A DNA stretch of 31,264 nucleotides. Origin: a virus. The notes beneath the pieces are model-generated. The model ran no database searches. It worked only from the letters and a program-made list of their open reading frames with translations, and had not been told where the DNA came from. A program made the position numbers and the translations under genes. The stretch is taken from positions 1-31,264 of IMG/VR virus record IMGVR_UViG_3300045284_000266; one strand, given 5' to 3'. Positions 1 to 31,264 of the stretch are shown one piece after another. Each line of letters starts with the position of its first letter. The first letter of the stretch is position 1.

Positions 1-778
1 TCGTCGTGACCAGGCGCAGATTCGTGATGTGCAGAAAGTTCGTGCCGGTCTCGCCAACGTAGACCGCATCAGCAGCGGCGTAGTCCATGAAAAAGCTGAC
101 GATCGGAGCGGCGGCAAAGGTCGCGAAGATCGATCCGATCGCGGTGCCGGCGCCGGGGCTGTATATCCACGGTACGGACAGTGTGGCGAATGCGGCGTCT
201 TGCGCGACAAACCCAGCGCGCCAGGGCGCGGCCGGCACCGCCAGCACAAAATCAAACTGCACGCCGAGGATCCCGCGCACCCCGGCCGACGGCGAAATGA
301 AGCACATGTACGCCTGCTTGGCCGCAACGGTCGTCCCGAACGTCGCATTTTTCTGCGGCGCGATCGACACGCGGTTTTGCGTGTCGAAGGTGAAGCGATC
401 CGGTGTCGCGGTGGCGATCTCGGTCGGAATGACCGGCCGCCACGCCGCCACGCTGGTCACGCTCCACAGCGCGTTGTAGCGCGCATCGGTCAGCGCGCGC
501 TGGTAGCCGAACGCGGTCAGCTCCAACCCATCGCCCCGCACGGCGATGTCCTCAACGCGCCCCTGGAACGGCAGCACGGCCCCGTCAGTCACCACCGCGT
601 GCGGCGTACCCGCGCGATCGTAGCGTTCGAACGCGCTCGGCATGCTCAGACGCGCCGACAGTTGCAATGCCTCATCGCCGTGCAGGTTGCTGGACATGAT
701 CGCGCGCGTGAGCTGCGGCGTAAGATCGGGCTGTTGCGCGCCGCCTGGTGCGTTTTGAATGGTTAGCGTCAGTGTCAT
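1..778 (-). CDS. Distal tail / baseplate protein, 3' end outside window (partial)
   Basis: An uninterrupted minus-strand frame begins at an ATG (778-776, MTLTLTIQNAPGG) and runs off the left edge, giving at least 259 residues. The ATG overlaps the stop of the upstream gene as ATGA, so translation is coupled. The protein is beta-rich by composition, with no signal peptide or membrane segment. A stretch reading VLPFQGRVEDIAVRGDGLEL near residues 68-87 resembles the entry domain of siphovirus baseplate or tail-tip proteins. That resemblance is an impression, not a match. Its place two genes after the tape measure is where siphoviruses keep distal tail, tail-associated lysozyme or receptor-binding proteins. 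The reading frame is secure; the exact tail role is inferred from position. Confidence 0.75.
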   Translation of the reverse strand, partial: MTLTLTIQNAPGGAQQPDLTPQLTRAIMSSNLHGDEALQLSARLSMPSAFERYDRAGTPHAVVTDGAVLPFQGRVEDIAVRGDGLELTAFGYQRALTDARYNALWSVTSVAAWRPVIPTEIATATPDRFTFDTQNRVSIAPQKNATFGTTVAAKQAYMCFISPSAGVRGILGVQFDFVLAVPAAPWRAGFVAQDAAFATLSVPWIYSPGAGTAIGSIFATFAAAPIVSFFMDYAAADAVYVGETGTNFLHITNLRLVTT

Positions 779-2190
779 TGCGGCAGTAAAAATGGCGCGC
801 GCCGCGAGAGCGCGAGCGTAAAGCTGATCTGCGCCGCCGCCGTCGTATCCCACGGTCGCCAGAATGTACTCTGCGTGGTCAGCCACAGCGCGGTCATGAT
901 CGCGTCCTTCGTGACCAGATACGCATCGCCGTTGACTGGCCACGGCTCATCGGTGCCACCGGTCGCCTCACGCCCGATCACGCCCGGCGCGATCTGGGTC
1001 AGGTTTTGCGGGTCGTACACGATGCTGAGCGGGCTGGTGGCGGACACGCCATTGAACGGCGTGTAGAACGTTGGGTCGCTGACAGACGCGATCACGCGCG
1101 CGTCGTAGCTGTTGTTCAGCGCGATGCACACGACGACATCAATATCAAACGTGCTGTTAAACCAGTCCACCGAAACCTGCACGCCGGTGGCGGGCGACGC
1201 CGGCGGCATGTCGATAATGCCGAGAAAAACCGGCTGCGGGATGCCTGCCGCGCCGAAATAGGTATTCGTCACCGGCACGATCGGTCCCTCCACAGGCAGG
1301 CTGTTCCGAAACAGCACCGCCTGCATGGTGTCCGCGCCGGTCGGCGTGGCGTTGATCCGAATCGTTGCAAAGACCGCCACCTGAAAGGCGTTGGCGGCGA
1401 ACGGCGCGCTGAAGGTCTTGACGAGCTGCGCGTGGTTGGGTGCGACCGAGAGCCGCATGATGCTGCCGTTTGATGCGTGCGCTGCCGCGTCGGCGGTTGG
1501 TGTCGCCGTGCCGCCGCCGGTATTGGTCATCGTTTCAGCTTCGATCAGTTCGATCCGGTTCTGCGGAGCGATCAGGAGATACCCGAGCTGGAACGCCAGC
1601 ACCGAGCGGTTGAGCGGCCCCGAGAGCGTCGCGACGGTCGGTGTGAGGTGATTCACCGCCCCGGCCGCAAACGTGGCGGTCAGCACGGCCGGCATGCCCG
1701 CCGTGTTGGTGGTCGCGGTTTGCGTCGCGCCGACCCAGAGCGGGCTGCGCACGAAGGACAGCACAATATTCTGAATCACGTACTTGCCGAAATACTCGTG
1801 CCACATGGCCGGCAGCGCCATCCCGGCCGCCGCCGTCCCTGGCGCGCGTCCGCGCACGAGCGCGATCTGCGGCGCGCTGATCGTCGCGACCGTCGAATCT
1901 TGCGCGATGGCGCGCAGCGTGACCGCGCCGACCTTCTCACCCTGCCACCAGCGAAACGATTGCTCGATCAGCGTCTGCAATGCGTCCGCCGCCGCGTAGG
2001 CCAGCGCAGCGGTTGTGCCCATCGCATGCACGGTGATCGTGTCCGCAACCACATCATACGGCCCCTGCCCGCCCAGCAGGCTCTCGCGCAGCGGCGCAAC
2101 CCCTGGCGCGTAGCTGACGAGCGCATAGTTGACGCCATCGGTCAATTCGATCGTGGTCGTCCCGTCCGTAATGGCGAGATAACTAAACAT
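775..2190 (-). CDS. Distal tail protein (Dit-like), hypothetical virion protein
   Basis: This gene encodes 471 residues and follows directly after the tape measure gene, overlapping its end by 8 bases. The N-terminus (FSYLAITDGTTTIELTDG) is a short beta-rich start common in phage distal tail components. Residues 60-80 are Ala-rich, and a region from about 125 to 160 (WHEYFGKYVIQN) is followed by long Ala/Thr-rich beta segments. No enzyme motif, Cys cluster or membrane helix is visible. In siphoviruses the gene after the tape measure usually encodes Dit, the hub ring at the tail tip, and the length allows an added carbohydrate-binding domain. The function is inferred from order only. It hands over to the next gene through an ATGA overlap. 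Confidence 0.7.
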   Translation of the reverse strand: MFSYLAITDGTTTIELTDGVNYALVSYAPGVAPLRESLLGGQGPYDVVADTITVHAMGTTAALAYAAADALQTLIEQSFRWWQGEKVGAVTLRAIAQDSTVATISAPQIALVRGRAPGTAAAGMALPAMWHEYFGKYVIQNIVLSFVRSPLWVGATQTATTNTAGMPAVLTATFAAGAVNHLTPTVATLSGPLNRSVLAFQLGYLLIAPQNRIELIEAETMTNTGGGTATPTADAAAHASNGSIMRLSVAPNHAQLVKTFSAPFAANAFQVAVFATIRINATPTGADTMQAVLFRNSLPVEGPIVPVTNTYFGAAGIPQPVFLGIIDMPPASPATGVQVSVDWFNSTFDIDVVVCIALNNSYDARVIASVSDPTFYTPFNGVSATSPLSIVYDPQNLTQIAPGVIGREATGGTDEPWPVNGDAYLVTKDAIMTALWLTTQSTFWRPWDTTAAAQISFTLALSRRAPFLLPQ

Positions 2191-5100
2191 TGGCCACCCG
2201 CATCCGAATATCCGCGCCGCGCCCCTCGGCCGCTAGTCCCGCCTGCACACCGCGCGTGATGTCGGCGACCGTGAGGCTCGACCCGCGCGCGTCGACGTTG
2301 ATAATCGTTTGGTTGCTGACGCCACCCATGCCGCGCATCCCGCCCAGCTGTGTGAGGCTGGGCATCGCGTTTCTAATCGCCGCCGTCGGCGTGACATAGC
2401 TGTTGGTGTCGGGCGTCACGATCTCCGGGCCTCTTTCCCCCACGATATACGAATCCATCGCTGTCATCGAGCCGCCCGACGCCTTGCCGCCGCCGTCGTC
2501 GCCGCCGCCCTGGTGGCGCGGGTTCTGGTCTTCCTCCGCGCGCTGGCCGTGCGACTCGTAGTTGGTCGTGACGGTGGTGGTGATCTGCGTGGGGATGCGC
2601 TCTAAGCTCTCGATATAATGATCGGCGTCCTGCTTGCCCTCCACGAAGTTGTTGGTCTGCGTCGCGACGTACTCCTTGGCATAGTCGTCCATCGCCTTCT
2701 GGGTATCCTGGGCCGACTGCTGCTCGTCGCGCAGCTTGCCGATCAGGCCGTCGATCGAGCCGCCCGAGTCCTTGGCGCTATCGTCGATGTGCTGCGCCAT
2801 CCGCAAAAAGGTGGTCGCGGTGCTGCTCTCTTGCAGCCCATACTCTTTTTCCAGCGCGGCGGTGATCTCGGCCGCCTTGTCCTTGGCGATATTGCCCAGA
2901 CTGGCCTGCGCCACCGTGTAGTCGATCAGCATCTGGCCCAGATGTTGCTTTTGGGCATCCTGCTGGCGCGCGTAGGACAGCGCCGCCGCGCCCTCCTGGT
3001 CAGCGTAGGACTGATTGACCTGTGCGATCTGGTCGTCGATGCCCTTTTTCTGCTCTTTGGTGGTCGCGTCCTGCTTTTTGGCCTCTAAGTCCGCAATCTT
3101 CTGCGCGTGGTCGGCCGATCGTTGCTCGACGCCGGTTGCGAACTCGCTGTAGCTGGTGGCGTACTTCTGCACCGCGTCCTGGCCATCCTGGAAGGTCTTC
3201 TCGATCTTCTTGCCTAAGTCCTCGATATCCTTGGCGGTCAGCGCGGTCTGCTCGCTCAGGCCACTCTCAGCGCCTTGCAGCTCGGTCGCGCGCTGGGTCG
3301 CGGTCATGGTGTGCGCGGTCTGCTCAATCAGCGCCTGCGACACCTGGTTATAGGCGGCGGTCACTTGCACCAGGCCGTCGCGGTGCGATTGGATGGTCTT
3401 GAGCTCGGCGTTGTACTGGTCTTCTGAGAGCATCCCGGCCGCCATGCGCTGGCCCAGGCTCTCGACCTCGCCCTGAATCTGGTCGCGCAGCACCTGGATC
3501 GTGGCCGCATATGGTTCGAGCGCCTTTTTGGCCTCGCCGGTCTGAGTGGCGTAGTCCTCGATCGCGAGTGTTGAGGCCTCCCACCAGGGCTTGGCGTTCA
3601 GCAGCTCCTGGGTCGCGGTCTGCACCTTGCCGATGAAATCGTTGTAGGCTAAGACCACCCCGCCGACCGCCACGGCGATCAGCGCGTAGGGCGCCAGCGC
3701 GGCCATGATCGCGGCGGCGTTGGCGTAGAACGCGGCGGCCTGGGCGGCGATGGCCGGGATGCTTTCGTAGATCGCCGGGATGGCGCTTGCGGTCTGGACA
3801 AGCGCGTAGGCGACGAGGGCGGCGGTCACGCCCGTGAGGGCTGGGATCGCCAGGGTCTGGGCGGTCGAGGCAAACTTTGCCAGGAAGGTCTCGCCCTTGA
3901 TGGTCGCGTCGGCGTAGTCGGTGATCGCGTTGATGCCACTCGCCAGGATGTTGATCAGCTTGGTCAGGATGGGCAGCATGGCCGTGCCAACGGTGATCTG
4001 GAAGGCCTCCAGACTGCCCATCATATTGTCCATCGCCACGTTGAAGCCCTGTTGCTTCTTGGCGGCCTGGACAGCGGCCGATCCAGCCTTGGCCATCTCC
4101 TCGGCCATATGGGCGTAGCCGTCCGCCCCGGCATCGGCTAGCATGCCGGCGGTGCGGATCGCGTCCGCCCCAAAGGCGGCGTTCAGGGCGGCGCTCTTTT
4201 GGGCCGCGCTCATGCCCTTCAGGCTGTCTTGCAGCAGCTGCGCGGCCTTGTCCATCCCGATGAACGCGCCCTGGGCGTCGTAGAACTTGGAGGTTCCTTC
4301 AGCCGTCAGCAGATTCAGGTTTTTGAAGGCGGCCGCCTGGCTGTCGGTGGTCGGCTGGAGGCGGGTAAGGAAGGTCTTAAACGAGGTGCCGGCGTCGGCG
4401 GCGCTGGAGAAGCCTGACGAGATCAGCGCCATACTCGTGACGGTCTCGCGGAAACTCAGCCCGGCGATGTCGGCCGACTTGCCCGAATTGGCGAGGCCCA
4501 GCGCCAGGTCGTCCACGTCCACGGTCGAGGCGTTGGCGGCCTGCGAGAGGAGGTTGACCGAGTCCTTCAGGAAGGCGGCCTTTTCCGTCGACGATGCGGC
4601 GGCGTCGACCCACACGCCCAGCTGCTTGGACGCAATCTCGGCCGCCTGGGCGATCGACACCTCGCCGGCGGCGGCGAGATTCAGCACGTCGCGCAGCCCG
4701 CCGGCGGCGATCGTGGCCGGCTCGATGCCGCCTTTGGCCATCTCGATTGCGGCCTGCTGGACTTCAGCGGTACTGACCGGCAGCTCACGCCCGAGCGAAA
4801 TGAACAGATCCTTGAATTGGTCGAGCGACTGGCCGCTTTCGTTCAGGGCGCTGCCGGTGACAGAGGCGAAGCGGTTCATGCCGCTCTCGAAGTCGCCCGA
4901 CACGTTGATGGTGTCGCCGACGAATTTCAGGATCGCGCGCCCGGCCTGCGCGGCCGCGTTGGTCAGCAGCACGCCGATCTGACGCACGGCGCCAACAGCG
5001 GCCTGCTGGAGGAAGTTGAGGCCGCCGCCGCCCTTTTCCGAATCCTTGCCCAGCTGTTCCGCGCCCTTGCCGGCCACTGCCGCCGCAGCCCCGAGCGCCT

Positions 5101-5398
5101 GCGCATCGCCCGCCGCCACGGCGGTCTCGTGGGCAAGCCCGGCCGCCGCGTCAGCGGCCGAGATGAACCGCCCGTTCGCGTCGCGCAGCCGGCCATTCGC
5201 GTCGGTGTACGACCCCACCATGCGCTGCGCGGCGGCGGCCGCAGCGAGTGACGCATCGTCGAGCGCATTCACGCCCGCAACCGCCGGCGCGGCGGCAGCG
5301 GCCAGCTTGGTCTCAGCCGCCGCCGCCTGCTGCAAGGTATTCAGATACTGATCGCCGCCTTCAGCGACGAGACTAACGCCGACCGGCTCTAACGCCAT
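2183..5398 (-). CDS. Phage tail tape measure protein, TP901 family
   Basis: A 1071-residue protein that sets tail length and is packed in the tail lumen before DNA ejection. The conserved TP901 tape-measure core spans about residues 165-450, with hallmark wording such as IEMAKGGI, SKQLGVW and LANSGKSADIAGLSF. Hydrophobic segments follow at about 515-600 (VTAALVAYALVQTASAIPAIY and ALIAVAVGGVVLAYNDF). A long Gln/Ala/Asp/Lys-rich coiled-coil region runs from about 620 to 930. The C-terminus holds the VGERGPEIVTP motif seen in many tape measures. The first 150 residues are very Ala-rich. At roughly 0.15 nm per residue the predicted tail is near 160 nm. The start overlaps the end of the frameshifted chaperone gene by 26 bases. 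Confidence 0.95.
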   Translation of the reverse strand: MALEPVGVSLVAEGGDQYLNTLQQAAAAETKLAAAAAPAVAGVNALDDASLAAAAAAQRMVGSYTDANGRLRDANGRFISAADAAAGLAHETAVAAGDAQALGAAAAVAGKGAEQLGKDSEKGGGGLNFLQQAAVGAVRQIGVLLTNAAAQAGRAILKFVGDTINVSGDFESGMNRFASVTGSALNESGQSLDQFKDLFISLGRELPVSTAEVQQAAIEMAKGGIEPATIAAGGLRDVLNLAAAGEVSIAQAAEIASKQLGVWVDAAASSTEKAAFLKDSVNLLSQAANASTVDVDDLALGLANSGKSADIAGLSFRETVTSMALISSGFSSAADAGTSFKTFLTRLQPTTDSQAAAFKNLNLLTAEGTSKFYDAQGAFIGMDKAAQLLQDSLKGMSAAQKSAALNAAFGADAIRTAGMLADAGADGYAHMAEEMAKAGSAAVQAAKKQQGFNVAMDNMMGSLEAFQITVGTAMLPILTKLINILASGINAITDYADATIKGETFLAKFASTAQTLAIPALTGVTAALVAYALVQTASAIPAIYESIPAIAAQAAAFYANAAAIMAALAPYALIAVAVGGVVLAYNDFIGKVQTATQELLNAKPWWEASTLAIEDYATQTGEAKKALEPYAATIQVLRDQIQGEVESLGQRMAAGMLSEDQYNAELKTIQSHRDGLVQVTAAYNQVSQALIEQTAHTMTATQRATELQGAESGLSEQTALTAKDIEDLGKKIEKTFQDGQDAVQKYATSYSEFATGVEQRSADHAQKIADLEAKKQDATTKEQKKGIDDQIAQVNQSYADQEGAAALSYARQQDAQKQHLGQMLIDYTVAQASLGNIAKDKAAEITAALEKEYGLQESSTATTFLRMAQHIDDSAKDSGGSIDGLIGKLRDEQQSAQDTQKAMDDYAKEYVATQTNNFVEGKQDADHYIESLERIPTQITTTVTTNYESHGQRAEEDQNPRHQGGGDDGGGKASGGSMTAMDSYIVGERGPEIVTPDTNSYVTPTAAIRNAMPSLTQLGGMRGMGGVSNQTIINVDARGSSLTVADITRGVQAGLAAEGRGADIRMRVANV

Positions 5399-5612
5399 GA
5401 CTGCCCTTCAGACTCTGCGCGTAGTGATCGACCGCCGCAAAGCGCATCTCGATCCGGTACTCCGCCACAATCAGCGCCTGGCTATCGCTATCCAGGCTAT
5501 CGAACCGTTCGAACGTATAGCCCCGCCAGCGGCACGCGCGCAGCAGCTCGTAGTCGCTGCTGAAGCCCATCGCGCCGGATGGAGGATCCAGGCTGGGGCT
5601 AAACAGCGGCTT
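5373..5612 (-). CDS. Tail assembly chaperone, frameshift extension (T-like part of G-T)
   Basis: This 79-codon segment lies in the frame one base downstream of the 5599-6150 gene. It reads KPLFSPSLDPPSGAMGFSSD and on to QALIVAEYRIEMRFAAVD, the ALIVAxYR wording being typical of the T half of phage tail-assembly chaperones. There is no ribosome binding site for it. The only internal ATG (5570) has no purine-rich leader. It is therefore most likely made as a C-terminal extension of the upstream protein by ribosomal frameshifting near GGGG at 5616-5613. The resulting fusion would recruit tape measure and tube subunits during tail assembly. The segment ends 26 bases inside the tape measure gene, the usual arrangement. 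Confidence 0.8.
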   Translation of the reverse strand, partial: KPLFSPSLDPPSGAMGFSSDYELLRACRWRGYTFERFDSLDSDSQALIVAEYRIEMRFAAVDHYAQSLKGSHGVRAGRR

Positions 5613-6150
5613 CCCCTGGTAGGTCGGCTGGAAAGGCGGCGATATGCGCCTGGATCGCCGCCTCCTGCGGCGCGCTTCGCTCAAAGATTGCTTTGAGCAG
5701 ATCCGTCCAGTCGTCGTCGCTCCCCACGCACACGAAGGCGACGTAGACGTAGTGGTCGTCAAAGCCGGCGAGATCGATTCCTTCAGCCAGCATATCCGCG
5801 CGCACCCCTGCCACCGCGTCCGCGTCCACCTCGCACACCACGCCGCGCCGGATGGCCAGCCGCTTCAGCCGCGCGCCGGTCTCCTCGTTGACCCTGGTAT
5901 TCCAGTCGCGCTTGAGATCCTGGTAGATCGGGTGCTGCGGGTTGGGAATGGTCACATTGCCGTCGCCGTAGTCGACCGTGGACTGCGGCGGCCGCGGCTC
6001 TTCAAACCCCGCCGCCTGCGTGACCTGACGCCGGGTCTCGGCGCGCAGCAGGCTCGACACCTTGCGGATCTGCACCGTGCGCCCGGTGTCCTGAAAGGTG
6101 TGGTCGTAGAGCGTCTCCGGCGGCGGTGTGCGGCCGTTCTTTTGCGACAT
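5599..6150 (-). CDS. Tail assembly chaperone (G-like)
   Basis: This 183-residue soluble, acidic protein sits between the tail tube and tape measure genes, the fixed place of the G chaperone. It starts at an ATG preceded by a strong AGGGAGG ribosome site five bases upstream. The N-terminal part (TLYDHTFQDTGRTVQIRKVSS) is a compact alpha/beta start. The C-terminal half is helical and ends LPGEAAV before TAG at 5601-5599. A second frame stays open through the end of this gene and continues into the tape measure start, so a fraction of ribosomes probably shift and make a longer G-T protein. Identification rests on gene order, length and the overlapping frame rather than strong sequence recognition of G itself. 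Confidence 0.8.
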   Translation of the reverse strand: MSQKNGRTPPPETLYDHTFQDTGRTVQIRKVSSLLRAETRRQVTQAAGFEEPRPPQSTVDYGDGNVTIPNPQHPIYQDLKRDWNTRVNEETGARLKRLAIRRGVVCEVDADAVAGVRADMLAEGIDLAGFDDHYVYVAFVCVGSDDDWTDLLKAIFERSAPQEAAIQAHIAAFPADLPGEAAV

Positions 6151-6159
6151 GACCCCTCC

Positions 6160-7704
6160 CTATAGCACCGGCGCCGCGCCGACCAGGATGATCCCATCAG
6201 TCAGGCCACCGCCCAGGCCGCCGATCGACAGATAGTTCGCGGCGGTCTGCACGTCCGGCGTCGGCGGCACGGCCAGCCGGTTCGCGCGCCCGAACGTCGG
6301 CAGGTTGCCCGGCAGCCGGCTGGTGTTTGATTCGCCCCACAGCGCGCCGCCCATCACGGTCGCGTAGAGCGTGGCGGTCGGCCCGCTGCGCGTCGCGGCG
6401 ATATAGCCGCACTCGCTGGTGGCCCAGACAATATCCTGGATCGCGCTGACCGCCGCGCCCGGCAACACCAGCGTCGTCCATGTCGCGCCGCCATTGGCGG
6501 TGTAGCTGACCACGCCCAGCAGCGTGCCGACCCAGTATTCCTGGGGCGACTTGACCGCCACTGCCTGAAGCGTGCCCGTGACGCTGGCGGCCGTCGCGGC
6601 CCAGGTCAGCCCGCGATTGGTCGACTTGAGGCTCGTGTTCGATGCGCCGACGGCCAGCAGCGTGCCCGCCGCGCCGTGGATTCTGAGCAGGTTGTTGGTG
6701 GTGGCCGCCGCGGCGCTCAGCACGCTCACGCCGGACAGGATATCGGTCGAGACGTAGATGTAACCGCCGTCGCCGACGAAGTACACCCGGCTGGGGCTCT
6801 CGACGAACAGGTCGTTCGGCGTCTTGGCAGCGACAAAGCCGGTCGAGACCTTGGTGTAGGTTCCTGGCACGCCGGTCATCTGATTGATCTGACTGACATA
6901 GTAGGCGTTCTCGGTTTTGCAGACGACGACCAGATACTGGCCCACGATATCGATCGCGGTGACCAGGCTGCCGATAGCGAGGCCGGTGATCGTGCTATCG
7001 CTCCAGTTCGCGCCGCCATCGACCGAATATTTCACGATGCCGTTGACCGCGCTCGACCCGCCAGCGGTCTGCTGCAAGGCGTAGATCCACTGCGTGCCGT
7101 CGTTGGGCGGCCCGCAGTCGGAGCACTGCTGGAAGCCGCCGTAGACGATATCGACCACCTCGGTTGTGACCGACACCGCAGCCACCTCGCCGATGCCCAG
7201 GCCGCCGACGCTGTACACATCGCCCAGCCAGCTAAACTGCACCGCCGCCGTGCTTTCGTCGCTGCCATCGAACGGCGTGCGGCCAGCGTAGGTCTTGTCG
7301 CTCGACAGGCCGCGGCTCAAAATGTTCATCGTCAGCCAGCCGTTGAGCGGGTCGGCCGGGTCGTTGCACAGCCCCTCCGACTCGTAGAACGACACCGGGC
7401 AGTTGAGCCGGAACTTGTACCAGGGGATGCCGCCGTATTTTTGCTTAAAGGTCACTTCCGCACCGGGGATGTCGGGCGCATCGATCGTGATGCCAGTCTG
7501 CTTGAACAGGCCACGCACCCGTGGGTCGTTGACGTTGATCGCGTTGATTGAGCCGCGATCGGGCCGGCTAATGTCGCCGATCATCAGATACTGCTCATCC
7601 ATGCCGGCGAAGCGGATCGGATTCGTCGGCAGCGGCCCGCCGCGCTGGCTGAAGGCGCGGATAAAGTTCTGGCCAAGGTTCTCGTTTGACTGCGTGACCG
7701 GCAT
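6160..7704 (-). CDS. Major tail tube protein with Asp-box beta-propeller-like extension
   Basis: A 514-residue protein located just upstream of the tail chaperone pair, where siphoviruses encode the tail tube subunit. Tube proteins are usually 150-300 residues, so this one is long. Residues 1-170 form a first part (FIRAFSQRGGPLP, GIPWYKFRLNCPVSFYESEG). From about 180 the chain carries bacterial-neuraminidase-type Asp-box motifs: SVDGGANW (227-234), STNRGLTW (361-368) and TANGGATW (402-409). This spacing fits beta-propeller blades, as in sialidase and photosystem II assembly factor (YCF48) families. A CSDC pair lies near 194. It starts at an ATG with AAAGGAG upstream. Alternative: a large decorated virion protein that is not the tube, in which case the tube protein would be unassigned. 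Confidence 0.65.
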   Translation of the reverse strand: MPVTQSNENLGQNFIRAFSQRGGPLPTNPIRFAGMDEQYLMIGDISRPDRGSINAINVNDPRVRGLFKQTGITIDAPDIPGAEVTFKQKYGGIPWYKFRLNCPVSFYESEGLCNDPADPLNGWLTMNILSRGLSSDKTYAGRTPFDGSDESTAAVQFSWLGDVYSVGGLGIGEVAAVSVTTEVVDIVYGGFQQCSDCGPPNDGTQWIYALQQTAGGSSAVNGIVKYSVDGGANWSDSTITGLAIGSLVTAIDIVGQYLVVVCKTENAYYVSQINQMTGVPGTYTKVSTGFVAAKTPNDLFVESPSRVYFVGDGGYIYVSTDILSGVSVLSAAAATTNNLLRIHGAAGTLLAVGASNTSLKSTNRGLTWAATAASVTGTLQAVAVKSPQEYWVGTLLGVVSYTANGGATWTTLVLPGAAVSAIQDIVWATSECGYIAATRSGPTATLYATVMGGALWGESNTSRLPGNLPTFGRANRLAVPPTPDVQTAANYLSIGGLGGGLTDGIILVGAAPVL

Positions 7705-7716
7705 AGCATTGCTCCT

Positions 7717-8985
7717 TTAGGCGATGAAGCCCCGACGTAGAATGTTATCGCTCGACATCTTCCAGGCCTGAATATGCCCTAAGCGTGTGCCGAAGGGATT
7801 GTCCAGATCCTTCTGGCTGCGCTGATAGCGCTCGGTCTCGGTGGCTTGCAAGGCCATGTCCAGCTGCAAATCGTGCAGGCGCTCATTCGTCTCGCGACAG
7901 GCGACGATCCGCCGCTTGACCTCGGCCGCCGCCAGCATCGTGACGACCTGCCGCCACTTCGTCGCCATCTGTCCGCGCTCCAGGGGGTAGCCGGCGAGAT
8001 AGCGGAGTATCACCCGATCGGGCTCGGCGTAGCAGCAGCCGCTCGACCAGACGCCCGTGCTGGCGTTGTAGGCCGCCTGCGCCGGCGTGATCAGGCCCAG
8101 CGTGCGGTCGCGAATGCCCGACCGCGCGATCACCCGTCCCACTGTGCCGGGGTCGGTCGAGCCGTTCAATGGATCGCAGCAGAAGCCCGCGCCCCAGCCG
8201 CCGCAGTCGGCGGTCTCGTACTCCAAGAGCGCCTGGCAGTCGTCGACCGTCAGCCCGCCGCCGTTGGTCGTGCGCTGATAGACATCGAGCGCGGTCACGA
8301 AATTCGCGGCGTTGGTCGGGTTGATCGCGTTCAACACCGGCGCTTCGTACAGGATGGGCCTGACGACCAACCACCGGCGCCCGACGATGATCACATTGCC
8401 GCCCGCGATGGAGACCTGAATCGGCTCGATCCGCCAGCGGTCGAAGGTGCGCGTATCGTCGAAGCGATCCGCCGCGCTGAAGTACACCGCGATCTCACTG
8501 ATGTCTGTGACCGTGGTGGGCAGCGTGATGGTGAACGTATCGTCAAAGCCGGTATTGAACTCGTCGCTATAGACCAGCGCGCCGCCGCCCACCGTCGCGC
8601 TCGCGATCAGGGTCAGCTGCTCCACGCCCATGGCCTGGATATGAAACTCGGGTGCCATGACCGCCACCCTTCTCCCGGTCGCGTCGACGTTGCGGTAGCG
8701 CACCTGGCTGGCGTCGTTGAAGCGTGGCCACGATAAGGGCTCGGTCTCCACATACTGCGGCGCGACGCGGTAGCCCAGATAGTCGAGCAGCATCTGTTCG
8801 GCCCGCTCGATCGCGCGCCTGAGATCGTCCCGCCCGGCGGTGTCACTGCCCTGCCAGCTATACTCGCGCAGCAACCCACTGCACTTGGACTGGTCGATAA
8901 TCACGCGGTTATCGGCCAAACCCCAAAAAAGCCACGGGTTCATCCCGATCTCTGCGCGCCAGATGTCGAGCGGTAGCAGGTTCAT
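7717..8985 (-). CDS. Virion protein, possible head-tail connector with long insertion
   Basis: This gene encodes 422 residues and overlaps the preceding gene as ATGA. The N-terminus (residues 50-80, DDLRRAIERAEQMLLDYLGYRV) is a helical pair of the type seen in gp6-like head-tail connectors, which are much shorter. The C-terminal 90 residues are again helical and charged (EVKRRIVACRETNERLHDLQLDM). The middle is beta-rich and contains a Cys group (ADCGGWGAGFCCDPL, then SSGCCYAEP) that could bind metal or form disulfides. It lies between the glycan cassette and the tail tube gene, the neck region of the map. The connector role is inferred from location and the helical ends; no family match is certain. 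Confidence 0.6.
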   Translation of the reverse strand: MNLLPLDIWRAEIGMNPWLFWGLADNRVIIDQSKCSGLLREYSWQGSDTAGRDDLRRAIERAEQMLLDYLGYRVAPQYVETEPLSWPRFNDASQVRYRNVDATGRRVAVMAPEFHIQAMGVEQLTLIASATVGGGALVYSDEFNTGFDDTFTITLPTTVTDISEIAVYFSAADRFDDTRTFDRWRIEPIQVSIAGGNVIIVGRRWLVVRPILYEAPVLNAINPTNAANFVTALDVYQRTTNGGGLTVDDCQALLEYETADCGGWGAGFCCDPLNGSTDPGTVGRVIARSGIRDRTLGLITPAQAAYNASTGVWSSGCCYAEPDRVILRYLAGYPLERGQMATKWRQVVTMLAAAEVKRRIVACRETNERLHDLQLDMALQATETERYQRSQKDLDNPFGTRLGHIQAWKMSSDNILRRGFIA

Positions 8986-9413
8986 GCATCCCCCCAGGCG
9001 ACCGCGTTGAGCTTCAAATAGGCCAGCGCTTCGTTATTGCTGACCTGGATAGGCGAGCGCGTGCCGGCGAACTGGATGAAGCGCATCTTGTCCACGCCCG
9101 CGACCGTGATAGTGACGATCGCACTGGCGACAGCGCTATAGGTAACGCCGGCCGTCGCTGATGTGACGGTCGCGATCGGCACAGTGAGCGCAGTTGCGAT
9201 CAGCTGGCGCAGGCCGGCCATGGTCATATCACTATCGTTGAACAGCGAGCGCATCAGCACCGCGTCGCCGTCCAGTCTGGTGCGCCAGTGCATGAGTTCA
9301 GCCGGCTGCGGATGTGAAACCGGCCCAATCACGCGCAGCGTCTCACGAAACGCATCTTTTTGCACTTGCGTCAATGATATATTTTCAGCGCCGAGATAGA
9401 GCGAAACAGTCAT
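8982..9413 (-). CDS. Neck/virion protein of unknown function
   Basis: A 143-residue protein starting MTVSLYLGAENISL. The ATG at 9413 overlaps the stop of the 29-residue membrane peptide gene (ATGA) and has GGAG upstream, which makes it a better start than the upstream in-frame codons. The first 75 residues are mixed helix and the C-terminal half (TVPIATVTSATAGVTYSAVASAIVTI) is Thr/Val/Ala-rich and beta-like, suggesting a small virion protein. It is coupled at both ends to its neighbours and precedes the connector-like gene. I do not recognise a family. Confidence 0.7.
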   Translation of the reverse strand: MTVSLYLGAENISLTQVQKDAFRETLRVIGPVSHPQPAELMHWRTRLDGDAVLMRSLFNDSDMTMAGLRQLIATALTVPIATVTSATAGVTYSAVASAIVTITVAGVDKMRFIQFAGTRSPIQVSNNEALAYLKLNAVAWGDA

Positions 9414-9499
9414 TGGTACAAACTCCAGAGCAGTCCAGCCAGCACCAGCAGCGCCAGCACAAAACAGAGCAGCGCCCATTCCAGCGGCGTGTGTTTCAT
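9410..9499 (-). CDS. 29-residue single-pass membrane peptide
   Basis: This micro-gene encodes MKHTPLEWALLCFVLALLVL followed by AGLLWSLYQ. It has a short polar N-terminus and one hydrophobic helix covering about residues 8-26. Its ATG (9499-9497) overlaps the LamG gene's stop and its TGA (9412-9410) overlaps the next gene's start, both as ATGA. That leaves no spare base on either side, which is strong evidence that it is translated. It could anchor or partner the neighbouring DUF1360 membrane protein, or act as a holin-like peptide. No function can be assigned from sequence. Confidence 0.7.
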   Translation of the reverse strand: MKHTPLEWALLCFVLALLVLAGLLWSLYQ

Positions 9500-10440
9500 C
9501 GCGTCGCCGCGCTCAGCATCTCGGCCGCACTCAGCGTGCGATTAAACACCGCCGCGTGCGCCAGCAGCCCACTCCAGACTTGCGCGGCCGCCGTGCTGAG
9601 GCTGCCGATAATGGTTTGCGTTGCGCTAAGACTGCCCGCGAACACGCCGAGCCCAGTCGAGATCGGCGTGATCGCGATGCCGTTCACGTAAAAAATCATC
9701 TCGCCCACGCCCGCATTTGCGCTTTTGTTCCATGTCAAGCCCAGGTGGAACCAGTCGATCGGGCTGAATGCTGTTTTGGCGGCCCCCAGCGACGTGCCGC
9801 CGGCCACGTATAAACAATCGATTTCGCTGTTGGTGGTCGGCTTGAACAGTCCGGCCCGGTTGCTGGCGTCGACCAGCATGTACATCGCGCGCCGGGTCAC
9901 ACCGTCCAGCCAGACAGCCGGCGCGCTGACCTTACACCAGATGATCTGCGACCCCGCCGCGCCGTTGAAGGCGGCCGCGAGGCTGGGGGTAAAGATATTG
10001 TTATACGATGCCGCGCCGTCGAACGACGGCGCGGTGCGCCCGTCGATCCCCGGTTGGCCCAGCGTGACCCCGACATACGCGCCGTTCCGATTATTCCCGC
10101 TGCGGTCGAATGCCACGCTGCCCGACAACTCATCCATCGGCCAGTAGGCGATCGGGCCGAGACCCGCGATCTTCGCGCCATACGCCGATCCGAGATAGCC
10201 GCTGACCACGCGCACCGGCTGCGGTGGGCCGGCAAGCGTGAAGCCATTCCCGCGCGCGACCACGATCGGCAGCGGCTCATTGGCTTGCGTCGGGCGGTTG
10301 TCGAACACCTCGACCATCGGGCGCATCGGCCCAGCCTCGACCACGCGACCGTCGCTCACAACAGAGACGCGCAGCGCCGGGCCGCCGTCGGGCGACGCGC
10401 CGGAGACAACCACGGGTATCGCTGGCCCTGCTTGTGTCAA
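9496..10440 (-). CDS. LamG / concanavalin-like carbohydrate-binding protein
   Basis: This gene encodes 314 residues. The best start is TTG at 10440-10438, which overlaps the upstream stop as TTGA and has GGGAG eight bases before it. The N-terminal 90 residues are beta-rich repeats (VVVSGASPDGGPALRVSVVSD, then PVRVVSGYLGSAYG). From about residue 95 a laminin-G-like domain begins (IAYWPMDELSGSVAFDRSGNNRNG) and runs to near residue 300 (SLSATQTIIGSLST, then LAHAAVFNRTLSAAEM). This is the classic jelly-roll signature of LamG_3 proteins. Such domains bind glycans and occur in phage fibres and decoration proteins. Its position in the glycan cassette suggests that it displays or binds the sugar made there. 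Confidence 0.85.
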   Translation of the reverse strand: MTQAGPAIPVVVSGASPDGGPALRVSVVSDGRVVEAGPMRPMVEVFDNRPTQANEPLPIVVARGNGFTLAGPPQPVRVVSGYLGSAYGAKIAGLGPIAYWPMDELSGSVAFDRSGNNRNGAYVGVTLGQPGIDGRTAPSFDGAASYNNIFTPSLAAAFNGAAGSQIIWCKVSAPAVWLDGVTRRAMYMLVDASNRAGLFKPTTNSEIDCLYVAGGTSLGAAKTAFSPIDWFHLGLTWNKSANAGVGEMIFYVNGIAITPISTGLGVFAGSLSATQTIIGSLSTAAAQVWSGLLAHAAVFNRTLSAAEMLSAATR

Positions 10441-10715
10441 CGCTTGGTCTCCCACTTCCGAATAACGACCGTCACACCCGACAGCGCCAGCCAGGTCAGC
10501 GCCCAATCGCCCTGATAATCGATCCAGAGCGCGATCGGCAGTGCAATCCACACCGACAGGCACATGATGCAGGCCAGCCCGCGCCCGATCCATGTCTCTG
10601 GCTTCGGCAGGCCACGCAGCTTCGTAAAGACACTGAACGGGCCTTCCTCGTCAGACAGCATCCGGCTCAGGCGGTAGACCGCGAGACTGGCCAGCACGAA
10701 GGTCATCAGCTGCAT
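10437..10715 (-). CDS. DUF1360-family membrane protein
   Basis: A 92-residue protein with two or three hydrophobic segments. It contains the DUF1360 pattern: an N-terminal helix with AVYRLSRML, then DEEGPFSVFTKLR, then a Cys-containing helix ACIMCLSVWIALPIALW, and a last helix LTWLALSGVTVVI. Start candidates are ATG 10715 (GAGG four bases upstream) and ATG 10706 (TGATG overlap with the isomerase stop); I chose 10715 on the ribosome site. DUF1360 proteins occur in spores and in many phages without a known role. Here it may be a membrane station for the sugar-making enzymes encoded upstream. That is inference. Confidence 0.8.
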   Translation of the reverse strand: MQLMTFVLASLAVYRLSRMLSDEEGPFSVFTKLRGLPKPETWIGRGLACIMCLSVWIALPIALWIDYQGDWALTWLALSGVTVVIRKWETKR

Positions 10716-11203
10716 AGCGCCTCGGTCAGCCAGTGCCCGATCGCCAGGTGGCAATCTTCGATAATGCCGTAGTGTGTATGCGGCACGTTCACCACCAGGT
10801 CGATGGGCGTCGGGTAAACATTCGCACGGCCCGTCACAATTGCGCGCGGGATGTGCAGCAGCCAGGCCTGCCGCAGCAGCGTGATAATGTTCTTGGACGT
10901 ACCGCTGCACGACAGACAAATCAGCCGATCGTCCATGCGCGCCACGCGCTCAAACTCTTGTGCTAGCGCGACCGCATAGCCCTCATCATTCGCCCAGGCC
11001 GTCAGCACGGCTGGATTACTGCCCAGCGCCTGCACGCGCCGCGCTGCCTGCTTCGACAGGTCGCAGGCCCAGTGCTGCGCAGAGGAAGCGCTGCCGCCGT
11101 TCCCAGCCAGCCAGAGCGTGCCCTGGCAGCCCTGCACGAAGGCGATCAGCGGCGCGATGTCGAGCCGTACAAGCGCCTGCGTCAGCTCGTCGATGTAGTT
11201 CAC
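10706..11203 (-). CDS. gmhA: SIS-domain sugar isomerase, phosphoheptose isomerase (GmhA-like)
   Basis: A 165-residue SIS-domain protein. GmhA converts sedoheptulose 7-phosphate to D-glycero-D-manno-heptose 7-phosphate in the cytosol. Matching features are the phosphate-binding loop GNGGSASSAQH (34-44), the second loop LSCSGTSKNI (97-106), and the C-terminal helix HYGIIEDCHLAIGH (144-157), which follows the E..H...H pattern of GmhA enzymes. The length is slightly short of the usual 190. It starts at GTG (11203-11201), overlapping the kinase stop as GTGA, with GAGG upstream. The kinase that uses GmhA's product is encoded directly upstream, which makes the heptose assignment much stronger than SIS homology alone. 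It could instead act on another sugar phosphate. Confidence 0.85.
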   Translation of the reverse strand: MNYIDELTQALVRLDIAPLIAFVQGCQGTLWLAGNGGSASSAQHWACDLSKQAARRVQALGSNPAVLTAWANDEGYAVALAQEFERVARMDDRLICLSCSGTSKNIITLLRQAWLLHIPRAIVTGRANVYPTPIDLVVNVPHTHYGIIEDCHLAIGHWLTEALCS

Positions 11204-12123
11204 GAGTACACCACCTCAACGCCCGGCACGCCGACTCGGATCGGCACATGCCGCAGGCCCAGCGCTTGAATAATCGCCTGGTGGCGCTCAGGCGGCGCGA
11301 GAAAGAGGAGAAAGCCGCCGCCGCCGGCGCCGCACAGCTTGCCACCCCACGCGCCGGCTCGTGTCGCTTGGCTATACCAGCCCTCAATCTGCGCATCGGC
11401 AATGAACTTACTTTTAATAAGCCAGGCCTCATGCATGATCTCGCCGCACAGATCCAGATTGTTGACACTCAGCGCGAATGCAAACTGACGCGCCATACCG
11501 GCCAGCCGCCGCACATCATCGCGATCCTGCGTCTGGCTGGCCAGCACCGCGCCCGCGTCGCCCTGGCGTGCGAGGCCAGTATCGAGCAATAGGCAGTGCG
11601 CTGATAAGGCGTCAAGGTCGCAGGTGATCGGCTCGACCACCACGCCCTTGGACGTAAAGCCCAGGAGGTTCAGCCCGCCATAGGCGGCGGTGTACTGGTC
11701 TTGCTTGCCGATGGGCTTATCACACCGCTCAATTTCAACCTTACACGCACGCTCTGCGAGCGCAACAGGCGCGGTGTGCTGCCGCAGTGCTGCGAGTAAT
11801 CCCACCGTAAAGGTGCTGCTGCTGCCCAGTCCCGATCCGCCCGGCACGTCGGCGATCGAATGAATCTCGATGCCACGCTCCACGCCGGCCATCACGAGAC
11901 ATGCGCGTATCAACTCGTGCTGAAGCTCGCTCACGCTTGTGACATTTTCTGTCACAGAATACGCCGCGCGAATGCTGCCGTCATACTTGTCGTTCACGGC
12001 GACATACACATACTTGTCGATGGCGGCCGCAACGACGGCGCCCGGCTCCTCGCTGTAGAAGCTCGGCCGGTCGCTGCCGCCGCCGACGAAGCTGATTCGG
12101 AGGGGTGTACGAGTGAGAATCAT
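11200..12123 (-). CDS. hddA: GHMP kinase, D-glycero-D-manno-heptose 7-phosphate kinase (HddA-like)
   Basis: A 307-residue GHMP-superfamily kinase. HddA phosphorylates heptose 7-phosphate at C1 using ATP, in the GDP-heptose route. The start ATG at 12123 has GGTGAGG just upstream and gives the canonical N-terminus TRTPLRISFVGGGSD. The ATP loop is PGGSGLGSSST (94-104), a candidate catalytic Asp is in GKQDQYTAAYGG (139-150), and the third GHMP motif is GGKLCGAGGGG (260-270). It lies four bases after the preceding glycosyltransferase gene and overlaps the gmhA start. A phosphatase (GmhB) and a nucleotidyltransferase (HddC/HldE) are not in the window, so the host or unseen genes must finish the pathway. 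A fucose or other sugar kinase is the main alternative. Confidence 0.85.
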   Translation of the reverse strand: MILTRTPLRISFVGGGSDRPSFYSEEPGAVVAAAIDKYVYVAVNDKYDGSIRAAYSVTENVTSVSELQHELIRACLVMAGVERGIEIHSIADVPGGSGLGSSSTFTVGLLAALRQHTAPVALAERACKVEIERCDKPIGKQDQYTAAYGGLNLLGFTSKGVVVEPITCDLDALSAHCLLLDTGLARQGDAGAVLASQTQDRDDVRRLAGMARQFAFALSVNNLDLCGEIMHEAWLIKSKFIADAQIEGWYSQATRAGAWGGKLCGAGGGGFLLFLAPPERHQAIIQALGLRHVPIRVGVPGVEVVYS

Positions 12124-12127
12124 CGCC

Positions 12128-12949
12128 TCACCAGGTCTTATGCGCGAACAAAATAGGCTCGCCGTCCAGCGTTGCGGTCTCTTTGACGCCCCAGCCGGCG
12201 TAGGGCGGCCCGAGCTCGCCCCAGTGGCCGTGCGTCGAAAAGGATTGTGGCAGCACGACTCTCTGAAACGACTCATTAATGCATAAGTTCAAAGTCCACT
12301 GCTGCACCGCGATGTGCGCGAAGTAGGGCGCGGTGTCGAGCCATCGCCGCAAGTACGCCTGCCACAGCTTCAGCCAGGTCGAACGGGTGGCCACCACGCA
12401 GCCGGCGTTGCCGATCGGGTCAGCCGCGCTGGTGTGAAACCGTTGACCGATCTCGTCATCACTGACGAGCGGCTGAATGCGGCACAGCTCGTTGATCATA
12501 TTGTCGCCGCCCTGCTTCGGCTCATTCGGCCCGATGCCGATCTGGCCGTCTTGCCACGCTTGCAGCCATGCCCACTCACCCTCCGAGAACGGCCGCTGCA
12601 TCTTCACGTCGCCGTCGATGCAGATAATCACCGCATCGTCGGCGGTGTCGAGATACGGCAGCCAGTTGCCATGCTGGATGCACCCGTTGCCGGGGTTGCC
12701 GAGTGAGCGATCGAGCATCCCCGATGGAATGGTGTAGCACCGCACATCGTCCGGGCAATCCGGCGGCTCGCAGCCGACGAGTCCGAGCGCCACACTGGCC
12801 GCGCCCGCGTTGCGCGCCAGATAGTCGAGCGTCCCGATCTCTTCGAGCCGGGAGAGGTAGCCGTGCGTCGCGATCGTCGTGATTACGACCGCACGAACAC
12901 CAGCCCTTGCCGTGTCGAGAACGGATGCCCGCCGTTCGCGCGTATCCAT
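12128..12949 (-). CDS. GT-A-type glycosyltransferase (DGD motif)
   Basis: About 273 residues, using the ATG at 12949, which overlaps the methyltransferase gene by 67 bases and has only a weak purine-rich leader. No ATG, GTG or TTG lies closer to the conserved part, so the true start is uncertain. The Rossmann-like first strand is VVITTIATHGYLSRL. The nucleotide-sugar metal site IICIDGDV carries DGD at residues 112-114. Later text (GNAGCVVATRSTWLKLWQAY and AHKTW at the C-terminus) fits a GT-A fold with acceptor region. It is coupled to the other glycan genes. The sugar donor and acceptor are unknown. The DxD motif and fold order are seen; the transfer to virion protein or glycan is inference. 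Confidence 0.75.
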   Translation of the reverse strand: MDTRERRASVLDTARAGVRAVVITTIATHGYLSRLEEIGTLDYLARNAGAASVALGLVGCEPPDCPDDVRCYTIPSGMLDRSLGNPGNGCIQHGNWLPYLDTADDAVIICIDGDVKMQRPFSEGEWAWLQAWQDGQIGIGPNEPKQGGDNMINELCRIQPLVSDDEIGQRFHTSAADPIGNAGCVVATRSTWLKLWQAYLRRWLDTAPYFAHIAVQQWTLNLCINESFQRVVLPQSFSTHGHWGELGPPYAGWGVKETATLDGEPILFAHKTW

Positions 12950-13440
12950 GTTGTTGCGTCCACGTCCAGTCGCCATCCGTGCTGCTCCAAAAGACTTATC
13001 CAATAGCTCTGTGGCTGACAGTTGACATGGTGCCAGCCCGGAAAGCCCGGCGGCGCGGCGGTCAAGAACAGCACCCGCCCAGCCGCGAACGTCTGCATAA
13101 AATTTGGTATAAATTCGGCTTCGACGTGCTCTACAAACTCGACACACCAGATCAGGTCGAATTCGGCTGTTTTCATCGGCCCGGTTGTAAAGTCGTGAAT
13201 GAGTACATCGGGGCGCGTGATGGTCGAGTCGCCGTCAATCCCCAGCGCGTCAACTCCTAGCGCTGCCGCCACGTCGATCATCCCGCCCGGCCCGCAGCCC
13301 ACATCCAGCATCGTCGCTATGCCGTAGCGCGCGATCAGGTACAGCAGAGTCGGGCGGTCGACGTTGCTGTTGCCGAAATGGCCGCCCAGGTGCGGCGGCA
13401 GCGTGCGCTCCAGGTCGGTTAGCGGCTGATCGTCGGCCAT
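12883..13440 (-). CDS. Class I SAM-dependent methyltransferase
   Basis: This protein has 185 residues, with the SAM-binding motif I LDVGCGPGG at 45-53, an acidic strand-2 end GIDGDS near 69, and motif IV wording DLIWCVEFVEHVE around 95-107, the layout of Methyltransf_11/23 enzymes. The C-terminal half (HHVNCQPQSYWISLLEQHGW) matches small-molecule or glycan methyltransferases, where HxxN follows a Pro-rich turn. It lacks the (D/N)PPY motif of adenine methylases, so DNA modification is unlikely. It sits among three glycosyltransferase genes with overlaps at both ends (22 and 67 bases). O-methylation of the transferred sugar is the simplest reading. Confidence 0.85.
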   Translation of the reverse strand: MADDQPLTDLERTLPPHLGGHFGNSNVDRPTLLYLIARYGIATMLDVGCGPGGMIDVAAALGVDALGIDGDSTITRPDVLIHDFTTGPMKTAEFDLIWCVEFVEHVEAEFIPNFMQTFAAGRVLFLTAAPPGFPGWHHVNCQPQSYWISLLEQHGWRLDVDATTWIRANGGHPFSTRQGLVFVRS

Positions 13441-14075
13441 CCGCGCTTCCTCCGCTCTTCATAGAGCCGCTGGTCACGTTCGGCCTGCGCCCGGCCCTCC
13501 TGGTACACCGCATCATCATCGCCGCCGAAATAGGGATGGTCGTGAAACAAGGTGGCCCAGGGCGCTTTCACGTACAGCGCATCCCCGATCGCGCGCTGGC
13601 ACAGCTCAGTGTCGCCGAACGCATGGTCGTACCAGACGGGCCAGCCGCCGTAGCGATCGAGCAACGATCGGCTGATCAGAAAATGGCAGCTATGGCCCAC
13701 CTCGTGATGCCCGTCGTTGAGGCCGACCATGCCCGGTGTGTCGCCAAAGGTCTCGCGGTAGGCGCTATAGGCGCGCTGTAGCCAGTGCTGGCCCGGCAGC
13801 AGGTCGTTGGCGAGATTGACAATCAGATCGAACTCTGGCCAATAGTCGGTTGCCTCGGCCAGCGCGTTCCAGTAGCCTTTGCGCTGGCTGTCCATCCGCC
13901 ATAGTGGCAGATCGGACTGCGCCAGCGCCCGGTCGACGACTGGATCGCGATCGACCATGCAGATCAGCTGCCAGGTCTCTGGCCCCTGCTCCATCCCCGC
14001 CGTCGAGAGCAGCCGCCGCACGTTGCGCACGGTCTGGTCGGCGCGGCCCCGGCAGGGCATGATCGCGGCGATCAT
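13419..14075 (-). CDS. GT-A-type glycosyltransferase, family-2-like
   Basis: A 218-residue protein whose ATG (14075) overlaps the stop of the upstream glycosyltransferase gene as ATGA. The N-terminal strand is IAAIMPCRGR with TVRNVRRLL, the start of a family-2-like fold. The metal site appears as NLANDLLPGQHWL (about 87-99), an AND version of the usual DxD. The acceptor-side acidic motif is FGDTELCQRA (153-162), followed by WATLFHDHPYF, a His-rich segment common in phage-borne members. The reduced DxD may mean altered metal use. It shares operon and style with its neighbours; the donor and acceptor are unknown. Confidence 0.8.
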   Translation of the reverse strand: MIAAIMPCRGRADQTVRNVRRLLSTAGMEQGPETWQLICMVDRDPVVDRALAQSDLPLWRMDSQRKGYWNALAEATDYWPEFDLIVNLANDLLPGQHWLQRAYSAYRETFGDTPGMVGLNDGHHEVGHSCHFLISRSLLDRYGGWPVWYDHAFGDTELCQRAIGDALYVKAPWATLFHDHPYFGGDDDAVYQEGRAQAERDQRLYEERRKRGWPTISR

Positions 14076-15124
14076 CGCTTTGGCCTCAGCACCTTCGTCG
14101 CTGCCGCGTCCGGCGTCAGCACGTCGGTCGCCTGGAGGATCGGCAGCGGAGACGGCGGGTGCGGGTCGTCGAACACCGGGATGACACGCACCGGGATGCC
14201 GTGCTCTAAGAGCCAATCGGCCTGGTCGCGGGTCACATCCTTGTAGCGGTCGATCGCGTTGTTGCCCAGCCGGATCGCGTTCGCTCGGTCGGGATACTCC
14301 CAGGTCTGCGCGCCGCGTTCGTCGCCCAGATACTCGACTCTGACCTTGCCGTCCGCCATCTCGGCGGCGTTTGGGAACGGCGCGCCCATCGCGGCGTCGC
14401 GGGCGATACCCGCCAGATCGGCGTCGCCGCCGCAGCAGCTGCTCATTGGAATCTCTCCCTTGCTATCGCGATAGCGGACTAAGACCGCCTCCATAAGACT
14501 CGGATCGCCGCCGTAGAACCGCTGCATCCGATCGCCCTCGTAGACCCGGTACGTGAACACCGGCTGCGGCAGCCGATAGCCGCACACGCCGGCCATGGCC
14601 AGACGAAGATGCCCCGACCAATCCTCCCAGGCGTCCACGCCCTCATCCCAGCCGCCGACCTGTCTCCAGTGCTTGGTCGGCGTGAGCGCGGTCACGACGT
14701 GGATGTTGTGGTGCGTCATGTGGTTTTGAATATACTCCGGCGCCGCCCTGAGCATCAGGCGCCCGTCGCGCTCTAGCGTGTAGGCGTCGGCATAGACATA
14801 GCCGTGCGTCCCGCGCCCGTACTCGCGCAGCAGATTCTCGACCGCGTGGGGCAGCAGGTAGTCGTCAGCGTCCAGCGGCAAGATGAACGCCCCGCGCGCG
14901 GCTGCGAGCGCCCGGTTACGCGTGTGCGCCGGGCCGCGCCGTTCGCCATCCGATGGCAGGATTGTGACATTCGCCATCGGCGCGACATCCGCCCCGCCGT
15001 CGCAGGCGATGATCGTCTCACAGCGATCGGCCAGGCTCTGCCAGGCGACGCTGGCGGCGGCAAGGCGCACGTGCTCCGCGTGGCGTGGGCCGCAGGGGGT
15101 GATGATCGAGACGAGCGGCGTCAT
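14072..15124 (-). CDS. GT2 glycosyltransferase with extra C-terminal domain
   Basis: This gene encodes 350 residues. Residues 1-215 are a GT2 domain: SIITPCGPRHAEH, CDGG at 42-45, the donor-orienting segment GPAHTRNRALAAARGAFIL, DAD at 85-87, and the acceptor motif WEDW at 166-169. From about 226 a different module follows: a Cys-Cys start (SSCCGGDADLAGIA), then KVRVEYLGDERGAQTWEY and IRLGNNAIDRYKDVTRDQADWLL. The Y-G-D...DVTRDQAxxLL wording resembles small head-tail-region proteins of other phages, so this may be a glycosyltransferase fused to a virion-binding domain. That resemblance is an impression. It starts as ATGA with the small gene upstream. Confidence 0.85.
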   Translation of the reverse strand: MTPLVSIITPCGPRHAEHVRLAAASVAWQSLADRCETIIACDGGADVAPMANVTILPSDGERRGPAHTRNRALAAARGAFILPLDADDYLLPHAVENLLREYGRGTHGYVYADAYTLERDGRLMLRAAPEYIQNHMTHHNIHVVTALTPTKHWRQVGGWDEGVDAWEDWSGHLRLAMAGVCGYRLPQPVFTYRVYEGDRMQRFYGGDPSLMEAVLVRYRDSKGEIPMSSCCGGDADLAGIARDAAMGAPFPNAAEMADGKVRVEYLGDERGAQTWEYPDRANAIRLGNNAIDRYKDVTRDQADWLLEHGIPVRVIPVFDDPHPPSPLPILQATDVLTPDAAATKVLRPKR

Positions 15125-15396
15125 CTTGCCTGCTTTCCGCGCGGCTGCGGCTGGGCCTGCAACAGCTGCTGCGTTTTGAAGCGGTGCAGTTCGACCGTGC
15201 CGACCTGATCCAATTCTTCCTGGAGGATGCGATCGCGGTTTTCGCGCGCAGTGCCCTGGATACCGCGCGTCTCGATCTTGTCACCCAGCATACAGACAAG
15301 CAGCGATGTGTTGGGTGCGCCATCCTCGATCGCGCGGATATCATCACTGCGAATGATGAGGGTGTCGCCGCCCTCAGTTGTGAAGGTACAAAGCAT
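15121..15396 (-). CDS. Small protein of unknown function downstream of capsid gene
   Basis: A 91-residue protein with a strong AAAGGAG ribosome site. The first 55 residues (MLCTFTTEGGDTLIIRSDDIRAIEDG, then LLVCMLGDKIETRG) form a small beta-barrel-like unit whose pattern recalls FlbD/Sm-like folds. The C-terminal 35 residues are charged and end with Gln/Arg-rich text. It is the first gene after the major capsid gene and is ATGA-coupled to the glycosyltransferase. It could be a head decoration or completion protein. I do not recognise a family with confidence. Confidence 0.65.
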   Translation of the reverse strand: MLCTFTTEGGDTLIIRSDDIRAIEDGAPNTSLLVCMLGDKIETRGIQGTARENRDRILQEELDQVGTVELHRFKTQQLLQAQPQPRGKQAR

Positions 15397-15426
15397 GCGC
15401 GATCTCCTTTCACGCCTCCGAGTTGA

Positions 15427-15480
15427 GCGCGGGGCAGCAGTGGAGTCCCTGCTGTTCGGGCCGTCGCCCTAGCCCCGCGC
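15427..15480 (-). other. Two-tier hairpin between capsid gene and following operon
   Basis: Just after the capsid stop there is a perfect 9-bp outer stem (GCGCGGGGC at 15427-15435 with GCCCCGCGC at 15472-15480) and a nested 6-bp stem (CAGCAG 15435-15440 with CTGCTG 15449-15454). No T-run follows in the direction of transcription, so it is not a standard terminator. It may set mRNA stability or reduce read-through from the abundant capsid message into the glycan genes. Confidence 0.55.
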
Positions 15481-15489
15481 GGTTCCGTC

Positions 15490-16899
15490 CTAACTATTCG
15501 GGTAGAAGTATGGCACTGGGCTTGCACTGAGTCCGCCGTTGACGTAGTAGCCCGACGCCGGATCCCACTCGCGCTCGTGAATGCTGTAGGTGTAGCGCAG
15601 GTTCTGAAAGCGCGCCGCCAGAAACGGCGTGAGCAGAATCAGCCGCGGCCGCTCGACCACCTCGACCTGGACGCAGGTGTGCGTCGGCGACAGCCGGCTG
15701 AACAGGAAGCGGCCGTTATCCAGCACCTCGAAGTAGCCGCCCGGCGCCATGCGGCTGGCCGCCGCGACCGCCTCGGCGTTCATGTCGAAGTACTCCCAGA
15801 ACAAACTGGGCTGGCCGTTGACGGTGAGGGGCAGCATGTAGATGTCTGACTGGTACGTGCCGACCACGCCGCCGGCCGCGACGGTCTCGGCGATCGTGTC
15901 GTCGATGACCACCTCGTACTCTTTGCCCTCGATCGGCAGCATGCGATTGGTGCGCAGCCGGTCGCGCATGTTGGTCTGCTCTTCAAGGCTGGATGTCCGG
16001 ACAATGCCGTAGCTGGTCGGGCAGCCGGTGGTCGCATAGATGCACGGCCAGATCTGGGTGAGGGTCAGCCACGCGCCGTAGCGCATCGTAAACACCCACT
16101 TGACCTCCAGGCCCAGCTGCTCGGAGAGACGCTCCATGTTGTTCACGGCGTTGGCCAGCAGGTTGTAGATCGTGCCGCCGGCGGTGTTGAGCGACGCGCC
16201 GTTGAAATCGACCACCAAACTATCGACCGCCGCGCAGAGCTGCCCGGTTCTGGCGTCGCGCTTGCTGGTCGCGATCTGGCGGTCGAGGCCATTGAACTGC
16301 TGGTAGCCCTGGCTGCCGGCGGTGGTGATCGCGTTGCCGGTGTAGACGTTCCGCGCGTAGTCGCGCGCGTAACCGCTGAACAGCTCGCCGATCTTGTACT
16401 CGTACTCAGTCTGAAACACGCGCTGCCAGTTGATCGGCCCCGGCGTCGGCACATCGCCGCCCGGCTGGCCCAGCAGCACGTTATCGCGGAACTCGCCGCG
16501 GTTGATCGTCTGGCCGGCGTACTTGATGTTCAGCACCTGGCTCATCCGCCCCTGCTGGCCGAAGGGGAAGGTCTGCGTGCAGGTTTTGAAGCTGCCGACG
16601 GTCGGCCAGTCGCTACACGCGGCGGTGGGCTCGCTGCCGGTGCTGGAGAGCTGCCCGGTCAGGATTGGGTACAGCTCGTTGGTGTTGACCGACTTCTGCA
16701 CCGGGATGCGGCCCGCAATACCCTTGGGCAGGATCATCGCGTTGATGATCTGCTTGTTCAGGCCGGGATAGCCGAGCAGGCCGCCGGGGCCGTGCAGCGG
16801 CACGCCGGCCGCCGTGCCGGCGTCCTTCGTGGCGATCATGTTCAGCAGCGCCACCGCGTCGGGGCTGAGCGTCTGCTGCTGGGCGGGACTGTAAGTCAT
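15490..16899 (-). CDS. Major capsid protein (HK97-fold)
   Basis: A 469-residue protein starting at ATG 16899, with AAGGAG six bases upstream, which rules out the longer in-frame start. It lies directly after the protease-scaffold gene and is the only large, beta-rich, non-enzymatic product there, as expected for the capsid subunit. The first 50 residues carry a helical part (PDAVALLNMIATKDAGTA) and the motif PLHGPGGLLGYPGL (34-47). Then come ILPKGIAGRIPV, QTFPFGQQGRMSQVLNIK, a helix-rich centre (MRYGAWLTLTQIWPCIYA) and a C-terminal beta region (VVERPRLILLTPFLAARFQNL). The motif also occurs at the N-terminus of the protease-scaffold. HK97 fold is inferred from context. Confidence 0.85.
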   Translation of the reverse strand: MTYSPAQQQTLSPDAVALLNMIATKDAGTAAGVPLHGPGGLLGYPGLNKQIINAMILPKGIAGRIPVQKSVNTNELYPILTGQLSSTGSEPTAACSDWPTVGSFKTCTQTFPFGQQGRMSQVLNIKYAGQTINRGEFRDNVLLGQPGGDVPTPGPINWQRVFQTEYEYKIGELFSGYARDYARNVYTGNAITTAGSQGYQQFNGLDRQIATSKRDARTGQLCAAVDSLVVDFNGASLNTAGGTIYNLLANAVNNMERLSEQLGLEVKWVFTMRYGAWLTLTQIWPCIYATTGCPTSYGIVRTSSLEEQTNMRDRLRTNRMLPIEGKEYEVVIDDTIAETVAAGGVVGTYQSDIYMLPLTVNGQPSLFWEYFDMNAEAVAAASRMAPGGYFEVLDNGRFLFSRLSPTHTCVQVEVVERPRLILLTPFLAARFQNLRYTYSIHEREWDPASGYYVNGGLSASPVPYFYPNS

Positions 16900-16934
16900 G
16901 GTAAACTCCTTCGGGTGGCGCGAGTAACGATCGG

Positions 16935-19445
16935 TTAGCTGGCGGCTGGCGGCGTCCATCCCGCAAAGCCGCCATCGGGCGTATTCTTATACAGCGCGGG
17001 CATGGTGCGCGCCGCGATGGCCGCAAACGGGCGGCTCGGATCGTTCGGCACGTCAACCGCCTCGGGGTCGGCGGGCGCGGCTGGGCCGCTGCTCTTCAGC
17101 GCGGCGGCTACGTCGTCCGGCAGAATCATGGCCGGCTGATCGCCCTCAATCTGGGAGAGCTTCTCCGCAAGCATGGCAATCTGCGACTTGATGGCGACGA
17201 CCTCCTGGGTGCGCGCGTCGTCCTTCTGGGCCACGCCGCCGTACATGCCCTTCAGCTCTTGATGCGCGTCGCCGATGCTCTTGACCATATCCTGCATCTT
17301 GAGCACCGGCGCCAGCAGCGTGCCGAGCTTGGCGGCGAACTCATCCCAGGACATATCGCCGATGTAGTCGCCCTGCATGTCGGTGGCGTCGCCCTCGCCA
17401 GCGTCCAGTTCGGCCTGCTCTTCCTCGGGACTTTCGGCGGCCTCCTCTTCGGGCGTGCCTTCGACGGGCGGCGGCGCGGCGGCCTTGACGGTGTAAACCA
17501 CGCCATTCAGGGTGATCTCCTCCGGCGGCGCAGCCTCCTCGGGCGCATCGTCGCTCTTGAAGGCGATCCGCTGATCCGCTGCGCTCTTGTCGCTTTGCTC
17601 CATCAGCGCGAGTTGCGACGCAGCAACATCGGGCGGGACGCCCTTGCCGTTCATGTCAGCAAGGTACGCTTTGACGCGCGCGTCATACGTTGCCTGATCC
17701 ATGCGATGCTCCTTAACGGTGAGGCCAGTAAACAGGTTACTGGCACGACCATATTTGACAGGCACAACCGATCGCTCAAAGCGTCGAATCGTGTCGAAGA
17801 TGCCGCCCGGTCGCGGCTCGTCGAGTGGGTGGAAAAATCCTGGCGACATCTCATAGTTATCAGCGCTTGCCGCGAATGCCTGTCCGATGGCCGCATTTTT
17901 GAATGTGCCGCTTTCGATCGATGTGCGCCCGATCACCGTCGAGTAGTCGCAGTCGCCAATATCCAGGCCCGGCCCCCACGGTGCAACCATGTCGAATGGA
18001 TCGGGCTGGCCAATATGCCAGTAGCGCAGCGGGCCGAACTGCTTGGTTGCTGTCATCCGCTGACTGTCGGCATCCTGCGCCGCCTCGCTGATGATCTCGC
18101 CGTCCCGATCGCGGTAGGCGGTGGTCGTGCGCGCGATCCAGCGCGGCTGGCCAGCGTGGTCTTTGAAGACGACAAAGCTCTTTTCGGCAGGCAGCTCCAA
18201 CTTCTCGGCCGCGTAGAGGCGCTTCAGCTTGGCGAGCGCGTCGGTTTTGTTCGGCCCCTGGTAGGTATTGCCGCGAAACCCGCCGTGTAATGCCGCCCAC
18301 GCCGCGCCCATCAGGCGGTGATCGGGCGTGCCATTCCGCCTGACCTGGAGATGCCAGGTACTCGGCTTCGTGCGGTCTTCGACCACCAGGTAATCACCCG
18401 GATCGCCGGCCTTGACCCGCCACATGCCGCTCGACTCGTCGGCCAGCCCGGCGTCGGTCAGCTGATTGCGCTGGGCCTGGGTCAGCTTGATGCCGGCTTT
18501 CGCCTGGCGCTTCAAGCGATCCAACACGCGCTGCTGTTTGGCCTGCCGATCGGCTGCACTAGCGGCGCGGCGAGCCTCGACCTGGCGCCGGCGTTCGGCG
18601 ACAGCCTGCGCACGCGCGGTGCGTGCGGCGTCGGCCGCTTCCGCCCTCGCCGATCGTGCGATGTCTGCGGCTTGCCGGTTGTTGTTACCACTACTGCCGC
18701 CCCCGCCCCCACCACCGCCGGCTTTGGGCTTTTTCGCTGCCGCAGCGGCCGCTGCGCGCTTAGCATCGGCCTTCTTTTTGCGATCGGCTGCGGCCTGCTG
18801 GCGCTCCGTGCGCGCCGTCGTGCGGTCGCGTGCGCTGCTGATGCTGTCGCCCGCCCGTCCGGCATCGCCGGCGTTGGCCGCGTTCATCAGCGCCCGCCCC
18901 GTGCCCGTCATGCGGTAGCTGCCATCGGCCGCGCGCTCGACCAGGCCCGCTTGCTCGAAGCCGCCGCGCGCGATCGCCGCCGCGTCGGGCTGCCCACCGC
19001 TGCGCAGCGCCTCTAAGGCGGCCTGCCCATCGGGCGCGATATTCAAACCAGCGAGCACCTTCGATCGGTTCTGGGCCTGCTGGGTATCGTGCGCGGCCTG
19101 GCGTTGCGCCGGCGTCTGCGCGACCTTTTTGGGTTTGGCGGCCGCCCGGCCCTTGCCGCCGCCCTTCTTTGGCTTGGCGGCGCTGATAGCCGGGCGCTTC
19201 GGCGGCGGCGGTTGCTTGCTGTAGACGTTCCCGCGCTTGGGGGCTGCGCCCGCCGGGCCGCCGCCGCTGCCGGCCTGGAACTTGCCCGTATCGCCGCGGT
19301 ACAGATTGCCGACGATCTGTTTGGCTTTCGTCCGCATGCCCCACTTGCGGCCGCGTCTCCGGCGCGCGCCGCCCAGCCCCGGCGCGCCCAGCAGACCGCC
19401 AGGGCCGTGGAGGGGTGCGCCTGATTGTGGTGATGGATCGGACAT
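16935..19445 (-). CDS. Prohead serine protease fused to scaffold, with long basic N-terminal region
   Basis: An 836-residue protein, far longer than usual 200-300-residue proteases. Residues 1-30 hold PLHGPGGLLGAPGL, shared with the capsid protein. About 30-340 is Ala/Lys/Arg/Gly-rich and low complexity, including Ala7 and Gly8 runs. About 345-420 has a substrate-like module (STWHLQVRRNGTPDHRLM, KTDALAKLKRLYA). The protease domain spans about 425-590, with the candidate catalytic His in PLRYWHI and Ser in YEMSPGFFHP, in the U35 family order, ending FERSVVPVKYGRASN. The C-terminus is an acidic scaffold with coiled coil (EEEAAESPEEEQAELDAGEG; IKSQIAMLAEKLSQIEGD). The start is ATG 19445; TTG 19454 is possible. 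Neither has a clear ribosome site. Confidence 0.9.
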   Translation of the reverse strand: MSDPSPQSGAPLHGPGGLLGAPGLGGARRRRGRKWGMRTKAKQIVGNLYRGDTGKFQAGSGGGPAGAAPKRGNVYSKQPPPPKRPAISAAKPKKGGGKGRAAAKPKKVAQTPAQRQAAHDTQQAQNRSKVLAGLNIAPDGQAALEALRSGGQPDAAAIARGGFEQAGLVERAADGSYRMTGTGRALMNAANAGDAGRAGDSISSARDRTTARTERQQAAADRKKKADAKRAAAAAAAKKPKAGGGGGGGGSSGNNNRQAADIARSARAEAADAARTARAQAVAERRRQVEARRAASAADRQAKQQRVLDRLKRQAKAGIKLTQAQRNQLTDAGLADESSGMWRVKAGDPGDYLVVEDRTKPSTWHLQVRRNGTPDHRLMGAAWAALHGGFRGNTYQGPNKTDALAKLKRLYAAEKLELPAEKSFVVFKDHAGQPRWIARTTTAYRDRDGEIISEAAQDADSQRMTATKQFGPLRYWHIGQPDPFDMVAPWGPGLDIGDCDYSTVIGRTSIESGTFKNAAIGQAFAASADNYEMSPGFFHPLDEPRPGGIFDTIRRFERSVVPVKYGRASNLFTGLTVKEHRMDQATYDARVKAYLADMNGKGVPPDVAASQLALMEQSDKSAADQRIAFKSDDAPEEAAPPEEITLNGVVYTVKAAAPPPVEGTPEEEAAESPEEEQAELDAGEGDATDMQGDYIGDMSWDEFAAKLGTLLAPVLKMQDMVKSIGDAHQELKGMYGGVAQKDDARTQEVVAIKSQIAMLAEKLSQIEGDQPAMILPDDVAAALKSSGPAAPADPEAVDVPNDPSRPFAAIAARTMPALYKNTPDGGFAGWTPPAAS

Positions 19446-19452
19446 AGGATGC

Positions 19453-19493
19453 AAAAAGGGGCGCCATCCCTCTCGCGAGAAGGACAGCGCCCC
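19453..19493 (-). terminator. Intrinsic terminator directly before the protease-scaffold start
   Basis: On the minus strand GGGGCGC (19493-19487) pairs with GCGCCCC (19464-19458). Inside it are a 3-bp TCC/GGA stem and a self-paired TCTCGCGAGA tip, and TTTTT (19457-19453) follows immediately. This is a textbook Rho-independent terminator pointing leftwards. The T-run ends eight bases before the ATG of the protease-scaffold gene, and overlaps the alternative TTG codon. It would separate packaging-gene messages from capsid messages unless antitermination or a new start occurs. Confidence 0.8.
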
Positions 19494-19498
19494 GACTA

Positions 19499-19511
19499 GT
19501 CACGTCGTGAC
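19499..19511. promoter_or_regulatory. 13-base palindrome, possible operator or hairpin
   Basis: GTCACG-T-CGTGAC is a perfect 6-bp inverted repeat around a single base, lying just upstream of the terminator and the protease-scaffold gene. It could be a protein-binding half-site pair. Alone it is short enough to be chance. Confidence 0.3.
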
Positions 19512-19526
19512 GATATGTGCCGTGTG

Positions 19527-19676
19527 TTATTGCTCAGTATACGCCATTTCGTCAAGCGCCGCTGTACGACAGCGGGGCGTCCAGCCGTAGCCTTCGAGCA
19601 GCGCGGTATCGATCGCCTTGAGCAGTCCGATCAGGGCGCCGCGAAATGTGAGCAGGGTTGAGAGTGAGAGCCTCAT
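19527..19676 (-). CDS. Small hypothetical protein (49 residues)
   Basis: The gene starts at ATG 19676, overlapping the upstream stop as ATGA, and reads MRLSLSTLLTFRGALIGLLK to EMAYTEQ. An amphipathic or membrane-touching N-terminal helix (residues 5-25) is followed by a polar tail. It is the last gene before the terminator ahead of the protease-scaffold gene. Function is unknown. Confidence 0.55.
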   Translation of the reverse strand: MRLSLSTLLTFRGALIGLLKAIDTALLEGYGWTPRCRTAALDEMAYTEQ

Positions 19677-20029
19677 CGTTGTATCCTGAGCGTCGCACGG
19701 CTGTGCGCCGGGTCGTCCACAAAGCGCACGCGCCGACTCACGTTGATCTGCTCGCGGTGACCGCGCGCCGCCATCCGCATCGCCTGCGCCAGCCAGGACG
19801 CCGCGCTCTGCCAATCCGGGCGCATCGCCATCAGCAGCAGCTGGAGCAGCGCGGCATTGCGCTCGACCAGATCGGGCCGATCGGGCGGAAACAGCGCGGC
19901 CGCCTCGACCCGATCGGGCCAGATGTCGAGCACGAAGCCCTCCGACGTGCCCATCGTGCGGCTGCCGTCCTCCGACGACGACCACACGAACGACGCTGGC
20001 GGCTTGCTGAAGAGCTCAATGAGATCCAA
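19673..20029 (-). CDS. Hypothetical phage protein between connector and capsid genes
   Basis: The chosen start is TTG at 20029-20027, because GGAGGG lies five bases before it and it sits at the end of the upstream gene; upstream in-frame text is a repeat-rich shadow. The product has 118 residues (MDLIELFSKPPASFVWSSSE). It continues with FVLDIWPDRVEAAALFPPDRPDLVERNAALLQLLLMAMRPDW in helix-rich form and ends with a basic RVRF and RATLRIQR tail. No motif is recognised. It may be a small capsid or connector protein by location. Confidence 0.65.
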   Translation of the reverse strand: MDLIELFSKPPASFVWSSSEDGSRTMGTSEGFVLDIWPDRVEAAALFPPDRPDLVERNAALLQLLLMAMRPDWQSAASWLAQAMRMAARGHREQINVSRRVRFVDDPAHSRATLRIQR

Positions 20030-20315
20030 AGAGACCCTCCAGAAACGATGAAAGATGAGCGATGAGCGATGAATCCGGAGGCGGCTTGCGTTCCTTTTCA
20101 TCGTTCTTCGTTCTTCGTTCTTCGTTTGATGGCGCCGGATACGGGTACGCTGATGGCGGATCGGTCGGTTCTGGCGTCGCATCCGGATCGGGCGTCGGCG
20201 CCGTCGTGAACGTCGCGCGCGGCGGCAGCGGCGGGCCTGGCGTGGCTACCATTGGGCTGAAGGCGAGCATGGCCATCAGGAACAGGACGGCAAGTAGGAC
20301 GATCAGGATGCGCAT
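20016..20315 (-). CDS. Membrane-anchored Pro/Thr-rich protein with repeat-derived tail
   Basis: A 99-residue protein beginning with a hydrophobic signal/anchor (MRILIVLLAVLFLMAMLAF), then a Pro-rich stretch (PPLPPRATFTTAPTPDPDAT, PEPTDPPSAYPYPAP), typical of envelope-spanning linkers. The C-terminal 37 residues are encoded by heptanucleotide tandem repeats and are charged. Its ATG overlaps the preceding gene's stop (TAATG) and GAGG lies upstream. It looks like a spanin- or secreted-type protein set among head genes, which is odd. Its role is unknown. Confidence 0.6.
   Translation of the reverse strand: MRILIVLLAVLFLMAMLAFSPMVATPGPPLPPRATFTTAPTPDPDATPEPTDPPSAYPYPAPSNEERRTKNDEKERKPPPDSSLIAHLSSFLEGLFGSH
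20047..20123. repeat. Two heptanucleotide tandem arrays
   Basis: At 20047-20074 there are four units of GATGAAA, GATGAGC, GATGAGC, GATGAAT. At 20103-20123 there are three units of GTTCTTC plus part of a fourth. They lie inside the coding end of the 20016-20315 gene. Period seven shifts the reading frame between units, so the encoded charged text is not periodic. Such 7-mers are common in some cyanobacterial and Chloroflexota genomes. Confidence 0.8.
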
Positions 20316-20791
20316 TATGATACCTCTGCGTCAATGGCCCTCTGAAAGATCGCGCCGACCTGCCGATCCCATTTGTCAGCTATGACCTTGTCAAACGCGC
20401 GCGGCGCACTTCCAGGATGATGGATGGGCTTCCGCGTGAACACCACGTTTCCGCCCTTGCTCCCTGCCCCGCTGCCGATCTGGCGCGGAACCGTCTTCGA
20501 TCGAAACGGCGTGCGAAAGACCAGCGTGCCGCCCGGCCTGGGCGCGATGATGTGCGGCCGCGTGCCGGCGTTGAGCCGCGTGTAGTTTTCGTCATCCGTC
20601 CCGATCGTGCGCGTGTAGGCGGTCGGGCTGTCGACTGCAAACGTCGGCTTATCGTCGAACGTCTGGGCGGTCGTACGAAAGTCGGTCTGGATCGCCAGCG
20701 CGGTCGCGTTCATGGTGTTCGTAATCGCGCGGGCCATCGCTTGCGGATTTACGGCCAGCTTGCGCGGCACAATGACCTTTGACTTTCCCAT
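20315..20791 (-). CDS. HK97 gp10-like head-tail connector / tail completion protein
   Basis: This gene encodes 158 residues. The central and C-terminal text, TRPHIIAPRPGGTLVFRTPF, VVFTRKPIHHPGSAPRAFD and KVIADKWDRQ, is the signature of HK97 gp10-like minor head or tail-completion proteins (GTxPHxIxP, HPG, ARxF). The N-terminus is basic and helical, as usual. It closes the head-tail joint in the virion. The gene lies before the capsid gene here, whereas gp10 usually follows it. Overlaps of ATGA with the minor head gene and TAATG with the next show coupling. Confidence 0.85.
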   Translation of the reverse strand: MGKSKVIVPRKLAVNPQAMARAITNTMNATALAIQTDFRTTAQTFDDKPTFAVDSPTAYTRTIGTDDENYTRLNAGTRPHIIAPRPGGTLVFRTPFRSKTVPRQIGSGAGSKGGNVVFTRKPIHHPGSAPRAFDKVIADKWDRQVGAIFQRAIDAEVS

Positions 20792-21354
20792 CAGATTTGC
20801 AGTACCCCTCCACGCACCCTGAGCGGCGCCCAGTCATTCGCGCGCTGTTTACAGACCTGGCAGTGGTCGGTCGCGCCCAGCGTCCAGGTGCAATCGTAGT
20901 TGCCATCCCCCGCCAGCCGCTGCACATCCCACATGCAGGTGCAGTTGGTCAGGCACCGGCTCGATCCATCGGCCGGCATGGCCGGCAGCGGCAGCATATC
21001 GACCGCGCCGCGCCAGTAGGGGGTCTTAATCGACCCGGCGTACATATTCGCTCGCGCGTTCCAGCCATGTTGCCACTGGGATCCGTCCTGCAGCTCGATA
21101 CCGAACTCACCCAGGAAGCGTAGCTGCGTCGCCAGGTCGGTCGTGACCGCAGTCTCCATCGCAGGTGTCAGCACTGCCGCATCCGCCCCAGCCAGCATCG
21201 CGGCCCCATGGTAGCGCGCGAGCTGGCGACTGAGCTCCTGCTGCCAGGCGTCCACGCCGGCGGGATACTCGGCCTCCAGGCTCTCGGTCGCGGTGGCGAT
21301 CAGCTTCGACAGCCGCGCGATCAGCCAGGTCAGCGGAGATGGCGGGCTAGGCAC
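20791..21354 (-). CDS. Minor head protein, Mu F / SPP1 gp7-like
   Basis: This gene encodes 187 residues with a GTG start (21354-21352), overlapping the portal gene by 8 bases. The N-terminal two thirds are helical. The C-terminal part has the Cys pattern of F-like head morphogenesis proteins: SSRCLTNCTCMW (Cys 134, 138, 140), then Cys 155, 165 and 168 (HCQVCKQRANDW). These may bind zinc. The protein is placed just after the portal gene, as in Mu and SPP1. It is shorter than typical F proteins (about 250-430 residues), so it may be a reduced form. Confidence 0.8.
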   Translation of the reverse strand: MPSPPSPLTWLIARLSKLIATATESLEAEYPAGVDAWQQELSRQLARYHGAAMLAGADAAVLTPAMETAVTTDLATQLRFLGEFGIELQDGSQWQHGWNARANMYAGSIKTPYWRGAVDMLPLPAMPADGSSRCLTNCTCMWDVQRLAGDGNYDCTWTLGATDHCQVCKQRANDWAPLRVRGGVLQI

Positions 21355-22924
21355 GGCGCGCTGCCCTCCCTAATCGCTTGGCCCAGCCCATCTCCGACTC
21401 CAGCAGCGCGGCCGCGTCGTCATCCGCCGCGTCTTTCGTGGCTAACGCCGGCGGCGGCTGCTTGGCCGGCTCCTGCGTCGGCGCGCTCTGGATCAGCGCA
21501 AGACTGGCCGGGGTGGGGTTCGGCGTGGTCTGCATCTTCTCATCGTCCGATATCTGGCCGCCGGCCGTGGCGTCGCCGGCGACTAATTCCTGCGGCAAGT
21601 CCTCGCTGTCGACCGCCAGCTGGCGCGCCATCGCCGGCGATATCTCGCCAGAGTCGACCTGCACCTTGCGGGTGTCGGCCCTGAGCTTCTGCACCTCCGC
21701 GCGGGCCTTCTGGTCGCGCTGGTCGTTCTCATCGGTGAATTGCAGCTCGGTGGTCGACGGCAGTACACGGTCAGAAACCGTCTGCTCCCACCACTTGATG
21801 AACGCCGGCAGCGCGCCCTGCCCCTTCGCGGCGTCGTCCAAGACCAGCGTCTGCGTGCCGGTTCCTAATCCCTGCCCCGAGAGCGGCTGCAAACTCTGGA
21901 CGGGCACGCCGATGTTATTGGCGTAGATCAGATAGGCGTTGTCGCGCTCGTCTTTCGGCACGAAGTTGGTCAACAGCTCTTTCAGCTTGACCTCGACCAT
22001 CGATATCGGCGTGTCACTGGGGATCGCGCCCAGGATCGCGCCGAGGTAGTAGACCAGCCCGCGCGCCTGAGCGTCGGCCTCGCCACTTTTGAGAATCGCC
22101 TGCAAGGTGGGGTCGTTGATGCCCTGGAGAAACACCAGCTTATTCGCGCCGCCGCCGGTCAGGTTCTCGTACACCAGCTGCTCCATCGCGGCCAGCTTGG
22201 CGATCGTCTTGTAGGCCCGGCCGGCCGCGCAGCTGCCCACGCCGAACAGCTCGGCGCGGGGGCTGGGCTGATCGGCGTACATCAGCACCTGATCCCAGCG
22301 AAAGATCTGCTGCGTGCCATTGATCGGCATGTAGCGCAGCGGGTAGGCCAGATTGCCGGTGCGGATGCAGCGCAGCGAGTCCAGGTGGTACAGGCCCGTG
22401 ATCTTCGCGCCACTTTGCGCGGTCGTCACCGCCGCCTCGGCGAACGATCCGGTCTCGACGCCCATCACGGTCTGCGCCTTGACCTTGATCTTGACCTTGA
22501 TCTTGACCACCTCCTCGCCCTGCCGCTGGATGCGGATGAACACGCCGTTATCGGTGGTCAGCAGATCGCGCATGGTTTTCAGCGAGAACGGCACCCAGCC
22601 CTCGCCGCCGTTGGCGCGTTTGAGCAGCTGCTGGCTGGCGGACACGCGGCGGGACGAGTCGTTGCTATCCTTGACGGTGTAGCCGTGCGCCGCGAACCGC
22701 GTGGCCGCGATCGCCACCGCCGCCGCCCACATGTCCTCTTTGTGCGGCGTGTTCGCAAGCACCCAGTCGCGGCGCGGGCTCCAGTATTGGGGCAAGTCGG
22801 TGTAGCCGGGCTGGAACGCGGAGGCCATCCACGGAAACGCCAGGCCGAAGACCGCCGGCGCGCTCGACGGATACGCCAGCGTGTCGCCTTTGATGGCGGA
22901 TGGAGGAGCGAAGCCGTTGGTCAT
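21347..22924 (-). CDS. Portal protein
   Basis: A 525-residue protein that forms the ring at the single capsid vertex through which DNA enters and leaves. It lies between terminase and minor head genes. Telling stretches are the stem/clip region (KHEDMW-type helix at 62-66; LYHLDSLRCIRTGNLAYPLRY), the long helices NNIGVPVQSLQPLSGQGLGTGTQ and FIKWWEQTVSDRVLPSTTELQF, and DENDQRDQKARAEVQKLRADTRK near the C-terminus. The segment KIKVKIKVKA comes from a 12-base tandem repeat. The last 70 residues are Pro/Ala-rich and disordered-looking. It is ATGA-coupled to terL. Confidence 0.9.
   Translation of the reverse strand: MTNGFAPPSAIKGDTLAYPSSAPAVFGLAFPWMASAFQPGYTDLPQYWSPRRDWVLANTPHKEDMWAAAVAIAATRFAAHGYTVKDSNDSSRRVSASQQLLKRANGGEGWVPFSLKTMRDLLTTDNGVFIRIQRQGEEVVKIKVKIKVKAQTVMGVETGSFAEAAVTTAQSGAKITGLYHLDSLRCIRTGNLAYPLRYMPINGTQQIFRWDQVLMYADQPSPRAELFGVGSCAAGRAYKTIAKLAAMEQLVYENLTGGGANKLVFLQGINDPTLQAILKSGEADAQARGLVYYLGAILGAIPSDTPISMVEVKLKELLTNFVPKDERDNAYLIYANNIGVPVQSLQPLSGQGLGTGTQTLVLDDAAKGQGALPAFIKWWEQTVSDRVLPSTTELQFTDENDQRDQKARAEVQKLRADTRKVQVDSGEISPAMARQLAVDSEDLPQELVAGDATAGGQISDDEKMQTTPNPTPASLALIQSAPTQEPAKQPPPALATKDAADDDAAALLESEMGWAKRLGRAARRA
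22478..22507. repeat. 12-base tandem repeat inside the portal gene
   Basis: Two and a half copies of CTTGACCTTGAT (plus strand) encode the alternating Lys-Ile/Val run KIKVKIKVK of the portal protein. It is really a degenerate 6-base unit. It likely arose by slippage and stays in frame. Confidence 0.75.
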
Positions 22925-24231
22925 TGCTCAAACCTTTGCGACCAGACACCGTACCGAAGGGCATCGATTGAATGGTCGAATGCTTTGATGATCTTGCCGT
23001 TCGCGTCTTTGCGGTAGCTCAGCATCTCGGCGCGCAGATTGGTGCAGCGCGGATGCACCTTGACTCGGCGCCGGCCGTTGCTATCGAGCGCCAGCGCCCG
23101 CCGCAGCTCTTTGATGCTTTCCTCAACATCGCTCGGGCTGTTGCGGGTGTACACGCCGCCAGCATGCAAGCGGCCCTTCAGCTCGGCCGCGCTCTTATCG
23201 ACGACGGCATAGTCAGGATGCGGGTAGGGCAGCGCCAGAACGTCAGCCACATGGACATCCGAGAGCAGTCCCGCTTCGTCACTCTCGGCAAACACGTTGA
23301 TTGTACCATTCGATCGCACCTGGGCCAGCAGAAACACGCGCGGGTGACTATCGGCCGTCCACTGTCCTGTCTGCGCGTCGCGCACGCCCACGTAGCCGTC
23401 GTCAACGAACCAGAGGACTTCGCCCGCGCCCTCCTGATACTCTGCGTCGGCGGTCACGTTTCCGTCAGATGGCCCGTCGCTCCAGACGCCGAAGATTACA
23501 CCCGTCGCCTGCACCCACAGCCCGAGGCCCAGCCGCTGGTACTCCGTGCCCACACGCTCGCCGGTCTTGGCGTCGATGTGGCCCAGGCGCTCCAGTTTCT
23601 CTCTATAGGCGCGCCCCTCGGCTGTCCACTGCCCGCCCTGGTAGAGGCGCGGGTTATCTTCGTGCCGGCTGTGCAGCATCGTGACCGTTTGGGCCTGGGC
23701 GCGGATCCACAGCCAGTGGGTGGGCGCGTCCGGGTTGCAATCCGCCAGCAGCTGCTGGTAGGGCATCACGCCGTTGCGCAGCCGGGTGGTCAGCGCCAGC
23801 CAGGCCGCCAGATCCAGCTCGGTCGCCTCCTGGACATAGATCATGTCGTATTCGGTGCTCATGATCTTGCCGGGCTTGTCGAGGCCGCCCACCACGATTT
23901 CACTTTTGTTCGGGTAGTGGTAGGCCTGCCGGAAGTTGCGGCGCGGGCCGTCTTTGATTGGGTCACCGGTGGGCAGCACCTTATCCTCAAACGTGACCAG
24001 CGCGGCCTCGGACAAGCTCTCGCGCGTCTTGCGAATAATCAGCCCGCGCATGCCTGCGTATTTCAGCGCGCAGAAGTGTAGCTTCTCCAAACACGCGCGG
24101 CTCTTGCCCGTGCCGGCCGGGCCGCTGATCACGATCTCAGTCGCGCGACTGCGCCACAGATCGACCGCAGCGCCGTGGGCGCTGTAGCCGCGCGGTGGTA
24201 GTGGCTTATGCGTCGTCAGGGTCGAAAGCAT
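22921..24231 (-). CDS. terL: Terminase large subunit
   Basis: This 436-residue packaging motor cuts concatemeric DNA and drives it into the prohead. The ATPase has Walker A GPAGTGKS (37-44), an adenine-side segment LIIRKTRESLSEAALVTFED, and Walker B MIYVQEATEL at about 130-139 with its catalytic Glu. The C-terminal nuclease domain has the first acidic strand VLWFVDDGYVG, a second acidic site AVVDKSAAELK, and the final motif HSIDALRYGVW. It starts at ATG 24231, overlapping terS by 26 bases. The fold corresponds to the Terminase_6 / terL family; length is normal. Confidence 0.95.
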   Translation of the reverse strand: MLSTLTTHKPLPPRGYSAHGAAVDLWRSRATEIVISGPAGTGKSRACLEKLHFCALKYAGMRGLIIRKTRESLSEAALVTFEDKVLPTGDPIKDGPRRNFRQAYHYPNKSEIVVGGLDKPGKIMSTEYDMIYVQEATELDLAAWLALTTRLRNGVMPYQQLLADCNPDAPTHWLWIRAQAQTVTMLHSRHEDNPRLYQGGQWTAEGRAYREKLERLGHIDAKTGERVGTEYQRLGLGLWVQATGVIFGVWSDGPSDGNVTADAEYQEGAGEVLWFVDDGYVGVRDAQTGQWTADSHPRVFLLAQVRSNGTINVFAESDEAGLLSDVHVADVLALPYPHPDYAVVDKSAAELKGRLHAGGVYTRNSPSDVEESIKELRRALALDSNGRRRVKVHPRCTNLRAEMLSYRKDANGKIIKAFDHSIDALRYGVWSQRFEQ

Positions 24232-24724
24232 CGGTTTTCTCGTAGACCTTGAACAGCGGTTGCCCGTCGGCGCCGGTGTGCTCGACCTTATCGGTGAACA
24301 GCTTGTGATGCTTGCCCAGCTGAATCAGCGCGGCCTGGGCGTCGTATAGCTCCAGAGCGATTCGCTCTTCGGTCACATCGTCCTTCAGCGTGCGCGTCGT
24401 GACACTGACCTTATGCAGCAGGTGGAGCGGCTTATCATCGCCCAGATCGAAACCGCGCAGATCGCCGCCGGGCGTGACCCGAATGAACGGCGCGACACTG
24501 CCGCGCGCGTGGTCGGTGAGCCGCGTCAGCACCTCATCGGCGCCCATCTTCAGCTCAGCCAGGCGGGCCGCGATAGCTTCCTGGATGTCAGGTTTTGTCA
24601 GGTTCTCGCTGCCGATCGAGCGCGCCGATCGCTCCGAGTAGCCCGCGTCGATCGCCGCCTTGGTCGCATTCCAATGCGTCAAATAGAATTCGACAAACGC
24701 GACCTGTTTTTTACTCAGTCCCAT
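24206..24724 (-). CDS. terS: Terminase small subunit (Terminase_2 family)
   Basis: A 172-residue DNA-recognition subunit of the packaging motor. The N-terminus has the Terminase_2 pattern: LSKKQVAFVEFYLTHWNATKAA, then AGYSERSARSIGSENLTKPDIQEAI, an HTH-type module. The middle (MGADEVLTRLTDHARGSVAPFI) is a conserved oligomerisation helix, and the C-terminus is acidic. The start ATG sits directly against one arm of a perfect 23-bp inverted repeat whose other arm is codons 40-47. Only a weak AGG lies upstream, inside the repeat. Confidence 0.93.
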   Translation of the reverse strand: MGLSKKQVAFVEFYLTHWNATKAAIDAGYSERSARSIGSENLTKPDIQEAIAARLAELKMGADEVLTRLTDHARGSVAPFIRVTPGGDLRGFDLGDDKPLHLLHKVSVTTRTLKDDVTEERIALELYDAQAALIQLGKHHKLFTDKVEHTGADGQPLFKVYEKTDAFDPDDA

Positions 24725-24747
24725 GAGAACCTGACAAAACCTGACAT
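24585..24747. repeat. Perfect 23-bp inverted repeat spanning terS start; candidate pac/cos or RNA switch
   Basis: The arms are 24585-24607 and 24725-24747, separated by 117 bases. Each arm carries two direct copies of TGTCAGGTT, so four copies lie in 163 bases. The left arm encodes ENLTKPDI of TerS. The right arm ends at the base before the terS ATG. In the mRNA the two arms could pair into a 23-bp stem hiding the ribosome site; in DNA they could be terminase recognition repeats. Sequence identity is exact. Confidence 0.85.
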
Positions 24748-24748
24748 G

Positions 24749-24886
24749 CTACGGCGCCGCCCGGCGCTGACCCAGCACCCACAGGATCGCTTCGTACACC
24801 GCGCGCGCGATAACCCAGCCAATGCCCACGAAGAAACCGAACAAGATCAGGTTCACCCACAGGTATGCCGTAAAGCCGATGTCCAT
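24749..24886 (-). CDS. 45-residue membrane protein (possible holin)
   Basis: The gene starts at ATG 24886 with AGGGA five bases before it, and reads MDIGFTAYLWVNLILFGFFV then GIGWVIARAVYEAILWVLGQ, ending RRAAP. One long or two short hydrophobic helices are visible, with a basic C-terminus. It lies between the amidase cluster and terS. Small membrane proteins next to an endolysin are typical holin candidates. The role is inferred. Confidence 0.65.
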   Translation of the reverse strand: MDIGFTAYLWVNLILFGFFVGIGWVIARAVYEAILWVLGQRRAAP

Positions 24887-24902
24887 AGCTTCCCTCGTAT
24901 CC

Positions 24903-25007
24903 TCACTTCAGCGAAAAGATAAAATACAACAACGCCCCTATCCCGTACCAGATCGCGACCCAGATCAGGCCGCCGACGATGATCACGGCGATGTGCGCCG
25001 CACGCAT
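24903..25007 (-). CDS. 34-residue membrane peptide
   Basis: Starting two bases after the stop of the upstream gene, it reads MRAAHIAVIIVGGLIWVAIW then YGIGALLYFIFSLK. Almost the whole chain is hydrophobic with charged ends, a single-pass membrane peptide. Together with the adjacent 45-residue protein it could form a holin/antiholin pair. No family is recognised. Confidence 0.6.
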   Translation of the reverse strand: MRAAHIAVIIVGGLIWVAIWYGIGALLYFIFSLK

Positions 25008-25009
25008 GC

Positions 25010-25249
25010 TCACCGCTTCGCCTCCCGAATGCGCCGACTGAGATCCGACTCGGCGCGGTTGTCGTTCGAGGGGCTATCCGCGCTCCGCTCCGCGCAGCGG
25101 CAGTAGGCGATCATGAGACTGCACGCGGAGCAGAAGTCAAAGCCGTAGCGCGAGATGATCGGCGGGCGCTGCTGAGCGCGCCGCCCCCAGCTCCGCAGCG
25201 CATTGGCGCGCTCGGTCTCGGTCTGGCCGAACGGATAATGATCGAACAT
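25010..25249 (-). CDS. Small Cys-rich protein next to amidase
   Basis: This gene encodes 79 residues, with AAGGAG five bases before ATG 25249. A Cys cluster, FDFCSACSLMIAYCRCAERS (about residues 38-57), has the CxxC...CxC spacing of a small zinc ribbon or disulfide-bonded unit. The remainder is basic and polar (SNDNRAESDLSRRIREAKR). It starts nine bases after the amidase stop. Its function is unknown; a regulatory or accessory lysis role is possible from location only. Confidence 0.6.
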   Translation of the reverse strand: MFDHYPFGQTETERANALRSWGRRAQQRPPIISRYGFDFCSACSLMIAYCRCAERSADSPSNDNRAESDLSRRIREAKR

Positions 25250-25258
25250 CGTCGCTCC

Positions 25259-26023
25259 TTACACGGGCCGTGCATAGCTGGCCGGCAGAAACCCGATTCC
25301 CGGCTCCGTCGTCGCACTGTCACTCACCCACAAATAGCCGTCCTGTTCCTGCCCCACGTTGATGACATCACCCGCCGCAAGCCAGGTCATGCCGTTGTCT
25401 GGGCCGCCGGCCAGCGGCGCGTCCGGCGCGCGCGCAGTCAGCACGGCACAGGGTGCAACAACCCGCCAGGCGACATAGGTCGGCACGGGCGCGAGCACCG
25501 TATCCCGCCAGGCGATGAAGTCAGCATGACTCCAGTTCGTGGGATCCGATTTTCGCTGGTACGGCCCGGCAATCGCGATCTGGCCGTGGGTCTCGATCGA
25601 CGGGACGGCGATCATGTAGTCGTGCGTGAGCTTCTCAAGCAGCCACGCCAGCGCGTCCTTCTGCGCCGCCGGCCAGGACTCACCCGAGGCGTGCAGGCAC
25701 TCGATCCCGATCGAGTGCGGATTACTGTAGGCCGGCTGCGCTGTCCATGTGCCGTTCGATTGCTGGCCGCCGGCGTGCCAGGCCTGATAGATGCGGCTGT
25801 CGAGAAACTGGATAATCTCGCCGCCCTTGCCGATCAGGAAGTCGGCCGAGACATCGGCGGAATTGTAGAGGTAGCCCGCCGCGCTCTGGAGCGTCTGGCC
25901 CTTGGCGCCCTCGGTCGAATGCACGACGATCGCCGTCGGCGCGCTTGGGCGCGTCGCGTAGCCGTGGTAGACCGGGTAGGTCTTGGCCTTGTTGTATGTC
26001 GTGGTGTCGATGTGGTACGTCAT
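25259..26023 (-). CDS. N-acetylmuramoyl-L-alanine amidase (Amidase_2) with SH3-like tail; endolysin
   Basis: This gene encodes 254 residues. Amidase_2 enzymes cut the amide between MurNAc and L-alanine in peptidoglycan. The zinc and catalytic residues fall in order: VVHSTEG (His35), the mid-domain AWHAGG (His83), IGIECLH (Glu108), THGQIA (His146) and RKSDP (Lys158, Asp160). From about 185 an SH3-like wall-binding domain follows (AWRVVAPCAVLTARAPD, AGDVINVGQEQDGYLWVSD). The start ATG (26023) overlaps the membrane-protein stop as ATGA. There is no signal peptide, so release needs a holin, for which small membrane genes flank it. Confidence 0.92.
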   Translation of the reverse strand: MTYHIDTTTYNKAKTYPVYHGYATRPSAPTAIVVHSTEGAKGQTLQSAAGYLYNSADVSADFLIGKGGEIIQFLDSRIYQAWHAGGQQSNGTWTAQPAYSNPHSIGIECLHASGESWPAAQKDALAWLLEKLTHDYMIAVPSIETHGQIAIAGPYQRKSDPTNWSHADFIAWRDTVLAPVPTYVAWRVVAPCAVLTARAPDAPLAGGPDNGMTWLAAGDVINVGQEQDGYLWVSDSATTEPGIGFLPASYARPV

Positions 26024-26403
26024 AGCCACCTGCCCAGCAGCTGCGCCAAGAGCAGGATCGTCATGGCCCCCAGCCAGAGGTTGAGATACAGCTGCCGCCG
26101 TGCGCGTTCGGGGCGATCGGACGAGAGCCACTCTTCGATGTGCGTGACCCGCTGCACCAGATTGGTCAGCACGTTGAGATTGAGATCGCCCTGGTCGTAG
26201 CGCCGCAGCAGTTTGCGGGTCGCATCGTCGATATTGCCGTCGGCGACCGCGCCCACGATGCCGATCTCCCGGCGCAGGTCGTCGCGCTCGGTCAGCAGCT
26301 CGACCGGGGCGTGCGTGTCGCCGGCGGTGGCGATCGAGATCTCGATATGCTCCAGGCGGCGGATCTTCGCCTGCCGAATTTTCGCTAAGGCCTCATCACG
26401 CAT
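26020..26403 (-). CDS. Coiled-coil protein with C-terminal membrane anchor (holin/spanin candidate)
   Basis: This gene encodes 127 residues from ATG 26403, which overlaps the upstream gene by 8 bases. Residues 1-100 are charged and helical (ALAKIRQAKIRRLEHIEI, RRYDQGDLNLNVLTNLVQRV). One hydrophobic helix at the end (YLNLWLGAMTILLLAQLLG) precedes RWL. It lies directly before the amidase and is ATGA-coupled to it. A tail-anchored membrane protein here is a plausible holin or lysis regulator. Not recognised by family. Confidence 0.65.
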   Translation of the reverse strand: MRDEALAKIRQAKIRRLEHIEISIATAGDTHAPVELLTERDDLRREIGIVGAVADGNIDDATRKLLRRYDQGDLNLNVLTNLVQRVTHIEEWLSSDRPERARRQLYLNLWLGAMTILLLAQLLGRWL

Positions 26404-26773
26404 CGCCGACTGCCTTCCGCCGCTCGTCGAGCAGTTGCTCGACCTCCGGCCAGCGCGTGACGATGTTCGCCCAGAGGTGCTTGATGTTCGCAATATCGGC
26501 GGAGATCTCCGCCAGCAGCGGCGCGCGCGCGTCGAAGGATGCTTGGAGCGTGCGCAGATCGGCCACCAGCGCCGCATCGATCGCGTCCAATCGCGCCTGC
26601 ATATTGTCCTCGATCTCCACGATCGCGTGCTGCAAGCGATTGGTTTTGTCTTCGCTGGCCTTGAGGATGCGCGTGGTCAGCAGCTCGATCGCGCTTTCGG
26701 GCACGTTCAGCGCGCGCAGCTCAGCGATGCTGGTGCGAATATCGAGGGAGAGGAATTGTGCGTTGTGCGACAT
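26396..26773 (-). CDS. Coiled-coil protein of unknown function
   Basis: This gene encodes 125 residues from ATG 26773. It is almost wholly helical: TSIAELRALNVPESAIELL, RLQHAIVEIEDNMQARLDAI, then DLRTLQASFDARAPLLAEIS and WPEVEQLLDERRK. No membrane segment or catalytic motif is present. It is the first gene of the lysis block, after a 446-base intergenic stretch. It likely associates with the next coiled-coil membrane protein. No clear ribosome site is seen. Confidence 0.6.
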   Translation of the reverse strand: MSHNAQFLSLDIRTSIAELRALNVPESAIELLTTRILKASEDKTNRLQHAIVEIEDNMQARLDAIDAALVADLRTLQASFDARAPLLAEISADIANIKHLWANIVTRWPEVEQLLDERRKAVGDA

Positions 26774-26837
26774 GCGGGAGCCCGCTGCGCGCCGGAGGTG
26801 TGGTACACTCAGTTTACCATAACGGTCAACACTTGTG

Positions 26838-26846
26838 TGCTACAAT
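26838..26846 (+). promoter_or_regulatory. Extended -10 promoter candidate, plus strand
   Basis: TGCTACAAT fits an extended -10 (TGn then TACAAT). No good -35 lies upstream. The same nonamer occurs at the two minus-strand promoters near 28.6 and 29.8 kb. It would drive a rightward transcript through the 18-bp hairpin, against the direction of the phage genes. Confidence 0.4.
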
Positions 26847-26912
26847 GCTCGGCAATCAGGCCGGGCGTGCGTCGGAGGTGTGGTAGCGCCGGCGCAGCTG
26901 CTCGGCCTGGAC

Positions 26913-26953
26913 GCACGAAGGCCGGTTCTCAATCAGAGAACCGGCCTTCGTGC
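26913..26953. other. Perfect 18-bp hairpin
   Basis: Arms 26913-26930 and 26936-26953 are exact reverse complements (core GGCCGGTTCTC with GAGAACCGGCC) around AATCA. Neither side is followed by a T-run. It may be a bidirectional weak terminator, an RNA stability element or a protein-binding cruciform. Confidence 0.6.
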
Positions 26954-27219
26954 TGTGTGGGGGACGCATGCTGTCTTTGCCGGGGCAACAGCGGTGCGCC
27001 CAATCCCACGATTCGTCATGCGGGGCAGCGGCTCCACTGACGCTGGTAGCGACGCCTGGAATGGGTTCCGGTTCCAGGAAGCCCTTATCCGCTGGAGTCC
27101 CCTTGGCGGGCATTGGTACGGCGGCCGGGTAAGGTGTACCGGCTAAAACGACCCATGATGGAGCCGCCGAGCGTGCTGCTCTCACCGCGCGCCTAGTCTA
27201 GCACAGTCGTGCGCAGTAG

Positions 27220-27717
27220 TCAAAGTTGCTGAGGCGGCGCAAAGGCTGCAAGCATGAGCCAGGGTGACATCTGGCGATTCACGTGGAACTGTTTGGTGCC
27301 AAGATGCGTTACCAGGTCGATCGCCTGCTGAATGTACGATGGAGCAACGAGCCAGATGCCCAGATGGGGGGTTCCTGGCGAAAGTTGCCGCAGATCAACC
27401 GTAAATACCTCGTCGCTCGTTTTGTGCTGTTTATATGGCTTAACATACGACAAAAAATCAACACTGAATGCGCTTGTTGTGATGTTCTCGATCGTAAAGG
27501 CGGGATCGTCGATTCGTTGTCGCGTATGAGCACTAGAAAGAATCTTTTTACGCTTGTGTTTGAAGTGCATTGCCCCACTTTGGTGTCTGCTTATGTGGGT
27601 TTTTGATTTATCGATCGTCCAATTAACGTAGACATCTCCCGCGCTGGCGCGTTGCACATTGCCAACACGCGAAACCAGTTGATCGCTGGTAACGAGGATT
27701 TGGATTCGATACGTCAT
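27220..27717 (-). CDS. Unknown protein of the low-GC cargo island
   Basis: This gene encodes 165 residues from ATG 27717, with GGGG about seven bases upstream; a GTG at 27747 would add ten residues. It has no membrane segment. The wording HISRHQSGAMHFKHKRKK (about 52-69) is a His/Lys-rich stretch on a beta-strand background (RIQILVTSDQLVSRV, GDVYVNWTID). Base composition is clearly more AT-rich than the structural genes. It is the last gene of a three-gene leftward group. It could be an accessory (moron) gene, such as an anti-defence or exclusion protein; nothing in the sequence shows which. Confidence 0.6.
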   Translation of the reverse strand: MTYRIQILVTSDQLVSRVGNVQRASAGDVYVNWTIDKSKTHISRHQSGAMHFKHKRKKILSSAHTRQRIDDPAFTIENITTSAFSVDFLSYVKPYKQHKTSDEVFTVDLRQLSPGTPHLGIWLVAPSYIQQAIDLVTHLGTKQFHVNRQMSPWLMLAAFAPPQQL

Positions 27718-27757
27718 CGTTTTCCCCGATAATGCTGTTGTATGCACCGACCAATTG

Positions 27758-27871
27758 TTAGTGTCGCCGAGGACTCATCCTCGTCAGGCAGTGCAGGCTG
27801 CTGCCGACCTGGAGCCAGCGGCGGGCGCGCTCACGGCGGGCGGCGGCGAGTTGTTCGTTGGTGAGGGGCAT
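27758..27871 (-). CDS. Short protein, possibly truncated by a frameshift
   Basis: Three bases after the upstream stop, ATG 27871 opens 37 codons (MPLTNEQLAAARRERARRWL, then a less convincing tail). In the frame one base upstream, open text continues with LPDEDESSATLTIGRCIQQH and ends in a TGA that overlaps the next gene's ATG as ATGA. That pattern suggests an original 50-55-residue gene broken by one indel near 27800. No programmed slippery site is seen. Confidence 0.45.
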   Translation of the reverse strand: MPLTNEQLAAARRERARRWLQVGSSLHCLTRMSPRRH

Positions 27872-27874
27872 TAG

Positions 27875-28330
27875 CTAGTTCTCCAACTCCTCATCTTCTG
27901 AAAATGGCCACTCGTTTAAAATTTGGTCGTTCAGGCGATCGACAGTCTTCTTCGACACGAAGAGGAATCGGTCAGCACTATCATAAAGCTTTATCTTGAC
28001 TATCTGTGGGCGTATCAGGTAGTTCTTTCGACCCGCTACGAGTGAAACCTCAAGTTGTCTTTTATCTTCTGATGGTATCACTTCCCAAAGACCAAAACTC
28101 ACCATTACCTCCCCAGTCTGAAGTACTACATCCGCAGAAACCTTTACAGGCCGTTCCGTTCGGTTCGTCAATTCAATCATAAGCCCAGCACCCAAACCTG
28201 CTTTTGGCCGAAACTCAATCCGCGAAATAATTAACTTTAACTTGTTTTGTTGCTTCCACCGCAAAAACGACAAAAACAACTCAGGCAGCTTTGTGAGGGA
28301 ACCAAGCGTACTTAGTATTGATGCGATCAT
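27875..28330 (-). CDS. Unknown protein of the low-GC cargo island
   Basis: This gene encodes 151 residues from ATG 28330 with AAGGG seven bases upstream; the longer frame to 28537 crosses hairpins and is not needed. Residues 1-30 form an amphipathic, Leu-rich helix (MIASILSTLGSLTKLPELFL). Then comes a beta-sandwich-like region (LMIELTNRTERPVKVSADVV, GLWEVIPSEDKRQLEVSL) and an acidic C-terminus (NEWPFSEDEELEN). Composition is AT-rich for this genome. It may sit at the membrane surface. Function is unknown. Confidence 0.6.
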   Translation of the reverse strand: MIASILSTLGSLTKLPELFLSFLRWKQQNKLKLIISRIEFRPKAGLGAGLMIELTNRTERPVKVSADVVLQTGEVMVSFGLWEVIPSEDKRQLEVSLVAGRKNYLIRPQIVKIKLYDSADRFLFVSKKTVDRLNDQILNEWPFSEDEELEN

Positions 28331-28408
28331 CTCTTTGCCCTTGACACCCCTCGTCGGAGGTGCGACAATAGCAACGCGCTCACGCGCAACAAAATACATA
28401 CACGGAAG

Positions 28409-28442
28409 CCGGCCCCCGCGTTCACAAGCAGGGCCGGTTTTT
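28409..28442 (+). terminator. Terminator-like hairpin, plus strand
   Basis: CCGGCCC (28409-28415) and GGGCCGG (28431-28437) enclose 15 bases and are followed by TTTTT (28438-28442) on the plus strand. It would stop rightward transcription, although no plus-strand gene lies to its left; it may end antisense transcription. Confidence 0.55.
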
Positions 28443-28514
28443 CGTTGGTGGTATTCTAGCATACATGATCCGAGGGGTGGTAAAAGAAGACGCCGGCGGA
28501 GATTCCTGCCGACA

Positions 28515-28575
28515 CACGCACGACCGCCGCGATCCATGGCGCGGATCGCGGCGGTTCCGACAGCGAACGTGCGTG
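28515..28575 (-). other. Large stem-loop at a predicted transcript 5' end
   Basis: An inner 13-bp stem (28523-28535 with 28543-28555, core CCGCCGCGATCC) stacks on an outer 8-bp stem CACGCACG/CGTGCGTG (28515-28522 with 28568-28575), leaving a 12-base bulge. It begins about six bases after the start expected from the minus-strand TACAAT at 28593, so it would form the 5' leader of that RNA. Confidence 0.55.
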
Positions 28576-28585
28576 CGGTATGCGG

Positions 28586-28867
28586 CTATTGTAGCACAGG
28601 CGTCACCGTGTCATCGTGTCCCGCGCGCTCCTCCAGCAGCGCGATCCGCATTGCCACCGCGCGCCACGGCTCATCCTCGCGCAGCACGGCCTCGGCGATG
28701 CCCGCCGATTGCGCGAGCGCCGCCAGGCGCTCGCTACGGCCTGCGGAGCGGCGCTCGCGGGCGATGTAGGCGCGCACGTCGTCAACCAGGAAGCGGATCT
28801 TGCATTGGAGTCGGAACGCGGCTGCCTCCGCCTGCTCCGCCCGCTCATGCCAGGATGCGTCGCTCAC
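28586..28867 (-). CDS. Small coiled-coil protein
   Basis: This gene encodes 93 residues. The start is GTG 28867, because it overlaps the upstream stop as GTGA and has GGGAGG seven bases before it; the ATG six bases upstream would lie too close to that site. The chain is helical and charged throughout (ERAEQAEAAAFRLQCKIRFL, ARERRSAGRSERLAALAQSA, MRIALLEERAGHDD). No DNA-binding or membrane motif is seen. It ends the early operon. Confidence 0.65.
   Translation of the reverse strand: MSDASWHERAEQAEAAAFRLQCKIRFLVDDVRAYIARERRSAGRSERLAALAQSAGIAEAVLREDEPWRAVAMRIALLEERAGHDDTVTPVLQ
28588..28596 (-). promoter_or_regulatory. Extended -10 promoter candidate for the cargo island
   Basis: On the minus strand TGC (28596-28594) followed by TACAAT (28593-28588) forms an extended -10 lying over the end of the 28586-28867 gene. 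No -35 match is present. A start near 28581 would place the large stem-loop at the RNA's 5' end. Confidence 0.5.
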
Positions 28868-29778
28868 TCCCATTCCTCCCGACTCTCATCTCCACTGGCG
28901 ATCTTGATTGATTGCGCGCGACTCCAAAGGATCGTTTCATCGCACAGCGCCTCGATCGCCTCGACCCACGGGCGCTTGCACCAGTGACTGAGGACATACT
29001 CCCGATCACGCGGGCCCACTTCGACCATCGGCGTGATCTCCTTCGACTGCCCCGCGCTGCCGCGCTGTACCTCGTCGCCGGCGCCGAGTCGCAGCGCCAC
29101 GGCGTAGTACGGCACGGCGATCGGCTCCTTGCCTGCGGCCTTGCGGATCGGGTTGATGCTGTCGAGCACCGCGTAGTGCCTGATCAGACAGCCCAGCAGA
29201 TCACCGGTGAGCGTGCCCTTGAGACTGAGGATGAGCGGCCGCGTATAGCCCACGGCGCAGAGCTCCTGAACGAACACCCTGGCGCGCAGCACGCTCTGCT
29301 GCCGGCCGGCCCCGCTGCCGATGCCGGAGGCGCCGACCGTGCGCCAGCCGAACGCGATGCCATAGCGATCGGGCGTGTCGCGCATCTCGCCGAACGTCTG
29401 CACGCCGTCACAGACCACGAACAGGCTCGCGACGGGCATGGCCCAGTGGGTCACCAGGTTGCCGCTGCCGTGCTTGATGGTCACCTGGCTGATATCAGCG
29501 TCGGCCATCGCCGCGTCCAGATCGGCGTCTTTGCCGGCCTCGACCAGCCAGCCGGCGTAGACCTTGCGATCCTTGGTCGGCAGCCCGGTCGCCCACTGGA
29601 GGCATGGGGCGCTCGGCCGGTCGACGGGGCGCCGCGCATCGGCGCGGGTGAACGCGGGCGGCTCGGGCAGCTCCGTCAGGGGCGCCTTGCCGAGCGTATC
29701 AAGCGGCGTGGTCGTGTCGACGGCCCGGCGGTCGTTGATATTGCGGCGGGTGGGGATGGCGCGTGTTTCCGTGGTCAT
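28864..29778 (-). CDS. Unrecognised early protein, possible DNA metabolism accessory
   Basis: This gene encodes 304 residues. The start is ATG 29778; an upstream ATG (29808) lies inside the -10 promoter hexamer, so it is not used. The first 60 residues are polar and Pro-rich. The folded part shows LQWATGLPTKDRKVYAGWLV, ISQVTIKHGSGNLVTHWAMP, RYGIAFGWRTVGASGIGSGA, LRARVFVQELC, and PLILSLKGTLTGDLLGCLIR, a mixed alpha/beta soluble protein. Long phage proteins with a repeated target-binding core of this style are often single-strand DNA-binding or recombination helpers, but I cannot place this one. It is coupled to the next gene by GTGA. Confidence 0.65.
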   Translation of the reverse strand: MTTETRAIPTRRNINDRRAVDTTTPLDTLGKAPLTELPEPPAFTRADARRPVDRPSAPCLQWATGLPTKDRKVYAGWLVEAGKDADLDAAMADADISQVTIKHGSGNLVTHWAMPVASLFVVCDGVQTFGEMRDTPDRYGIAFGWRTVGASGIGSGAGRQQSVLRARVFVQELCAVGYTRPLILSLKGTLTGDLLGCLIRHYAVLDSINPIRKAAGKEPIAVPYYAVALRLGAGDEVQRGSAGQSKEITPMVEVGPRDREYVLSHWCKRPWVEAIEALCDETILWSRAQSIKIASGDESREEWE

Positions 29779-29806
29779 CGTGGTGCTCGCTTTCGTGATT
29801 GGCTGC

Positions 29807-29815
29807 ATTGTAGCA
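29807..29815 (-). promoter_or_regulatory. Extended -10 promoter for the 304-residue gene
   Basis: TGCTACAAT (minus strand, TACAAT at 29812-29807) lies 29 bases before the chosen ATG at 29778, giving a leader of about 22 bases. The same nonamer marks two other intergenic sites. Confidence 0.5.
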
Positions 29816-29822
29816 GGGATGG

Positions 29823-29915
29823 CTACTCGTTTGGGTTCGGGTAGGTCGGGATCGGCGCGACTGGCCCATTGCCGATCGGGGCCGTCTCGGTGGGCGGGGT
29901 ATCGTCACAGGTCAT
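29823..29915 (-). CDS. 30-residue Pro-rich peptide
   Basis: ATG 29915 with AAGGA eight bases upstream reads MTCDDTPPTETAPIGNGPVA then PIPTYPNPNE. It is acidic, Pro/Thr-rich and probably unfolded. It sits 12 bases after the GIY-YIG gene. The good ribosome site supports translation; the short length keeps the call tentative. Confidence 0.5.
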   Translation of the reverse strand: MTCDDTPPTETAPIGNGPVAPIPTYPNPNE

Positions 29916-29927
29916 GGTCGGTTCCTT

Positions 29928-30401
29928 TCACAGTAAATCGTCGTCAATCCCAGACGGCGCGGGGATCCGCCGCGCGCGCCATTCCTGCTGCACTTTGATC
30001 TCGAGCCAGTCGGCGCGGCCGAGCTCGACCTGGGGCAGGTCTTCCAGGTCGAAGGTGAGCTGCGTCACCGCCGGCGGGATTGGCAGCACTCTGGGCGTGC
30101 GGCCCTGCGCCGCGCAGCAGGCCGGGCAATACAGCGCCGTCTTCTTCGTTTTCTTGACCAGCTTCTCAGTGGCGAGACACGCAGGCCAGTGGTAGAGCTC
30201 GAAGATCAGCCCTTGCTTGAGCGCTGCGGCCACCAGCTTGGCGCCGCGCCCGGCCAGCTGCTTGGCGATCCGACTGTCCAAGTCCTCAGCAAACCCAAAA
30301 TAATGTTGGGCCTGCGCGCGCCGATTCGCGAGATTGCCGAGCGGCGCGTTGAAGTGGAACAGGTAACAGTGTCCCACCGTGCTGGCGTTCCAGGGCCACA
30401 T
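29928..30401 (-). CDS. GIY-YIG-like nuclease domain protein
   Basis: This gene encodes 157 residues. The N-terminal 90 residues follow the GIY-YIG order: HCYLFHF (first Tyr13), AQHYFGFAEDLDSRI (second Tyr34; Arg44 on the following helix), GRGAKLVAAALKQGLIFEL and a helix with Glu79 (CLATEKLVKKTKKTALYCPAC). Such phage proteins, with HY(I/F)G and a CPxC ending, form a known GIY-YIG-like branch. They may nick or resolve DNA. The C-terminal 60 residues (QLTFDLEDLPQVEL) are an unrelated extension. It starts immediately after the preceding gene. Confidence 0.8.
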   Translation of the reverse strand: MWPWNASTVGHCYLFHFNAPLGNLANRRAQAQHYFGFAEDLDSRIAKQLAGRGAKLVAAALKQGLIFELYHWPACLATEKLVKKTKKTALYCPACCAAQGRTPRVLPIPPAVTQLTFDLEDLPQVELGRADWLEIKVQQEWRARRIPAPSGIDDDLL

Positions 30402-31085
30402 CTACGCGGCCTCCAGGAAGCGGCTGCGGGCCGCGCAGAGCCGCTGGCCCAGCTCGGCCGGCGTCGGCTCGACATCCCCATCGTCGAAGCGCTCCATGTC
30501 ATCGTGCGCGACCTCGATGCCGATGATGAGCGCCAGGGGCCAGTGCATATGCGCGCCGGCGGCGCAATTACAGATCCAGTCGCCGTCCATCGTGACCAGG
30601 TGCGCGCTCTGGCCTGGCCGTGACGATGGCACGAGCCGCGCGCCGCTCTGGAGCAGCTCCGGCCGGACGCCGTTGCGGTACTGCACAAGCGCGTTGGTGA
30701 ACGCCGTGGCGGCCGCGCGCTCCACCTTGCGGTGGGCCAGATCTCCCAGGCGATCGGCCAGCCGGGCGGCGTCGCTATGCTCGATCGCCAGCCGCTCTAA
30801 GGCGCCCTCGACCGCCGCATCGATGGGGCCGGCGGCCCACTTCTCATCGTAGCGGGCGATCCAGCCCTCGACATCGCTGGGCATCCATTCGCCCGTAATC
30901 GCGGTGAGCTGCCGCGCCACCAGGCGGTACTTTGCGCCATACTCCAGGCCGCGCCAGCGCGCCGCCCGCGCTTCGCCTTTGAGACTCAGGAAGACGGCGA
31001 GAAACTCGGCGTCGGCTTGCTGCATGCGGGCGTCCGCTTCGGCGGTGTGGAGGGCGGTGGCAACGAGTTGGTTGATGTCGGTCAT
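30402..31085 (-). CDS. SWIM-like zinc-finger protein, first gene of the early operon
   Basis: This gene encodes 227 residues from ATG 31085, with GGAG six bases upstream. Residues 1-140 are helical, with LSLKGEARAARWRGLEYGAK and ATAFTNALVQYRNG. Near residues 151-185 the chain reads RPGQSAHLVTMDGDWICNCA then AGAHMHWPLAL, the strand-turn-CxC...HxH arrangement of a SWIM finger, with the third ligand His instead of Cys. SWIM domains bind DNA or protein. It is the first gene read from the leftward promoter at 31128-31156 and probably acts early in infection. Confidence 0.75.
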   Translation of the reverse strand: MTDINQLVATALHTAEADARMQQADAEFLAVFLSLKGEARAARWRGLEYGAKYRLVARQLTAITGEWMPSDVEGWIARYDEKWAAGPIDAAVEGALERLAIEHSDAARLADRLGDLAHRKVERAAATAFTNALVQYRNGVRPELLQSGARLVPSSRPGQSAHLVTMDGDWICNCAAGAHMHWPLALIIGIEVAHDDMERFDDGDVEPTPAELGQRLCAARSRFLEAA

Positions 31086-31097
31086 GATAGGCTCCGG

Positions 31098-31195
31098 GTG
31101 TTGTCAGTAGTTCGTTCCGTTGACAGTAGTATACACCCGTATGAAGCAATTGTCAAGCTTCTATCGTAAAAAGGCGATGACCGGCTTGACAACAC
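31098..31195. promoter_or_regulatory. Operator-like repeats between divergent promoters
   Basis: GTGTTGTCA (31098-31106) and its reverse complement TGACAACAC (31187-31195) bracket the region. Direct repeats TTGTCAGTAG (31101-31110) and TTGACAGTAG (31120-31129) lie 19 bases apart, just downstream of the leftward -10. These are plausible binding sites for a repressor acting on both promoters. Confidence 0.55.
31128..31156 (-). promoter_or_regulatory. Strong sigma70-type promoter, leftward early operon
   Basis: TTGACA (31156-31151), a 17-base spacer and TATACT (31133-31128) make a near-consensus promoter. RNA would start near 31121, about 35 bases before the SWIM gene ATG. Confidence 0.85.
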
Positions 31196-31214
31196 GTTCA
31201 GACCAGAGTATAGT
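31186..31214 (+). promoter_or_regulatory. Strong sigma70-type promoter, rightward
   Basis: TTGACA (31186-31191), a 17-base spacer and TATAGT (31209-31214) face right. The promoter leads to a gene whose ribosome site AGGAGG (31234-31239) lies seven bases before ATG 31247. Confidence 0.85.
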
Positions 31215-31246
31215 AGCGTCAACAGATCGAGCGAGGAGGTTTACCG

Positions 31247-31264
31247 ATGGATGAGGAATACTTC
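31247..31264 (+). CDS. Start of a rightward gene (partial; possible repressor)
   Basis: Only MDEEYF is in the window. The strong promoter and AGGAGG ribosome site make the start firm. A gene divergent from the early operon is often the phage repressor, but nothing in six residues shows this. Confidence 0.75.

Follow-up and report, generated by a model that had tools for sequence, protein, structure and literature searches.

Capsid-linked glycosyltransferases mark a conserved phage island carrying exchangeable heptose-type sugar genes

Analysis of a viral DNA stretch (the window, which is the full 31,264-nt record IMGVR_UViG_3300045284_000266 and may be a genome fragment) revealed a minus-strand cassette of sugar-related genes, flanked by the gene of the presumed major capsid protein (MCP) on one side and by tail genes on the other (Table 1). 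Glycosyltransferases at this site are the rule in this group of uncultured phages, and the kinase/isomerase pair that accompanies them here is an exchanged, variable cargo. We give about even chances to the reading that the cassette belongs to a modular island for virion glycosylation, loaded in this phage with the first heptose steps. Profile searches confirmed most gene calls of a preliminary description of this DNA, and with them the existence of the cassette; the coupling by overlaps that it reported holds for most junctions (4–94 nt), the exception being GT4 and the kinase, which are separated by a 4-nt gap. The gene order is repeated in at least six other contigs and is therefore beyond chance.

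Table 1. Features of the island and its flanks in the window.
Feature	Coordinates	Strand	Remark
Presumed major capsid protein (MCP)	15490..16899	-	left border of island
int-alpA RNA (RF02996)	15415..15479	-	between MCP stop and cassette
Small ORF, 91 aa, no assigned function	15121..15396	-	first gene past int-alpA RNA
GT1, family-2 glycosyltransferase	14072..15124	-	PF00535; island core gene
GT2, GT-A-fold glycosyltransferase	13419..14075	-	PHROG match and AlphaFold model
Class I SAM-dependent methyltransferase	12883..13440	-	Pfam Methyltransf_23 and Methyltransf_11
GT4, possible glycosyltransferase (unverified)	12128..12976	-	start 12976 or 12949
HddA/WcbL-like GHMP sugar kinase	11200..12123	-	family profiles and WcbL residues
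GmhA-like SIS protein, H/D/E/H replacing H/E/Q/H metal site	10706..11203	-	
DUF1360-like protein	10437..10715	-	constant right border of island
LamG-like (Laminin_G_3) protein	9496..10440	-	start TTG 10440 inferred
g7717	7717..8985	-	first conserved gene past island

The presumed MCP found no family match in profile searches and was assigned from its position after a portal/scaffold-like ORF and its conservation in 81 contigs; its ATG start is preceded by a Shine-Dalgarno sequence. The int-alpA RNA (Rfam, 46.9 bits against a gathering threshold of 35.8) is kept behind the MCP gene in relatives and shows strong covariation. Occurrence of the remaining genes was counted in the 40 phages with a whole capsid-to-tail interval, completeness being defined by the presence of g7717, which is in 40 of 40 by that definition. 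The 91-aa ORF, which had no match in Pfam, NCBIfam or PHROGs, is found in seven of these intervals, and the DUF1360 gene (PF07098, 14.2 bits, below the Pfam cut-off of 21) follows GT1 and GT2 in 36. The LamG-like gene (PF13385, 27.8 bits against a cut-off of 27.6) occurs in only eight; it therefore lies outside the constant frame of the island and was dropped as a member of the sugar system.

A GT1-type enzyme is present in 39 of the 40 intervals, and 71 of 78 tallied GT2-family matches fall within 10 kb behind the MCP gene, compared with about 10% expected by chance. With glycosyltransferases here in nearly all relatives, the earlier picture of a one-off insertion between head and tail genes gave way to that of a conserved island whose cargo varies. 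Across relatives, with kinship not taken out, GT1 identity tracks MCP identity at 0.96, as structural genes do (g7717, 0.97). Unlike GT1, the kinase and the SIS protein do not track the MCP: two phages whose MCPs are only 38–39% identical have the kinase and isomerase in common at 66–75%. The pair has been co-transferred into distant phages. The SIS gene was found in five of 50 phages and the kinase gene in seven, which include all five with the SIS gene. A tblastn search with MCP and GT2 against cultured phages found no relative.

The preliminary description had named three GT-A glycosyltransferases, two of which stand. GT1 satisfies the glycosyltransferase family 2 test, scoring 36.6 bits with PF00535 (Glycos_transf_2; cut-off 23.3) and carrying DxD and ED motifs that are invariant in 15 phages. 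GT2 has a PHROG glycosyltransferase match (4e-7), and its AlphaFold model (pLDDT 80) matches GT-A structures. The third, GT4, is 81–92% conserved in the close group and had no match in Pfam, NCBIfam, PHROGs or a PDB profile search; its fold prediction was poor (pLDDT 37) and the model was set aside, leaving a conserved IDGDV stretch as the sole hint of GT-A. The methyltransferase assignment was borne out, both Pfam profiles scoring above cut-off and indicating a class I SAM type.

For the kinase, the best NCBIfam match is HddA (NF049969), at 105 bits against an equivalog cut-off of 600 that was also missed in all 20 bacterial genomes examined; both Pfam GHMP domains score above cut-off. The residues essential in WcbL (R13, D22, S118-S120, Q162 and D163; PMC4691232) are all kept, as R9, D18, S101-S103, Q141 and D142, and the other kinase copies keep them too, save S118/S120 in the distant copy G009. 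No relative turned up when genome contigs were scanned for the kinase.

The SIS protein likewise has GmhA as its best NCBIfam match (TIGR00441), at 58.7 bits against an equivalog cut-off of 209; Pfam SIS_2 gave 22.5 bits, below the cut-off of 27. It is homologous to solved GmhA structures over residues 8–159 (phmmer, to 9e-14). The zinc ligands of GmhA, H64, E68, Q175 and H183, are completely conserved among orthologues (PMC5705639); at these positions the SIS protein has H44, D48, E149 and H157, and so fails the zinc signature by two swapped ligands of four (E to D, Q to E). Because of this failure, and because both proteins fall far below the curated cut-offs, we use 'GmhA' and 'HddA' to denote likeness, not membership, and the isomerase and kinase named in the preliminary description are kept in that narrower sense.

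The D/E variant of the metal site is common to nine family copies. In bacteria the D/E signature was counted in 69 of 69, a number that is partly selected because E was already prescribed in one of the two patterns used for the search; the phage copies were not selected by that pattern. The bacterial variant often lies after an HddA-like kinase, in one case within a complete operon of HAD (phosphatase), NTP transferase, kinase and SIS genes. These comparisons point to a D/E-type subclass of GmhA-like isomerases that is widespread in the polysaccharide loci of bacteria and has a substrate open to direct testing. Since a swapped metal site would change the substrate, the pair may instead make an activated sugar other than manno-heptose within the same island, a reading that we hold to be rather doubtful. 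That D and E stand in place of E68 and Q175 in the whole subclass speaks for it, as do scores far under both equivalog cut-offs; sister islands, moreover, carry PseB-like dehydratases and epimerases, from which it follows that other sugars are also made. Against this, the kinase keeps all WcbL heptose-binding residues, and both in bacteria and in sibling phages the SIS variant is accompanied by genes of GmhB-like, HddC-like or RfaE2-like type.

The phosphatase and nucleotidyltransferase, said earlier to be missing, indeed had no match in the window, possibly a fragment, which of the four heptose enzymes holds the isomerase and kinase only. Both kinds were found in siblings: a GmhB-like phosphatase adjoins the isomerase in one (L172), and RfaE2-like nucleotidyltransferases adjoin the kinase in two others (L025 and L206). 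They occur singly there, and no single phage examined unites the four heptose steps of a complete nucleotide-heptose pathway; an HddC-type NTP_transferase was absent from all 27 phage records searched. Compared with the known pathway, the first two enzymes are alike and the catalytic residues of the kinase conserved, whereas the window has two of four steps with an altered isomerase metal site, and the siblings use an RfaE2-like rather than an HddC-like nucleotidyltransferase. A similar cluster in Caulobacter phage Cr30 encodes a UDP-glucose epimerase, a family-2 glycosyltransferase, a D,D-heptose 7-phosphate kinase and a phosphoheptose isomerase; there too glycosyltransferase, kinase and isomerase are adjacent and the isomerase has the same D/E variant, but the proteins are only ~34–35% identical to those of the window and no virion gene is annotated in the 12.5 kb viewed.

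We infer the sugar, its acceptor, its methylation and the purpose of the cassette as follows. Late in infection, the SIS enzyme would turn a ketose phosphate, with sedoheptulose 7-phosphate as the likeliest candidate, into an aldose phosphate, which the HddA-like kinase would then phosphorylate at C1; the remaining steps to a nucleotide sugar would fall to a phosphatase and a nucleotidyltransferase, provided by the host or encoded outside the fragment. A short glycan would next be assembled by GT1 and GT2, perhaps with GT4, and capped by the methyltransferase. Its acceptor would be a virion protein, with the capsid or some other protein of the head as the likeliest. Of the earlier proposal of a methylated heptose-type sugar on the virion or host surface, the presence of heptose-type enzymes in a capsid-linked, sugar-attaching cassette stands, with sugar and acceptor conditional as above.

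The cassette could also alter lipopolysaccharide, capsule or another envelope glycan during infection, blocking superinfection or keeping released virions off debris. Bacterial heptose enzymes serve mainly envelope polysaccharides (PMC10680097), and the bacterial relatives sit in envelope-polysaccharide loci. Moreover, pelagimyophages, like the window, combine phage glycosyltransferases with heptose-type sugar genes (LPS-related glycosyltransferase and rfaE genes), which have been read as modifying the host O-chain and lie in a hypervariable tail-fibre region (PMC7029224), whereas here the site is a capsid-tail junction with a glycosyltransferase core. That core keeps a fixed place next to the capsid gene, with which it co-evolves, and no polymerase or export partner for the two scanned glycosyltransferases appeared in the window (Pfam/NCBIfam), which suggests that host-surface decoration is less likely than particle decoration; we consider it unlikely. 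Glycosylation of phage DNA bases against restriction is very improbable: phages with DNA-glycosylating glycosyltransferases exist (as cited in PMC12619734) and some relatives carry DNA methylases, but the cassette stands among late virion genes, a position that favours virion over DNA modification, as originally argued. A Tet/JBP search of the window, run without a positive control, showed no enzyme that hydroxylates bases. Against virion glycosylation itself count the two replaced zinc ligands of the SIS protein, the scatter of the four heptose steps over different phages, and the chance that the place beside the MCP gene reflects just late expression.

To our knowledge, few phages have been shown to glycosylate their virions. 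Among them are the mycobacteriophages Che8, Corndog and Myrna, with capsid and tail-tube proteins as acceptors according to PMC12363180 and PMC12619734, which cite Freeman et al. 2023. The glycosyltransferases are phage-encoded in both systems; here, in contrast, almost every relative has them immediately after the capsid gene, accompanied by sugar-making genes that can be exchanged. Tentatively, and as a possibility rather than a probability, the site may be hard-wired and re-loadable (capsid gene, RNA, glycosyltransferase pair, exchangeable sugar genes, DUF1360), with distant phages swapping kinase/isomerase pairs and re-dressing their heads with methylated heptose-type glycans via the metal-site-swapped GmhA subclass. 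If the island does what its placement implies, heads coated with glycans would be the normal state across a diverse phage group, and the type of sugar would be swapped like a cartridge, affecting phage sticking, persistence and recognition.

All late genes of this 31,264-bp viral record are read from the minus strand, in the order small and large terminase, presumed portal, a long scaffold-like ORF, the presumed major capsid protein (MCP), the sugar cassette and the tail genes, including that for the tape-measure protein; the portal and MCP are labelled by position and conservation, neither protein having a family match. The preliminary description had all cassette genes coupled by overlaps, which holds for six junctions (4–94 nt), but a gap separates GT4, the putative third glycosyltransferase, from the kinase. 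The large terminase is ~48% identical to those of three relatives (G001, G003 and G012) whose capsid proteins are 84–93% identical, suggesting an exchange of the packaging gene.

Features of the cassette region, and int-alpA copies in related phage contigs
Feature	Position	Strand	Remark
Large terminase	22921–24231	−	
MCP	15490–16899	−	
int-alpA RNA (RF02996, Rfam)	15415–15479	−	between capsid stop codon and cassette
ORF15121	15121–15396	−	4-nt overlap with GT1
GT1	14072–15124	−	4-nt overlap with GT2
GT2	13419–14075	−	22-nt overlap with methyltransferase
Methyltransferase	12883–13440	−	overlap of up to 94 nt with GT4
GT4	12128–12976	−	4-nt gap to kinase
Kinase	11200–12123	−	4-nt overlap with SIS
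SIS (isomerase)	10706–11203	−	10-nt overlap with DUF1360
DUF1360	10437–10715	−	
int-alpA copies elsewhere	L007 11424; L009 10090; L010 3226; L015 11424		and others
Further int-alpA copies	L153 11410 and 20563; L154 4610; L182 16153		

A conserved island occupies the site downstream of the capsid gene. Capsid similarity (31–94% identity) was used to gather related phages, and 46 of the 50 further contigs continue for at least 3 kb downstream of this gene; in 41 of these 46, a PF00535 enzyme is encoded on the same strand, at most 10 kb downstream. In a tally that mostly omitted second domains of one ORF, 71 of 78 PF00535 matches fell within 10 kb behind the capsid gene, compared with ~10% by chance. 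Complete intervals from the capsid gene to g7717, the first conserved gene beyond the island (n = 40; 0.9–10.6 kb, median 5.1 kb) contain a GT1-type enzyme in 39 cases, a GT2 homologue in 24 and DUF1360 in 36, with the relative order GT1, GT2, DUF1360 unbroken throughout; one contig, L156, has a near-empty site of 913 bp with DUF1360 alone. Uncorrected for kinship, identity to the window correlated with capsid identity at 0.96 for GT1, as with other structural genes, at 0.72 for the kinase and 0.70 for SIS, and, in the close group only, at 0.03 and 0.37 for the latter two. Because the glycosyltransferase core is tied to the capsid gene both physically and evolutionarily, and because mycobacteriophages offer a precedent, in that glycosylation of their capsid and tail-tube proteins by phage glycosyltransferases is established according to work cited in PMC12363180 and PMC12619734, we favour virion glycosylation as the role of the cassette, giving it about an even chance. 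The main rival, modification of the host surface, is the reading given to pelagimyophage glycosyltransferases (PMC7029224) and appears less likely here; that the cassette serves DNA modification is unlikely.

Among the three GT-A glycosyltransferases originally proposed, GT1 is a family-2 enzyme whose DxD and ED motifs are unchanged across 15 phages, and GT2 is identified as GT-A by a model of reasonable quality (pLDDT 80) that matches many GT-A structures, but the third could not be confirmed. The proposed SAM methyltransferase was recovered as class I by family search, and the assignment of an HddA-like GHMP kinase was borne out: both GHMP domains score over the Pfam cut-off, HddA is the top match in NCBIfam (105 bits), and among solved structures the protein comes closest to 3k85 and WcbL, both heptose kinases. 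Mutating R13, D22, S118–S120, Q162 or D163 abolishes WcbL activity (PMC4691232), and the phage kinase retains all of these residues (WcbL numbering).

The isomerase is, as suggested, homologous to GmhA (PDB matches down to 9e-14), but it scores well under the curated GmhA cut-offs and differs at the metal site. In the B. pseudomallei enzyme the zinc ligands H64, E68, Q175 and H183 are called completely conserved among orthologues, and the D61A mutant keeps 6% activity (PMC5705639); SIS has H44, D48, E149 and H157 at the ligand positions, with D and E instead of E and Q, and S41 in place of D61. None of the nine family copies departs from this D/E pair, which phage Cr30 and L036 have too, L037 alone among the compared copies having the canonical set. 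Among bacterial relatives (Chloroflexi, Acidobacteria, Proteobacteria and others) the pair likewise appears in all 69 of the 69 cases that could be resolved, with the reservation that one search pattern fixed the E. An HddA-like kinase is encoded close by in 27 of 80 bacterial loci, mostly ~1 kb upstream, like the phage arrangement; one locus (L087) reads HAD phosphatase, NTP-transferase, kinase, SIS, and another (L105) has a HAD phosphatase directly upstream of the kinase/SIS pair. Given these neighbours, the D/E subclass probably performs the GmhA role.

Sequence comparisons indicate that the kinase and isomerase are cargo exchanged between phages. Relative to the window, the capsid, kinase and SIS proteins are 39%, 75% and 66% identical in L024 (G007) and 38%, 73% and 69% in L172 (G037), and in both contigs the two sugar genes, several kilobases apart with other genes between, are still kept. 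SIS_2 occurs in 5 of 50 phages, all within the 7 kinase carriers (chance 1e-5, uncorrected); all 7 kinases sit downstream of the capsid gene, and 4 of the 5 SIS genes 9–13 kb upstream of it. The phosphatase and nucleotidyltransferase, previously noted as missing, do exist in sibling phages; no single phage of those examined has all four heptose activities together. In L172, a GmhB-like phosphatase overlaps the SIS gene (PRK08942, 152.5 bits against a cut-off of 178; TIGR01656 over cut-off), and L206 and L025 encode RfaE2-like nucleotidyltransferases whose genes overlap or abut the kinase and which score 61 and 72 bits, respectively, against a cut-off of 181.5. These islands also encode PseB-like dehydratases and one epimerase, along with methyltransferases of three kinds. 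That the same island makes a different sugar is a fair possibility, which concerns the sugar, not the acceptor, and so overlaps the other readings. Directly behind the L206 capsid gene, a PseB-like sugar dehydratase (12180–14270) holds an intein with a LAGLIDADG endonuclease. Four N6_N4_Mtase-type DNA methylase genes precede the heptose genes in L025 (642–8473), and a CcrM-like DNA methylase lies within the L172 sugar island (15413–16192).

The int-alpA RNA is found here among late genes, not in the integrase/alpA setting implied by its name. A model from six copies found 22 in 87 phage sources, most of those checked lying within tens of bases after the stop codon of the MCP, presumed portal or g6160 gene. 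Covariation was strong, with 94.8% of cells paired versus 74.1% when shuffled and both-sided changes in 16 of 18 pairs, in an alignment fitted to the model, which favours pairing; sliding the alignment gave 32–50%. As a guess, the RNA may keep the expression of abundant virion proteins apart from that of the low-level enzymes encoded behind them. Three close relatives without int-alpA (L011, L017 and L008) have another GC-rich hairpin-like sequence in the same place, ~30–110 bases after the MCP gene.

In Caulobacter phage Cr30 a glycosyltransferase/kinase/isomerase cluster had been annotated before, and virion glycosylation in phages is likewise known; what is new is that the island is fixed beside the capsid gene and its sugar cargo exchangeable, together with the variant metal site of the isomerase.
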